A program made the translations under genes and the position numbers. A stretch of 54,175 nt of DNA from Gluconacetobacter dulcium (GTDB lineage: Bacteria; Pseudomonadota; Alphaproteobacteria; Acetobacterales; Acetobacteraceae). How positions within the stretch are numbered: the stretch's first letter is position 1; each line of letters begins with the position of its first letter. The stretch is from positions 1 to 54,175 of the forward strand of contig NZ_JABEQN010000028.1 of assembly GCF_014174165.1 (NCBI RefSeq), read 5' to 3'. The notes beneath the pieces were generated by a model. That model was not told the origin of the DNA. It did no database searches and was given only the letters and a program-made list of their open reading frames with translations. Positions 1-54,175 of this stretch are shown here, one piece after another.

Positions 1-13
1 GGGTTGAGCAAAG

Positions 14-76
14 GCGGAAGGGACCCATGCTCCCAAACGGGCTCCAGACCCTCGGGGGGGACGGGCTCCCTTCCGC
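14..76. repeat. inverted repeat / hairpin at window start
   Basis: A perfect 10-bp inverted repeat (GCGGAAGGGA at 14-23, TCCCTTCCGC at 67-76) encloses a 43-nt GC-rich loop with further C-run/G-run pairing. It could be the terminator of a gene left of the window, an intergenic repeat, or a structured leader for ilvD. No run of T follows on the plus strand, so a classical terminator in that direction is not supported. I could not match it to a known riboswitch or small RNA. Confidence 0.5.
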
Positions 77-286
77 TATACATCCTCGCACATCACCAAC
101 AGACAGGGGGGCCGGCCGCGGAACAATGGCTGCATCCGTTCATGATGGCGTGAGAACACGGCGGGGATAGCGTGGTGCTTCACGGCGAGGGGAAACGTCT
201 CATATAAGGGGGGCGCGCCGGGACTCGGCGCACCGGGGCCGCATCCCCGCAACGATCCGCCCCTGTCCGGAAAGGCTTTACATATC

Positions 287-2143
287 ATGCCCGCCTATCG
301 CTCCCGCACCACCACGCATGGCCGCAACATGGCCGGGGCCCGCAGCCTGTGGCGTGCCACGGGCATGCAGGATTCCGATTTCGGCAAGCCGATCATCGCC
401 ATCGCCAATTCCTTCACCCAGTTCGTGCCGGGGCATGTCCACCTGAAGGATCTGGGCCAGCTCGTGGCCGGCGCGGTGGCCGAAGCAGGTGGAATCGGGC
501 GGGAATTCAATACCATTGCGGTCGATGATGGGATCGCCATGGGGCATGGCGGCATGCTGTACAGCCTGCCCTCGCGTGAGTTGATCGCCGACGCGGTGGA
601 ATATATGTGCAACGCCCACTGCGCCGACGCGCTGGTGTGCATCAGCAATTGCGACAAGATCACGCCCGGCATGCTGATGGCGGCGATGCGGCTGAACATC
701 CCCGCCATCTTCGTCTCGGGCGGCCCGATGGAGGCCGGCCGGATAACGGAAGGCGGCATCGAACGGCATGTGGACCTCGTGACGTCGATGGTCTCGGCGG
801 CCGATCCGCGTGTCAGCGATGCCGAATCCCAGTCGATCGAACGGTCGGCCTGCCCGACCTGCGGATCGTGCTCGGGCATGTTCACCGCCAATTCGATGAA
901 CTGCCTGACCGAGGCGCTGGGCCTGGCGCTGCCGGGCAATGGCAGCCTGGTGGCGACCCATGCCGACCGGCGCGAACTATTCCTGGAGGCCGGGCGGCGG
1001 ATCGTTGGCCTGGCCCGTCGCTGGTACGAACAGGACGATGCAAGTGCCCTGCCGCGCGGCATCGCCACCATGGAAGCGTTCGAGAACGCGATGACGGTCG
1101 ATATCGCCATGGGCGGTTCGACCAACACCGTGCTGCATCTGCTGGCTGCCGCTCATGAGGGCGGGGTGCCGTTCACCATGGCCGATATCGACCGGCTGTC
1201 GCGTCGGGTGCCGCATCTGTGCAAGGTCGCGCCGTCGAAGGCCGACGTGCATATGGAGGACGTACATCATGCGGGCGGTATCTTCGCCATCATGGGCGAA
1301 CTGAACCGGCTGGGTCTGCTGCACCGCGAGGTGTCGATGGTGCATGCGCCATCGCTGGCTCAGGCACTGGAACAGTGGGACGTGACGGCGCCTGACGCGG
1401 CCGATGAGGCGAAGACACTGTTCCGCGCGGCACCGGGCGGGGTGCGCACCACGCAGGCCTTCTCGCAGGCCAGCCGATACCGTGCGCTCGACCTCGACCG
1501 GGCGGACGGTGCTATTCGCGATGGCGCACACGCCTTCAGCCAGGATGGCGGGTTGGCGGTACTGTACGGCAACATCGCCGAAGACGGTGCGATCGTGAAG
1601 ACGGCCGGCGTGGCGGCGGGCCTGCTGCGCTTCAAGGGGCCGGCGCGGATATTCGAGAGCCAGGACGACGCTGTGTCGGCCATCCTGGGCAACCGGATCG
1701 TGGCGGGCGATGTGGTCGTGATTCGCTATGAAGGCCCCAAGGGCGGCCCCGGCATGCAGGAAATGCTGTATCCGACCAGCTACCTGAAATCGAAGGGGCT
1801 GGCCGAATCCTGCGCGTTGATCACCGATGGCCGCTTCTCGGGCGGCAGTTCGGGCCTGTCCATCGGCCATATCTCGCCCGAAGCGGCGGAGGGCGGGGCG
1901 ATCGGCCTGCTGCGCGAAGGGGATGTGATCGAGATCGATATTCCCGGCCGGGTCCTGCGCGTCGACCTGCCGGACGCGGAACTCTCCGCGCGCCGGTTGC
2001 AGATGGAAGAGACGGGGGAGGCCGCCTGGCAGCCCGATCGCACACGCTCCGTGTCGGTCGCGTTGCAGGCCTATGCCGCGCTGACCACCAGCGCCGCGCG
2101 GGGCGCGGTGCGCGATGTGGGGCAGCTTCGCCGTCGCGGATAA
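287..2143 (+). CDS. ilvD: dihydroxy-acid dehydratase IlvD
   Basis: This enzyme dehydrates 2,3-dihydroxy-3-methylbutanoate (and the methylpentanoate homologue) to the 2-keto acids that precede valine, leucine and isoleucine; it is cytosolic and carries an iron-sulfur cluster. The 618-residue length matches the family (E. coli 616). Visible signatures are NCDKITPGM with C122 and K124 (the usual carbamylated lysine), [18 protein letters not shown] with cluster ligand C195, GGSTNTVLH in the middle and [13 protein letters not shown] near the C-terminus. The ATG at 287 has GGAAAGG at 269-275 upstream. The gene stands alone and is closed by a strong terminator, so it is probably monocistronic. All expected motifs are present. 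Confidence 0.97.
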
Positions 2144-2165
2144 GTCGCGGATAATATGTCGGGCA

Positions 2166-2199
2166 AAGAAAGCGGCCGGGGAAACTCGGCCGCTTTCTT
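2166..2199 (+). terminator. rho-independent terminator of ilvD
   Basis: A perfect 13-bp stem (2166-2178 pairing with 2187-2199, core GCGGCCG/CGGCCGC) with an 8-nt loop starts 23 bp after the ilvD stop. The A-rich and T-rich outer stem (AAGAAA/TTTCTT) lets it work on either strand. Confidence 0.85.
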
Positions 2200-2639
2200 G
2201 TCATTACAACGTAATGATGTCTGTTTTATGTTACGTTGCGCAATAAATTTCCATAAAATGATGAAGAGTTGGGCATAAAATGGCCCTATCTGTGCGATGA
2301 CACGGGCTTCATGAAATTTGTTTTCAGAACATGGACATTTTTTCATACATGTTTTGAAATATACCTATGTATAGGCTGTTGAGAGACAGCGTCGCTCTGA
2401 CGGGCACGCACGCACGGGGAGCTCGAGATGACTATCACACTGCATAATCCCTGATCTAAGCAGGAAACTTGTCCCGCGCCCGGCGCGGTGACCTGGCCGA
2501 CGCGGCCCTGGCGGCAGCAGGTGTGCCGATAATTGTTTCTGATGAGAAATAATTTGACACATCCCGTCTTCCGGATCCGGCCGTGCGGCCTGTTTCTTCC
2601 TGATGCTGGTAAAAGCCCTGGACGGGGAAAAGCTCACAT
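2200..2639. other. non-coding leader region before the first RND operon
   Basis: About 440 bp without a convincing gene; the left half is clearly AT-richer than the surroundings, as expected for a promoter region. It holds the 12-bp palindrome described separately and, near 2552, a lone -35-like TTGACA with no good -10. I see no leader peptide or riboswitch. Confidence 0.6.
2364..2375. promoter_or_regulatory. candidate operator palindrome
   Basis: CCTATGTATAGG is a 12-bp inverted repeat (CCTAT/ATAGG) in the AT-rich part of the region before the RND operon, 264 bp ahead of the pump start. It could bind a dimeric repressor such as a TetR-type protein, but no such regulator is encoded next to it. 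Confidence 0.3.
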
Positions 2640-5600
2640 ATGAATGCAATCGTCGTGACGGCGCTGCGGCGGCCGTACACCTTTGTCGTTCTGTCGATCC
2701 TGATCGTTTTGTTCGGCGTCATGTCCGCCCTCAAGACGCCGACAGACGTCTTTCCCAATATCAAAATTCCGGCGATCGCCGTGGTATGGACCTATGGCGG
2801 TCTGCTGCCCGACGAGTTCGCGGCCCGCGTCATGTACAATTACGAGCAGGGCGTGACCTCGACGGTCGAGGGAATCGAGCACATGGAGTCCGATTCCTAT
2901 TACGGCCGTGGCATCGTGAAGATCTTCTTCCAGCCCGGCACGGATATCGGATCGGCCGAGGCGGATGTGACCGCGATCTCGCAGACCGTGCTGATGCAGT
3001 TGCCGGAGAAGATTCCGGCGCCGATGATCATGAAGCTGGAGGCGTCTTCGGTTCCGGTCATCACGCTTGAACTGACCTCCGATACCATGACGCCGTCGGA
3101 CCTGTTCAAGCTGGCGCAGATCCGCGTGCGTACACTGCTGGTGACCGTCCCCGGGGCGATCGTGCCGCATCCCTACGGCGGCATGGACGCCTTCGTGATG
3201 TTCGCACTCGATCAGAAGCAGTTGCAGGCGCACCATCTGTCGGCGATGGACGTGCAGAATGTTCTGGACAAGCAGAACATCGTCCGCCCAGCCGGCGACC
3301 AGAAGATCGGGTCGACCGACTGGATGGTCGCGACCAATGCCCAGCCGAGGTCGATGGAGGAACTGGCCAACATCCCCATCAAGCGTGTCGGCAATTCCGT
3401 CATCTACATGCATGACCTCGGACAGGTGTATCGTGGGGGCCATCCGCAGACCAACCTCGTGCTGGTAAAGGGGCGGCAGGCCGTCATCATGGTCGTGATG
3501 AAGAGCGGCGAGGCCTCGACGCTGGACGTGGTTTCGGGTGTGAAGGCATTGATGCCCCGTCTGCAGAAGGTCATTCCGTCGACAGCGCATATCTCGGTGC
3601 TGAACGATGCGTCCGGCTTCGTGCGGGATTCGATCGTCGACGTGCTGCGCGAAATGGTGACGGCGGCGTTCCTGACCGGACTTGTGGTGCTGCTGTTCCT
3701 GGGTTCTTGGCGCTCGACGATCATCATCGCTACCTCGATCCCGCTGGCGATCCTCTGCGCGGTCATCTGTCTGGGCTGGGCCGGGCAGACCATCAACGTC
3801 ATGACACTGGGCGGCCTCGCCCTGGCAGTTGGTATCCTGGTTGATGACGCCACCGTCATGATCGAGAATATCGATACCCATCTGGAAATGGGCAAGGAAC
3901 TGGAGGTCGCGATCATCGACGCGGCCAACCAGATCGTGATCCCGACCTTCGTTTCGACGACCTGCATCTGCATCGTCTGGCTACCGTTGTTCGAACTGGG
4001 CGGCGTTGCGGGCTGGCTGTTCATGCCGATGGCCGAAGCCATCATCTTCGCGATGATCGCCTCCTTCATCCTGTCGCGCACGCTGGTGCCGACGATGGCG
4101 AAGTTCCTGCTCGCCGGGCAGACGCACGGTGCCCATGGGCACGACGGGCACGAGGACCACCTCCAGGGCGGGAATATCTTCTCGCGCTTCCAGAGGGGGT
4201 TCGAGCGCCGTTTCACGGCCTTCCGTGAGGCCTATGGCAGATTCCTCGAGCGTTCGATCGCCCGCAGGGGGCGGTTCGTCTCCATCTTCCTCGGCGCGTC
4301 CGTCCTGTCTCTCGGACTGTATATCGTGGCGGGTCGTGATTTCTTCCCCGAAATCAAATCCGACCAGTTGCAGATGCATATGCGTGCCCCCCTGGGGACC
4401 CGCATCGAGGTGGCTGGACGAATCGCGACGCTCGTCGGCGACCGCATCCACCAGTTGCTGCCCGGCAAGGTCGATGACGTGGTGAGCAATTGCGGCCTGC
4501 CGGAAGGGCCTCATAACCAGGCATTCATTCCGACACCGACGATCGGGACGCAGGATTGCGACCTGACCATCACGCTGACCAATGCCGAATCGCCGGTCTG
4601 GGATTATCGCGCCGTGCTGCGCAAGGGCCTGTCGGCGAGCTTCCCCGGCACCGTCTTTACCTTCCAGCCCGCCGACTTGACGGCGCGCATCCTGAATTTC
4701 GGTTCCCCGGCGCCGATCGATATCAAGATCGCGGGACCGGAACTGGGCAAGAGCTATCAGTACGCCCTGGAACTGGTGAACAAGCTGCGCCTCGTCCCCG
4801 GCGCCAGCGACGTGACATTGCAGCAGACGATGAAGACGCCGACGCTGTTCGTGCAGGGCGACCGGAGCTTCAGCCAGGCGACCGGTGTCAATGCGGCTGA
4901 CTTGGCGGACAACGAATTGATGACCCTGTCGGGCAGTTCGACGGTCGATCCGCAATATTGGTATGATCCGGTCTGGGGCGTCACCTTCCTGCTGAATACG
5001 TATGTGACGCAGAACCAGTTGACGCATTTCAATGACCTCCTGTCGATCCCGGTCGACAAGGGAGACGGCGATCCCTCGGGCAAGGGCATGCAGTTGCTCG
5101 GCGCGATCAGCACGATTACGGCGAAGGGGACGCCCGGACAGGTTTCGCATTACAATTCGATGCCCGCCTTCGACATCTACGTGTCGGCGGAAGGCACCGA
5201 TCTGGGCAGCGTGCTGGCCGGCGTCAACAAGGTCATCGCGCAGACGGCCGCTGACGTGCCGCGCGGCGCGGCTGTGGATGTCGAAGGGCAGGCCACGACG
5301 ATGCGCAGCGCCTATGTGCAGTTGGTTGGCGGTCTCGCCGTCTCGATCGCGCTCATCTATCTGCTGATCGTCGTCAATTTCCAGTCCTGGCTCGATCCGT
5401 TCATCATCATCTCGGCTCTGCCGGGGGCGCTGGCGGGTATTGCCTGGAGCCTGTTCCTGACGCATACGCACCTGTCCGTGCCAGCCCTGACAGGTGCCAT
5501 TATGTGCATGGGAACCGCGACTGCGAACTCGATCCTGGTCGTCTCTTATGCCCGTGAACGTTTTGAAGTGCACGGAGATGCGTTGAAGGCGGCATTGGAG

Positions 5601-5813
5601 GCGGGATACGGGCGTATCCGTCCCGTCCTGATGACGGCGGCCGCCATGATTGTCGGCATGGTGCCGATGTCGATCAGCAACTCGCAGAATGCGCCGCTGG
5701 GCAAGGCGGTGATCGGCGGCTTGATCGTTGCCACCATTTCCACGCTTCTGTTCGTTCCTTGTGTCTACGCGATTATCTACAACCGCTCGTCGAGCCGGAA
5801 GGAGACCGTCTGA
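2640..5813 (+). CDS. RND-family efflux transporter, inner-membrane pump
   Basis: A proton-driven resistance-nodulation-division pump that would work with the next two genes as a tripartite exporter across both membranes. The 1057 residues fit the family (1020-1070). The N-terminus has the cytoplasmic ALRRPYTF followed by TM1 and PTDVFPNIKIPAIAVVW; TM4 carries the proton-relay motif GILVDDATVMIEN with paired Asp. A histidine-rich stretch (H496, H499, H501, H504, H507) lies in the loop before the second repeat, around HGAHGHDGHEDH. The start ATG has GGGGAAA upstream. Its stop TGA shares its A with the start of the next gene. The substrate cannot be read from sequence; drugs, solvents or metals are all possible. 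Confidence 0.93.
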   Translation: MNAIVVTALRRPYTFVVLSILIVLFGVMSALKTPTDVFPNIKIPAIAVVWTYGGLLPDEFAARVMYNYEQGVTSTVEGIEHMESDSYYGRGIVKIFFQPGTDIGSAEADVTAISQTVLMQLPEKIPAPMIMKLEASSVPVITLELTSDTMTPSDLFKLAQIRVRTLLVTVPGAIVPHPYGGMDAFVMFALDQKQLQAHHLSAMDVQNVLDKQNIVRPAGDQKIGSTDWMVATNAQPRSMEELANIPIKRVGNSVIYMHDLGQVYRGGHPQTNLVLVKGRQAVIMVVMKSGEASTLDVVSGVKALMPRLQKVIPSTAHISVLNDASGFVRDSIVDVLREMVTAAFLTGLVVLLFLGSWRSTIIIATSIPLAILCAVICLGWAGQTINVMTLGGLALAVGILVDDATVMIENIDTHLEMGKELEVAIIDAANQIVIPTFVSTTCICIVWLPLFELGGVAGWLFMPMAEAIIFAMIASFILSRTLVPTMAKFLLAGQTHGAHGHDGHEDHLQGGNIFSRFQRGFERRFTAFREAYGRFLERSIARRGRFVSIFLGASVLSLGLYIVAGRDFFPEIKSDQLQMHMRAPLGTRIEVAGRIATLVGDRIHQLLPGKVDDVVSNCGLPEGPHNQAFIPTPTIGTQDCDLTITLTNAESPVWDYRAVLRKGLSASFPGTVFTFQPADLTARILNFGSPAPIDIKIAGPELGKSYQYALELVNKLRLVPGASDVTLQQTMKTPTLFVQGDRSFSQATGVNAADLADNELMTLSGSSTVDPQYWYDPVWGVTFLLNTYVTQNQLTHFNDLLSIPVDKGDGDPSGKGMQLLGAISTITAKGTPGQVSHYNSMPAFDIYVSAEGTDLGSVLAGVNKVIAQTAADVPRGAAVDVEGQATTMRSAYVQLVGGLAVSIALIYLLIVVNFQSWLDPFIIISALPGALAGIAWSLFLTHTHLSVPALTGAIMCMGTATANSILVVSYARERFEVHGDALKAALEAGYGRIRPVLMTAAAMIVGMVPMSISNSQNAPLGKAVIGGLIVATISTLLFVPCVYAIIYNRSSSRKETV

Positions 5814-6994
5814 TGGCTTCCCTGTCACGCAACACCCTTCTGGCCGCCGGGGCATGTGTCCTGGTCGGGCTGGTCGGCTATCAGGTGGTCACCCGGGTTC
5901 ACGCGGTGACGGAACTGCGCGCCGAGACAGTGCGCAATGCGCTGCCCGACGTCGCGGTGATCCAGGCGAAGCCTTCGCCCAAGACCGTGACCCTGACCCT
6001 GCCGGGGAATATCGACGCCTGGTACCAGGCCCCGCTGTTTCCGCAGGCATCGGGCTATGTGAAGATGTGGTACAAGGATTACGGCGCGGAAGTGAAGAAG
6101 GGCGACGTCCTGGCCGAGATCAACGCTCCCAGCCTGGACGCGCAATACGCCCAGGCCAAGGCCGATCTGGCGGAGGCACAGGCCAAATACAACCTGGCCG
6201 TCGTCAGCGCCAATCGCTGGCGGGCCATGGCCAAGTCGCAGGCGGTATCGGGCCAGTCGGTCTCGGTGGCCGATGCGAACGAGAAGGCCGGGCTGGCGAT
6301 GATGCAGGCGGCCGAGCACAAGGTCGATCAGTTCGAGGCGCTGGAACGCTTCAAGACCATCGAGGCGCCGTTCGACGGCGTGGTGACGTCGCGCGATATC
6401 AATGTGGGCGATTATGTCAGCAGCGGGACGGGCGAGCACGGCAGCAATGGCGATGCCAGCCAGCTCTTCACCGTATCGGACATGCACAAGATGCGCCTGT
6501 TCGTGTCGGTGCCCGAGACGTTCTCCTATATTCTTAAGCCAGGCATGACGGCGGAGGTCAGCGTTCCGCAGTTTGCAAACCGGACCTTCAAGGCCGATTT
6601 CCTGACCATCGCGCGGGGATATGATCCCAACACCCGCACGGCGATTACGGAATTTACCATAGATAACGACAGGCATGAGCTGTGGCCCGGCACTTTCGCA
6701 TCGGTGAAGATGACCGCACCCTCGACGCCAGGCGTGTTCCAGATTCCGACGGCCGCCCTCGTGTTCGAAGAGAAGGGCATGCAGGTCGCGGTGCTGGATG
6801 CCAACGATGTGGTGCATTACCACAACATCCAGGTGGGGCGGATGGCCGATGCCGAGACCGACGTGACGTCGGGGGTCTCGCCCTCTGACCGGATCATCAA
6901 CAACCCGCCGGCGGACCTGCTGGAGGGGCAGAAGGTGCATGTCGTCCAGCCGGCCAAGGGGTACGACCAGGAAAACGAGGAAATCGAGGGATGA
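5813..6994 (+). CDS. RND efflux membrane fusion protein (HlyD/AcrA-like)
   Basis: Periplasmic adaptor that links the RND pump to the outer-membrane channel. The start is placed at the ATG overlapping the pump's stop (TGATG), preceded by GGAAGGAG; a start further upstream would lie inside the pump gene and lack this site. The 393 residues begin with a membrane anchor (about residues 8-26, AAGACVLVGLVGYQVV), then the first lipoyl half (PQASGYVKMWYKDYGAEVKKGD), a coiled-coil hairpin rich in Ala/Gln/Glu (about 100-180), the second lipoyl half (IEAPFDGVVTSRDINVGDYV) and beta-barrel domains. The 3' end overlaps the next gene by 4 bp. Confidence 0.93.
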   Translation: MASLSRNTLLAAGACVLVGLVGYQVVTRVHAVTELRAETVRNALPDVAVIQAKPSPKTVTLTLPGNIDAWYQAPLFPQASGYVKMWYKDYGAEVKKGDVLAEINAPSLDAQYAQAKADLAEAQAKYNLAVVSANRWRAMAKSQAVSGQSVSVADANEKAGLAMMQAAEHKVDQFEALERFKTIEAPFDGVVTSRDINVGDYVSSGTGEHGSNGDASQLFTVSDMHKMRLFVSVPETFSYILKPGMTAEVSVPQFANRTFKADFLTIARGYDPNTRTAITEFTIDNDRHELWPGTFASVKMTAPSTPGVFQIPTAALVFEEKGMQVAVLDANDVVHYHNIQVGRMADAETDVTSGVSPSDRIINNPPADLLEGQKVHVVQPAKGYDQENEEIEG

Positions 6995-8589
6995 TCATGC
7001 GGTCTCTGCGCCGGACCATGCTGTCCGGCGGGGCGATGCTGTCGCTGGTGGCGCTGTCTGCCTGCGATCTGGCGCCCGCTTACCATCCCCCGACCTATAT
7101 CGTGCCCGCAAGCTGGCATGGTCAGGGGGCGTTCGCCACCGCGACGCCGGCGGACACGCAACTGCCTTCCAACTGGTGGACACTGCTGCATGATCCGCAG
7201 CTCGACGCTCTGGAAGACAGGGCCGTTGCCGCGAACGCGGATTTGCAGGCGGCGGCCGAACGCTTCGTCCAGGCGCGGGCCATGGTCATGAGCGCGCGCG
7301 CGGACCTGCTGCCGCATTTCGGTCTGGCCTTCGGGGCGTCGGACAACAAGCAGTCGGCCGACCGGCTGTTCCGTTATAAGGGAGCGTTGACGCAGACTGA
7401 CGAGTTCTATGGCGGCCTGGCGTCGTGGGAGCCGGATTTCTGGTCGGAGATCCGCAACCAGGTGCGCATGGCGAAGTTTTCCGCCCAGGAGAAGGCAGCC
7501 GATTACGCCGGTGCCCGACTGAGCCTGCAGTCGGAACTGGCCAGCGATTATGTCGCATTGCGTGGCTATGACGCGCAGGATGCGATCTATCGCAAATCTA
7601 TCGCCTATTACCAGCAGGCCCTGAAGGTGACGCAGACGCAGCTCGTCAACCAGGCGGCGCCGCGTCTCGACCTCGCCCGTGCCCAGAACCGCCTGTATGT
7701 GACCCAGGCGGCGGAACTGGACATCCAGGCCGAGCGTGAGGTGACGGAACATGCGATCGCGGTACTGACCAACAGCGCACCGTCCGATTTCCACATCGCG
7801 CCGACCGATACATTGACGTTCGTGCGCGCCCATATCCCGGTCGGTGTGCCCTCCGACCTGTTGCAGAGGCGCCCCGACGTCGCTTCGGCAGAACGCGAGA
7901 TGGCACAGGCCAATCGCGCCATCGGGGTTTCGCGGGCGGCGTTCTATCCGCATATCTCGCTCCATGCCAATGGTGGGTTCGATGCCAATGGCTTCGATCT
8001 GGCCAATCTGGCAAACAGCATGTGGTCCTATGGTGCTTCCGCCTCGATGCCGATCTTCGAGGGCGGCATGCGCCGCGCGGCCTTGCAGGCATCCTGGGCC
8101 AGCTATCGCGAGACGCGCGATCATTACCGGTCTTCGGTGCTCGCGGCGTTCCGCGAAGTGGAGGACGGGCTTTCGCGCACCAACCGGCTGTGGGCCGAGA
8201 ATGACCGCCTGAAGGCGGCGACGTCCGCGGCGCTGGACATGCAGACCATGACCATGACCCTCTACAAGGGGGGAGTGTCCGCCTATCTGGACGCGATCAT
8301 CGCCCAGGAAGCGGCACTGGAGGCCCAGATTGCGCAGGTGCAGGTCGAGACACGCTATTTCCAGGCGGAAATCGGACTCATCCGCGCGCTTGGCGGTGGA
8401 TGGAACGACCGGCTGCTGCCGACGCCGGACCAGACGATGACGTTCTCGGTGCTGCAATATGACGGGCTGCATCATCCCGCTCCGACCGGTGGCATCGACA
8501 GCGTGCGGGACGAGACACCGTTCGACAATCTGAGCGGCGGGGCCCCGGCACTCGACATGGGGACGACATCGGTCCAGACTGGGCGTTAG
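6991..8589 (+). CDS. outer-membrane efflux lipoprotein, NodT/OprM family
   Basis: Outer-membrane channel of the tripartite pump. The 532-residue protein starts with a lipoprotein signal ending in LSLVALSAC, so C25 would be acylated; two OEP (TolC-type) repeats follow, with the usual WWTLLHDPQLDALEDRAV start and the LLQRRPDVASAEREM motif in the middle. The ATG at 6991 overlaps the previous stop (ATGA) and has GAGGAAATCGAGGG upstream; an ATG at 6997 is an alternative. The C-terminal 60 residues after the last OEP helix are longer than usual and look unstructured. A terminator follows 28 bp downstream, closing the three-gene operon. Confidence 0.93.
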   Translation: MIMRSLRRTMLSGGAMLSLVALSACDLAPAYHPPTYIVPASWHGQGAFATATPADTQLPSNWWTLLHDPQLDALEDRAVAANADLQAAAERFVQARAMVMSARADLLPHFGLAFGASDNKQSADRLFRYKGALTQTDEFYGGLASWEPDFWSEIRNQVRMAKFSAQEKAADYAGARLSLQSELASDYVALRGYDAQDAIYRKSIAYYQQALKVTQTQLVNQAAPRLDLARAQNRLYVTQAAELDIQAEREVTEHAIAVLTNSAPSDFHIAPTDTLTFVRAHIPVGVPSDLLQRRPDVASAEREMAQANRAIGVSRAAFYPHISLHANGGFDANGFDLANLANSMWSYGASASMPIFEGGMRRAALQASWASYRETRDHYRSSVLAAFREVEDGLSRTNRLWAENDRLKAATSAALDMQTMTMTLYKGGVSAYLDAIIAQEAALEAQIAQVQVETRYFQAEIGLIRALGGGWNDRLLPTPDQTMTFSVLQYDGLHHPAPTGGIDSVRDETPFDNLSGGAPALDMGTTSVQTGR

Positions 8590-8616
8590 CTGCTGGCCGG
8601 AAGGGTGAAACCGAGG

Positions 8617-8648
8617 AAGGTGGGGCGATTTTATCGCTCCGCCTTTTT
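8617..8648 (+). terminator. rho-independent terminator of the first RND operon
   Basis: A 13-bp stem with two G-T wobbles (AAGGTGGGGCGAT at 8617-8629 with ATCGCTCCGCCTT at 8633-8645) and a TTT loop runs into five T residues. It lies 28 bp after the lipoprotein stop. Confidence 0.88.
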
Positions 8649-8685
8649 CGTTCTCGTGCCGTGGGACGAGATACGCCCTCACTTG

Positions 8686-9009
8686 TCATGTGGCTGAGAA
8701 GATGGCGGCAGTGACGGTCTGGAAGGGCGTAAAGCCCAGAGGTCTGTAAAGGGCAATCGCGCCACTATTGGTTGTATGGCAATGCAGGAAGGGTATGGTT
8801 CCGCGCGCCAGGATACGGGTCGCGACTTCCCGCATGAAGAAACCGGCAGAGCCGCGGCCACGACGGTCGGGATGGGTGTATATGCCACTGACCTCGACAT
8901 ACTCTGCCGGTTGCGTGCGTTCGTCGCCTTTCGTGACCTGGATTGGCAATCCTGCCAATATCAGCGGGCGGCGAATCGTTGCTGGTTCCAATCGCGCGAA
9001 CATGCACAA
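8686..9009 (-). pseudogene. GNAT N-acetyltransferase, C-terminal fragment
   Basis: The 107 codons encode the acetyl-CoA-binding half of a GNAT enzyme: VEVSGIYTHPDRRGRGSAGF holds the RxxGxG/S pyrophosphate-binding loop, and NSGAIALYRPLGF is the C-terminal motif of the FR47-like subgroup. Full-length relatives have about 200 residues or more. The reading frame is open only to a TAG at 9130-9132, and the first usable starts are TTG 9009 or ATG 9003, so the N-terminal half is absent or lies in other frames. I read it as a decayed gene. The substrate is unknown. Confidence 0.65.
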
Positions 9010-9474
9010 TTCGGACGGCCGGTATCTGGTTGAGGCGTTCGAGCGGGATGTGACGAATGGCTGCCTCCCGTAAGTGTCGTGGATCGTGCCGCCCGCTGTC
9101 CTTTCGGAACATCCCGATGCGCCGCCCGGCTATGGGGAAGTTCTGATCTCGCGCCTGATGGATATTTTTGTGCGGCATCCGGATGTCTGGGCGAAGACGG
9201 CTTTTTTGACCAGGTGCCGCCTCCTGTTTGCCGCCTTGGGGGAGGAGGGGAGTGAGCAGCATTCCGCTGACGGGCGAGGTGTATGATGGTGTACCGGTGG
9301 ACCTTGGCCCCAGGGTGCCGGCTCTTCTGATATAGCCCGGGATTACGGGAGGCTGGGTCAATTCGCAGGTCATGGCCAGAGGGCCTGCTGGATACGGCGG
9401 TCTATCCGGCCCGACCCCGGGCTTCGTGCCGCCTGTCGCCGCCAGGCATTCCCGATCCGCAGGTTCTGCCCGGT
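9010..9474. other. degenerate region, no gene recognised
   Basis: Some 465 bp without a coding sequence I can defend. Several open frames exist on both strands, but their proteins are rich in Arg/Pro and show no motif. On the minus strand this is where the missing N-terminal half of the GNAT gene should be, so it probably holds its frameshifted remains. Confidence 0.4.
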
Positions 9475-9861
9475 ATGAAGTCGGGTCGCGCCCGGTTTGG
9501 CCCCTTCCTTTATGATCTGCATGCCGATCTGGAGGCTGATGGCAGGATTCGGCTGGCCTGTGCCGGGCGCACAGGAGGCTGTGTTCCTGGAGTGTGCGTC
9601 CTTACACGGTCGGGGCCGAGGACAGCCATGTCTTTGCGTGCGCGGGAGATGGGCCGGTGACGATACATGCCCCCAACGGCTTCTATCGACGTTTTGCGAT
9701 CTGCGTCGTCGGATTCGCGGTGACCTTGGGAGAGGGAGTATCTTCAGATGCGGTCATGCTGCGATTGGGCCTGCATGCCAGCGTCGTGGACACGATTGTG
9801 ATCACGGACGTTTACAGGGAGACGCGGCGGGAGATGGTTGTCTCCCGCCTCCCGGTTTTCT

Positions 9862-9863
<2 letters not shown>
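9475..9863 (+). pseudogene. unrecognised gene remnant, frameshifted
   Basis: Two adjoining frames look protein-like. The first, around 9475-9600, reads RARFGPFLYDLHADLEADG and then IRLACAGRTGG. The second, 9594-9863, reads FYRRFAICVVGFAVTLGEGV followed by HASVVDTIVITDVYRETRRE and a natural TGA stop. They would join by a shift near 9590-9600. The composition resembles a globular alpha/beta protein, but I do not recognise the family. The second segment stops exactly where the IS3-type transposase fragment begins. Function unknown. Confidence 0.35.
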
Positions 9864-10192
<329 letters not shown>

Positions 10193-10575
10193 CCGCCGTG
10201 CGCGCCAAAGCCCTTTCCAGCGCGGCTCTCGCCGCTTACGTTCCAACCAAATGTCTCAAAAACCGAGGCCAGTACAGTTGTGCCTCCGCAGGGATCGGTC
10301 GAAGTCACGATTGATATCGGTCGGAGCGACCATTGATATGATCTGACGTTGGAGTTGGAACTGGGAGCTGGCCGTGTTTTCCGCTTTGCTGGTCATTGCG
10401 AGAGCGGGCGGCCCAGCGGCACTGATCCTGCCATCGGCGGGGAGGCGCGACTATCTGAACGCCTGATCCGGGACGCGGCTGACAGACGGCATCGCGCCCG
10501 TGTGTTGAATAGCGTTTATTTTTGATGGTTATCGGGGTACTAATTGTACTAGGCATGCTGTGCGGGGGGGCTTGA
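10193..10575. other. intergenic region with a small direct/inverted repeat
   Basis: About 380 bp between the IS3 remnant and the diguanylate cyclase. The only clear structure is at 10310-10339: two copies of ATTGATAT flank the inverted repeat GGTCGgagCGACC. This resembles an 8-bp target duplication around a very short insert, or a regulatory site. No gene is seen, and no promoter stands out before the cyclase. Confidence 0.4.
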
Positions 10576-12048
10576 TTGAGCTGGAGACCTTATCGTTCAG
10601 CGGAAATCAGACGCGGTAATGGAACGGCCGCGATGCTTGTGGCGGTTTTTGGCCTAAGTTGCCTGATCTCCCGTTTCTTCGTCACGGATGCATTCGGCTA
10701 TTCTTCCTTCTGGCCGCCGAATGCGGCGATGTTGGTCGCTCTGTTGCGCTTGCGCCCGCGTATGGCCGCTTTGGTGCTGGTGGCGTGTCTTGCTCTTAAT
10801 TTCGAGATCAACAGTTTTGCCGGCGGCTTGTCGCCAACCGTGAGCTTTCTTGCCTGTGCGCTCAATGTCGTGCAGGTGCTTGTCGCGGCACCGATGACGC
10901 GCCGATTCTGCGGGGCGACGATCGATCTCACCCGACCGCGCCGGTTTGCGGCGTTTACCATCATCGCGCTGCTGTCTGCGGCCATCGAGGCGGCGATTGG
11001 AGTCGCCACCGAGTATATGCTGCTGGGTGATGCCACGCCACCAGTTCGTGAATGGATGCAATGGGTTCTGTGCGATGCGTTGGGGCTGCTGCTGGCTACG
11101 CCCGCCGTTCTGGCGCTACTCCGCTATGCGCGGCCGGGACAGGTGGTCTGGCGGGTCGAGAAAGAGAACGTTGCCCTGCTGGTGTCGTGTATCATGTTGA
11201 CGATCCTCAGCTTCGTCTGGGGACGTTCTCCGCTATTTCTGTTTCTCTATCCGGCGTTGGCGATGCTCGCCTTTCATGCAAGGCCGGCGTGGAGCTTGAC
11301 GGCCGTTTTCTTCGTCTCGACCTTTGCCTCGGCCCTGTCGGCGTGGGGACTGGGGCCGATCGCCCGATTGTCGCCGGACGGTAGTCTGATGCGCGAGGGC
11401 ATGATGCAGCCGTACCTGTTCTCGCTGTTGCTGGTCGTGCTGCCGATCAATAATGCGGTGGGCGAAAAGCGGCGCGATACCCGTAGGCTTCTGATGATGA
11501 AGGCTAATCTGGAACATGCAGCGACTCATGACATGCTGACATCGACCATGAATCGGCAGAAATTCGAGACGGTGCTGAAGTCAGTGGTCGACGCGATGCA
11601 ACCGGGTGTGGTTCTCTTCATCGACATCGACGATTTCAAGGGGGTTAATGACAGTCTAGGGCATCAGGCGGGAGATGCATTCCTCAAGGCGTTCAGTGTC
11701 CGGCTGCGCGACCTTGTGTCGTGGCGTGGCGGCTGTGTCGGCCGGTTTGGCGGCGATGAGTTTGCCGCATTCATTCCAGGTGCGTTTTCCGCCGTGGAAT
11801 GTGAGGCACTGTGCATCATGGTCTCGGATGCGCTGCGGACGCCTTACTGCATTGCAGGCGTCACGCGGTCGGTTACGGCGAGCATCGGCGCGGTGATGAC
11901 CGGAATGGACCGCATCACCGCCGATGAACTGATCCATCGCGCCGATACCGCCCTCTATGCGACAAAGGCGGCCGGTCGTGATGGCTATATGCTTTTCAGG
12001 GAACCTGCCGCGGATCTTGTCCCTTTTCCTGTGAGTGAAACGCGGTAA
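10576..12048 (+). CDS. membrane-anchored diguanylate cyclase (MASE1-like sensor + GGDEF)
   Basis: Probably makes the second messenger cyclic di-GMP from two GTP. The first 290 or so residues hold eight or so hydrophobic helices typical of a MASE1-type integral membrane sensor (SSFWPPNAAMLVALLRLRPR resembles the conserved loop). The C-terminal third is a GGDEF domain with an intact GGDEF signature at residues 392-396 and the Mg-binding FIDIDDFKGVND. The product-inhibition I-site RxxD is absent: the matching position reads WRGG. The first possible start is TTG 10576, directly after an in-frame TGA; ATG 10633, 19 codons later, is equally plausible. There is no EAL domain. Confidence 0.85.
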   Translation: MSWRPYRSAEIRRGNGTAAMLVAVFGLSCLISRFFVTDAFGYSSFWPPNAAMLVALLRLRPRMAALVLVACLALNFEINSFAGGLSPTVSFLACALNVVQVLVAAPMTRRFCGATIDLTRPRRFAAFTIIALLSAAIEAAIGVATEYMLLGDATPPVREWMQWVLCDALGLLLATPAVLALLRYARPGQVVWRVEKENVALLVSCIMLTILSFVWGRSPLFLFLYPALAMLAFHARPAWSLTAVFFVSTFASALSAWGLGPIARLSPDGSLMREGMMQPYLFSLLLVVLPINNAVGEKRRDTRRLLMMKANLEHAATHDMLTSTMNRQKFETVLKSVVDAMQPGVVLFIDIDDFKGVNDSLGHQAGDAFLKAFSVRLRDLVSWRGGCVGRFGGDEFAAFIPGAFSAVECEALCIMVSDALRTPYCIAGVTRSVTASIGAVMTGMDRITADELIHRADTALYATKAAGRDGYMLFREPAADLVPFPVSETR

Positions 12049-12061
12049 GGCAGCGGGTGTT

Positions 12062-12232
12062 TCAGGCCGCCCGGACCGGGCGGAGGGGGATATCGTCCAG
12101 CCCGAAGGCTTCTGCCGCCTGAATGATGTCATTGAAATGCCTGCCGCGCGCGGGCGGATGGGACAGGACGGTGCGGATCGTCAGGTCGGGACCGATCACA
12201 TGTTGATTTGCGTTGAGAAGTGACCCTTTTGG
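12062..12232 (-). pseudogene. 3' remnant of an unrecognised gene cut by the ISL3-type element
   Basis: The minus strand encodes a protein-like C-terminus, DLTIRTVLSHPPARGRHFND followed by IIQAAEAFGLDDIPLRPV, ending in a normal stop at 12062. Its reading frame runs directly into the IS end at 12233, so the rest of the gene is gone. I do not recognise the family. It is convergent with the diguanylate cyclase. Confidence 0.35.
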
Positions 12233-12259
12233 GGGTTCATCCGCACTTTGCGTGCAGGA
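12233..12259. repeat. terminal inverted repeat, left, of the ISL3-type element
   Basis: 27 bp identical to the reverse complement of 13902-13928. The match stops at position 12260 (C against G), which fixes the repeat length. Confidence 0.9.
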
Positions 12260-13816
12260 CACGGGCGCGGAGGAGTTTGAAACCTGCTCTGCCGAACATG
12301 GTGCGCTTGATCATCTTGAGGCGGCCGATCTGCCCTTCGACGGGACTGATGGTCCAGGGGGGGTATGCAACGCGGCCTGAACGGCAGAGAGGTCTCGCCG
12401 CAAGCCATTTACAAGACGGGATAAAGGCGTTTTCTCTCCTTCTTCGAGAAGAGCTTCCAGAGGTGTTTGTGATTTTTTGGTAAAAAGGTCCTGCATGTCT
12501 CTTACCCAGGCCGTGGCTTGCGCAAGCGCTGGCGCATCTGTCATCAGGCGTTGGATAAACAGGACGTCTTTTTCCGACCGATTGTCGGATCCAGTCGTAA
12601 GCATCCGTGCCAGATTTCTGCCCATGGGCATGGGCTTGGCTGGCACAGGATGACATGCAGTTGCCGAGGACCGTCTCGATACAATCTAGTCCCTGACGCT
12701 GCCATATCGGCCGGAGAAACCCATGGCCATGATTTCGCGATGCAGACGAGCTGCATTGTGACATCCTTCCATCAGGCGTTGATCGAGATAGGCGGCATAG
12801 GGGACCATGATGCCGGGCCGAAAGATGCGACGCTGCCATGTCGAGGGGGGACCCTGTCGCAACCACCGCCGGACAGTCTTGCGTTCCGCGCCGATTGTCT
12901 GCGCGATACGGCTGATCGTCTGTCCCTTCGCCCGCATGGCGACTGCCTGCCGGTATTGCTCTTCTCTCTCTCCATGACGGGCGTGACTGGACGCAACGGG
13001 CCCGGCCTCACCCGGATTGCTCACTATTTCCGCGTCGATCGGCTGTTCGACCGGAGATACCTCATTCGTGATATCGGCCATGATGCGTCTGGCCAGGGCG
13101 GTGTGCCGATCGACGACGGTCAGGAAGGCATCATGGAGATTACGGATCAGATGCCATCGATCCGCGACCTGGATGGCTGCTGGGGCACCCTGCCGAATGC
13201 CGTCGGCATAGGCTCCTGCGCGATCGCGGGCGACAATCTCAATGCCGGGATGATCGCGGAGCCACGCCGCGAGTGTGCTGCCCTGCCGATCGGCCAGCAG
13301 ATCGACCACCTTGTTTCGTTCGAGATCCACGAGAATGGTGCCATAATGATGACCACGCCGCCAGGCCCAGTCGTCGACGCCGAGAACACGGGGCGTTTCA
13401 TGCCGTTCGGTAATCGGAACCATCCTGACGATACGCCGTATCAGCGTGTCGGCGCTGACCGGGCAGCGCAGGCGCGTCGCCATACGGGCGCCCGCGCTCC
13501 CGCCCAGTGCGCAGGCCGCGTCGAAGTGGAGGTCTGTCAGCCGGGACGTCTGCCGCGCGTAGGGAGCCGCGAATCCCCCCAATGGCTCGACGAAAGTGCG
13601 GCACCGACATCCTTTATCGGTGCAACGGAAACGTCGCACTGTCATCGACAGGGAAACACGACGTCCATGCGCCGGCATATCGGCGAGCTTGCGAACGTAA
13701 TGACTGTGAAGCCGATGCGATAGCGTGCCACAATCCGGACAGGCTGCTCCATGAGAACGGGATTTCGTCTCGACCTGCATACTGTCGGCTACAATGACCG
13801 CACGACCAGACGACAA
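12237..13816 (-). pseudogene. ISL3-family transposase, frameshifted
   Basis: The N-terminal 376 codons (13816 to a TAG at 12686) carry the zinc-ribbon of the family (CPDCGTLSHRLHSHYVR with CTDKGCRCRTF), the DDE-type core (VLGVDDWAWRRGHHYGTILV and ARDRAGAYADG) and the helix-turn-helix insertion RAKGQTISRIAQTIGAERKT. The protein continues in other frames: 12646-12311 has PALAQATAWVRDMQDLF and LLEEGEKTPLSRLVNGLRRD, and the true C-terminus VEGQIGRLKMIKRTMFGRAG lies in a third frame ending near 12237. At least two frameshifts separate these parts, so no active enzyme is expected. Confidence 0.87.
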
Positions 13817-13901
13817 GGACGAGGGGAGATCAAGGGCACGAAATCCGGATCAGTGGCAGATCCTCAGCCATTCCCAAATCTACGGCCGCCGTACAATCAC
13901 C

Positions 13902-13928
13902 TCCTGCACGCAAAGTGCGGATGAACCC
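13902..13928. repeat. terminal inverted repeat, right, of the ISL3-type element
   Basis: Perfect 27-bp partner of the repeat at 12233-12259; it marks the 5' side of the transposase gene. Confidence 0.9.
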
Positions 13929-13940
13929 AGTTCTCGGTGA

Positions 13941-14297
13941 AAATTAACAATCTCGGGCGTTGCCGGGCGGCTGACGATCGTGACAACACGGGGGACTGAG
14001 AGTTTAGCTGCTTCGTGCGTCATCAACTGCACGGGGTCGGTCACCGACTACCGTCGGGTCGAATCTCCCTTGCTGCGGATGCTGTTCCTGGAAGGATACG
14101 CGGTTGCGGAGGATATGGAGGCGACGTTGGTGACTGATGCGCACGGTGCGCTTGAGGACGCATCTGGTGCCTGTTCGCGCGTGCCGTACGCGATCGGGCC
14201 GAGGCGGGCGGGGACCTTGTTCGAAACGACGGCGATTCCCGAGATTCGGCAGCAGGCTCGCGATCTGGCGCGGCATCTGACAGGGATGTGCTCGTAA
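13941..14297 (+). pseudogene. FAD/NAD(P)-binding protein, C-terminal remnant
   Basis: About 118 codons encode the C-terminus of a COG4529/YdhS-type FAD-NAD(P)-binding protein. The motif SCVINCTGSVTDYRR, the later YAIGPRRAGTLFETTAIPEI and the final helix are typical. Full-length members have 450-600 residues, so the nucleotide-binding N-terminal part is missing. The frame opens after a TGA at 13938, 10 bp right of the ISL3-type element, which fits truncation by the insertion or a linked deletion. Not expected to be functional. Confidence 0.7.
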
Positions 14298-14555
14298 GCG
14301 GCGTTGTTGTGCAGGTGGCACCGGCGAAGATCGGGTATGAGAGAGTGGACAATGAAATCGTCAGTTGCGATATATAATCAGGACAGCATTGACACGTTCG
14401 GATGACGTTCTGGCCAGATGATCATGGGAGCCTGGCTGAAATAAAAAATTCTTGTTCAGGTCGGATATGCATAATTGTTTGCATGGGGTTCTATATTTTT
14501 ATTCTTTAAATAGGGTGTTCTGTAATTCGCTGCAAATGCATTTGAAGGTTCCACG

Positions 14556-16652
14556 ATGACGATGCAGGAGAATGGTGCGGTGGCCGCGCAGACGATGCGC
14601 GATATCGCGGCCGTGGTGCCCATCCTGCCGGAAACGGCCGTTGGCGGGGATGTCATGCAGTATTTCGAGCGTGATCCCGACCTGCTGTATATTGTGATCG
14701 TCGATCACGGCGGACGCGCGCTGGGGCTTGTCGACCGTCACACTTTTCATGTGCGGATGGCCGGCCAGTATGGATATTCGGTCTATCATCGGCGCCCGGT
14801 CACGCTGCTGATGGATCCGCGCCCGACCATCGTGGAGGCTGACGTGCTGGTGGCGGACTTTCTACCGCAGGCACTGGGGGCGAACGCCTCGGAACTGCTG
14901 CTGGGCTTCATTGTGGTCGAACGCGGGATATGCCTGGGGGTAGGGTCGGCTATTGATCTGGTTCGTCACGCGCATGCCGCCAAACAGACGGCGCTCTCCG
15001 AACTGCGCATGGCGACGGACAGGCTGCATGTGGCGAATGAGAAGATCCTGCGTGACAAGCTGTTCATCGACCGGATCGTCCAGAATGTGCCGTCGCCGCT
15101 GATCGTCCGGTCGGTTGTGGACGGGGACGTCATTCTGATGAACCGCGCGGCAAAGCGGTTCGAGGACTTCGCCCTGTCTGAAAAGATGATTGGTATGGCA
15201 TCCTGCATGACGGATGGGGTGCCGGCGGATGACGGGCAGGCGACCATGGAGTGTTCCCTGGACGACCCACAGGGAAACCGGCGGGACCTGATCATCAATC
15301 GCCTGCTGATCGCTGATCAGTCGGGGACGCCGTTATGGGATCTGTATGTTTTTGATGACGTGACGGTTTATCGGGATAACGAGCGGCAGATCGAGCGGCT
15401 GGCTCATTATGACAAGGTGACCGACCTGTGCAATCGCCGGCTGTTCAGCGTGCAACTGGAGGCGTTGTGCGGCGAAAACAGGCAGGGCGTTCTATTCTAT
15501 ATCGACCTTGATTATTTCAAGACCGTAAATGATGTCCATGGTCATGCAGCGGGAGACGCCCTGCTGCGCCTGGTGGCCGGCCGTCTGCGTGAGCACAGCC
15601 GGCCCGGCGACCTGATTGCCCGTCTTGGTGGGGATGAATTCGCCATTCTGTGGCCCAATACCGCCTCGCCGTTGGAAATCGACGGGCGGATGACGCCGCT
15701 CCTGGCGTCGCTGAGCGCGCCCTATCAGGTGGATGGCAAGCGGATTGTGATCGGGGCCAGTATCGGGTCTGCCCGTTTTCCCGAAGATGCCGACAGTGCG
15801 GAGACCCTACTGCAGCATGCGGACATGGCGATGTATCGCGCTAAGGCCCAGGGGCGGAACCGCTTCGCCCAGTTCCAGGCCGCGTTGAGCGAAGAGGTGA
15901 GAAGTGCCGCGATCCTGACCGGGGAGTTGCGCGATGCGCTGGCGACCGATGCCCTGACCGTGCATTTCCAGCCGATCTACGATCGCACGGGCCGCCAGGT
16001 GACGAGTTGCGAGGCCCTGGTACGCTGGCGGCATCCGGTGCATGGGCTGATCATGCCGGACCAGTTCATTGCGCTGGCCGAGCAGAACGGGTTGATCCAC
16101 ACGCTGGGGCAGTGGGTTCTACAGGCCGCGTGCCGTGAGGCGGTAGCCTGGCCTGCTGGCGTGAGGGTGGCGGTGAACGTGTCGCCAATCCAACTCGGCG
16201 ATGCGGCCTTTCCCGACATGGTGTTGAGAATCTTGCAGCAGACCGGCCTGCCGGCGCATCGGCTGGAAATCGAGATTACCGAAACATCTTTCCTGAAAAA
16301 TGAAAAATCGAATCAGGCCGCGCTGCGCAGGCTGGTCGAGATTGGTTGCCGACTGGTACTGGACGATTTTGGGACTGGCTATTCCTCGTTGAAATATCTC
16401 TGGTCCTTTCCGTTCAGCAAGATCAAGATCGATTGCGGATTTGTCCAGGCGATGTCGCAGGACAAGGTTCTCAGGATCACGCAGACCATTCTCAGCCTCG
16501 CCCATTCTCTGGAACTGTGTGTCACGGCTGAAGGGGTGGAAACGGACGAACAGCATAGGCTTCTCGCCGGGATGGGCTGCGATGAGGTCCAGGGCTATCT
16601 GTTCGGGCGGCCCCGGCCGGTGGAAGAGCTTTTATCCTGTCTGGGTGCCTGA
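14556..16652 (+). CDS. GGDEF-EAL protein with CBS-like and PAS sensory domains
   Basis: A 698-residue cytoplasmic cyclic di-GMP enzyme. Residues about 15-150 look like a degenerate CBS pair (VMQYFERDPDLLYIVIVDHG, LGLVDRHTFHVRMA), followed by a short coiled coil and a PAS domain (about 170-270). The GGDEF domain has an intact signature at 358-362 and an I-site RPGD at 349-352. The EAL domain has EAL at 486-488, NVSPIQ, EITET, DDFGTGYSS from 603, and EGVE, so phosphodiesterase residues look complete. It could be bifunctional, or a phosphodiesterase tuned by GTP. The upstream 250 bp are AT-rich and likely hold the promoter; no partner gene is obvious. Confidence 0.9.
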   Translation: MTMQENGAVAAQTMRDIAAVVPILPETAVGGDVMQYFERDPDLLYIVIVDHGGRALGLVDRHTFHVRMAGQYGYSVYHRRPVTLLMDPRPTIVEADVLVADFLPQALGANASELLLGFIVVERGICLGVGSAIDLVRHAHAAKQTALSELRMATDRLHVANEKILRDKLFIDRIVQNVPSPLIVRSVVDGDVILMNRAAKRFEDFALSEKMIGMASCMTDGVPADDGQATMECSLDDPQGNRRDLIINRLLIADQSGTPLWDLYVFDDVTVYRDNERQIERLAHYDKVTDLCNRRLFSVQLEALCGENRQGVLFYIDLDYFKTVNDVHGHAAGDALLRLVAGRLREHSRPGDLIARLGGDEFAILWPNTASPLEIDGRMTPLLASLSAPYQVDGKRIVIGASIGSARFPEDADSAETLLQHADMAMYRAKAQGRNRFAQFQAALSEEVRSAAILTGELRDALATDALTVHFQPIYDRTGRQVTSCEALVRWRHPVHGLIMPDQFIALAEQNGLIHTLGQWVLQAACREAVAWPAGVRVAVNVSPIQLGDAAFPDMVLRILQQTGLPAHRLEIEITETSFLKNEKSNQAALRRLVEIGCRLVLDDFGTGYSSLKYLWSFPFSKIKIDCGFVQAMSQDKVLRITQTILSLAHSLELCVTAEGVETDEQHRLLAGMGCDEVQGYLFGRPRPVEELLSCLGA

Positions 16653-16759
16653 TCGGCATGCGGAGTCGGTGAGGAGGAACGGGGCGGGATCGCGCCTGGG
16701 GCCGTCGTTTTTCTGGTGGAAATTTCTTTTATGATTCAAGTGCATTAGCGCGCGATTTT

Positions 16760-16779
16760 GCATCATATTCTGATGATGC
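16760..16779. promoter_or_regulatory. inverted repeat before the PhyH-like gene
   Basis: GCATCAT-ATTCTG-ATGATGC is a perfect 7-bp inverted repeat in the AT-rich gap between the GGDEF-EAL gene and the dioxygenase-like gene. It may be an operator or a small hairpin; there is no U-tract to make it a terminator. Confidence 0.3.
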
Positions 16780-16861
16780 TATTGCATCTTGCGTGGTGCA
16801 GCGAGACTGCAACTTCAGGAGACGGGGAGCGTTCCTTCGCCGTTATGGCCGACCGGATATT

Positions 16862-17986
16862 ATGCATAAGATCATCAAGACTGTTCTGACCTATCCCGTG
16901 TGGGTATTTCAGCTTTTCACCGGCACGAAATCCTTTCGCGATAATCCCTTGATCGGTAGCCGCCGGCTGAATGAGACGGGCCTTCACGTGGTGCGCCAGA
17001 GCCTGGCCCATCGGGCTGCTGCCTGGCGGCGGCGGCGGCTGAGGCGCGGAATTCCTCCGCATCTGCTCGCCGAGTTCGATCGCGACGGGTTTGTCGTTAT
17101 TCGCGATTTCCTGCCGGCGGAGACGTTCAGGCAGATTCTGGAGGATGTCCGGCAGTATCGCGGGGAAGCGCGTGAGACCATTCAGGGCGATACGGTGACG
17201 CGTCGCATCGCGCTGGAGCCCTGTGTCCTGACCCGCATGCCCGGCGTGCGGCGGTTGCTGGACCTGCCGCTTCTGGGGCGGCTGATCCGACTGGCCGGCA
17301 GCCGGGATTGTGAGCCGCTTTATTATGTCCAGACGATTCTGCCCCATGCCGTTACCGGCGACCCAGATCCGCAGCTTCAGTTTCATGCCGATACGTTCCA
17401 CCCTACCGTCAAGGCGTGGTTCACCCTGACCGAGACGGCGGATGAGAGTGGCCCCTTTGTGTACGTTCCCGGATCGCACCGGCTGAACCCGGCGCGGCAG
17501 GCCTGGGAAAAGCGGATGAGCCTGGAGGCGGCGGGTTCCGGCGATCGTCTGAGCGGGCGGGGATCTTTCCGTGTCGACGCGGAAGCGATCGCTGCGATGG
17601 GCTACGCGGCCCCGCGCGCCGTGGCCGTGCCCGCCAATACGCTGATCGTCGCCGACACCGGCGGCTTTCATGCGCGCGGTGTCAGCGCGGAGCCCGGTAT
17701 CCGGGTGGAGATCTGGGCGTATGAACGGGGCAATCCCTTCTTTGCGCCCTTGATTGATCTGTGGCGCATCCGGGCGATCGGGCGGCGCCGGGCATCCGTG
17801 ATGTGGGCGTTCCATGACTGGCTGGAGGAAAGTGGGTTCGGGGTACATGTCTGGCGGAAGCGCGGCAATGTCGGCGCTTTCGACCGCGACGTGGGAGGGC
17901 ATGAGATGCTGCATATTGCCCCCGGCGCGCCGGGTTGGTTCGGACAGGTGAGTGCGCATATGCTCCGGCGGCTCGTGCGCCGGTAG
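16862..17986 (+). CDS. phytanoyl-CoA dioxygenase (PhyH)-family protein
   Basis: Probable Fe(II)/2-oxoglutarate-dependent oxygenase that hydroxylates an unknown substrate. From the ATG at 16862 it has 374 residues. [20 protein letters not shown] opens the PhyH domain; the iron-binding HxD is H175-A-D177 in QFHADTFHP, the distal His is H270 in GGFHARGV, and R281 in GIRVEIW would hold 2-oxoglutarate. All metal ligands are thus present. An upstream GTG at 16793 in the same frame would add 23 residues of poor quality, so I prefer the ATG although its ribosome site is weak. The following DUF1348 gene is 70 bp away in the same direction. Confidence 0.85.
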
Positions 17987-18056
17987 GCTTGCTTCCTGGA
18001 CGGGTTTTTGTAGCATAATTCGGTGCATATCACTGTTCATTGCCAGGAAAAATGCA

Positions 18057-18521
18057 ATGCATCTTCCACCGTTTCCTCCCTTCACGGCCGAAACGGCGCG
18101 GCAGAAGGCCCGATTGGCCGAAGACGCATGGAACAGCCGAGACCCGCAGCGCGTGTCGCTGGCCTATACGCCGGATTGTCGGTGGCGGAACCGGGCCGAG
18201 TTCATTCAGGGGCGCGAGGAGATCGTGGCGTTCCTGCCGCGCAAATGGGAGCGGGAACAGGATTACCGGTTGATCAAGGAGGTCTGGGCCTTTGCCGGCG
18301 ACCGGATGGCCGTTCGCTTTGCCTATGAGTGGCATGATAGTGGCGGCCAGTGGTTTCGCTCTTACGGCAACGAGAACTGGGAATTCGGCGAGGACGGGTT
18401 GATGCGTCGGCGGATCGCCTCGATCAACGATCTGGCCATCCGGGAGGAAGACCGAAAATTCCACTGGCCGTCCGGCAGGCGGCCCGATGATCATCCGTCG
18501 CTCAGTGAGCTTGGATTGTGA
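18057..18521 (+). CDS. DUF1348 / nuclear transport factor 2-like protein
   Basis: A small SnoaL/NTF2-fold protein of 154 residues. [20 protein letters not shown] and the following [20 protein letters not shown] are the hallmark start of DUF1348; [20 protein letters not shown] and [13 protein letters not shown] continue the fold. The start ATG at 18057 is preceded by AGGAAAA at proper spacing. These proteins are cone-shaped single domains with no proven reaction. It follows the PhyH-like gene and could share its transcript. A convergent gene ends 28 bp beyond its stop. Confidence 0.85.
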
Positions 18522-18548
18522 CCGTGGGCGAAGGCGCCTGCCTGTGCC

Positions 18549-19673
18549 TCACCCTGGCAGGCTTTTCCAGGTCGGTCCGCCCATGCCTGGGGGGAGGCTA
18601 GCCTCGTAGACGCCGCGCGCGACGGCGCGGGCCAGCACATCGGCCGCCAACGCGCCCAGCCGGGCGACATAGAGCGCGCGCGGACCGGGGGGAAGCGGGC
18701 GGTGACCTGTGGACAGCGCGAAAATGACATCGCCGTCGAAGGGGGAGTGGACCGGGCGAATGGCGCGGGCCAGGCCGTCCTGTGCCATCATGGCTATGCG
18801 CTTGAGGTCGTCGGCATCGATATCGGCATCGGTGGCGATGCAGGCAATGGTGGTGTTGGCGCGGGCCGCCGGGTTGAGTTTGGCCCGGCCCCAATCCTCG
18901 GGATCGACGTGGGCGGCGCTGGCGCCGAGGCCGCCGAATTCGCGGCCTATTTCGAAAGGGCCGGCCCAGAAATGGCGTGTGCCCGGTACGACCACCGAGC
19001 CGAGGCTGTTGACCGCCACCAGCGCGCCGATGGTCAGCCCGTCGGCGGTGACGAATGAGGCCGAGCCCAGGCCCCCCTTGAGCGCGCCGGCCTGTGCCCC
19101 GTAGCCCGCGCCAGCGGTGCCGAGGGTGACGCCGCGGGATGGGTGGTCCATGGCCCTCAATGCCAGGTCTCGGTAGGGCGGATTGAGGCCCCAGTTCTTG
19201 TCGCCGCCGTTGGCGAGATCAAACAGGATCGCGGTGGGGACGATGGGCGAGGGCGGCACGCCGGGTTGCTTCGTCATGGAAAAGCCGCGTCCGCGCGCGC
19301 CCAGCCAGGCGGCGACGCCGTCGGCCGAGCCCAGCCCGTAGACCGAGCCGCCGGACAGCACGATGGCGTCGACGCTGCGCACCAGATTGCCGGCCGTGAG
19401 TGCATCGGTTTCGCGCGTGCCGGGGCCGCCGCCGCGCACATCCACCGCGCAGGCCACGCGCTGGTCGGGCAGGATGACCGTGACCCCGGTGCGGGATCTG
19501 GCGTCATGCGCCTCGCCGACCGTCAGGCCGGTGACATCGGTGATGAGGTTGGTGGGGCCGACATGGCCGGGACCGGGATGCAGCGGGTTGCCCTCGGCTG
19601 CACGGGCTTCTGTCCTGCGGGTTGCCAGCATGGGCAGGGTGGCCGTGAGGCCGAGAAACATGCGTCTTTTCAT
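18549..19673 (-). CDS. P1/S58-family N-terminal nucleophile hydrolase (NylC/DmpA-like), Tat-exported
   Basis: A 374-residue self-processing hydrolase of the DmpA/NylC (peptidase S58) family, which cleave small peptides or amide oligomers. The N-terminus KRRMFLGLTATLPML is a twin-arginine signal, with likely cleavage near EARA-AEGN, so the enzyme should be periplasmic. Family motifs are LITDVTGLTVGEAHD, VDVRGGGPGTRETD, VLSGGSVYGLGSADG and GLGSASFVTADGLTIGALVA. The expected autocleavage site lies before the strand TTIACIATDADID: here Asn273-Thr274, as in NylC (Asn/Thr), rather than Gly-Ser as in DmpA. It is divergent from the DUF3311/symporter/cyanate hydratase genes. The substrate is not predictable. 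Confidence 0.88.
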   Translation of the reverse strand: MKRRMFLGLTATLPMLATRRTEARAAEGNPLHPGPGHVGPTNLITDVTGLTVGEAHDARSRTGVTVILPDQRVACAVDVRGGGPGTRETDALTAGNLVRSVDAIVLSGGSVYGLGSADGVAAWLGARGRGFSMTKQPGVPPSPIVPTAILFDLANGGDKNWGLNPPYRDLALRAMDHPSRGVTLGTAGAGYGAQAGALKGGLGSASFVTADGLTIGALVAVNSLGSVVVPGTRHFWAGPFEIGREFGGLGASAAHVDPEDWGRAKLNPAARANTTIACIATDADIDADDLKRIAMMAQDGLARAIRPVHSPFDGDVIFALSTGHRPLPPGPRALYVARLGALAADVLARAVARGVYEASLPPGMGGPTWKSLPG

Positions 19674-19842
19674 CGGGGAAGAAACCTTGGACGATTGGGT
19701 GTTCAGGCGCGTGAGAAGGGGATGGGCCGGTGGGGTGCATGCTGGCAGAATGCGGTAGGAGCCCCCGCGACCGGGTGGCTGAAATTGGAACGATGTCGTA
19801 AGGGATTATGGCGCACTGCAACCGCGATCGACGGGAGAATGC

Positions 19843-20046
19843 ATGAAAGATGTCTGGCGTGTCGGCGTGGGAGTCGGGGTGCCGTTCGCCGCGATCGTGC
19901 TGCTGCTGCCCATCCTGAGTTCAAGCCGGCTGCTGATCTTCGGTGTGCCGTTGGTGGTGTGCTGGCTGTTCGGCTGCTTCTTCCTGACGTCGCTGTGTTT
20001 GGTCGTCGTCTGGCTGGCGTTCGATCGCGGAGGGGATGATGGCTAG
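19843..20046 (+). CDS. DUF3311 small membrane protein, symporter partner
   Basis: A 67-residue protein with two hydrophobic helices (PFAAIVLLLPILSS and CWLFGCFFLTSLCLVVVWLA) of the DUF3311 type, which is commonly encoded directly before a sodium:solute symporter. Its stop lies 11 bp inside the symporter gene, so the two are translationally coupled. It may be a small subunit or assembly helper of the transporter. The 169-bp gap to the divergent hydrolase gene should contain the promoters of both. Confidence 0.8.
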   Translation: MKDVWRVGVGVGVPFAAIVLLLPILSSSRLLIFGVPLVVCWLFGCFFLTSLCLVVVWLAFDRGGDDG

Positions 20047-21430
20047 CATCGTCTTCTTTCTGGTCATTCTGCTGTCCATCATGGTGGCGCTGTTCTCGCG
20101 ACGTGGCCATGGGCATCAGGACAGTCGGGATTTCTTCGTGGCGTCCGGGCAGTTCGGCGGCATCCTGGTCTTCATGCTGGCGGTGGGGGAAACCTACAGC
20201 ATCGGCAGCATCATGGGGTTTCCGTCGGCGGCTTACAGTGCCGGCACGTCGTTCATCATCTGGTTCCTCAGCTATATCGTGCTGGCCTATCCGGTCGGCT
20301 ATTTCCTCAATCCGCTGATCTGGCGGGCCGGGCGGGATTGTCAGGCCCTGACCATGGCCGATCTGTTCCGCGCCCGCTTCGGCAGCCGGGGGCTGGAACG
20401 GCTGGTGGTGCTGACCGCGATCCTGTGCCTGCTGCCGATGGGCGAATTGCAGATTGTCGGTCTGTTGCGCGTCATCGACCAGTTTCACTGGGCGCTGCCC
20501 GAGCAGTGGACGACGACCGCCGCCGCCGGCCTGACCTTTGCCTGGATCATGCTCTCGGGCATACGCGCGCCGGCTTATGTCTCGGTGATCAAGGACAGCC
20601 TGGTGCTGATCGCGGTGACGGTCGTGGGGTTGGCCGCCCTGCGGGCCGGAGGCATGGCGCATCTGCCGGCAGTGGCATGGACCGGCCACCCGGTGGGGCT
20701 GCGGGACCAGATCTATGCGCTCTCCACCATTCCGCTTCTGGCCGTGGCGTTCTGCGTGGCGCCCCAGACCGTTGCCTTCGTGTTTACCGCGCGTTCGGCG
20801 CGGACGGTGCGCCGCAACCAGATCGTCATGCCGCTTTATATGGTGATGTTTCCCTTTCTCTATCTGGTGGCGCTGTATGCGCGGTCGGCGGAACTGCCTG
20901 TGCCATCGCCCAATGCGGTGTTTCTGGTGGCGGCGGGGGTGCTGCTGCCGGACTGGATGGTGGGGCTGGTCGCCGGTGCCTGCGCGTTGTCGGGACTGGT
21001 GATCCTGGCCGGTACCTGTCTGGCCATCGGTCCGCTGGTGTCGCGCAATCTGCTGCATGGCCTCTCCGATGCCGGGCAGCGGCGGGGGGCGCAGGCGGTG
21101 ATCGCGTGTTATCTGCTGTTCTCGATCCTGGCGGCGGGGCATCTGTCCGGGCTGATGGTGACGCTGACCAGCTTCTACTACCTTGGCGTGTCGCAGTTTA
21201 TTCCCGGTGTTGCCGCGATCGTCTGGCGTTGGCCGTTGTCGGCGCGGGCGCTGGGGGCGGGGTTGGTGGTGGGCGATGTGGTGGCCATGGGGGGCGCGCT
21301 TGCAGGTTTGCAGCCGGCGGGGCTCAATACCGGCATGATCGGTCTGGTGGCCAATGTGCTGGTGGCCGGTGCGATCCAGTGGATGGAACGCCGGAAGCGT
21401 GTCGCGGGACCGGCTTCCGACATCGCCTGA
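20036..21430 (+). CDS. sodium:solute symporter (SSS family)
   Basis: Inner-membrane secondary transporter of 464 residues with about 13 helices. DFFVASGQFGGILVFMLAVG and ETYSIGSIMGFPSAAYSAGT form the typical TM2-TM3 region, and the long helix pattern continues to AIQWMERRKR. The start is ATG 20036 (or ATG 20039), preceded by GGAGGGG inside the DUF3311 gene. The next gene, cyanate hydratase, starts 16 bp after its stop in the same direction. By position the substrate could be cyanate, bicarbonate or a related small anion, but sequence alone does not show this. Confidence 0.9.
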   Translation: MMASIVFFLVILLSIMVALFSRRGHGHQDSRDFFVASGQFGGILVFMLAVGETYSIGSIMGFPSAAYSAGTSFIIWFLSYIVLAYPVGYFLNPLIWRAGRDCQALTMADLFRARFGSRGLERLVVLTAILCLLPMGELQIVGLLRVIDQFHWALPEQWTTTAAAGLTFAWIMLSGIRAPAYVSVIKDSLVLIAVTVVGLAALRAGGMAHLPAVAWTGHPVGLRDQIYALSTIPLLAVAFCVAPQTVAFVFTARSARTVRRNQIVMPLYMVMFPFLYLVALYARSAELPVPSPNAVFLVAAGVLLPDWMVGLVAGACALSGLVILAGTCLAIGPLVSRNLLHGLSDAGQRRGAQAVIACYLLFSILAAGHLSGLMVTLTSFYYLGVSQFIPGVAAIVWRWPLSARALGAGLVVGDVVAMGGALAGLQPAGLNTGMIGLVANVLVAGAIQWMERRKRVAGPASDIA

Positions 21431-21445
21431 CGAAGGGAGGCATGC

Positions 21446-21895
21446 ATGTATACCAGCCGGGAAGACGTGACCGAGGCGATCGTGATCGCCAGGGTTCGCA
21501 AGGGTCTGAACTGGGCCGACATTGCCCGGCAGGTCGGGCGTAGCAAGGAATGGACCACCTGCGCCTGTCTGGGGCAGATGGTGTTCTCGGAGGACGAGGC
21601 GCGCATCGTGATCGGTCTGTTCGACCTGGACCAGACGGCGCTGCCCTGGCTGTGCGCGGTGCCGTACAAGGGCAGTTTCGACGGTGGGGCGCCGAGTGAT
21701 CCGCTGCTGTATCGCTGGTATGAGATGCTCAGCGTCTATGGGCCGGCGCTGAAGGAGCTGATCCATGAGGAATTCGGCGACGGGATCATGAGCGCGATCG
21801 ATTTCCGCATGGCGGTGGGGCGTGAGGCCGATCCGGCGGGGGATCGGGTCCATGTCACGATTTCCGGCAAGTTTCTGCCGTACAAGCCGTTCTGA
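21446..21895 (+). CDS. cynS: cyanate hydratase (cyanase)
   Basis: Converts cyanate plus bicarbonate to ammonia and carbon dioxide, allowing detoxification and use of cyanate as nitrogen source. The 149-residue protein has the N-terminal helix-turn-helix-like domain (GLNWADIARQVGRSKEW) and the C-terminal catalytic domain DPLLYRWYEMLSVYGPALKE, then LIHEEFGDGIMSAID. The catalytic Arg, Glu and Ser are present as R90, E93 and S116, equal to R96, E99 and S122 of E. coli CynS. The start has AAGGGAGGC upstream. There is no cynT carbonic anhydrase, no cynR and no MFS-type cynX nearby; the upstream symporter may take the transporter's place. Confidence 0.95.
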   Translation: MYTSREDVTEAIVIARVRKGLNWADIARQVGRSKEWTTCACLGQMVFSEDEARIVIGLFDLDQTALPWLCAVPYKGSFDGGAPSDPLLYRWYEMLSVYGPALKELIHEEFGDGIMSAIDFRMAVGREADPAGDRVHVTISGKFLPYKPF

Positions 21896-21982
21896 CAGGC
21901 CGGGACTTTCTCGCGTTCGACTGCGTCGGTATGATGCGGTCGTCCGGGCGCGGTTCATGATTTTCGCCGCCTGAGGGGGCCT

Positions 21983-23494
21983 ATGCGACCTGCCGACATT
22001 GCCGTGATCTGCCTGTATTTCGTGGTCCTGCTGGCCGTTACGCTGACTCTGGCGCGACGGGGGCGTTCGGCGGGGGATTTCCTGTCGGCGCATCATGATC
22101 TGCCCTGGTGGGCGCTGTGCCTGTCGCTGGTGGCGACCGAGACCTCGACCCTGACATTCATCAGCGTGCCGGGGGTTGGTTATACCAGCGGCCTGGTTTT
22201 TGCCGGTCTGGCAGCGGGTTATCTGATCGGGCGGGTGGTCGTGGCCGTGTGGTTTCTGCCGCTTTACATTCAGGGGCGGATGAGCAGTGCCTACCAGTAT
22301 CTCGGCCGCCGGTTCGGGCATGGGGTGCAGCGGATCGCCGCCGGGGCCTTCCTGCTGACGCGGCTGGTGGCGGAGGGGGTGCGCCTGCTGGCCGGGATGT
22401 TGCCGCTGGTCTGGCTGCTGACCCATGCCGGCCTGCCGGTGGGGCGGGGGGCGGTACTGGTCGCGATCATGATGGTGACGCTGGCCTATACGCTGTTCGG
22501 CGGCCTGCGGGCCGTTGTGTGGTCGGACAGCGTGCAACTGGTCATCTATCTGTTCGGCGCCGCGTTGTGCGTGGGCCTTTTGTGGTGCGGAGCCGATGGC
22601 TGGCACGACGCCTGGCGGGCCGGGCGGCTGGCGCTCTTTCACGTTCGGCCCGGCGGGCGGTGGTTTGCCGACCCGTTTACCCCTGCCGCCGCGTTGCTGG
22701 GTGGGGCGATCCTGTCCGTGGCGTCGCATGGTACCGACCAGTTGATGGTTCAGCGATTGCTGGCGGCGCGCAGCCTGCGGGCGGCGCGGATGGCGCTGAT
22801 CGGCAGCGCCGTGCTGGTGGGGGTGCTGTTTACGCTGCTGTCGCTGGTCGGGGTTGAGTTGTGGGTGCGGTCGGGCGGGGCGTCGCTGGCGGCGCTGGGG
22901 TTTCGTTCGGCGGATGAGTTGTTCCCGCATTTCATCGTCACCGGCCTGCCGGCGGGGTTGAGCGGCCTGCTGGTGGCGGGGGTGTTGAGCGCCACCATGG
23001 GATCGCTGTCCGCGACGCTCAATGCGATGGCCGGGTCTGTCCTGACGGATTTCGGGCCGGTGCCGGCGCGGGTTCTGGGGCGTCTTGCGGCGTCTTGCGG
23101 GTGGCGTGCGGGGCCGCTGTTTGCTGCCCGCGCGCTGACCGCCTTCTGGGCCGTGGCGCTGGTTGGCGTGACCATGGTGCTGGGGGAGGGGACGAAATCG
23201 GCTGTGATCCTCGGATTGACCGTCGCGGGATGGTCTTATGGGCCGACTCTGGGGGCGTTTTTGTTCGGGATGCTGTGTCCGGCCGGTAGGGGGCGTGATG
23301 CGGCGTTCGGGGTCGTGGTCTCGCTTGCCGGCATGGCCGCGCTGATGATGTTGGCCCAGCGTGTGGGCTGGGTGATCGCCTTTCCGTGGCTGGTCCCGGC
23401 CGGGATCGGGATGATGCTGGTACCGGCCTGTCTTTCCATGATGTTTCCCGCGCCCCGCGTTGCAGGCAGGGCGGATTCCGTTGCCGAGAAGTGA
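21983..23494 (+). CDS. sodium:solute symporter, putative MurNAc transporter
   Basis: A second SSS-family protein of 503 residues, about 13 helices. Recognisable parts are DFLSAHHDLPWWALCLSLVA then TETSTLTFISVPGVGYTSG, the GTDQLMVQRLLAARS loop and SGLLVAGVLSATMGSLSATL. Its stop is 7 bp before murQ, so the two are almost certainly co-transcribed. In Tannerella forsythia an SSS-type protein encoded beside murQ imports N-acetylmuramic acid, so the same role is a reasonable guess here. A 10-bp tandem duplication (GGCGTCTTGC twice) lies in the coding sequence near 23080 without breaking the frame. Confidence 0.88.
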   Translation: MRPADIAVICLYFVVLLAVTLTLARRGRSAGDFLSAHHDLPWWALCLSLVATETSTLTFISVPGVGYTSGLVFAGLAAGYLIGRVVVAVWFLPLYIQGRMSSAYQYLGRRFGHGVQRIAAGAFLLTRLVAEGVRLLAGMLPLVWLLTHAGLPVGRGAVLVAIMMVTLAYTLFGGLRAVVWSDSVQLVIYLFGAALCVGLLWCGADGWHDAWRAGRLALFHVRPGGRWFADPFTPAAALLGGAILSVASHGTDQLMVQRLLAARSLRAARMALIGSAVLVGVLFTLLSLVGVELWVRSGGASLAALGFRSADELFPHFIVTGLPAGLSGLLVAGVLSATMGSLSATLNAMAGSVLTDFGPVPARVLGRLAASCGWRAGPLFAARALTAFWAVALVGVTMVLGEGTKSAVILGLTVAGWSYGPTLGAFLFGMLCPAGRGRDAAFGVVVSLAGMAALMMLAQRVGWVIAFPWLVPAGIGMMLVPACLSMMFPAPRVAGRADSVAEK

Positions 23495-23501
23495 TCAGAG
23501 C

Positions 23502-24413
23502 ATGACGACAGGCCCGTTTTCCGCCCCCGTGCCGGGTATCGGCACCGAACAATGCGATCCGCGTTATGCCGAGATCGATCTCTGGCCGACCGGCGCGATT
23601 CTCGATGCGCTGGCTGAGGCGCAGATGACGGCGGTGGCCATCGTGCGGGCCGCCGTGCCGCAGATGGAGGCGGTGGTCGAGGCCGCGCTGCCGGGTCTGC
23701 GGGCCGGGGGGCGGCTGTTTTATGTCGGGGCCGGCACGTCGGGGCGGATCGGGTTGCAGGATGGCGTGGAACTGACGCCGACCTTCGGCTGGCCGGGTGA
23801 GCGGCTGGTGCTGATGCTGGCTGGAGGGCCGGCTGCGCTGTTCGAATCCGTGGAAGGAGCCGAGGACCAGGAAGAGGCGGCCCGGGCCGAGATCCTGTCG
23901 CATGATCCGGGGCCGCAGGATGTGGTGCTGGGCATCGCCGCCAGCGGGGCCACGCCCTATACCTGCGCCGCGATCGTCGCCGCGCGGGTGTGCGGCGCGC
24001 TGACGGTGGGCGTTGCATCGAATCCCGATGGACGGCTGTTGCGTGAGGCGGAACTGGGGATTGTGCTGCCGACCGGGCCGGAGGTTATTGCCGGCTCGAC
24101 GCGGCTGAAGGCGGGGACCGCGCAGAAGGCGGCGCTGAACATGCTCTCGACCGCGCTGATGGTCCGGCTGGGCCATGCCTATCGCGGGCAGATGGTGGAT
24201 ATGCGTGTGGTCAATGCCAAGCTGCAAAGGCGGGCGGCGCGGATGGTGCGGCTGCTGGCGGGCGGCACGGATGCGCAGATTGCCGAGGCGCTCGAAGCCT
24301 CGGGCGGCAACGTCAAGCGGGCGGTGCTGATCCGGCATGGCATGAGCCTGGCGGACGCCGAAGCGGCGCTCCGGGAGCATGGTGGTGATCTGCGGGCGGT
24401 GCTGGGGCACTGA
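23502..24413 (+). CDS. murQ: N-acetylmuramic acid 6-phosphate etherase MurQ
   Basis: Cleaves the D-lactyl ether of N-acetylmuramate 6-phosphate to give N-acetylglucosamine 6-phosphate and lactate, in recycling or scavenging of peptidoglycan. The 303-residue SIS-domain protein has the sugar-phosphate loop LFYVGAGTSGRIGLQDGVEL with catalytic Glu E90 (E. coli E83), and the second acid E121 in ESVEGAEDQEEA. SNPDGRLLREAELGIVLPTG and the C-terminal UBA-like helix pair are typical. The ATG at 23502 is chosen because an earlier start would overlap the symporter gene. No anmK, murK or nagA is seen nearby. Confidence 0.95.
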   Translation: MTTGPFSAPVPGIGTEQCDPRYAEIDLWPTGAILDALAEAQMTAVAIVRAAVPQMEAVVEAALPGLRAGGRLFYVGAGTSGRIGLQDGVELTPTFGWPGERLVLMLAGGPAALFESVEGAEDQEEAARAEILSHDPGPQDVVLGIAASGATPYTCAAIVAARVCGALTVGVASNPDGRLLREAELGIVLPTGPEVIAGSTRLKAGTAQKAALNMLSTALMVRLGHAYRGQMVDMRVVNAKLQRRAARMVRLLAGGTDAQIAEALEASGGNVKRAVLIRHGMSLADAEAALREHGGDLRAVLGH

Positions 24414-24482
24414 CGGCGGGCGTCTCTGCCTCCGTGGGGCAGGGCGGCCATCTTCATGACAGATCAGAGAAATTTTTCGTAA

Positions 24483-24525
24483 TTGACCTCGGTCAAACGG
24501 GCCGATGGTCGTTCGATGTTATCAC
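24483..24525 (+). promoter_or_regulatory. FNR/FixK-type box with -10 element before the PFOR operon
   Basis: TTGACctcgGTCAA (24483-24496) is a perfect palindrome that fits the FNR/FixK consensus TTGAY-N4-RTCAA. If it is centred at -41.5, transcription starts near 24531 and the -10 falls at about 24520-24525, where TATCAC matches four of six consensus bases. This is the layout of a class II activated promoter and predicts induction under low oxygen. Confidence 0.7.
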
Positions 24526-24597
24526 AAATCCCACGAAATCCTTGTGAGGGCGGACGGTGCCGAATTCTGTGCCGGCAGCCGGTCGAGGGTTTATCTG

Positions 24598-24634
24598 GAT
24601 CGGTATCGAAACGATAAGAGTCGCGATACCGATC
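24598..24634 (+). repeat. hairpin in the 5' leader of the PFOR operon
   Basis: A perfect 11-bp inverted repeat (GATCGGTATCG at 24598-24608, CGATACCGATC at 24624-24634, 15-nt loop) lies between the predicted transcription start and the first gene. It may affect mRNA stability or bind a regulator; no T-run follows. Confidence 0.5.
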
Positions 24635-24697
24635 GTGCGGCAGGGGTCGGTCACGCGCCAATAATGCGCGGGCCGGCCCGGTGCGCTGGGGGTTGGG

Positions 24698-26371
24698 ATG
24701 GTATTGAAACTCGATGACATGACGCAGGTGCTGCAGGAGACGACGCGGCGCGGGGTTGGCAGCCGACGTTGGCAGAAGCCCGTCTACAAGCATTTCCTGC
24801 CGCCCTGTAACCATGCCTGCCCGGCCGGCGAGGACATTCAGGGCTGGCTGGCGCTGGCCCAGGCGGGCGAATACGAGAAGGCGTGGCACGCGCTGGTCGC
24901 CAACAACCCCATGCCCGCCATCCATGGCCGGGCCTGCTACCATCCGTGCGAAGGCGGCTGCAACCGGGGCGAACTGGATGCGCCGGTGGCCATTCATGCG
25001 GTCGAACGGTTTCTGGGCGATCTGGCGACCGAGAAGGACTGGCAGGTTTCGGTGGCGCCGGCCAGCGGCAAGAAGGTTCTGGTTGTCGGGGCGGGGCCGG
25101 CGGGGTTGTCCTGCGCCTGGCATCTGGCGCGCATGGGGCACCAGGTGGAGATCCGCGACGCGGCGGAGCAGCCGGGTGGAATGATGCGCTACGGCATCCC
25201 GGCGTACCGTCTGCCCCGAGAGGTGATGGGGAGGGAGATCGCCCGAATCACGGGGGTGCCTGGGGTGACATTGCGGTGTGGCCAGAAGGTGGACGACGTG
25301 GTGCGGGCGAAGCAGGACGGGGGCTTCGACGCGGTGTTCGTGGGGGTTGGCGCGCAGTTGGCCAACCGCCTGAACATTCCGGCCATGGATGGCCGGAAGA
25401 TGACCGATGCGATCAGCCTGCTGGGCGATGTCAGCCGGGGCGGGCGCCCGGCGCTGGGGCGCGTGGTGGCGGTGGTCGGCGGCGGCAACGTGGCGATGGA
25501 TGCCGCGCGGACCGCGCGGCGGCTCGGCGCGACCGATACGGTCATCATCTTCCGCTATGACCAGCAGCATATGGAGGCCCTGCCGGCCGAAGCGGCCGAG
25601 GCCGTCGCCGAAGGGGCCAAGGTGCGCTGGCTGAGCGTGGTCGATCATTTCGGTGCCGATGGGCTGGTGGTCGAGAAAGTGACCATGAACCCCGATGGCA
25701 GCGTGACGCCGACGGGCGAGACGGAGCGGCTGGCCGCCGATGCGGTGGTGCTGGCGGTGGGCCAGCACACCGACCTGTCGCTGCTGGCGGAGGCGACGGC
25801 GGTGACGGTGCAAAAGGACGGCACCGTTGCGGTGGATGCCGACCTGATGACCGGGCAGGCCGGTATTTTCGCCGGCGGCGACTGCATCGGTGGCGCACGG
25901 ACCATGACGACGGCGACCGGGCACGGCAAGCTGGCGGCGCGGGCGATTGATGCGTGGCTGGCGGGCCGGACCTACGACCATCCGGCGGCGCATCCGCTGG
26001 TCAGCTTCGACATGCTGCATCTGCCGGATTACCGCGATGCGCCGCGCAGCGTGCAGGCCGAGACGCCGGTGGCCGAACGCCACGATTTCGCGGAGGTCGA
26101 TGCCGGGCTGGACGAGCGCCACGCCCGCTATGAGGCGCGGCGCTGCCTTTCATGCGGCAATTGCTTCGAGTGCGATAATTGCTATGCCGCCTGTCCGGAA
26201 CAGGCGATTACCCGGCTGGGGCCGGGGCAGGGTTATGCGGTTTCGATGGATCTGTGCACCGGATGCGCGGCCTGTTTCGAGCAGTGCCCCTGCCATGCGA
26301 TCGAAATGGAGCCGGAAGCCGTGGGAGCGGATACCTCTCCGGCACCGTCGGCCTTCAAGGTGCGGGCATGA
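24698..26371 (+). CDS. FAD-dependent NAD(P)H oxidoreductase (GltD-like) with C-terminal 2x[4Fe-4S] ferredoxin domain
   Basis: A 557-residue electron-transfer flavoprotein. The N-terminus has the cysteine domain of glutamate-synthase small subunits (PPCNHACPAGEDI with C37/C41, RACYHPCEGGCNRGEL with C80/C84/C88). FAD binding is at VLVVGAGPAGLSCAW (about 128-142) and NAD(P) binding at VVAVVGGGNVAMDAAR. From C483 two ferredoxin motifs follow: CLSCGNCFECDNCYAACP and CTGCAACFEQCPC. It overlaps the next gene's possible first ATG and clearly forms an operon with pyruvate:ferredoxin oxidoreductase, so I infer that it passes electrons between ferredoxin and NAD(P)H. No large glutamate synthase subunit is nearby. 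Confidence 0.88.
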   Translation: MVLKLDDMTQVLQETTRRGVGSRRWQKPVYKHFLPPCNHACPAGEDIQGWLALAQAGEYEKAWHALVANNPMPAIHGRACYHPCEGGCNRGELDAPVAIHAVERFLGDLATEKDWQVSVAPASGKKVLVVGAGPAGLSCAWHLARMGHQVEIRDAAEQPGGMMRYGIPAYRLPREVMGREIARITGVPGVTLRCGQKVDDVVRAKQDGGFDAVFVGVGAQLANRLNIPAMDGRKMTDAISLLGDVSRGGRPALGRVVAVVGGGNVAMDAARTARRLGATDTVIIFRYDQQHMEALPAEAAEAVAEGAKVRWLSVVDHFGADGLVVEKVTMNPDGSVTPTGETERLAADAVVLAVGQHTDLSLLAEATAVTVQKDGTVAVDADLMTGQAGIFAGGDCIGGARTMTTATGHGKLAARAIDAWLAGRTYDHPAAHPLVSFDMLHLPDYRDAPRSVQAETPVAERHDFAEVDAGLDERHARYEARRCLSCGNCFECDNCYAACPEQAITRLGPGQGYAVSMDLCTGCAACFEQCPCHAIEMEPEAVGADTSPAPSAFKVRA

Positions 26372-26400
26372 GCGACATGACAGGAACGGAGAAGGTCGAC

Positions 26401-29400
26401 ATGACCGAACAGACCGCCACGATGGATGGCAACACCGCCGTCGCGCATGTGGCCTATCGGGTCAATGAGATCTGCGCCATCTATCCCATCACGCCGTCCT
26501 CGCCGATGGCCGAACTGGCCGATGCCTGGTCGGACCAGGGGCTGCGCAATATCTGGGGCGATATCCCCGAAGTGCAGGAAATGCAGGCCGAAGGCGGTGC
26601 CGCGGGCTGCGTGCATGGATCGCTGCAAAGCGGTGCCCTGACGACGACCTTTACGGCGTCGCAGGGGCTGATGCTGATGCTGCCCAACATGTACAAGATC
26701 GCCGGCGAACTGACCGCCACGGTCTTCCATGTGGCGGCGCGTGCGCTGGCGGCGGGTGGATCGTCGATCTTCGGCGACCATCAGGATATCATGGCGGCGC
26801 GGCCGACGGGGTTCGCGATCCTGGGTGCGGCCTCGGTGCAGGAAGGGCATGACCTGGCGCTGGTCGCGCAGGCGGCGACGCTGGCGGCGCGGGTGCCGTT
26901 TATCCACTTCACCGACGGGTTCCGCACGTCGCACGAATACAACATGCTGAAGATCATGCCCGACAGCGTGATCCGGGCCATGATCGACGACGACCTTGTG
27001 CATGCGCATCGCAACCGCGCGCTGACGCCGAACAATCCGTTCATTCGCGGTACCTGGCAGAATCCCGATACTTATTTCCAGACGCGCGAGGCGGTGAACC
27101 CGTACTATGCGAAGGTGCCGGGGATCGTGCAGGAGGTGATGGACCGGTTTGCCGCCCAGACCGGCCGGGCCTATCGTCTGTTCCGTTATGACGGGCCGGC
27201 GGATGCCGAGCGCGTGATCATCAGCATGGGGTCGGGCGCGGAAGTGGTGCGGGAGACCGCGCTGTGGATGAACCGCCAAGGAGCGAACCGGCCCGGCGAG
27301 AAGGTGGGCGCCTTGCAGGTGCTGCTTTATCGCCCGTTCTCGGCCGAGCATTTCCTGGCGGCGCTGCCGCCGGGGGTGAAGGCGATCGCGGTGCTGGACC
27401 GCACCAAGGAACCGGGCGCGCCGATGGAGCCGCTTTATGCCGACGTGCTGGGCGTGCTGGCGCAGGCGTTCGGCAACGGGACGATTGCCGCGATGCCGCG
27501 CGTGGTCGGCGGACGTTATGGCCTGTCGTCGCGCGATTTCAATCCGGGCATGGTCAAGGCGGTCTTCGACGAACTGGCGAAGCCCGTGCCCAAGAATAAT
27601 TTCACGCTCGGCATCGATGACGATGTGAGCCATACCACGCTGGAATACGACCAGAACCTCGATATCGAGCCGAAAGATACCGTGCGCTGCCTGTTCTACG
27701 GGCTGGGCGCCGACGGCACGGTGGGGGCGAACAAGAACAGCGTGAAGATTCTCAGCGAACAGCCGGGGCGGTTCGCGCAGGCCTATTTCGACTATGATTC
27801 GCACAAATCGGGCGGCGAGACGATTTCGCACCTGCGGTTCGGCACGGCGCAGATCGCGGCGCCTTATCTGATCCGCCATGCGGATTTCGTGGCCTGCCAC
27901 AAGTTCGAATTCCTGTTCAAGCGCGATATTCTCGGGCCGGCCATCGACGGGGCGACCTTCCTGCTGAACAGCCCGTATGGGCCGGATGTGGTGTGGGACA
28001 AGCTGCCGCGCCGGGTGCAGGACCAGATCGTGGCCAAGAAGCTGCGCTTCTTCGTGATCGATGCCTCGGACGTGGCGTTGAAGATCGGGCTGGGGCCGCG
28101 TGTGAACACGGTGTTGCAGACCTGCTTCTTCCATCTATCCAAGGTGCTGCCGCCCGACGAGGCGGTGGCGCAGATCAAGCATTTCATCACCAAGAGCTAT
28201 GGCGCCAAGGGCGATGCGGTGGTGAAGCTGAATTTCGCCGCCGTGGATGGAGCGGTTGCCGCGCTGCATGAAGTGACGGTGCCGCAGGCGGCCACGGGGA
28301 CGGTCGCGATGCCGCCGATCGTGCCGGCGACCGCGCCGCTGTTCGTGCGCGAGGTGACGGGCGAGATCATGGCCAGCCGGGGCGAGGCGATTCCGGTCAG
28401 CAAGATTCCGGCCGATGGGACATTCCCTGGTGGCACCACGCAATATGAAAAGCGCAATATCGCGGTCGAGGTGCCGATCTGGGAGCAGGATGCGTGCATC
28501 CAGTGCGGCCAGTGCAGCATTGTCTGCCCGCATAGCGTGATCCGCGCCAAGATCTATGACGAGGATGCGCTGGCGGGGGCGCCGGAGCATTTCCGCTCCG
28601 CGCCCGTCAATGCGCGTGGGTATCCGGATTCGCGTTTCTCGCTGCAATTCTATGTCGAGGATTGCACGGGCTGCGGCGTGTGCGTGGAAAACTGCCCTGC
28701 CATTGCCGAGGATGGCGTGCATCGGGCCATCAATATGGGCGAGAAGCTGCCGATCCTGGAGCAGGAGCGGGAGAATATTCGCTTTTTTGAAACTCTGCCG
28801 ACGGCGGACCGGACGACGGTGAATCAGGCCAATGTTCGGGGTGTGCAGTTGCTCGAACCATTGTTCGAGTTCAGCGGTGCCTGTGCGGGGTGTGGCGAGA
28901 CGCCGTATCTCAAGCTGATCTCGCAGCTTTTCGGTGACCGGTTGCAGATTGCCAATGCCACGGGCTGCTCGGCGATTTATGCCGGCAATATGCCGGCCCA
29001 TGCCTGGAAGGCGAATGACGAAGGGCGCGGCGTGGCCTGGTCGAATTCGCTGTTCGAGGACAATGCGGAGTTCGGGCTGGGTTTCCGTCTGGCGGTGGAC
29101 AAGCAGACCGGGCTGGCGCGCGATCTGCTGACCCGGCTGGCGCCGAAGGTGGGGCAGGATCTGGCGGAGACCATCCTTGCCAGGACGCAGCACACCGAGC
29201 GCGATTATGTCGAGCAACGCGAGCGGGTGGCGGCGCTGAAGACGCGGCTGGCCGCGATCGACGGGCCGGATGCGAAAAACCTGCTGATCCTGGCGGATTT
29301 CCTGGTCCGGCGTTCGATCTGGATCGTCGGGGGCGATGGCTGGGCCTATGACATCGATTATGGTGGGCTGGACCATGTGCTGGCGCAGGGCCGCAATGTG

Positions 29401-29991
29401 AACGTGCTGGTGCTGGATACCGAGGTCTATTCGAACACCGGCGGCCAGTCCTCGAAGGCGACGCCGCTGGGGGCGAGCGCGAAGTTCGCGGCCGCCGGCA
29501 AGCGGGTGCCGCGCAAGGACCTGGCGTTGCAGGCGATTTCCTACGGCACCGTCTATGTGGCGCAGATCGCGCTGGGGGCGAACCCGGAGCAGGCGCTGAT
29601 CGCGATGCGCGAGGCGGAAGCCTATGACGGGCCGTCGCTGATCCTGGCCTATTCGCAGTGCATCGCCCATGGCATCGACATGCGGACCGGCATGAAGCAG
29701 CAGGCGCGGGCTGTGGCGTCGGGGTACTGGCCGCTGTTCCGCTTCGACCCCACGATGCGTAAGAGCGGGTTGAATCCGTTCCGGCTGGATTCGCCGCCGC
29801 AGCGTATTCCGCTGAAGGAATATGCCTATCGGGAACTGCGGTACAAGACCCTGCTGCGCACGCATCCGGAATCGGCCGGGCATCTGCTGCAACAGGCCGA
29901 GGCGGCGGCGCAGGAACGCTACCGCGTCTATGAAGACATGGCCGCCCGCGACGGCAGCCGGTTTCTACCCCACTGGGAAGACATCCCCTGA
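26401..29991 (+). CDS. nifJ: pyruvate:ferredoxin (flavodoxin) oxidoreductase
   Basis: Oxidises pyruvate with CoA to acetyl-CoA and CO2, reducing ferredoxin or flavodoxin; thiamine-dependent and oxygen-sensitive. All domains of the single-chain enzyme are fused: the pyrimidine domain (AIYPITPSSPMAELADAW), the CoA domain, the gamma domain (LGADGTVGANKNSVKIL), a 2x[4Fe-4S] domain (C699/C702/C705/C709 and C755/C758/C761/C765) and the thiamine domain (C828/C831 in GACAGCGE, GGDGWAYDIDYGG, EVYSNTGGQSSKATPLG). I chose ATG 26401, preceded by GGAGAAGG, giving 1196 residues; ATG 26368 overlapping the previous stop would add 11. The enzyme is unusual in acetic acid bacteria, which are respiratory. Confidence 0.95.
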   Translation: MTEQTATMDGNTAVAHVAYRVNEICAIYPITPSSPMAELADAWSDQGLRNIWGDIPEVQEMQAEGGAAGCVHGSLQSGALTTTFTASQGLMLMLPNMYKIAGELTATVFHVAARALAAGGSSIFGDHQDIMAARPTGFAILGAASVQEGHDLALVAQAATLAARVPFIHFTDGFRTSHEYNMLKIMPDSVIRAMIDDDLVHAHRNRALTPNNPFIRGTWQNPDTYFQTREAVNPYYAKVPGIVQEVMDRFAAQTGRAYRLFRYDGPADAERVIISMGSGAEVVRETALWMNRQGANRPGEKVGALQVLLYRPFSAEHFLAALPPGVKAIAVLDRTKEPGAPMEPLYADVLGVLAQAFGNGTIAAMPRVVGGRYGLSSRDFNPGMVKAVFDELAKPVPKNNFTLGIDDDVSHTTLEYDQNLDIEPKDTVRCLFYGLGADGTVGANKNSVKILSEQPGRFAQAYFDYDSHKSGGETISHLRFGTAQIAAPYLIRHADFVACHKFEFLFKRDILGPAIDGATFLLNSPYGPDVVWDKLPRRVQDQIVAKKLRFFVIDASDVALKIGLGPRVNTVLQTCFFHLSKVLPPDEAVAQIKHFITKSYGAKGDAVVKLNFAAVDGAVAALHEVTVPQAATGTVAMPPIVPATAPLFVREVTGEIMASRGEAIPVSKIPADGTFPGGTTQYEKRNIAVEVPIWEQDACIQCGQCSIVCPHSVIRAKIYDEDALAGAPEHFRSAPVNARGYPDSRFSLQFYVEDCTGCGVCVENCPAIAEDGVHRAINMGEKLPILEQERENIRFFETLPTADRTTVNQANVRGVQLLEPLFEFSGACAGCGETPYLKLISQLFGDRLQIANATGCSAIYAGNMPAHAWKANDEGRGVAWSNSLFEDNAEFGLGFRLAVDKQTGLARDLLTRLAPKVGQDLAETILARTQHTERDYVEQRERVAALKTRLAAIDGPDAKNLLILADFLVRRSIWIVGGDGWAYDIDYGGLDHVLAQGRNVNVLVLDTEVYSNTGGQSSKATPLGASAKFAAAGKRVPRKDLALQAISYGTVYVAQIALGANPEQALIAMREAEAYDGPSLILAYSQCIAHGIDMRTGMKQQARAVASGYWPLFRFDPTMRKSGLNPFRLDSPPQRIPLKEYAYRELRYKTLLRTHPESAGHLLQQAEAAAQERYRVYEDMAARDGSRFLPHWEDIP

Positions 29992-30154
29992 GTTTATGCC
30001 CGGAAACGCGCGCTGGTGGCGATCCGACGCGCGTTTCCTGCGCTCCGGTGCTCACGGCCATTGAGGCCGCTCCGCTCCGGTGCTCGGACACGCACGACGG
30101 GCGCGGCCCGCAGGGCCGCTCTCGCTCACCAGCCCACGTTTTCGGGCATAAACT
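29991..30154. repeat. nested inverted-repeat element after nifJ
   Basis: A highly structured 164-bp block. The outer arms AGTTTATGCCCG (29991-30002) and CGGGCATAAACT (30143-30154) are a perfect 12-bp inverted repeat. Inside, GGAAACGCGCG/CGCGCGTTTCC (30002-30012, 30028-30038) is a perfect 11-bp hairpin that could act as the nifJ terminator, and CGCTCCGGTGCTC occurs twice (30041-30053 and 30073-30085). Part of the block is related to a second copy further downstream. Confidence 0.75.
30055..30103. repeat. intergenic repeat copy 1
   Basis: A 49-bp block starting CGGCCATTGAGGCCGCTCCG that aligns without gaps to 31284-31332, with 37 of 49 bases equal. The first 15 bases form a small CGGCC/GGCCG hairpin. 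Confidence 0.55.
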
Positions 30155-30207
30155 TCGATGACATTTGACGATTTTTTGAGAACCGGTGTCTTGAGAGGGT
30201 TGGGGAT

Positions 30208-31218
30208 ATGGATTTGAGAACGACTTATCTTGGTCTTGAACTGGCGCATCCGATCGTTGCTTCGGCGTCGCCGCTTTGTGCCGATCTGGATGGCATCATG
30301 CGGCTGGCCGATGCGGGGGCGGCGGCGGTTGTGCTGTCGTCGATCTTCGAGGAGCAGATCGTCGCCCAGGAACTGGCCGAGGCGGCCATGACGGAGATGG
30401 GGACCGACTCCCAGCCGGAAGCGGCGGGTTATTGGCCGCCGGATGCGGGCAGCAACGTGCTGGATGGGCGGCTGGAAATTCTGCGGCGCGCGGTGGAGCG
30501 GGCCGGGGTGCCGATCATCGCCAGCCTGAACGGCTGTTCGGCCAGCGGATGGGTCGATTTCGCCCGCAAGCTGGAGCAGGCGGGGGCGTCGGCGATCGAA
30601 CTCAACATCTATCGCGTGCCCGCCGACCCGGCGGAAAGCGGCGCCTCGGTCGAGGCGGCGGCGCTGGAGATCCTGCGCCGGGTGAAGGCGGCTGTGGGGG
30701 TGCCGGTCAGCGTGAAGATGGCGCCCTTCTTCAGTGCGCCCGGCCATATGGCGGCGCAGTTCGCCGAGGCCGGCGCGGATGGGCTGGTGCTGTTCAACCG
30801 GTTCTACGGGCCGGATGTCGATCTGGCGGCGCTGACGGCGCGCGATGACCTGCATCTGAGCAATCCTTACGACATTCGCCTGCCGCTGATGTGGGTCGGG
30901 CTGTTGTCGCGGCGGATTCCGACCTCGATCGCGGCATCGACGGGTGTGTGGAGCGGGGCGGATGTGGTGAAATATCTGCTGGCGGGGGCGGATGCGGTGA
31001 TGACGACCTCCGCGCTGTTGCGGCATGGGCCGGCGTATCTGGGCACGTTGCTGGGCGAACTGCGCGGCTGGATGCAGCGCCGGGGCCATGAGTCGGTGGC
31101 GGCCTTCAAGGGGCAGCTTGCGGCCGGTGGGCAGCCCGATGAGGCGGCGCAGTTCCTGCGGGCGCAGTATCGGACGATCCTGACCACCTATGATGCGCAA
31201 TCGGCTTCGCGACTGTAA
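30208..31218 (+). CDS. dihydroorotate dehydrogenase-like flavoprotein
   Basis: A 336-residue TIM-barrel protein of the DHOD-like/FMN family. TTYLGLELAHPIVASASPLC opens it like PyrD; PIIASLNGCSASGWVDFARK, AIELNIYR and VPVSVKMAPFFS follow the DHOD pattern, and IAASTGVWSGADVVKYLLAG with ADAVMTTSALL forms the FMN phosphate site. The usual catalytic Cys/Ser region for dihydroorotate is not conserved in the typical way, and pyrimidine genes are absent, so it is likely not a pyrimidine enzyme. Relatives are often encoded next to nifJ; their reaction is unknown to me. ATG 30208 follows GAGAGGGTTGGGG. It lies 217 bp after nifJ. Confidence 0.8.
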   Translation: MDLRTTYLGLELAHPIVASASPLCADLDGIMRLADAGAAAVVLSSIFEEQIVAQELAEAAMTEMGTDSQPEAAGYWPPDAGSNVLDGRLEILRRAVERAGVPIIASLNGCSASGWVDFARKLEQAGASAIELNIYRVPADPAESGASVEAAALEILRRVKAAVGVPVSVKMAPFFSAPGHMAAQFAEAGADGLVLFNRFYGPDVDLAALTARDDLHLSNPYDIRLPLMWVGLLSRRIPTSIAASTGVWSGADVVKYLLAGADAVMTTSALLRHGPAYLGTLLGELRGWMQRRGHESVAAFKGQLAAGGQPDEAAQFLRAQYRTILTTYDAQSASRL

Positions 31219-31234
31219 GAGCCTGTGTAAGAGT

Positions 31235-31254
31235 CTGACCGAATTTTCGGTCAG
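31235..31254 (+). terminator. hairpin after the DHOD-like gene
   Basis: CTGACCGAA-TT-TTCGGTCAG is a perfect 9-bp inverted repeat (really a 7-8 bp stem with a T-rich loop) 16 bp after the stop. There is no T-run downstream, so it is a weak or factor-assisted terminator, or a stability element. Confidence 0.45.
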
Positions 31255-31283
31255 GCTGCACGGGGCACTTCTGCAAAAGTGGG

Positions 31284-31332
31284 CGGCCATCAGGGCCGTT
31301 CCGCTCAGATGCTTGAAAATACACGCCGGGCG
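31284..31332. repeat. intergenic repeat copy 2
   Basis: A 49-bp block starting CGGCCATCAGGGCCGTTCCG, ungapped partner of 30055-30103 (37/49 identical). Both copies flank the DHOD-like gene in the same orientation. Confidence 0.55.
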
Positions 31333-31407
31333 TACTGCTTTGCGGCATGCGCGCTCGGCGGGCCGATTTCTCTGGCCGTCTCTAAAATCGGCAGTAATGG
31401 GTCTGCT

Positions 31408-31450
31408 TTGACCGGGATCAACGCGGTTGCCTGTTCGCCGGTATTATAAC
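31408..31450 (+). promoter_or_regulatory. FNR/FixK-type box and -10 before the MaoC-Pta gene
   Basis: TTGACcgggATCAA (31408-31421) fits the FNR/FixK consensus. Centred at -41.5 it places the transcription start near 31456, and TATTATAAC at 31442-31450 lies where the -10 should be. A start upstream of 31456 would be outside the message, which decides the start codon of the gene that follows. Same logic and spacing as the box at 24483. Confidence 0.72.
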
Positions 31451-31495
31451 GGGAAATTGATCGTTCATCCTTTTTTGTCCGAAGGAAAATCGCTG

Positions 31496-32866
31496 GTGGA
31501 TAAGACCCAGGAACTCGTGACCAACCGGTTGTTCAAGGATATCGCGGTTGGTGAGAAGGCCGACGTGACCGAGATCCTGACCAGGGACAATGCGGATCTG
31601 CTGGGCGGATGGCAGCCCGATGGGGCAGGGGTCGAGACGGCTTCCGTATCGCAGTCGGTGGCGAGCGTGTGGATCGGCATTCTGGTCATGCGGCTGGTCA
31701 GCACCCGCTTCCCCGGTGTGGGCAGCGTGGTGCGCGGCTATGCGCTGACGCTGGGAGGGGATGTCCTGTCGGTCGGCGACCGGGTGGTGGTGACCTGCCA
31801 GGTGGTGGCGAAGCATGATGCGGATGCGCTGCTGGACCTGTCCTTCGTCAGTGTGCGGCAGGACGGGGGCGAGGTTGCGCGGGGCACCATGCAGATCCAG
31901 GCGCCGCAGGCGCCGCAATCGGTGGTCATGGCCTGTTCGTCGTTCGAGCATATCGTGACGCATCGCCGTTTCCGCGCCCTGTGCGAGAAGGCGGCCCAGT
32001 TGCCGGCCCTGCCGATCGCCGTGGCCTATCCCTGTGATGACCTCTCGCTGCGCTCGGCCTGCGATGCGGCCCAGCGTGGACTGGGACAGCCGATCCTGGT
32101 CGGGCCGAAGGCGCTGATCGAATCCGTCGCCAAGGATTCCGGCCTGTCGATCGACGGGCTGGAGATTGTCGAGGCCGAGGACGCGCATGCGGCGTCGGTC
32201 CAGGCGGTGGCGCTGGTGCGCTCGGGGCGTGCGCGCCTGCTGATGAAGGGGGCCGTGCATACCGATGTGCTGCTCCACGAAGTGGTGGCGCGCCCGACCG
32301 GCCTGTGCGCCGATCGCCGCCTGAGCCATGTCTTCGTCATGGATGTGCCGTTCTATGACCGGTTGCTGATGATCAGCGACGCGGTGGTGAACATTGCGCC
32401 GGACGTGCGGGCCAAGCATGACATCGTGCAGAACGTGATCGATTTCGCGCATGTGCTGGGGCTGGCCGAACCGCGCGTGGCGGTTCTTTCGGCGGTGGAG
32501 ACCGTCAACCCGGCGATCCAGTCCACGCTGGATGCGGCCGTGCTGTCGAAGATGGCCGACCGCAAGCAGATCACGGGCGGCATCGTCGATGGGCCGCTGG
32601 CCTTCGACAATGCGGTGAACCTGAATGCCGCGAAGATCAAGCATATCGATTCTCCCGTGGCCGGACGGGCGGATATCGTGATCGTGCCGACGCTGGAGGC
32701 GGGCAACATGCTGGCCAAGGAACTGTCCTTCCTGGCCGGTGCGGATGCCGCGGGCGTGGTGCTGGGTGCCAAGGTACCGGTGATTTTGACCAGCCGTGCG
32801 GATTCCGAGCAGGCGCGGCTGACCTCCTGCGCCATTGCGCTGATCATGGCTCACGGCGTGGCATGA
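31496..32866 (+). CDS. MaoC-like/phosphate acetyltransferase fusion (PTA_PTB family)
   Basis: Would interconvert acetyl-CoA (or butyryl-CoA) and acyl phosphate. The start is GTG 31496, preceded by GAAGGA and lying downstream of the predicted transcription start; an in-frame TTG at 31427 would precede it. The 456 residues match the family (about 465). Residues 1-140 are a MaoC-type hot-dog domain (LFKDIAVGEKADVTEILTRD), but the usual catalytic NPxHxD is replaced by WQPDGAGVE, so hydratase activity is doubtful. From about 165 the PTA_PTB domain follows: LLMKGAVHTDVLLHEVV, DAVVNIAPDVRAKHDIVQN, ADIVIVPTLEAGNMLAKEL. No acetate kinase gene is adjacent. Confidence 0.88.
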   Translation: MDKTQELVTNRLFKDIAVGEKADVTEILTRDNADLLGGWQPDGAGVETASVSQSVASVWIGILVMRLVSTRFPGVGSVVRGYALTLGGDVLSVGDRVVVTCQVVAKHDADALLDLSFVSVRQDGGEVARGTMQIQAPQAPQSVVMACSSFEHIVTHRRFRALCEKAAQLPALPIAVAYPCDDLSLRSACDAAQRGLGQPILVGPKALIESVAKDSGLSIDGLEIVEAEDAHAASVQAVALVRSGRARLLMKGAVHTDVLLHEVVARPTGLCADRRLSHVFVMDVPFYDRLLMISDAVVNIAPDVRAKHDIVQNVIDFAHVLGLAEPRVAVLSAVETVNPAIQSTLDAAVLSKMADRKQITGGIVDGPLAFDNAVNLNAAKIKHIDSPVAGRADIVIVPTLEAGNMLAKELSFLAGADAAGVVLGAKVPVILTSRADSEQARLTSCAIALIMAHGVA

Positions 32867-32870
32867 GGGC

Positions 32871-32897
32871 GCCGCCTGGGGCGGCAGCGGTCTTTTT
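32871..32897 (+). terminator. probable terminator after the MaoC-Pta gene
   Basis: GCCGCC-TGG-GGCGGC (32871-32885) forms a 6-bp all-GC stem, followed after five bases by TCTTTTT. It begins 4 bp past the stop. The gap between stem and T-run makes it slightly atypical. Confidence 0.6.
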
Positions 32898-32952
32898 CGA
32901 TTCGGTAAAACAATAAAAACCCGCCACGCCGTGGCGAGGGGAGGAGACGCCG

Positions 32953-34218
32953 ATGACCATGACTACCAGTGCGCCGCCTGTGGGCGGCGTGCAGGCGAAG
33001 GGAGGCTTTCAGGCTGGCTATGTGCTGGCCTGGGCGTTCTGCCTGCTGTTCTATTTCCTGCAATATTCCGTGCGGTCGGCGCCCAGCGTCATGATGGACG
33101 AACTGACCGCGACCATGGGGCTGACGACGGCGGGGCTGGCCTCGCTGCTGGGGCTTTATTACTACACCTATTCGGCGTGCTCGCTGATCTCGGGTGCGTC
33201 GATGGACCGGTGGGGGGCGAAGATCGCGCTGCCGGCGGGGACATTCGTGCTGGCCGTCGGGATCGCCATGTTCGGCGCCGGGCCGGTGTGGATGGCGGAA
33301 CTGGGGCGCCTGTTGCAGGGGGCCGGGGCGGCGTTCGCCTTCGTCGGTGCGGTCTATCTGGCGTCGCACGGTTTTCCGGCGCGCTATCTGGCCACCGCGA
33401 TCGGGGTGACCCAGTGCGTGGGGATGCTGGGCGGGGCGATGGGGCAATCGACCGTGGCGTGGCTGATCCATGGCGTGGTGCCGTGGCGGTCGTTCTGGGT
33501 CGATGCCGGGGTGGCGACGGCGGTCGTGGCGGTGGCGATCTTTCTGGGCACGCCGCGCCCGGAAAAGAGCGCCGTGGCCCCGCAAGGGTCGCTGCTGGCA
33601 CCTTACCGGATCGTGCTGGGCAATCGGCAATCGTGGCTGTGCGGCCTGTGTTCGGGCCTGCTGTTTCTGCCGACCACGGTGGGCAGCATGACCTGGGGCG
33701 TGTCGTTCATGACGCATGGATGGCATCTGAGCTATCACGAAGCCGTGAGTCGGGCCGCGATGGTGCCGATCGGCTGGGTCTTCGGCTGCCCTGTCATGGG
33801 GTATCTGGCCGATCATCTGGGGCGGCGGAAGCCGGTGCTGTTCGGGGGGATCGTGGCGATGCTGCTGTCTTCCGTGGCGATCATCTATCCGCCGCCGGGC
33901 CTGTTCCCGCCCTATATCCTGGCCTTTATCCTGGGCTTTGCCTCGGGGGCGGCCATGATCCCGTACAGCATCATCAAGGAAGTGAATCCCGACGGCGTGA
34001 AGGGCAGCGCCACCGGGGCGATCAATTTCCTGGTGTTCGTGATGAGCGCGGTGGCGTCGCCGCTGTTCGGGTGGCTTCTGCAACGGCTTGCCGGGACCGC
34101 CGGATTGACGGAGACGGTGTTTCGTGAAGGCTTCTCGGTCGGTGTGGTGGGGATCGTGCTGGCCGGTGTCGTCGCCCTGTTCATTCGCGAAACCGGGTCT
34201 GCGGTGCGGGCGGGGTAG
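32953..34218 (+). CDS. MFS transporter
   Basis: A 421-residue major facilitator with about 12 helices. The motif between TM2 and TM3 reads GASMDRWGAKIAL, and the equivalent in the second half is GYLADHLGRRKPVLFGG, which fits the D/GxxxRxGRR rule. TM4 has LGRLLQGAGAAFAFVGAVYL. The start ATG has GAGGGGAGGAG about 8 bp upstream. A small CGCCAC/GTGGCG hairpin lies just before that ribosome site. The substrate is unknown; position after the Pta gene might suggest an organic acid, but a terminator separates the two. It is not obviously part of the HlyD/ABC operon that follows. Confidence 0.9.
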   Translation: MTMTTSAPPVGGVQAKGGFQAGYVLAWAFCLLFYFLQYSVRSAPSVMMDELTATMGLTTAGLASLLGLYYYTYSACSLISGASMDRWGAKIALPAGTFVLAVGIAMFGAGPVWMAELGRLLQGAGAAFAFVGAVYLASHGFPARYLATAIGVTQCVGMLGGAMGQSTVAWLIHGVVPWRSFWVDAGVATAVVAVAIFLGTPRPEKSAVAPQGSLLAPYRIVLGNRQSWLCGLCSGLLFLPTTVGSMTWGVSFMTHGWHLSYHEAVSRAAMVPIGWVFGCPVMGYLADHLGRRKPVLFGGIVAMLLSSVAIIYPPPGLFPPYILAFILGFASGAAMIPYSIIKEVNPDGVKGSATGAINFLVFVMSAVASPLFGWLLQRLAGTAGLTETVFREGFSVGVVGIVLAGVVALFIRETGSAVRAG

Positions 34219-34308
34219 GACCGGCATAACTGCCCGTGTCACTTTGGCTTCTTGCCGGCCGGAGAACGGGATAGGGTGTCTGTCGGGATGAACGGGAAGC
34301 GGGTGCAG

Positions 34309-35298
34309 ATGTCACGCAAGATCCTCGTTGCCGGCGGTCTGGCCGGTCTGCTGGCCGTTATCGCCGTGGCCGGATGGCTGTGGGACCGGCAACTGGGACG
34401 GGCGGTGCCGGGCCTGTATCATTCCAACGGGCGGCTGGAACTGACGCGGATCGACGTGGCGGTGAAATATCCGGGGCGGATCGGCGCGTTGGACGCGCAG
34501 GAAGGGGATGTCGTTACCAAAGGCCAGATTCTGGCCCGCGAGGATGAGTCCGAGGCGCGGGCCCAGCTTGCGGCGGCCGTGGCCCGGCAGGGGCAGGCCG
34601 AGGCGGCGGTCGGCCGGGCACGGGCGGAACTGGCGGCGCGGACCCAGGCCGCGCGGCTGGCGGGGGACGAACTGGCCCATGCCCGGACCATGCGACGGCA
34701 GATGCTGGTCTCCGACATGGAAGTGACGCAGCGCCAGACGGCGCTGGATGTCGCCGAGCGCGCGCGTGACGGTGCGGCGGAGGCGGTTCAGGAGGCTGGC
34801 CGCGCGGTGGAGGCGGCGGCGGCGATGGTGGCGCAGGCCCGGACGGCGGTCGATGACATGGTGATCCGTGCGCCGGTCGGCGGGCGGATCGAATATCGCG
34901 TTGTCGAGGCGGGCAGCGTGCTGCCGGCGGGCGGGCGGCTTTATGCGCTGCTGGATCCGGTGGACCCGTATCTGACGGTTTTCTTTCCGGCGCGGGTCGT
35001 CCGGCAACTGCGAGTGGGGGACGAGGCGCGGATCGTGTTTGACGATCTGGGCACCGGCGCGGTTGCGGCGCGGATTTCCTATATCTCGCCCGAGGCGCAG
35101 TTTACGCCGAAATATGTGGAGACCGCGACCGAGCGCGAGCAACTGGTCTATCGCGTGCGGCTGCGGGTGGAGCGCACGGCCCAGAAGGATCTGGGGGGCC
35201 TGCTGAAGGCCGGCATGACGGGGGAGGGCTATGTGCGGACCGATGCCTCGGCCCCATGGCCGGCCGGCCCCGCCGGAGCGCGCCGGGCCGCGCCGTGA
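34309..35298 (+). CDS. HlyD-family membrane fusion protein (YhiI-like)
   Basis: Periplasmic adaptor of the ABC exporter encoded next. The start ATG 34309 gives MSRKILVAGGLAGLLAVIAV, a clean membrane anchor; ATG 34288 or GTG 34276 are alternatives in the same frame. Of 329 residues, IDVAVKYPGRIGALDAQEGD and VVTKGQILAREDE form the first lipoyl half, a long Ala/Arg/Glu-rich coiled coil spans about 75-180, and MVIRAPVGGRIEYRVVEAGS is the second half. The last bases overlap the ABC gene start (GTGA). E. coli has the same gene order yhiI-rbbA-yhhJ, which supports the call. Confidence 0.88.
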   Translation: MSRKILVAGGLAGLLAVIAVAGWLWDRQLGRAVPGLYHSNGRLELTRIDVAVKYPGRIGALDAQEGDVVTKGQILAREDESEARAQLAAAVARQGQAEAAVGRARAELAARTQAARLAGDELAHARTMRRQMLVSDMEVTQRQTALDVAERARDGAAEAVQEAGRAVEAAAAMVAQARTAVDDMVIRAPVGGRIEYRVVEAGSVLPAGGRLYALLDPVDPYLTVFFPARVVRQLRVGDEARIVFDDLGTGAVAARISYISPEAQFTPKYVETATEREQLVYRVRLRVERTAQKDLGGLLKAGMTGEGYVRTDASAPWPAGPAGARRAAP

Positions 35299-38087
35299 GC
35301 GGCGCCGTGTCCGTGCCCGACGCGCCCGCCGTGCCGCCGCCTGCCGCGCCGGGGGCGGGGATACGGGTGGAGAACGTTGGGCATTGCTATGGGAAGACCG
35401 AGGCGCTGCGCGATGTTTCGGTGGATCTGCCGGCGGGGACGACCATCGGCGTGATCGGGCCGGACGGGGTTGGGAAATCGACGCTGCTGGGGCTGATCGC
35501 CGGGGTGCGGCGGCTTCAGGGCGGGCGGGTGCTGACGCTGGGATGCGACATGGCCGACCGGCGGGAGCGGGAAGCCTTTCTCAGCCGCGTTGCCTTCATG
35601 CCGCAGGGGTTGGGGAAGAATCTGTATCCGACCCTGTCGGTGCGGGAGAATATCGATTTCTTCGCGCGGCTGTTCGGGCTGGATGCGCGGACCCGCGCGG
35701 CGCGGATCGGGCAGCTTCTGGAGGCGACCGGGCTGGCGCCTTTTCCCGATCGTCCGGCCGCCCAGCTTTCGGGCGGCATGAAGCAGAAGGTCAGCCTGTG
35801 TTGCGCGCTGGTGCATGACCCCGACCTGGTGATTCTGGACGAGCCGACGACCGGCGTCGATCCGCTGTCGCGCCGGCAGTTCTGGACGCTGGTGGACCAG
35901 TTGCGTGCCCGGCGGCCGGGCATGACCGTGATCGTCTCCACCGCCTATATGGAAGAAGCCGAGCGGTTCGAATGGCTGGTGGCGATGAATGACGGGCAGG
36001 TGCTGGCCTGCGACCGGACGGAAGCCATCCTGCGCCGTACCGGGCGGGCCACGCTGGAAGACGCCTATATTTCTCTGTTGCCCGAGGCCGAGCGGGCGGG
36101 GGCCTCGGCCTTCTCGATTCCGCCTTATCGCGATCCGGGCGGGGCGCCCGCGATCGAGGCGGATGGGCTGACCAAGCAGTTCGGGCGCTTCGTGGCCGTC
36201 GATCATGTCAGTTTTCATATCGGGCGGGGGGAGATCTTCGGATTTCTCGGCTCCAACGGTTGCGGCAAATCGACCACGATGAAGATGCTGACCGGCCTGC
36301 TGGATGTGAGCGCGGGAAGCGCCAAGGTTTTCGGGAAGCCGGTGCGCGCGGGCGATCTGGAGAGCCGGATGGATATCGGCTACATGTCGCAGGCGTTTTC
36401 GCTGTATGAGGAATTGACGGTTCGGCAGAACCTGATTTTGCAGGCGAGGCTTTTCCGGTTTTCGGCGGGTGAGGCCGAGACGCGGGTGCGGGCGGCGCTG
36501 GCGGATTTCGCGCTGGAGGGCGTGGCCGATCTGCGGCCGGCGGGATTGCCGCTGGGTATTCGCCAGCGGCTGCAACTGGCGGCTGCGTGCATCAACGATC
36601 CGTCGATCCTGATCCTCGACGAGCCGACATCGGGGGTGGACCCGGCCGCGCGGGAGATGTTCTGGAAGCATCTGGTGGCGCTGTCGCGCGAGAAACAGGT
36701 GACGATCTTTGTCTCCACCCATTTCATGAACGAGGCCGCGCGGTGCGACCGGATCTCGTTCATGCATCGCGGGCGGGTGCTGGCGGTGGGGACGCCGGAT
36801 GAGCTGGTGCAGGCCCGGCACGCCGCGACGCTGGAGGATGCCTTCGTCGCGTATCTTGAAGAGGCGATGGCGGGGGACCGGGAGAACGTGCCGGCAGGAG
36901 AGGCGGCCGCCGGGCCGGCCGTTGCCGCGTCGGGCCGGCATGGGCCGGCGACGGGTCTGCGCGGCTGGGTGGCGCGGGCCTATGCGTTCGGGCGGCGCGA
37001 GGCGGTGGAACTGATGCGCGACCGGTTGCGGCTGCTGTTCGCCGTCGGCGGGCCGGCGGTGCTGCTGCTGATTGCGGCGTTCAGCATCTCGTTCGACATC
37101 AATACCGTCCGTTTCACGGTCTGTGATCATGACCGGACGCAGGCCAGTCGGGAACTGGTGGAGCAGTTTCGGGGATCGCGCTATTTCGTGGAGCGGGCGG
37201 CGTCGCCCGACAGTGCGACGCTGGAGGAGCGGCTGCGGCGCGGCGAGGTCGATATCGGCATCGATATCCCCGTCGCGTTCGGCCGCGATGTGGCGGCCGG
37301 GCGCGACCCGGCGATCGGGCTTGCGATCGACGGGGCGGTGCCGTTCCTGGGGGCGAATATCCGCTCTTACGCGCAAGGTGTGGTGATGCAGGCGGTGCTG
37401 ACCATGATGCGCGAGAAGGGCGTGGTCAGGACGGAGGCCGCGCCGGTCCAGATCCTGCCGCGTTTCGTCTATAATCAGGAATTCCGCAGCGTTTATGCGA
37501 TGACGCCGGGCACCATCATGCTGGCGCTGATCCTGATCCCGACCATGCTGACGGCGCTGGGGGTGGTGCGGGAGAAGGAGATCGGTTCGATCATCAACCT
37601 CTATGCCTCGCCCGCGACGGTGGGGCAGTATCTGGTGGGCAAGCAGGTGCCCTATGTGCTGGTGGCGCTGGTGGCCTATCTGGTGCTGGTGCTGCTGTCG
37701 GTGACGCTGCTGGGGGTGCCGCTGAAAGGGTCGTTCCTGGCGCTGTCGTTCGGTGCGCTGCTGTATCTGTTCGCGGCGACGGGGCTGGGGCTGCTGGTTT
37801 CGGCCTTTACGACCTCGCAGGTGGCCGCGATCTTTGGCGCGGCGCTGATCTGCCTGATTCCGGGTGTCAATTTCTCGGGCCTGCTCTATCCGGTCTCGAC
37901 CCTTTCGGGGCTGGGCTATGGGGTGGGGATGGGGTTTCCCGCCGGGTGGTTCCAGATCATCAGTCTGGGCAGTTTTACCAAGGGGGTCGGGGCCGCGACG
38001 TTCGTGACGGCCTATCTGGTGCTGGCGGTTTCGGCGGTCGTCTGCATGCTGGGGGCGCGCCTGATGATTCGGAAGCAGGAGCGGTGA
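35295..38087 (+). CDS. rbbA: RbbA-like ABC transporter: two ATPase domains fused to an ABC-2 permease
   Basis: A 930-residue protein starting at GTG 35295, which overlaps the previous TGA (GTGA); ATG 35256 would add 13 residues. The first ATPase has Walker A GPDGVGKST, signature LSGGMKQK and Walker B LVILDEPTTG. The second has Walker A GSNGCGKST, a degenerate signature LPLGIRQRL, as in E. coli RbbA (911 residues), and Walker B ILILDEPTSG. The C-terminal third is an ABC-2 permease with an N-terminal helix, a periplasmic domain and five or so helices (MTPGTIMLALILIPTMLTAL, REKEIGSIINLYASP). RbbA in E. coli was described as a ribosome-bound ATPase, but the context here is export. Confidence 0.9.
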   Translation: MSGAVSVPDAPAVPPPAAPGAGIRVENVGHCYGKTEALRDVSVDLPAGTTIGVIGPDGVGKSTLLGLIAGVRRLQGGRVLTLGCDMADRREREAFLSRVAFMPQGLGKNLYPTLSVRENIDFFARLFGLDARTRAARIGQLLEATGLAPFPDRPAAQLSGGMKQKVSLCCALVHDPDLVILDEPTTGVDPLSRRQFWTLVDQLRARRPGMTVIVSTAYMEEAERFEWLVAMNDGQVLACDRTEAILRRTGRATLEDAYISLLPEAERAGASAFSIPPYRDPGGAPAIEADGLTKQFGRFVAVDHVSFHIGRGEIFGFLGSNGCGKSTTMKMLTGLLDVSAGSAKVFGKPVRAGDLESRMDIGYMSQAFSLYEELTVRQNLILQARLFRFSAGEAETRVRAALADFALEGVADLRPAGLPLGIRQRLQLAAACINDPSILILDEPTSGVDPAAREMFWKHLVALSREKQVTIFVSTHFMNEAARCDRISFMHRGRVLAVGTPDELVQARHAATLEDAFVAYLEEAMAGDRENVPAGEAAAGPAVAASGRHGPATGLRGWVARAYAFGRREAVELMRDRLRLLFAVGGPAVLLLIAAFSISFDINTVRFTVCDHDRTQASRELVEQFRGSRYFVERAASPDSATLEERLRRGEVDIGIDIPVAFGRDVAAGRDPAIGLAIDGAVPFLGANIRSYAQGVVMQAVLTMMREKGVVRTEAAPVQILPRFVYNQEFRSVYAMTPGTIMLALILIPTMLTALGVVREKEIGSIINLYASPATVGQYLVGKQVPYVLVALVAYLVLVLLSVTLLGVPLKGSFLALSFGALLYLFAATGLGLLVSAFTTSQVAAIFGAALICLIPGVNFSGLLYPVSTLSGLGYGVGMGFPAGWFQIISLGSFTKGVGAATFVTAYLVLAVSAVVCMLGARLMIRKQER

Positions 38088-39211
38088 GGCGCTGGTGGAT
38101 CACCGTCGGGCTGCTGTGCCGCAAGGAGGCGGTGAGCCTGCGCCGCGACGGCGTGTTGCTGGGGCTGATCGTCTTTGCCTTTACCGCCGCGATCCTTGTC
38201 GTCGCCAACGGGGTGAAGGCCGAAGTGTCGCATGCCACCATCGCTTTTATCGACGAGGACCGCTCCACCCTGTCGCGCCAGTTGCGCGAGGATGTGCAGG
38301 AGCCCTATTTCCAGACCCCGGTGGTGGTGGACCGCGAGACGGCGCGCGAGCGGCTGGACCGGGGGACGCTGATCTTCGTCGTCGATGTGCCGCCGCGTTT
38401 CGAGGCCGATCTGCTGGCGGGGCGGATGCCGTCGCTGGATGTTCAGGTCGATGCCACCGCCATGACCCAGGCGGGGCTGGGCGTCGTGTATCTGCAATCC
38501 ATTTTTCTCAACCGGATCGCCGAGGCGATGCCGCGCCCGGTTGCGGGGCCGGCGCTGCCGTTTCATCTGGTGCCGCGCATCCGCTTCAACCCCAATGCGG
38601 AATCCGCCTGGTTTTCCTCGGTGATGCAGATCGTGACCAATGTGACCGTGCTGTCGATCATCCTTGTCGGGGCCGCCGTGATCCGCGAGCGGGAGCATGG
38701 CACGATCGAGCATCTGCTGGTGTTGCCGGTTTCGGCGAGCGAGATCGCGGTGGCCAAGATCGTGGCCAATGGGCTGGTGATCTTCGTCGCCGCCCTGCTG
38801 TCGCTGCTGCTGGTGGTGCATGTCTGGCTGGGGGTGCCGCTGGCGGGGTCGCTGGCGCTGTTCGCGCTGTGCCTGTTCGCTTATGTGATCGCGGTTTCGG
38901 CGCTGGGGATGATGCTGGCGACGGTGGCGCCGGCGATGCCGCAATTCGGCCTGCTGGCGGTGCCGGTCTATGCCGTGGCCTATCTGCTGTCGGGCGCCGC
39001 GACGCCGGTGGCGAACATGCCGAGCCTGTTGCAGGCGGTGATTGGTGTGCTGCCGACGACGCAGTTCGTCAGCCTGACGCAATCCATCCTGTATCGCGGC
39101 GCGGGGCTGGAAACCGTGTGGCTGCCGCTGCTGGTGATCGTGGTGTCGGCCGTGCTGTTTCTGCTGACGGCGCTGGTGCGGTTCCGCTCCATGCTGGCGC
39201 GGCAGGGGTGA
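38084..39211 (+). CDS. yhhJ: ABC-2 type permease (YhhJ-like)
   Basis: Membrane subunit that would pair with the permease half of the RbbA-like protein. The GTG at 38084 overlaps the previous stop (GTGA) and is preceded by AGGAG; it gives 375 residues, almost the 374 of E. coli YhhJ. One N-terminal helix (VLLGLIVFAFTAAILVV) is followed by a large periplasmic domain (about 40-180) and five C-terminal helices, with REREHGTIEHLLVLPVSASE as the conserved ABC-2 cytoplasmic turn. The next gene starts 11 bp after its stop. Confidence 0.9.
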   Translation: MRRWWITVGLLCRKEAVSLRRDGVLLGLIVFAFTAAILVVANGVKAEVSHATIAFIDEDRSTLSRQLREDVQEPYFQTPVVVDRETARERLDRGTLIFVVDVPPRFEADLLAGRMPSLDVQVDATAMTQAGLGVVYLQSIFLNRIAEAMPRPVAGPALPFHLVPRIRFNPNAESAWFSSVMQIVTNVTVLSIILVGAAVIREREHGTIEHLLVLPVSASEIAVAKIVANGLVIFVAALLSLLLVVHVWLGVPLAGSLALFALCLFAYVIAVSALGMMLATVAPAMPQFGLLAVPVYAVAYLLSGAATPVANMPSLLQAVIGVLPTTQFVSLTQSILYRGAGLETVWLPLLVIVVSAVLFLLTALVRFRSMLARQG

Positions 39212-39222
39212 GGAGATTGGGT

Positions 39223-40647
39223 GTGAGACGAATGTCCCGCTGTCTGTGGCTGGCGACTCTGGCGCTGGGTGTGGGGTTGGCCGGGGGGTGCACCCGAAAG
39301 GACAGCGCCGCGCCGCCGTCGCGGGTGGTGGTGCCGGCGCGCTTTGCCGAGGCGCCGGCGGGGGGCGGGGCGCCTGCTGACCTCGCCCGCTGGTGGACGC
39401 AATGGCGTGATCCGGTGCTGGACCGGCTGGTCGAGGGAGCTTTGGCGGCCAACCTGGATCTGGCCGTGGCGCGGGAGCATGTGCGGCAGGCCGGGGCCTA
39501 TGTGGCGGTGGCGCGTTCCGCGCTTTATCCCACCGTGGAGGCGACCGGGAACATCGCGGGGGGCGGGCTGGGCTGGAGCAATCCGGCCGTGCCGGCGGTG
39601 CTGGCCCCCAATCTGGGCGATCCGGCGACGGATGGGCATCTGGCCGGGTTGGCGGCGGCGTGGGAGCCGGATCTCTTCGGCGGCCGGCATGCCGACCTGC
39701 GCGCGGTGCGGGCGGTTGCGCAGTCGGTGGAGGAGCAGCTTCATGGCACCCGCATGCTGGTCGCGGCGGATGTGGTGGAGAGCTATGTCGGGGCGGTGGA
39801 CGACCGGCGGCGGGTGGCGCTGATCGACCGTTCGGCGACGGTGCTGGACCGCATGGAGACCTATGCCGCCGCGCGGATGGCGGCGGGGCAGGCGACGCGG
39901 GCGGATCTCGATGCCGTGCGGGCGCGGCGGCGGGCGTTGCTGGCGACCCGGCCGATGCTGGTGGCGGACATGGATACGCGGCGGCGGCGGATCGCCGTGC
40001 TGTCGGGCCTGCCGCCTGAGCAGGCGCCGGCCATCCCGGAACCGGCGGCATTCGTGATTCCGCCGGCGCCGGCCGGGATCGTGCCCGTGGCGGTGATGGA
40101 GCGGCGGCCCGATATCCTGGCCCGGCGCGATCTGGTCGCCGCCGCGCTGGAGCGGTTGCGCAGTGCGCGGACCGATCTGCTGCCGCGTTTCGGGCTGGAA
40201 TTCTTCGGGGGTAACGGGCGGCTGCGCTTCGACGGGTTGCCCGGCCTGTCGGGGAGTGGCGGGTTGATGGCGTTGACGGCCTATCTGCCGATCTTCACCG
40301 CCGGGCGTATCCAGGCGCAGATTCAGGGCGCCGATGCGCGGCTGGACGAGGCCGTGACGCTGTATGACCAGGCGCTGCTGACGGCGCTGTCCGAGGTGGA
40401 GACGGCGTATGAAAGCCGTGCCGCGCTGGACGGGCAGGGGCAGGGGCTCGCCGCCGCGCTGGCGACGGCGCAGCGTGAGGCGCGGGACCGGATGGGGCTG
40501 TTCGATGGCGGGCAGGGAGTGCTGCTCGACGCGCTTCAGGCGCGGCTGAATGCCATTGCGGTGGAGGATGCGCTGGTGCGCTCGGAAGACGGGCGGGCGC
40601 TGGCGACGGTCAGGCTGGCGATGGCGCTGGGGGGTGGGGTGCCTTGA
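39223..40647 (+). CDS. outer-membrane efflux lipoprotein, NodT family, of the ABC exporter
   Basis: Outer-membrane channel of the HlyD/RbbA/YhhJ exporter, which would make the system a complete tripartite pump; E. coli lacks this gene in its yhiI-rbbA-yhhJ cluster. The GTG at 39223 has AGGAG 7 bp upstream and gives 474 residues; ATG 39232 is an alternative. The signal ends in LGVGLAGGC, a lipobox. LARWWTQWRDPVLDRLVEGA and VMERRPDILARRDLVAAALE are family hallmarks. About 460 bp of non-coding DNA follow before the restriction-modification genes. Confidence 0.9.
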   Translation: MRRMSRCLWLATLALGVGLAGGCTRKDSAAPPSRVVVPARFAEAPAGGGAPADLARWWTQWRDPVLDRLVEGALAANLDLAVAREHVRQAGAYVAVARSALYPTVEATGNIAGGGLGWSNPAVPAVLAPNLGDPATDGHLAGLAAAWEPDLFGGRHADLRAVRAVAQSVEEQLHGTRMLVAADVVESYVGAVDDRRRVALIDRSATVLDRMETYAAARMAAGQATRADLDAVRARRRALLATRPMLVADMDTRRRRIAVLSGLPPEQAPAIPEPAAFVIPPAPAGIVPVAVMERRPDILARRDLVAAALERLRSARTDLLPRFGLEFFGGNGRLRFDGLPGLSGSGGLMALTAYLPIFTAGRIQAQIQGADARLDEAVTLYDQALLTALSEVETAYESRAALDGQGQGLAAALATAQREARDRMGLFDGGQGVLLDALQARLNAIAVEDALVRSEDGRALATVRLAMALGGGVP

Positions 40648-41120
40648 CGGCGGTGTTGTTGCATAGGCGCGAAGGTGGGGATTTTTACTGCATTTCGGAG
40701 GCTTCTGTTGTCTGGCAGCCATTCGCTTGCGTGCCGTTTGGCGCGCCGGGAATGCAGTATCAGGGATCCTGAGTTAGCGCTTATGGGCCTGATCTCTGCC
40801 TTATGCCCGGAAGGGGTGTGGTCGTCCCTGTTGCTGCTGTTTGTGGAGGCGGCTTTCAGCATCCTGGGGAGGTCGGTTTTTTTTTTGGAAACCGGAATGG
40901 CGGCTTTGGGGCGAGTACCTGAGGTGAGCGGCCATTCGTTGGCACCACGCCTGAGTCGGCTGATATCAAAATGGCCTTTGGGGCCGCGTCGGGTAGGTCA
41001 TGGGAAGGCGGTGCAAGTTGGTCGCCTACCCTGCCTCCGCGAACGTTTCGTCGTGGCGTCCATCGAAACTAAACGGGAACAAACTTGCCTTCGTCGCAGT
41101 GGTGTTGCATGTTTCAGCGT
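40648..41120. other. non-coding stretch at the left edge of the defence island
   Basis: No gene is supported in this 470-bp gap. It contains a run of ten T (40877-40886) inside a CGGTTT/AAACCG inverted repeat (40874-40894), which could end transcription coming from the left. Two related phrases occur, CAGCCATTCGCTTGCG near 40722 and GCGGCCATTCGTTGGC near 40929. Base composition falls towards the right, marking the change to the island. No integrase gene or attachment site is visible. Confidence 0.5.
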
Positions 41121-42173
41121 ATGAAAGCACTCGACTTATTTTCTGGACCGGGCGGATTGTCGCTTGGAATGAAGCGCGCCGGAATAGAACCCGTTGCATG
41201 CGTCGAGAAAAGCAAGGACGCGGTGGCTACGTATGACGCGCACACGCCGGACGCTGAACACTACCGCTCTGACATTCGTAGCATATCATTCGAACGCTAT
41301 CGCGGGAATGTGGACGTAGTTTTCGGTGGCCCACCATGCCAACCGTTTTCGACAGGCGGCTTGCGTAAAGGTACCGCCGATGCTCGTAACATGTTTCCCG
41401 AATTTATGCGAGTGCTGAAGGAGGTCCGCCCCGCCGCGTTCTTGGCCGAAAACGTGCCGGGCCTGGCAACGCGCAACCGGGTTCAATATCTTGGTGAATT
41501 GTTGAGCGAATTTGAGACGCTAGGCTTCAATGTATCGTGGAACGTAGTCTCGGCCGCGGACTATGGCGTTCCGCAAAAGCGGCGGCGTCTCATCATTGTG
41601 GGCATGAAGAAGGGCACGTTTTGGTTTCCGAAGCCAACGCATGGACCGGATGCTCACATTCCGCACGTCGCGTCGGGTAGCGTGATCGACAAGGCATCGC
41701 CGCTTGGCGAACCGCCCGATTGCCCGGTCGTGTATGCGAAATATCCTGATCCGCGCCGAAGCCCCTACGCCGGTCACGTTTATAACGGCGGAGGTCGTCC
41801 CATCGACCTATCGACGCCGTGCCATACGCTGTTGGCTTCGGCGGGCGGTTACAAGACGCATTGGATCGATACGATGGACATTGCGCCCGAGTATTCGGCG
41901 CACTTGATGGCAGGCGGTGCGCCTCGCGATGGCGCTGTTCCCGGTGCGCGCCGAATGACGTTGGAAGAATCGGCGCTAATTCAAACTTTCCCCGCCGACA
42001 TGTGGTTCGCCGGTTCGCGGTCGTCCCAATACACGCAAGTTGGCGACGCTGTTCCGCCAATGCTTGGTCACGCCCTTGGCGTCGCACTTCGTCGCCAGCT
42101 TGAAGGCGCAACGATTTGCCCGATGACGCACTATCAGTCAGAAGCTTCATTGCCATTGTTGATGACAGCGTAA
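41121..42173 (+). CDS. DNA (cytosine-5-)-methyltransferase of a type II restriction-modification system
   Basis: Transfers a methyl group from S-adenosylmethionine to C5 of cytosine in a target site. The 350-residue protein starting at MKALDLFSGPGGLSLGM has all core motifs: I (DLFSGPGG), IV with catalytic C73 (GGPPCQPFS), VI (ENV at 110-112), VIII (QKRRRLIIVG from 152) and X (QVGDAVPPMLGHALG). An in-frame ATG at 41109 is an alternative start; neither has a clear ribosome site. The variable region before motif IX is short to medium, fitting a monospecific enzyme. Codon use is less GC-rich than in the flanking efflux genes. The stop TAA overlaps the next start (TAATG). The recognition sequence is unknown. 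Confidence 0.94.
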   Translation: MKALDLFSGPGGLSLGMKRAGIEPVACVEKSKDAVATYDAHTPDAEHYRSDIRSISFERYRGNVDVVFGGPPCQPFSTGGLRKGTADARNMFPEFMRVLKEVRPAAFLAENVPGLATRNRVQYLGELLSEFETLGFNVSWNVVSAADYGVPQKRRRLIIVGMKKGTFWFPKPTHGPDAHIPHVASGSVIDKASPLGEPPDCPVVYAKYPDPRRSPYAGHVYNGGGRPIDLSTPCHTLLASAGGYKTHWIDTMDIAPEYSAHLMAGGAPRDGAVPGARRMTLEESALIQTFPADMWFAGSRSSQYTQVGDAVPPMLGHALGVALRRQLEGATICPMTHYQSEASLPLLMTA

Positions 42174-43240
42174 TGTCTCGCAATTTGTTGGTCGAATACG
42201 CGGTAGACGTGGCGCTTGAACGGCTGGATGCTTTCATTGAAGGCGAGAAGCTGACGGCGTTGCCCAACGCTGCGGCCCGCGCTGCAATGGACGGCCAGCT
42301 TGGCGACGGTTCGAACAGCGTCCGGTTGGCGTCGCTGTTCTTCGTCTTCTATGCGACGGTTGATACGGCGTGGGATTGCAATTCGATCCCGACTGGCATT
42401 CGCGGCATTTACGGCGACAAGCGGTTGGCGACGCAATTGGGGCTTCGCAGCATCACGCTTCACAACGCTGTTACAGCGTTCGGCGAAAACCTTGGGTGGA
42501 AGGGTAACGTCGCCAATTCCCGCCTTCAAAACGACGTGCGGTTCGACGGCTTCGCCCGCGCGATTGCTGGTATGAACCCCGAACAGCGGGCGCTATGCGC
42601 CGACTACATGGCCGCACGGTTCGCCGAAAGCCGGAAGGTCATTGCGCCATTACCGCCAGTTGCAGACGACGTGTTGACCTATGCCCGTGCGCGGAAGCTA
42701 TTTTATTTGCTGATTGCCATTCCGTCCGAAGGCAACGTTCAGCAATTCCTTGTCGCTGCGCTGCTGTTCGTCCATCGGCAACGCCACGGCTATGACATTC
42801 GAACACACCACGTTCATGCATCCGACCGCTTCGACGCGACGGCTGGCGATATTGAGGAAATGTTGAACGGCGACCTTGTGCGCGCCTACGAAGTTACGGT
42901 CCGCCCTGATTGGAAGAACCGTGTCGGCGACTTCCGTAAGAAGATGGACGGTGCGAGCCTGCGCAAATACACCATCATTGCGTCGAACGTGAATAGCGAC
43001 GACGACCTTGCCGAACCCGCCGATATGATACGCTTCCTTGCGCCGTATGGTCGCGACATTGCGGTCGTGGACATTCACGATTTCGTCAACGTCTTCGCGA
43101 TGGAACTGAACGCCGACGAACTGCGCCGCGCGGTCACGCAAACCTACAGCTATCTAACGACGCCAAGCTTGTGCGGACGCGCCGATATTATTGATAAGTT
43201 CAACGCTGCGGTCGAAGGTTGGTTGGACGAAGCCACCTAA
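42173..43240 (+). CDS. putative type II restriction endonuclease (SacI-like)
   Basis: The gene starts at the ATG overlapping the methyltransferase stop (TAATG), so the two are coupled, as restriction partners often are. The 355-residue protein has no easy full-length match in my memory, but its layout resembles the SacI endonuclease family (SacI 357 residues): RSITLHNAVTAFGENLGWKG in the middle and, later, a possible PD-(D/E)xK core in SDRFDATAGDIEE (D226) and YEVTVRPDWKNRV (E240-x-T242). The catalytic Lys would be replaced by Thr, with K248 nearby. Low GC like its partner. The endonuclease role rests mainly on context; a non-nuclease function cannot be excluded. Confidence 0.65.
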   Translation: MSRNLLVEYAVDVALERLDAFIEGEKLTALPNAAARAAMDGQLGDGSNSVRLASLFFVFYATVDTAWDCNSIPTGIRGIYGDKRLATQLGLRSITLHNAVTAFGENLGWKGNVANSRLQNDVRFDGFARAIAGMNPEQRALCADYMAARFAESRKVIAPLPPVADDVLTYARARKLFYLLIAIPSEGNVQQFLVAALLFVHRQRHGYDIRTHHVHASDRFDATAGDIEEMLNGDLVRAYEVTVRPDWKNRVGDFRKKMDGASLRKYTIIASNVNSDDDLAEPADMIRFLAPYGRDIAVVDIHDFVNVFAMELNADELRRAVTQTYSYLTTPSLCGRADIIDKFNAAVEGWLDEAT

Positions 43241-43774
43241 AACCTACCCATGCTCTGCCGAATGCTACGCCGGAAATAATATCGAAAATCACGACGTTGA
43301 TTTCGTTATAGATTAGATGCTTATCTGCCCGCGTCCCACGGCCTCAATGGGAGTGCGGTCGGTAGTTATATGGCAACTGCGCTACGAATGTCGCCGGTGA
43401 GTGGTACTTCGGTTTGCGGCCCGTCTTCGTTCGTAGCGTTATATCTGAACCACCGTCCGCTTTCGGACCGCAGAAAGGATGGCATGAATGACCTGTTGAA
43501 AGCGGATGCGGCCTGCTAGCTCAAGATTGCCTGGCAGACAAGCCGCTTTGGCGAGTTTCCTGCCGGTCAGAATTCGGGCCGCGTCAGCCATAAGAGGCAT
43601 AAATCCGAATCGACTGCTTCCGATCAATTATGGTCGTTTCAAGTCTGGATTTGCATACCCTGATACCGAAGATTATGGTGACTATACGTCATGCTTGCCT
43701 TTCAATAAAGGCTAAAGGTATTTTAGATGTATATAATCCATGCCAAGCCGATGACGTGGTAACGAGGGGGCGCG
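43241..43774. other. non-coding spacer inside the defence island
   Basis: About 530 bp of AT-richer DNA without a gene I can support. A 62-codon minus-strand frame (43439-43627, containing SSRFGFMPLMADAARILTGR) looks somewhat protein-like but matches nothing I know and may be a remnant. The last 100 bp, with TATTTTAGATGTATATAATC, are a likely promoter region for the ATPase gene. Confidence 0.4.
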
Positions 43775-46018
43775 TTGATTGAAGAAATAAAAATCGCCGG
43801 ATGCGCCAGCTATAGCGTCGAGGGACAGAGGCTTACCGAGCTTCGAAAAATCAATTTTATCTACGGCGCGAACGGCTCAGGCAAGACCAGCATCTCGCGC
43901 GTAATCGCGGCTCCGGCAGATCATCCGGCGTGTACGATCCGTTGGGCCAATGAACGGCCTCTTGAATGCCTCGTCTACAACACCGATTTCGTGGAGCGGA
44001 ATTTCCGGTCTAACCTGCCCGGCATTTTTACGCTGGGCGAGCATGATGCAGCCGTGCTGGACCAGATCGACCAGGCGCGAAGGAAGATTGCGGAGATTGA
44101 GCGCGATATCAGCGCGCGTAACATCGTACTTCATGGAGATGATGGCGCGAGCGGTAAACTCGGGGACCGTTCGGTACTGCACGAGAATATCGTGAACGAA
44201 TGTTGGAAGCTGAAGAGCCGCTATGACGCCGATTTCCACTCCGCCTTCACGGGCTTACGCGGCTCCAGGGCGCGCTTCTGTGACGCAATCCTAAGTCAGT
44301 GGGCGTCCAATCGGGCGACGCTTCATCCGCTCGAGGACTTGAAGAAGCGTGCTGCCGTCATTTTCGAAAAGGGACTTGCACGGGAGAGCGTGATTCGTGT
44401 GCCCGATAGTGTCGAGTTAACCCGGCTGGAGGCGTTGCCAATCCTCGTGAAAAAAGTCGTTGGTCAGGGTGATGTCGATATCGCCGGTCTGATCGATCGT
44501 CTTGGCAACAGTGACTGGGTGAAGCAGGGCATCAGCTATTTCGTAAAGAGCGCGCCCCAATGTCCATTCTGTCAGCAGGATGTCGACGCCGATCTCGCGA
44601 AGCGCATCGGCGATTATTTCGACGATGTCTATGATCGCGACATTGCGGATATCGCGTGTCTCGTTACAGGGTACGAGGCAGCGAGCGTAGCCTACCTCCA
44701 GGCGCTCAATGAGATATCGCAGACCAGCTCACGCTACATTGAGGCTGATCAACTGGCTGACCTTGTCGAACGTGTGACCGCGCGGCTTGCCCTCAATCAG
44801 CAGCATATCGCACGAAAGCAGAAAGAGCCGAGTGCCGTCGTCACGGTGGAGGACAACACTGACCTGTTCGCGGAAGTGCGGGCTTTTCTCATGGCCGCCA
44901 ATGCGGCAATCAATGAACATAACCGAGCCGTCGATGATATAGGCAATCAGAAGACGCTGCTCACTAGAGAAATCTGGAAGTATCTACTGGAAGAGGCCAA
45001 GAGTGTTCTCAATAACTACCATTCCAGCAAGACGGCGGTAGATGCAGCGATCAACGGCATCGAAGCGAGCCTGATAACCAAGCGCCGCGACCTCGCAACC
45101 ATGCGGCAAACGTTGCGTGATCTTGAGAAGGGTATCACGAGCGTTAAGCCCACCGTGACCGAGATCAATGCACTGCTGGCCTCATTCGGTTTTCGCGGTT
45201 TCAAGCTCGCCACAGCGGGCGATCAGGGCAACCTATATGAGATCGTCCGTCTTGACGGCAGCAACGCCGTTAGGAGTCTGAGCGAAGGCGAGAAGACTTT
45301 CGTTACCTTCCTTTATTTCTACCATCTGATCCGCGGCAGCGTTTCGGAATCCGGAATGACGAGCAATCGGGTCATTGTGTTCGACGACCCTATTTCGAGC
45401 CTCGACAGCGATATTCTGTTCATCGTCTCCAGCTTGATCAAGCGTGTGTTCGAGTTGAGTCGTGCACAGAACAGCATGATTCGGCAGGTGTTCGTGCTCA
45501 CCCACAACATTTATTTCCACAAAGAGGTGTCGTTCGATCCCGAGCGGAAGAGAGAGCGCCGCGCGCACGAGACCTTCTGGATCGTCAAGAAGATCGATGA
45601 TATCTCGACGCTGGAATCCTTCGATCATAACCCAATCAAGACATCCTATGAGTTACTCTGGTCCGAGGTGCGCAACGAGAACCGTTCCAACCTCACCATC
45701 CAGAACACACTGCGCCGCATTCTGGAGAACTATTTCAAAATCCTTGGCAACATGGACAAAGACAAGATTATCGAGAAATTCGATGGCCGTGAGAAGGTAA
45801 TCTGCGCATCGCTTTTTTCGTGGGTGAACGACGGCTCGCACAGCACGCATGACGATCTATACGTCTCCACGGATGTTGCCACAGTGGACGCCTATCTCGG
45901 CGTCTTTAAACGTATTTTCGAAGAGACCGGGCACATGCAGCATTATCACATGATGATGGGTACGGAACCTGTGCCCACGGCATCTCCAGTCATGAACAGC
46001 GGGCAAGATGCAGCATGA
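43775..46018 (+). CDS. RloC/PrrC-like AAA/ABC ATPase, predicted tRNA anticodon nuclease
   Basis: A 747-residue protein of the AAA_13 (COG4694) family, whose members RloC and PrrC cut tRNA anticodon loops when a linked DNA restriction system is disturbed. The ATPase parts are Walker A GANGSGKT (31-38), signature LSEGE (502-506), Walker B VIVFDDP (533-539) and the switch His H577 in VLTHN. Coiled coils flank CPFC (C263/C266), a zinc-hook CxxC as in RloC. The C-terminus has LRRILENYFKILG (R647-x3-E651) and NDGSHSTHDD (H689), matching the R-x3-E...H nuclease triad in order, with a slightly longer spacing than in PrrC. Start TTG 43775 follows GAGGGGG. It lies 535 bp after the restriction pair. Confidence 0.8.
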   Translation: MIEEIKIAGCASYSVEGQRLTELRKINFIYGANGSGKTSISRVIAAPADHPACTIRWANERPLECLVYNTDFVERNFRSNLPGIFTLGEHDAAVLDQIDQARRKIAEIERDISARNIVLHGDDGASGKLGDRSVLHENIVNECWKLKSRYDADFHSAFTGLRGSRARFCDAILSQWASNRATLHPLEDLKKRAAVIFEKGLARESVIRVPDSVELTRLEALPILVKKVVGQGDVDIAGLIDRLGNSDWVKQGISYFVKSAPQCPFCQQDVDADLAKRIGDYFDDVYDRDIADIACLVTGYEAASVAYLQALNEISQTSSRYIEADQLADLVERVTARLALNQQHIARKQKEPSAVVTVEDNTDLFAEVRAFLMAANAAINEHNRAVDDIGNQKTLLTREIWKYLLEEAKSVLNNYHSSKTAVDAAINGIEASLITKRRDLATMRQTLRDLEKGITSVKPTVTEINALLASFGFRGFKLATAGDQGNLYEIVRLDGSNAVRSLSEGEKTFVTFLYFYHLIRGSVSESGMTSNRVIVFDDPISSLDSDILFIVSSLIKRVFELSRAQNSMIRQVFVLTHNIYFHKEVSFDPERKRERRAHETFWIVKKIDDISTLESFDHNPIKTSYELLWSEVRNENRSNLTIQNTLRRILENYFKILGNMDKDKIIEKFDGREKVICASLFSWVNDGSHSTHDDLYVSTDVATVDAYLGVFKRIFEETGHMQHYHMMMGTEPVPTASPVMNSGQDAA

Positions 46019-46203
46019 TCATTATATCAGATTGAGTGTATCTGGCTGACGCTATTGCTTCTTTGCGCCTCGAACCCGATACGTTGCAAGTATCGTTTCG
46101 AATTTTGTCGATCGAAGTAAGCCTGAAAAATATCCGCTTTCGGGACGCTGCCACAACTGTCTCGATGGCAGAGATGAGAACGAAAACCGATCAAGGTTCT
46201 GTT

Positions 46204-46509
46204 TCAGAAACCAGTTAGAAGTAGATCAAGCGCCTGGGTGATCTCATCCTGATAAATAGACAATGAAGTCACGATTGTTTTAGGTCACGGACAGGTACAG
46301 CAGCCATAAACTGCGTTCATCATAACGAACGAATGGTCGTCGACTACAAAAACAGGATTTAGTCTCTTTGCCGGTTTTGGTGCCACTTCCTGTGATAAAA
46401 GTGGCACCACCATGCGGGTGCCCAACTCGTCCAGCAGGTCTGCCTGTACATCCAGAACGAAACGCACTTCATCTCGTCCGGCCAGACAATACACGTCAAA
46501 ACGGGCCAT
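46204..46509 (-). pseudogene. ccdB: CcdB toxin, inactivated by two small indels
   Basis: CcdB poisons DNA gyrase. The first 60 or so codons are intact: FDVYCLAGRDEVRFVLDVQA, then DLLDELGTRMVVPLL and LNPVFVVDDHSFVMM. An extra A near 46315 shifts the frame and leads to a stop at 46285; the true continuation MAAVPVRDLK lies one frame over, and a missing A near 46275 restores the original frame for VTSLSIYQDEITQALDLLLT and the stop at 46204. The two changes compensate in phase but leave a premature stop, so no full toxin is made. Sequencing error in the A runs cannot be ruled out. Confidence 0.82.
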
Positions 46510-46733
46510 TCAGAAGTTCCGGTAGTCTGCGAGAGGAAGACCGTTTTCTTCGACATACTGTCGGGATGCTTCAAGGGATGATCGGTTTTCTGCGAGCCAT
46601 TGTTGAGCGCGGATCGACGCGATCGCAGACTTCAACCCCTGTTCGCAGGCCTGCGATATGTTGAGATCAAGCGATTTGGCTTCCTCGAGTAACTGAATTC
46701 TTCTTGCCGGGGCTTGAGGATATGAGTACGCAT
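46510..46733 (-). pseudogene. ccdA: CcdA antitoxin, N-terminally damaged
   Basis: Antitoxin partner of CcdB. The C-terminal toxin-neutralising part is well preserved, AQQWLAENRSSLEASRQYVE followed by ENGLPLADYRNF, and the TGA stop is directly followed by the ccdB ATG. The helix region LLEEAKSLDLNISQACEQGL is also clear. The start MRTHILKPR at 46733 lies in another frame, and the stretch that should form the DNA-binding ribbon is shortened, so a deletion with frameshift near 46690-46700 is likely. Autoregulation of the pair would be lost. Confidence 0.72.
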
Positions 46734-46887
46734 CGCGCGTAAGCCGCTCGCCGCGTCGTTGCGTTTATTTTGCCGCGTCCGGGGGCGTGGCGCGGCCCCC
46801 GCGGCGTGATCCGCATTGCGCGGCGACCGTCGGTGGCACCCTGTCCATCGACGAACGGCGCGGCCGGAGCCGGTGGGGCCGCAGGGC

Positions 46888-48354
46888 TTACAGGATATGG
46901 CCGGCGGCGGATGCGGTCGGGCGCGGCGGCGTCGTGCCGGCCCAGCCGCCGCCGAGGGTCTTGTAGAGGGTCACGCTGTTTTCCATGGTCTGGAGTTGGG
47001 TCGTGATGCCGGCGAGGCGGGCCGTGTAGAGGTCGCGCTGGGCCACCAGGGTGGTCAGGTACGGGTCGTAGCCGGCGCGGAAGCGGGCGAGAGCCAAATG
47101 GTATTGCCGGTCGTTGGCGGCGATCAGGGCGTCCTGCGCGCGGCGCTGCTTCAGGTAGGTGTCGCGGCCGGCCAGGGCGTCGGCGACTTCGCGGAAGGCG
47201 GTCTGGATCGTTTTTTCGTAGCGGGCGATTTCTTCTTTCTTGCGCGCCTTCGCGACGCGGAGCTGTGCCGTCAGGCGGCCGGCGTCGAAAAGCGGTACGG
47301 TGATCTGGGGGGCGACGTTCCAGGCGCCCATGCCGCTCTGGAACAGGCGGGTGATGTTGTTGCTGGCGGTGCCGTTCGCCGCCGTGATCTGGATCTTGGG
47401 GAAGAACTCGGCGCGGGCGGCGCCGATATCGTCGTTCGCCGCGCGCAGCACGTCTTCAGCCGACAGGATGTCGGGGCGGCGGGCGATCATGTCCGATGGC
47501 AGGCCGGCTGGAACGTTGGGGAAAGCCGTGACGGCGTCGAGGGATGTGAGAGTCTGCAAGCTCCGCGTCGTGGCGTCGTCCAGCGGGGTGCCGACCAGCA
47601 GCGTCAGTTGGTCCAGGGCCTGGGCGCGTTGGCGGGTATAGATTTGCAGGCTGGTTTCGGCATCGTGCAGGGCGGATTCGGCCTGGGCCACGTCCAGCGC
47701 CGTGACCGTGCCCGTGTGGGCCGCCTGCTGGACCAGGTTGTAGGTGTGCTGGCGGCTGTCGAGCACCTGCTGGGTGACCAGGACGGCCTGGTTGTCCGCG
47801 ACCCAGGTCAGCATGCCCGATGCCACGGCGGCGATCAGGCTCAACTGCATGTTCTCGCGGTTCAGCGCGTCGGCCATATAGCGGTCGAACGCGGCCTGCG
47901 AGGCGCTGCGGATGCGCCCCCACAGATCGACCTCATAGGCAGAAACGCCGAACCCCACGGCGTACTGACGCATGTAGAACGGGCCGTTGGTCTCCGACAG
48001 GCTCCAGATCCTGGCATATTCCTTCTGGACATTCGCCAGCGCACCGCCATTCAGGGTGGGGAACAGCGCGGCATTTTCGATGTCGAACTGGGCGCTGGCG
48101 GCTTCGACCTGATGCTGGGCGATCCGCAGGTCGCGGTTGTTCGCCAGCGCCAGTTCGACCAGATGGCGCATGACCGGATCGCGGTAGAAGCGCCGCCAGT
48201 CGGGCAGGTCGGTGCGGTCGGTGGCCTCGTTGCCCGTGGGCCACGCCGTTGCGACGGCGGGGGCGGGACGGTGCCAGGCCGGGATCATGGTGCAGCCGGA
48301 CAGCAGCAGGGCGAAGCCGGCGGCCAGTGGCGCGAAGGGTCTGATGGGCCGCAC
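46888..48354 (-). CDS. outer-membrane efflux lipoprotein, OprM/NodT family, of the second RND pump
   Basis: Outer-membrane channel of 488 residues. The signal LAAGFALLLSGC ends in a lipobox Cys at 21. DWRRFYRDPVMRHLVELALA, AYEVDLWGRIRSASQAAFDR, MIARRPDILSAEDVLRAAND and APQITVPLFDAGRLTAQLRV are characteristic. It starts with GTG two bases after the stop of the membrane fusion gene, with AAAGGGAG inside that gene as ribosome site. It is the last gene of the minus-strand operon. I see no clear hairpin terminator in the 150 bp beyond its stop, before the ccdA remnant. Confidence 0.93.
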   Translation of the reverse strand: MRPIRPFAPLAAGFALLLSGCTMIPAWHRPAPAVATAWPTGNEATDRTDLPDWRRFYRDPVMRHLVELALANNRDLRIAQHQVEAASAQFDIENAALFPTLNGGALANVQKEYARIWSLSETNGPFYMRQYAVGFGVSAYEVDLWGRIRSASQAAFDRYMADALNRENMQLSLIAAVASGMLTWVADNQAVLVTQQVLDSRQHTYNLVQQAAHTGTVTALDVAQAESALHDAETSLQIYTRQRAQALDQLTLLVGTPLDDATTRSLQTLTSLDAVTAFPNVPAGLPSDMIARRPDILSAEDVLRAANDDIGAARAEFFPKIQITAANGTASNNITRLFQSGMGAWNVAPQITVPLFDAGRLTAQLRVAKARKKEEIARYEKTIQTAFREVADALAGRDTYLKQRRAQDALIAANDRQYHLALARFRAGYDPYLTTLVAQRDLYTARLAGITTQLQTMENSVTLYKTLGGGWAGTTPPRPTASAAGHIL

Positions 48355-48356
48355 CG

Positions 48357-49532
48357 TCAGGCTCCCTTTGTCTCGGTATCGTGGTGGGGGGCGACGGTGC
48401 TGCCGTCATGCAGCCCGGAGGGGGGGTGGACGATGAGCTGGCTGCCGTCGGGGAGGTTGTCGAGGATCTCGATCCGGTCGCCGTAATCGCGCCCGACCGT
48501 GACGTGTCGCACCGTCACGCGGTTGTCGGGCGAGACGGTTTCGACCGACAGTCCATCGGCTTCGTAATTCAGGGCTTCGGCGGGGACCAGCGTGACCCCG
48601 TGCGTGCGTGGCAGGTCGAAATGCACGGTGGCGTAGACGCCGGATGCCAGTTGCCCATCCGGATTATCCAGTTCGATTTCGACGGGCAGCATGCGGCTGT
48701 CGCGTTCCAGCGCATGGCCGGTTCGTGTGACGGTGCCGTTGAAACGCTGGTCGGGACGCGCGGGCAGCGAGAGTGCGGCCGGCGTGCCGACCGTGATGCC
48801 GGTGGCCTGGTCCTGGGGGACATGGACCCGCACGCGCAGCCGGTCGGTACGGGCGACCACGAACAGCGGTGCCGCCTGGACGTTGTCGGCATCGACCAGG
48901 TCTCCGGCCTCGATCGTGCGGGCGGTCACCACGCCGTCGAAGGGTGCGGTGATGGTCGTATAGGCCTGGCGCTGGGCGATGTCGGCCAGCGCGGCGCGTG
49001 CGGCTTCCTGTTCGGCCAGCCTTGCCTGCTGGGTGATGCGATCGACGTCGAAATTCTGCTGGCTGACGGCGCCGCCGCCGACCAGTCCTGCCGATCGCCG
49101 CGCCGTGACGCGCGCCAGATCGAGGTCGGCCTGGGCCTGCGCCAGTGCCGCCTGTGCCCGGGCGACCTGCCGGTCCAGTTCCGGGGCGCGGATCAGGGCC
49201 AGGACCTGGCCGGCATGGACCGGAGTGCCGATATCCACGAACCGTTTTTCGATATAGCCCGAAGCCCTGGCGCCAATGGCCGCCGTTTCCAGCGGGGCGG
49301 TTTCGCCCGGCAGGTCCAGCGCCACCGGTGTCGTATCGGTGTGGACGCGCACCGTGAGCACTTCGGGGACCTGGTTGCGGCGGGTGTCGGCCAGCGCCCG
49401 GACGGCGCGGGCGTGCTCGACATGCGTGACGGCGCCGTAGCCCAGCAGGGTTATCAGGCCCAGGCCGATCGCGGTGCCTGTCGTGCGGCCGGCGCGCGAT
49501 GGCGGGGTGGCGGGGGAAGAGATGTCAGACAT
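48357..49532 (-). CDS. RND efflux membrane fusion protein of the second pump
   Basis: Adaptor protein of 391 residues. After an N-terminal anchor (GTAIGLGLITLLGYGAV) the lipoyl halves ASGYIEKRFVDIGTPVHAGQ and ITAPFDGVVTARTIEAGDLV flank an Ala/Gln-rich coiled coil (about 115-195). The beta-barrel region has RVHVPQDQATGITVGTPAAL. The gene start lies 8 bp inside the RND gene end, a translational overlap. Related in layout to the adaptor of the first pump but clearly diverged. Confidence 0.92.
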   Translation of the reverse strand: MSDISSPATPPSRAGRTTGTAIGLGLITLLGYGAVTHVEHARAVRALADTRRNQVPEVLTVRVHTDTTPVALDLPGETAPLETAAIGARASGYIEKRFVDIGTPVHAGQVLALIRAPELDRQVARAQAALAQAQADLDLARVTARRSAGLVGGGAVSQQNFDVDRITQQARLAEQEAARAALADIAQRQAYTTITAPFDGVVTARTIEAGDLVDADNVQAAPLFVVARTDRLRVRVHVPQDQATGITVGTPAALSLPARPDQRFNGTVTRTGHALERDSRMLPVEIELDNPDGQLASGVYATVHFDLPRTHGVTLVPAEALNYEADGLSVETVSPDNRVTVRHVTVGRDYGDRIEILDNLPDGSQLIVHPPSGLHDGSTVAPHHDTETKGA

Positions 49533-52500
49533 CGCGATAATCCTCGAGAAGGCGGCTCTCGTGCCGGCGCAGGCGGCTGTAGAGCCAGGGCACCACGAAC
49601 AGCGTGGCGCAGGTTCCCACCATCAGGCCGCCGATCACGGCGCGGCCCAGTGGCGCGTTCTGTTCACCGCCATCGCCCAGCCCCAGCGACATCGGCAGCA
49701 TGCCGATCACCATGGCCAGCGATGTCATCAGGATCGGGCGCAGGCGCGCCTGTCCGGCGGCGATCGCGGCCTCGGCCGCCGAATGTCCGTCGGCGCGGCG
49801 TTCCTTGGCGAAGGTGACGAGCAGGATCGAATTGGCGCTGGCGACGCCGACGCTCATGATCGCGCCCATCAGCGAGGGGACGGAGAAGGTCGTGCCGGTG
49901 ACGAACAGCATGAAGACGATGCCGCACATCGCGCCCGGCAGGCCCAGCACCACCACGAACGGGTCGGTGAAGGACTGGAAATTGACCACCATCAGCAGGT
50001 AGACGGCCAGCGCCGCCACCATCAGCCCGATGCCCAGCCGGCCGAAGGCCGAGCGCATGCTGTCGATCTGGCCTTGCACCGTGATGGTGTTGCCGGGTGA
50101 CAACTGGCCGCGATGGCGGGCGACGATCTGGTCGATGGCGCGTGCGATGCTACCCAGGTCGCGTCCTTCGACGCTGGCGTCGATATCGAGAACCGGCTGG
50201 ATATTGCTGTGTGAAATCACGTTCTGCGCCATGCCGCGGGAGATCGTGGCGACGCTGCTGAGCAGGGAGGGCGTACCGGTTGCGCCGCGGGCGGGGGATA
50301 TCACGGTGTTCAGCAGGTCGCCCAGCCCGTTGACGCGATATTGCGGCGTCTGCACCGCCAGCGGATACTGGATGCCGGTGGCGGGATCGACCCAGAAATT
50401 GGGCGTGACGGTATTGGACGAGGCCATCGAGACCATGACGTTGCGCGCGACGTCGTTCAGCGTCAGCCCCAGATCCTCGGCCCTGACCCTGTCGATGGCG
50501 ATCAGCAGTTCGGGGGCCGCGATCTGCTGGTGCAGGTGTACGTCCACCAGTCCGGGGATCTGTGCGGCCTCGTGCAGGATGGCGCGCATCACCTTGCGAT
50601 TGTTGGCCTGGTCGTAGCCGGCGATGCGGATATCGACCTGGGCCGGGATGCCGAAATTCAGGATCTGGGTGACGATGTCCGCCGGCTGGAAATAGAACAC
50701 GCAGTCGGGGAAGCGCCGGGCCAGTTCGGTGCGCAGCGTGCGGATATAATCGGCGGTGGGGCGGTGATGCTCCTTCAGCGCCACCATGATCTGTCCGTCA
50801 TTGGGGCCGATCGTGGTGCCGTCGTCGAACGGCATGCTGTAGCGGAATGGAATGCCGATATTGTCCAGAACCAGGTCGCGCTCGCTGTCCGGCACGATCT
50901 GGCGGATCGTGTCTTCGACGCGATCGAAGATCTTCTCGGTGCTTTCGATCCGCGTGCCGGCGGGGGCGCGGACATGCAGGCGGAATTCGCCCGCATCGAT
51001 GGCGGGAAAGAAATCCTGGCCGACCTGGGTGGCCACGAGGCCCGCTGCCACCAGCATGACGCCTGCCAGTGCGGGTACCTTCCAGGAACTGGCGATCAGC
51101 CGGTGCAGCAGGGCGACATAGCGGTCGCGCAGACGTTCGAAATAATGGTCGAACCTTTGCCCGAAGCGGGCGATGCGGCCGGGTGGCAGGCCGGCTTCCC
51201 GCCGCCGTCTGGCCTGTTCTTCTTCCGCCCCCAGCAGCAGGGCGGCCAGGATCGGCACCAGCGTGCGGCTGATGGCGTAGGAGGCCAGCATGGCGTAGAC
51301 CACGGCCAGAGCCATCGGCGTGAACAGGAAGCGTGACGGGCCGGTCAGGAATTCCACCGAGACGAACACGCAGGAAATCGCCAGCGTGGAGACCAGGGTG
51401 GGCAGCGCGATGCCGGCGGCGCCGTCCAGGACGGCACGCCGCAGTTCGGCGCCGTCGTGGCGGATGCGGTGGATGTTCTCGATCGTGACCGTGGCGTCGT
51501 CGACGAGGATGCCGACAGCCAGGGCCAGGCCGCCCAATGTCATCAGGTTCAGGGTCTGGCCCGTCATCGAAAGAATGGCGATCGAGGACAGGATGGCCAG
51601 CGGGATCGACGCCGCGACGATCAGCGTCGAGCGCCAGCTTGCCAGGAAGGCCAGGATCATCGCCGCCGTCAGCAGGCCGGCGATCACGGCTTCGGACGCC
51701 ACGCCGGAGATGGCGGCCTTGACGAAGACCGACTGGTCGAACAGTTCGTCGATCTTCATGCCCGGCGGCGCCGCGGCGCGGGTGACCGGCAGCACCTTGT
51801 CGCGGATGGCGTTGACCACGTCGAGCGTCGAGGCGTTGCCGGCCTTCATGATCGACAGCAGCACCGAGCGTTGCCCTTCGCGGCGCACCACGTTCTGCTG
51901 CACCGCCGTGCCGTCGCGCACCTGCGCCACGTCGGCGATGCGCACAATGGCGCCGGTCCTGGGGTCGCGTTTCAGGGGCACCTGATTGAGCTGGGCCGCG
52001 ATATTGGGCATGCCGTTCATGCGCAGATCGTATTGCGTGGGGCCGAACTTGGTCGTCCCGGCGGGCAGGGTGAGGTTCTGTGCATTGATGGCGTTGGACA
52101 CGTCCAGCGGCGTCAGCCCCAGGCCGGCCAGTCTTGTGCTGTCGATATCCACCATGACCTGGCGGATCTTGCCGCCATAGGGCGGCGGCAGCATCGTGCC
52201 GGGAATGGGGGCGAGCTGCTGGCGGATGCGATAGACGCCGTAATCGTACAGTTCGCTCTCGGTCAGGTGGTCGGATGACAGCGAGAGTTGCAGCACGGGC
52301 ACGGACGAGGCGCTGTACTGCATGATGATCGGTGGTTGCACGCCGGGCGGCAGGAAGGAGCGGATCGAGTTCGTGGCCGAGACGGTCTGCGCCACCGCGA
52401 GATCGACATTCACGCCGGGTTGGAAATACAGCTTTTGCAGCACCAGGCCGGGGGTGGTCTGGCTTTCGATGGTGCGCAGGTTGTTGACGAAGAAGCTTTC

Positions 52501-52710
52501 GGAAAATTCCGTATAGGTGCTGAGGCGTTTTTCCGTTTCCGCCGCGTCCAGCCCGTCATAGTACCAGACGACCGTCACCACCGGAATGTCGATGGCGGGG
52601 AAGACGTCGGTGGGCGTGCGGAACAGTGCGGTGACGCCCGTGAGCAGGATCAGGACACCCGCGACGAAGAACGTGTATGGCCGTCGGAGCGCGAATGCGA
52701 CGATACCCAT
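49525..52710 (-). CDS. RND-family efflux transporter of the second pump
   Basis: Proton-driven inner-membrane pump of 1061 residues. It begins MGIVAFALRRPYTFFVAGVL, sharing ALRRPYTF with the pump at 2640-5813, and TM4 has the proton-relay motif GILVDDATVTIENI. PTDVFPAIDIPVVTVVWYYD is the family's first periplasmic stretch. The order RND-adaptor-channel is the same as in the first operon. It is divergent from an AraC-family regulator gene, 394 bp away, which probably controls it. The first pump's His-rich loop is not present. Substrate unknown. Confidence 0.94.
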   Translation of the reverse strand: MGIVAFALRRPYTFFVAGVLILLTGVTALFRTPTDVFPAIDIPVVTVVWYYDGLDAAETEKRLSTYTEFSESFFVNNLRTIESQTTPGLVLQKLYFQPGVNVDLAVAQTVSATNSIRSFLPPGVQPPIIMQYSASSVPVLQLSLSSDHLTESELYDYGVYRIRQQLAPIPGTMLPPPYGGKIRQVMVDIDSTRLAGLGLTPLDVSNAINAQNLTLPAGTTKFGPTQYDLRMNGMPNIAAQLNQVPLKRDPRTGAIVRIADVAQVRDGTAVQQNVVRREGQRSVLLSIMKAGNASTLDVVNAIRDKVLPVTRAAAPPGMKIDELFDQSVFVKAAISGVASEAVIAGLLTAAMILAFLASWRSTLIVAASIPLAILSSIAILSMTGQTLNLMTLGGLALAVGILVDDATVTIENIHRIRHDGAELRRAVLDGAAGIALPTLVSTLAISCVFVSVEFLTGPSRFLFTPMALAVVYAMLASYAISRTLVPILAALLLGAEEEQARRRREAGLPPGRIARFGQRFDHYFERLRDRYVALLHRLIASSWKVPALAGVMLVAAGLVATQVGQDFFPAIDAGEFRLHVRAPAGTRIESTEKIFDRVEDTIRQIVPDSERDLVLDNIGIPFRYSMPFDDGTTIGPNDGQIMVALKEHHRPTADYIRTLRTELARRFPDCVFYFQPADIVTQILNFGIPAQVDIRIAGYDQANNRKVMRAILHEAAQIPGLVDVHLHQQIAAPELLIAIDRVRAEDLGLTLNDVARNVMVSMASSNTVTPNFWVDPATGIQYPLAVQTPQYRVNGLGDLLNTVISPARGATGTPSLLSSVATISRGMAQNVISHSNIQPVLDIDASVEGRDLGSIARAIDQIVARHRGQLSPGNTITVQGQIDSMRSAFGRLGIGLMVAALAVYLLMVVNFQSFTDPFVVVLGLPGAMCGIVFMLFVTGTTFSVPSLMGAIMSVGVASANSILLVTFAKERRADGHSAAEAAIAAGQARLRPILMTSLAMVIGMLPMSLGLGDGGEQNAPLGRAVIGGLMVGTCATLFVVPWLYSRLRRHESRLLEDYRDV

Positions 52711-53104
52711 GGGTCTCTCTATGTGATGGATGAAGGAGCGACGGGGTGCTCCGAAGATGCCGGGCTGCCCCGTCCGCGATGGCTGTGTCGTGGAACGATG
52801 CGGAGCGCGTCCGGCGGAGGCTTGCGGGGATCATGCAACCTTTCACGGCGGGAACGGTAGAGCGATCCGCCCGCGTTATTGCATGATCCTGTTAGATAGA
52901 CGGGTTGGCGCGGAACAGTCGAATGGCGGGATCTTATTATACGACTGTATATAAATATGATTTTTTTTATTTCTGTTTGGTTGGTATTTTATGATGACAT
53001 GATCCGATCAAAAGATTGCACGATCCGCGCTGCTGGGGTGAAACGTCTCGGTGATCGGATCGGATATGCGCTATGGGGAGCGGGAACCTGTCGGGGAGGG
53101 AAGG
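52711..53104. promoter_or_regulatory. divergent promoter region between RND pump and AraC regulator
   Basis: The central part (about 52925-53000) is AT-rich with TTATTATACGACTGTATATAA, which offers -10-like hexamers on both strands. GATCCGATCA (53001-53010) and its inverted copy TGATCGGATC (53052-53061) lie 41 bp apart just before the regulator gene and are the best operator candidates. Their position suits looping or dimer binding by an AraC-type protein. Confidence 0.5.
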
Positions 53105-54028
53105 ATGACGCGAGACCTGCTGGATCGTCTGCGCGATGCGATCGAACGGCATTGTGTGAAGCCGAGCACGAACACGCTTCTGCCGGGTCTTCTGCTGTTT
53201 CGCGCCGACGCGCCGACCACGCCCATGGACCTGGTGTATGAACCGCGCTTCTGCGTGATCGTGCAGGGCAGCAAGCAGGTCATGCTGTGCGACCAGACAT
53301 TCGATTACGACGCCAGCAAATATATGGTGACGGCGGTCGATCTGCCTGTGACCAGCCATATCACCCGTGCCAGTGCGGACGAGCCGTATCTGGCGCTATG
53401 CCTGACGCTGGACCCCGTGCAGATTGCCGACGTGCTGCTGGAAATGCAGCACGGGCAGGGCGGAGAGTCGCTGCATTGTTCGCGCTGCATGGTCGTCAGC
53501 GACCTGACGCGGCATATCCTCGACCCCGTGACGCGGCTGGTCGGGTTGCTGGACGAGCCGGGAGACATGGCGTTTCTGCGGGATTCGATCGTGCGGGAAC
53601 TGCTTTATCGCCTGCTGCAAGGACCGCAGGGAGGGGTGTTGCGGCAGATCGCCACCGTCGGCAGCAATCTTTCCCATCTGAACCGGGCGATCGCCTGGAT
53701 CCGCACGCATTATGCACAAGCGTTCGATATCGCGGAGGTCGCGCGACTGGCGGCCATGAGTCCGTCGTCGTTCCACCGTCATTTCCGGGCGGCCACCATG
53801 ATGAGTCCGCTGCAATACCGGACCCGCCTGCGCCTTCAGGAGGCGCGGCGGCAATTGATGAGCGGTGGGGTGGATGCCGCCGAGGCCGGATTTGCGGTGG
53901 GGTATGACAGCCCGTCGCAGTTCAGCCGGGAATATCGGCGGATGTTCGGCAGCCCGCCGGCGAGGGATGCGCAGCGTATCCGCGCGGAAAATGCGATCGG
54001 CGTGCGTGATCTTGCAATGGCGGAATGA
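53105..54028 (+). CDS. AraC-family transcriptional regulator
   Basis: A 307-residue regulator with the AraC_N ligand domain (TNTLLPGLLLFRADAPTTPM, EPRFCVIVQGSKQVMLCDQT) and a C-terminal AraC DNA-binding domain: first helix-turn-helix at about 207-228 (DIAEVARLAAMSPSSFHRHF) and second at about 258-280 (GVDAAEAGFAVGYDSPSQFS). The start ATG 53105 is chosen because GGGAGGG lies 5 bp upstream; GTG 53051 or ATG 53066 in frame would have no ribosome site and would cover the operator repeat. Divergent placement suggests control of the second RND operon in response to a small molecule. Confidence 0.9.
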   Translation: MTRDLLDRLRDAIERHCVKPSTNTLLPGLLLFRADAPTTPMDLVYEPRFCVIVQGSKQVMLCDQTFDYDASKYMVTAVDLPVTSHITRASADEPYLALCLTLDPVQIADVLLEMQHGQGGESLHCSRCMVVSDLTRHILDPVTRLVGLLDEPGDMAFLRDSIVRELLYRLLQGPQGGVLRQIATVGSNLSHLNRAIAWIRTHYAQAFDIAEVARLAAMSPSSFHRHFRAATMMSPLQYRTRLRLQEARRQLMSGGVDAAEAGFAVGYDSPSQFSREYRRMFGSPPARDAQRIRAENAIGVRDLAMAE

Positions 54029-54046
54029 CGTCGCGGGCTGGTTTCC

Positions 54047-54068
54047 CCCCTTTCGGCAATGAAAGGGG
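54047..54068. repeat. hairpin after the AraC gene
   Basis: CCCCTTTC-GGCAAT-GAAAGGGG is a perfect 8-bp inverted repeat 18 bp after the regulator stop. There is no T-run, so it is at best a weak terminator. Confidence 0.45.
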
Positions 54069-54080
54069 CAACTGTGTTGA

Positions 54081-54175
54081 TCATGTGATCTGCAAAGTCT
54101 GACCTTTCTGGATCATGGCATTGAGGATGACGAGAAGCTGGCGTGCGATGGCGATAAGGATGGTCTTGGGTGCCT
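54081..54175 (-). mobile_element. IS110-family transposase, C-terminus, cut by the window edge
   Basis: The minus strand encodes the C-terminal 31 residues of a transposase, APKTILIAIARQLLVILNAM followed by IQKGQTLQIT and a TGA stop at 54081-54083. The pattern KxxLIAIxRxLLxxLNAM is the usual ending of IS110-family DEDD transposases. The rest of the gene and the element ends lie outside the window, so I cannot say whether it is intact. Confidence 0.75.

Follow-up and report, generated by a model that had tools for sequence, protein, structure and literature searches.

The gene at positions 43775..46018 (forward strand) of a 54,175-nucleotide stretch of Gluconacetobacter dulcium DNA, hereafter the window, encodes a homologue of the RloC family, which joins an ABC ATPase, a zinc hook and an anticodon nuclease. 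Comparison with related loci revealed that this gene and the type II restriction-modification (R-M) pair upstream of it were joined separately, and that close relatives of the gene exchange their partners. The protein is probably an autonomous RloC-type anticodon nuclease that is triggered by DNA ends, encoded in a moving cassette and independent of the adjoining type II pair.

Identity and conservation of the RloC-family protein

The Pfam AAA_13 profile covered residues 10-716 of the ORF (profile positions 2-713 of 713; 608 bits, E 4.5e-182), and the PADLOC candidate PDC-S06 matched it over its full length with 935 bits, while the PADLOC PrrC model gave 48 bits over residues 502-725. The published definition of RloC (PMC2610378) comprises a size of 658-897 aa, an ABC ATPase (Walker A, signature, Walker B/D-loop and His switch), a zinc hook (CxxC) placed in a coiled-coil insertion that interrupts the ATPase, and Arg-x3-Glu-x36-52-His, with Ser often preceding the His. 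Judged by its sequence, the product of the window ORF is an RloC under this definition. It has 747 residues and the ATPase motifs GANGSGKT (Walker A), LSEGE, FDDPISSLD (Walker B and D-loop) and LTHN; the hook motif is C263-P-F-C266 (44561..44572, forward strand), and the putative nuclease triad is formed by R647-x3-E651 (45713..45727, forward) and by H689, which follows S688 (45836..45841, forward) and is separated from E651 by 37 residues. The hook, ATPase and triad positions are those given in the first-pass annotation, whose RloC-like assignment finds support in the domain content, the motifs, their spacing and their near-invariance.

We aligned the window protein with 85 homologues (n = 86; two of 88 sequences were excluded because their ORFs were broken). 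C266, R647, S688 and H689 were present in all 86 sequences and C263 and E651 in 85, and the least-kept ATPase positions tested were L575 (74/86), G34 (79/86) and L543 (82/86). Since 75 of the 747 positions were invariant and the bare R-x3-E...SH pattern also turned up when the C-terminal 160 residues were shuffled (3.6% of shuffles), the RloC claim is carried by conservation and not by the pattern. The gene starts with TTG, upstream of which lies a GAGGGGG box, and the TTG start and GGGGG box are common to the window and four aligned relatives.

In the AF2 model, long helices were predicted ahead of the hook (92-120 and 128-150) and past it (284-316, 324-350, 362-407 and 409-454), with a pLDDT of 63 for the hook block 261-270. 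R647 and E651 lay on one helix (642-657), and H689 fell in a low-confidence loop (684-698), with a pLDDT under 50. When the C-terminal domain alone was compared with PrrC, there was no significant profile match (hhalign E 0.042, probability 1.3%); in this non-significant alignment, R647/E651 and S688-H689 lined up with the R-x3-E and SH motifs of PrrC, which are found in 10/10 and 9/10 PrrC proteins, respectively (the set being 10 of 12 strong matches). The whole-protein profile comparison, in which the PrrC set included one wrong ORF that was excluded from the C-terminal comparison, aligned the ATPase motifs and not the nuclease part. Solved structures gave no profile match at E<=0.01, and single-sequence searches against them gave weak matches, at E 0.043 and 0.33 at best. 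PrrC and RloC are listed among catalytic HEPN proteins in the available text of PMC3710099; with regard to the HEPN R-x4-6-H motif, there is no Arg 5-7 positions ahead of H689 in the window protein.

The type II pair and the surrounding insert

The upstream pair consists of a C5-cytosine DNA methyltransferase (41121..42173, forward strand; ATG start, PCQ and ENV motifs; PF00145, 213 bits; PADLOC MTase_II PDLC03307, 424 bits) and a type II restriction endonuclease of 355 aa (42173..43240, forward; PADLOC REase_II PDLC03410, 753 bits). The stop codon of the former overlaps the ATG of the latter in TAATG (42171-42175), and thus the two genes look translationally coupled, in agreement with the initial annotation of a coupled pair. 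The methyltransferase was 93.8% identical over 336 aa, and the endonuclease 90.1% identical, to homologues from Sphingomonas parapaucimobilis, the former plasmid-borne. The endonuclease had been called SacI-like; Pfam contains a SacI model, and since no Pfam or NCBIfam family matched the endonuclease at E up to 0.1, we dropped this label. A weak relative (G091) showed 31% identity over residues 160-272, and an alignment of three sequences revealed a D...EVT core common to it and the endonuclease, which we do not claim as a catalytic motif.

The endonuclease was found in 2/299 genomes of the family (its own and one weak match), 1/385 genomes of the class (its own) and 1/72,556 plasmid records. 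Searches run without a positive control detected it in 0/10 genomes of RloC homologue loci and detected no RloC on the plasmid record that carries it. On these counts, we rejected a conserved subsystem of RloC and this endonuclease.

The pair (41121-43240) ends 534 bp ahead of the RloC gene, so that the downstream placement first described holds and the distance of 535 bp is corrected. The gap contains the leader of the RloC gene (43549..43774, forward), which is shared with a plasmid of Acetobacter ascendens, where it starts 12 bp past the hsdR stop, and which may drive the gene's own transcription; scans for promoters and terminators did no better on the real sequence than on shuffled ones. 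An hsdR remnant in the 43.2-43.8 kb region would mean that a type I operon had been replaced. None was found by tblastn with 18 reference proteins, and the sole match at E<0.1 was the endonuclease's own C-terminus.

Both modules lie in a low-GC insert (40639..46888) between two efflux genes, with a GC content of 54% in the RloC gene, 58% in the R-M pair and 68% in the flanks. The cargo at this site is different in four congeners (1.1-7.7 kb), and no clean empty site was found among them. The island edges showed no long repeats, only short or imperfect ones (among 20 of 25 direct-repeat families).

Separate joins, partner exchange and their interpretation

By blastn, window positions 43549-46178 matched 14769-17415 of the A. 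ascendens plasmid pAP1447-1 (L017) with 83% DNA identity, leader included. There, the RloC homologue comes after a complete type I hsd operon, whose hsdR ends at 14756. The R-M block (41163-43259) matched the Sphingomonas plasmid with 86% DNA identity, and RloC was not detectable there. As far as these alignments tell, the pairing is a joining of two separately mobile modules. In a six-member clade with full support, the RloC gene was accompanied by a type I system, by one of two distinct C5 type II systems or by no complete system that was recognised; the last case applied to 3/6 members, of which one had an HSDR_N protein by itself and another had only 0.56 kb of upstream sequence. The relatives that exchange partners share at least 82% identity with the window protein. 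Elsewhere, homologues were found inside type I operons and beside EcoRII-like, PaeR7I-like and type IIG-like enzymes, so the type II neighbour noted at the outset is present but not unique. Some homologues stand ahead of Mre11/Rad50-like (SbcD/SbcC-like) pairs, as recurring operons in other phyla. Because close relatives keep the gene beside other R-M systems or none, the RloC gene and the type II pair look like parts of a defence island that can be swapped for others.

Among 47 homologue loci with both flanks, HsdM was found within 5 kb of RloC at five (expected 0.31) and a C5 type II system at two besides the window (expected 0.14, P 0.009). Observed neighbours came from local profiles and expected counts from Pfam gene counts at genome-average density, which omit one C5 row that was under the cut-off. 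A type IIG-like locus (L080) is outside both counts, as is a locus (L029) with a C5 gene 7.4 kb away and a cut downstream flank. R-M genes are found near the RloC family more often than genome-average chance predicts, which leaves room for functional coupling.

One form of coupling would be a guard, in which the type II methyltransferase and endonuclease keep the nuclease inactive until phage inhibition frees it. Type II enzymes usually work alone, without an HsdR/M complex for docking, and this speaks against such a contact. A guard has a precedent in PrrC with EcoprrI (PMC2610378, PMC3506569), a 2025 paper extends its logic to an RloC triggered by neutralisation of type I R-M (PMC12322248), and the HsdM neighbours fit it. 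However, a dedicated silencing contact in the window is unlikely, since the partners of close relatives vary, half of the clade shows no complete R-M system and this endonuclease is also present on a plasmid without detectable RloC; moreover, according to the available sections of PMC3874168, AbaRloC is activated by DNA breaks without R-M genes, in hsd mutants of A. baylyi, although the authors allow for control by R-M in the course of infection. We consider a guard very improbable, and the earlier suggestion that the protein acts when restriction fails or is antagonised is not supported for this pair. A second-line defence role as such is plausible, and the concept has already been published.

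Direct activation of RloC by type II cuts on unmodified DNA, so that restriction or loss of the methyltransferase leads to translation shut-off, is unlikely but draws on the C5 excess and on the homologues that adjoin end-handling (SbcD/SbcC-like) genes. The excess is measured against genome-average density, however, and defence genes cluster anyway; a control with strong N6 methyltransferases found a C5 enzyme within 5 kb in 0/54 cases (rows of >=130 bits; three tandem neighbours and second fragments of several C5 genes left out), too few to separate from 2/47. Neither distance nor orientation is conserved, the C5 gene being on the same strand as RloC in the window and divergent in two other loci (L025 and L034). 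Similarly doubtful is a broader version, in which RloC would be a partner-agnostic second effector with a DNA-end input, attachable to any cutter and triggered here by a type II cut or methylation loss; the RloC-Mre11-like-Rad50-like operons would then work in the same way, their partner being an end processor. Finally, the window protein might be a toxic nuclease with this fold but another RNA target, or a sensor without nuclease activity, as no solved structure matches, the C-terminal profile match to PrrC is not significant and the protein is likened to the tested RloCs by the published definition. Given that the triad is near-invariant in 86 sequences, with RloC spacing and Ser-His, and that triad mutations abolish the activity of GkaRloC (PMC2610378), we regard this as quite unlikely.

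We therefore favor the autonomous nuclease. Going by the two RloCs that have been tested in publications, its Rad50-like ATPase and zinc-hook coiled coil would detect double-strand breaks or linear DNA ends; GkaRloC is activated by linear DNA in the available part of PMC3874168. Following ATP hydrolysis, the C-terminal anticodon-nuclease domain would be released to cut tRNA anticodons, and translation would halt in the damaged or infected cell. We infer end sensing, tRNA cleavage and independent regulation from this likeness; the likely outcome is a self-destruct gene, predicted to turn broken DNA into an arrest of protein synthesis. With its own leader, weak TTG start and switch, the gene would be self-contained and travel as a cassette that lands beside varied defence genes. 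The C5 pair would be an independent, separately acquired first-line system that shares a cargo site with RloC and forms no fixed complex with it.

If RloC works beside type II enzymes, docking to a type I complex cannot be what ties it to restriction, and a clean test becomes possible, namely whether a type II cut switches on tRNA cleavage. If a type II cut does so, a simple R-M pair becomes a relay that cuts and then stops translation. The partner exchange is itself a natural experiment on whether RloC needs any R-M partner.

Comparison with known systems

The label PDC-S06 is a candidate of Payne et al. 2021 and is called unpublished in the available text of PMC11811056; a literature search of partial texts found no mechanism for it. 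The window protein resembles PrrC with EcoprrI in its ATPase, its C-terminal R...E...H nuclease region and the R-M genes nearby. PrrC, in contrast, has 341-416 aa and no zinc-hook insert, and its linkage is to type Ic systems (PMC2610378), whereas the window protein has 747 aa, a hook and a type II neighbour, and we rejected an identity with PrrC. The A. ascendens homologue differs in its partner, a type I hsd operon in place of the type II pair. The closest likeness, by the published definition, is to RloC of Geobacillus kaustophilus and Acinetobacter baylyi (Davidov and Kaufmann 2008, Klaiman et al. 2013). RloC proper is a Zn-responsive tRNase that removes the wobble nucleotide of its target and depends on DNA ends for activation. 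The 2008 table tallies only linkage to type I or III R-M (8/73; PMC2610378), whereas the window has a type II neighbour, a modestly new linkage. In common with RloC, the window protein has its size, the motifs of an ABC ATPase, a CxxC hook set between long helices and R-x3-E-x37-H with Ser ahead of the His, and its gene shares a non-ATG start with part of the family.

Organization of the insert

Two efflux genes of the window flank a 6.2-kb insert with low GC content: 54% for the RloC gene and 58% for the restriction-modification (R-M) pair, compared with 68% for the flanks. The R-M pair consists of a C5-methyltransferase gene (41121-42173, forward strand; PF00145 match) and an endonuclease gene (42173-43240, forward strand); the stop codon of the former and the start codon of the latter overlap in TAATG. 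The endonuclease showed a 753-bit match to a PADLOC type II endonuclease model and no Pfam or NCBIfam family at E-values up to 0.1, and the "SacI-like" label of the first-pass annotation was thus not supported. The RloC gene (43775-46018, forward strand; 747 codons with a TTG start) lies 534 bp past the endonuclease. We also observed that the TTG start and a GGGGG box at 43764-43777 were common to the window and four aligned relatives; GTG or TTG occupied the aligned start in 22 of 87 homologues, with two broken ones counted.

CcdB-like and CcdA-like toxin-antitoxin genes were found 270 bp past the RloC gene (within 46288-46764, reverse strand). The former matched PF01845 with 63 bits over profile positions 1-67 of 101, and is hence short at its end, and the latter matched PF07362 with 72 bits. 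This pair is a plasmid-type module and is consistent with a plasmid origin of the insert. The efflux-gene site is a variable insertion site; upon comparison of the left flank with 14 genomes of the genus, including its own, five others matched strongly, one of which stopped at the site. In four congeners, the same two efflux genes enclosed different cargo (1.1, 5.8, 7.7 and 3.1 kb) at the site corresponding to 40639-46888.

Neighbors of RloC homologues

At the DNA level, the RloC gene with a 226-bp leader (43549-46178) matched Acetobacter ascendens plasmid pAP1447-1 at 83%, where the matching block begins 12 bp past the hsdR stop of a complete type I operon. The R-M pair (41163-43259) matched a Sphingomonas parapaucimobilis plasmid at 86%, and RloC was not detected anywhere on this 197-kb record in a search run without a positive control. 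Approximately 290 bp between the two blocks were assigned to neither. Judged from these matches, the RloC gene and the R-M pair of the window are two modules that have been joined.

A search of the genome collection yielded 552 stretches that matched the patterns; relatives were encoded in 441 of these, and only the best 80 were retained; together with seven plasmid homologues and the window, the set comprised 88 sequences (86 aligned, two broken ORFs omitted). In the RloC tree (FastTree, 87 rows), the window protein fell into a fully supported clade of six with the Acetobacter plasmid gene and the homologues from Qipengyuania (L025), Novosphingobium (L026), Altericroceibacterium (L027) and a genome of the window's own family group (L105). 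The partner was the present type II pair in the window, a type I system on the Acetobacter plasmid and a divergent Vsr/C5-methyltransferase/Eco29kI-like set in L025, while a JAB/ThiF/PIN region adjoined L026, and AbiV with a solitary HSDR_N protein adjoined L105. For L027, the neighborhood comprised only 0.56 kb on the upstream side and 10 kb on the downstream side. None of the local C5, HsdM, HsdR and HsdS profiles matched the stretches examined around L026, L027 and L105, and other or more distant systems are possible there. Outside the clade, the partners were a C5-methyltransferase/Vsr/EcoRII-like set (L034), PaeR7I by annotation (L020) and a type IIG-like protein (L080); the earlier placement of RloC beside a type II pair holds in the window, and these three homologues and L025 adjoin type II or type II-like systems too. 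RloC was located between HsdM/HsdS and HsdR matches in L043, L044, L055, L065 and L086, except that L055 had no HsdS match and the HsdR match of L043 was weak.

Neighbors were counted in 47 genome loci that had flanks of 5 kb or more on each side, drawn from the best 80 of 441 relatives with the window excluded. A C5-methyltransferase was found within 5 kb of RloC in 2/47 loci (0.14 expected from genome-average density; Poisson P 0.009) and HsdM in 5/47 (0.31 expected on the same basis; P 1.9e-5), and 40 loci had neither by these profiles. This enrichment is no proof of coupling, because defence genes cluster. In a control count from the same genomes, a C5 enzyme lay within 5 kb of 0/54 strong N6 methyltransferases, a difference from 2/47 too small to rely on. 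In the RloC tree, loci with the type I label clustered only loosely, and two changes were needed to account for the C5 label. A 2008 survey gives type I or III linkage for 8/73 RloC genes (PMC2610378).

Other neighbors were also observed. In 5/47 loci, genes for an Mre11/SbcD-like phosphoesterase and for a Rad50/SbcC-like ATPase came after the RloC homologue on its strand (L054:10001-16076, L058:10001-16272, L059:10001-16207, L093:10001-16844 and L053:10001-16719). Four were checked against Pfam and stand on scattered branches of the RloC tree; L053, in which RloC is split, was assigned from local profiles. SbcCD-like genes were also near RloC in L019, L020 and L029. Coupling of a putative anticodon nuclease to a DNA-end processor deserves separate study; no title on such coupling appeared among the papers listed, although the 2008 table links DNA metabolism genes to 10/73 RloC (PMC2610378). 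DUF2130 was among the commonest neighbors (7/187 neighbor proteins scanned), and on an Erythrobacteraceae plasmid a DUF3223 protein (L022:12241-13005; PADLOC HamC2 match, 292 bits) directly followed the RloC homologue.

Proposed activation of the nuclease

The window RloC is most likely self-governed, as suggested by published work on other RloCs (PMC2610378, PMC3874168). DNA ends would engage the Rad50-like ATPase and the hook (C263/C266), and the nuclease would then be freed to cut tRNA anticodons. We infer both end sensing and anticodon cutting by analogy: these two papers describe activation of Geobacillus kaustophilus RloC by linear DNA and of Acinetobacter baylyi RloC by DNA breaks, R-M mutants included, and mutants in which triad changes abolish activity and hook changes raise it.

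The first-pass annotation tied the nuclease to failure or antagonism of this restriction pair. The idea that a nuclease can serve as a back-up to restriction is already published (PMC3506569), and a 2025 paper names neutralised type I R-M as what RloC responds to (PMC12322248); in a 2025 review, by contrast, DNA breaks are given as the trigger (PMC12707154). The authors of PMC3874168 allow for a role of R-M proteins during infection. Given the exchange of partners among RloC relatives, RloC is unlikely to have a dedicated silencing contact with the type II enzymes of the window, and the proposed tie to this pair was not supported. A relay, in which cuts by the neighboring endonuclease would trigger RloC, is compatible. 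In the titles and excerpts covered on RloC and restriction, no publication described RloC together with a type II system.

Comparison with known RloC and PrrC proteins

Pfam AAA_13 covered the RloC protein end to end (608 bits), and this was the sole AAA_13 match at E≤0.001 in the genome assembly. The PADLOC candidate defence model PDC-S06 matched with 935 bits and the PrrC model with 48 bits (residues 502-725). Among the 86 aligned sequences, R647, S688, H689, S503-E506, D537, P539, S541, S542, D544 and T576-N578 were invariant, and E651, C263, L502 and D538 were present in 85; the least conserved of the tested positions were L575 (74/86), G34 (79/86), D686 (80/86) and L543 (82/86). The triad pattern (R647, E651 and H689) by itself proves little, because 75/747 positions were invariant in this alignment and the bare pattern turned up in 3.6% of shuffled C-termini. 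In the AlphaFold2 model (mean pLDDT 80, pTM 0.49), R647 and E651 share one helix, and the H689 loop had a pLDDT below 50. The RloC profile matched no solved structure at E≤0.01.

The RloC definition (PMC2610378) comprises 658-897 residues, an ABC ATPase split by a coiled-coil insert that bears a CxxC hook, and the motif Arg-x3-Glu-x36-52-His with Ser often preceding His. The window protein has the sequence items of this definition, and together with the full-length AAA_13 and PDC-S06 matches and the near-invariant hook, ATPase and triad residues, this supports the earlier RloC-like assignment.

A PrrC model search of the phylum gave matches in 40/249 genomes, and ten PrrC proteins were drawn from 12 strong matches. 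R-x3-E was present in all ten and SH in nine, with PH in the tenth. A C-terminal profile alignment with PrrC, which was not significant (E 0.042, probability 1.3%), placed R647/E651 on R-x3-E and S688-H689 on SH. The window protein is a further member of the known RloC kind.
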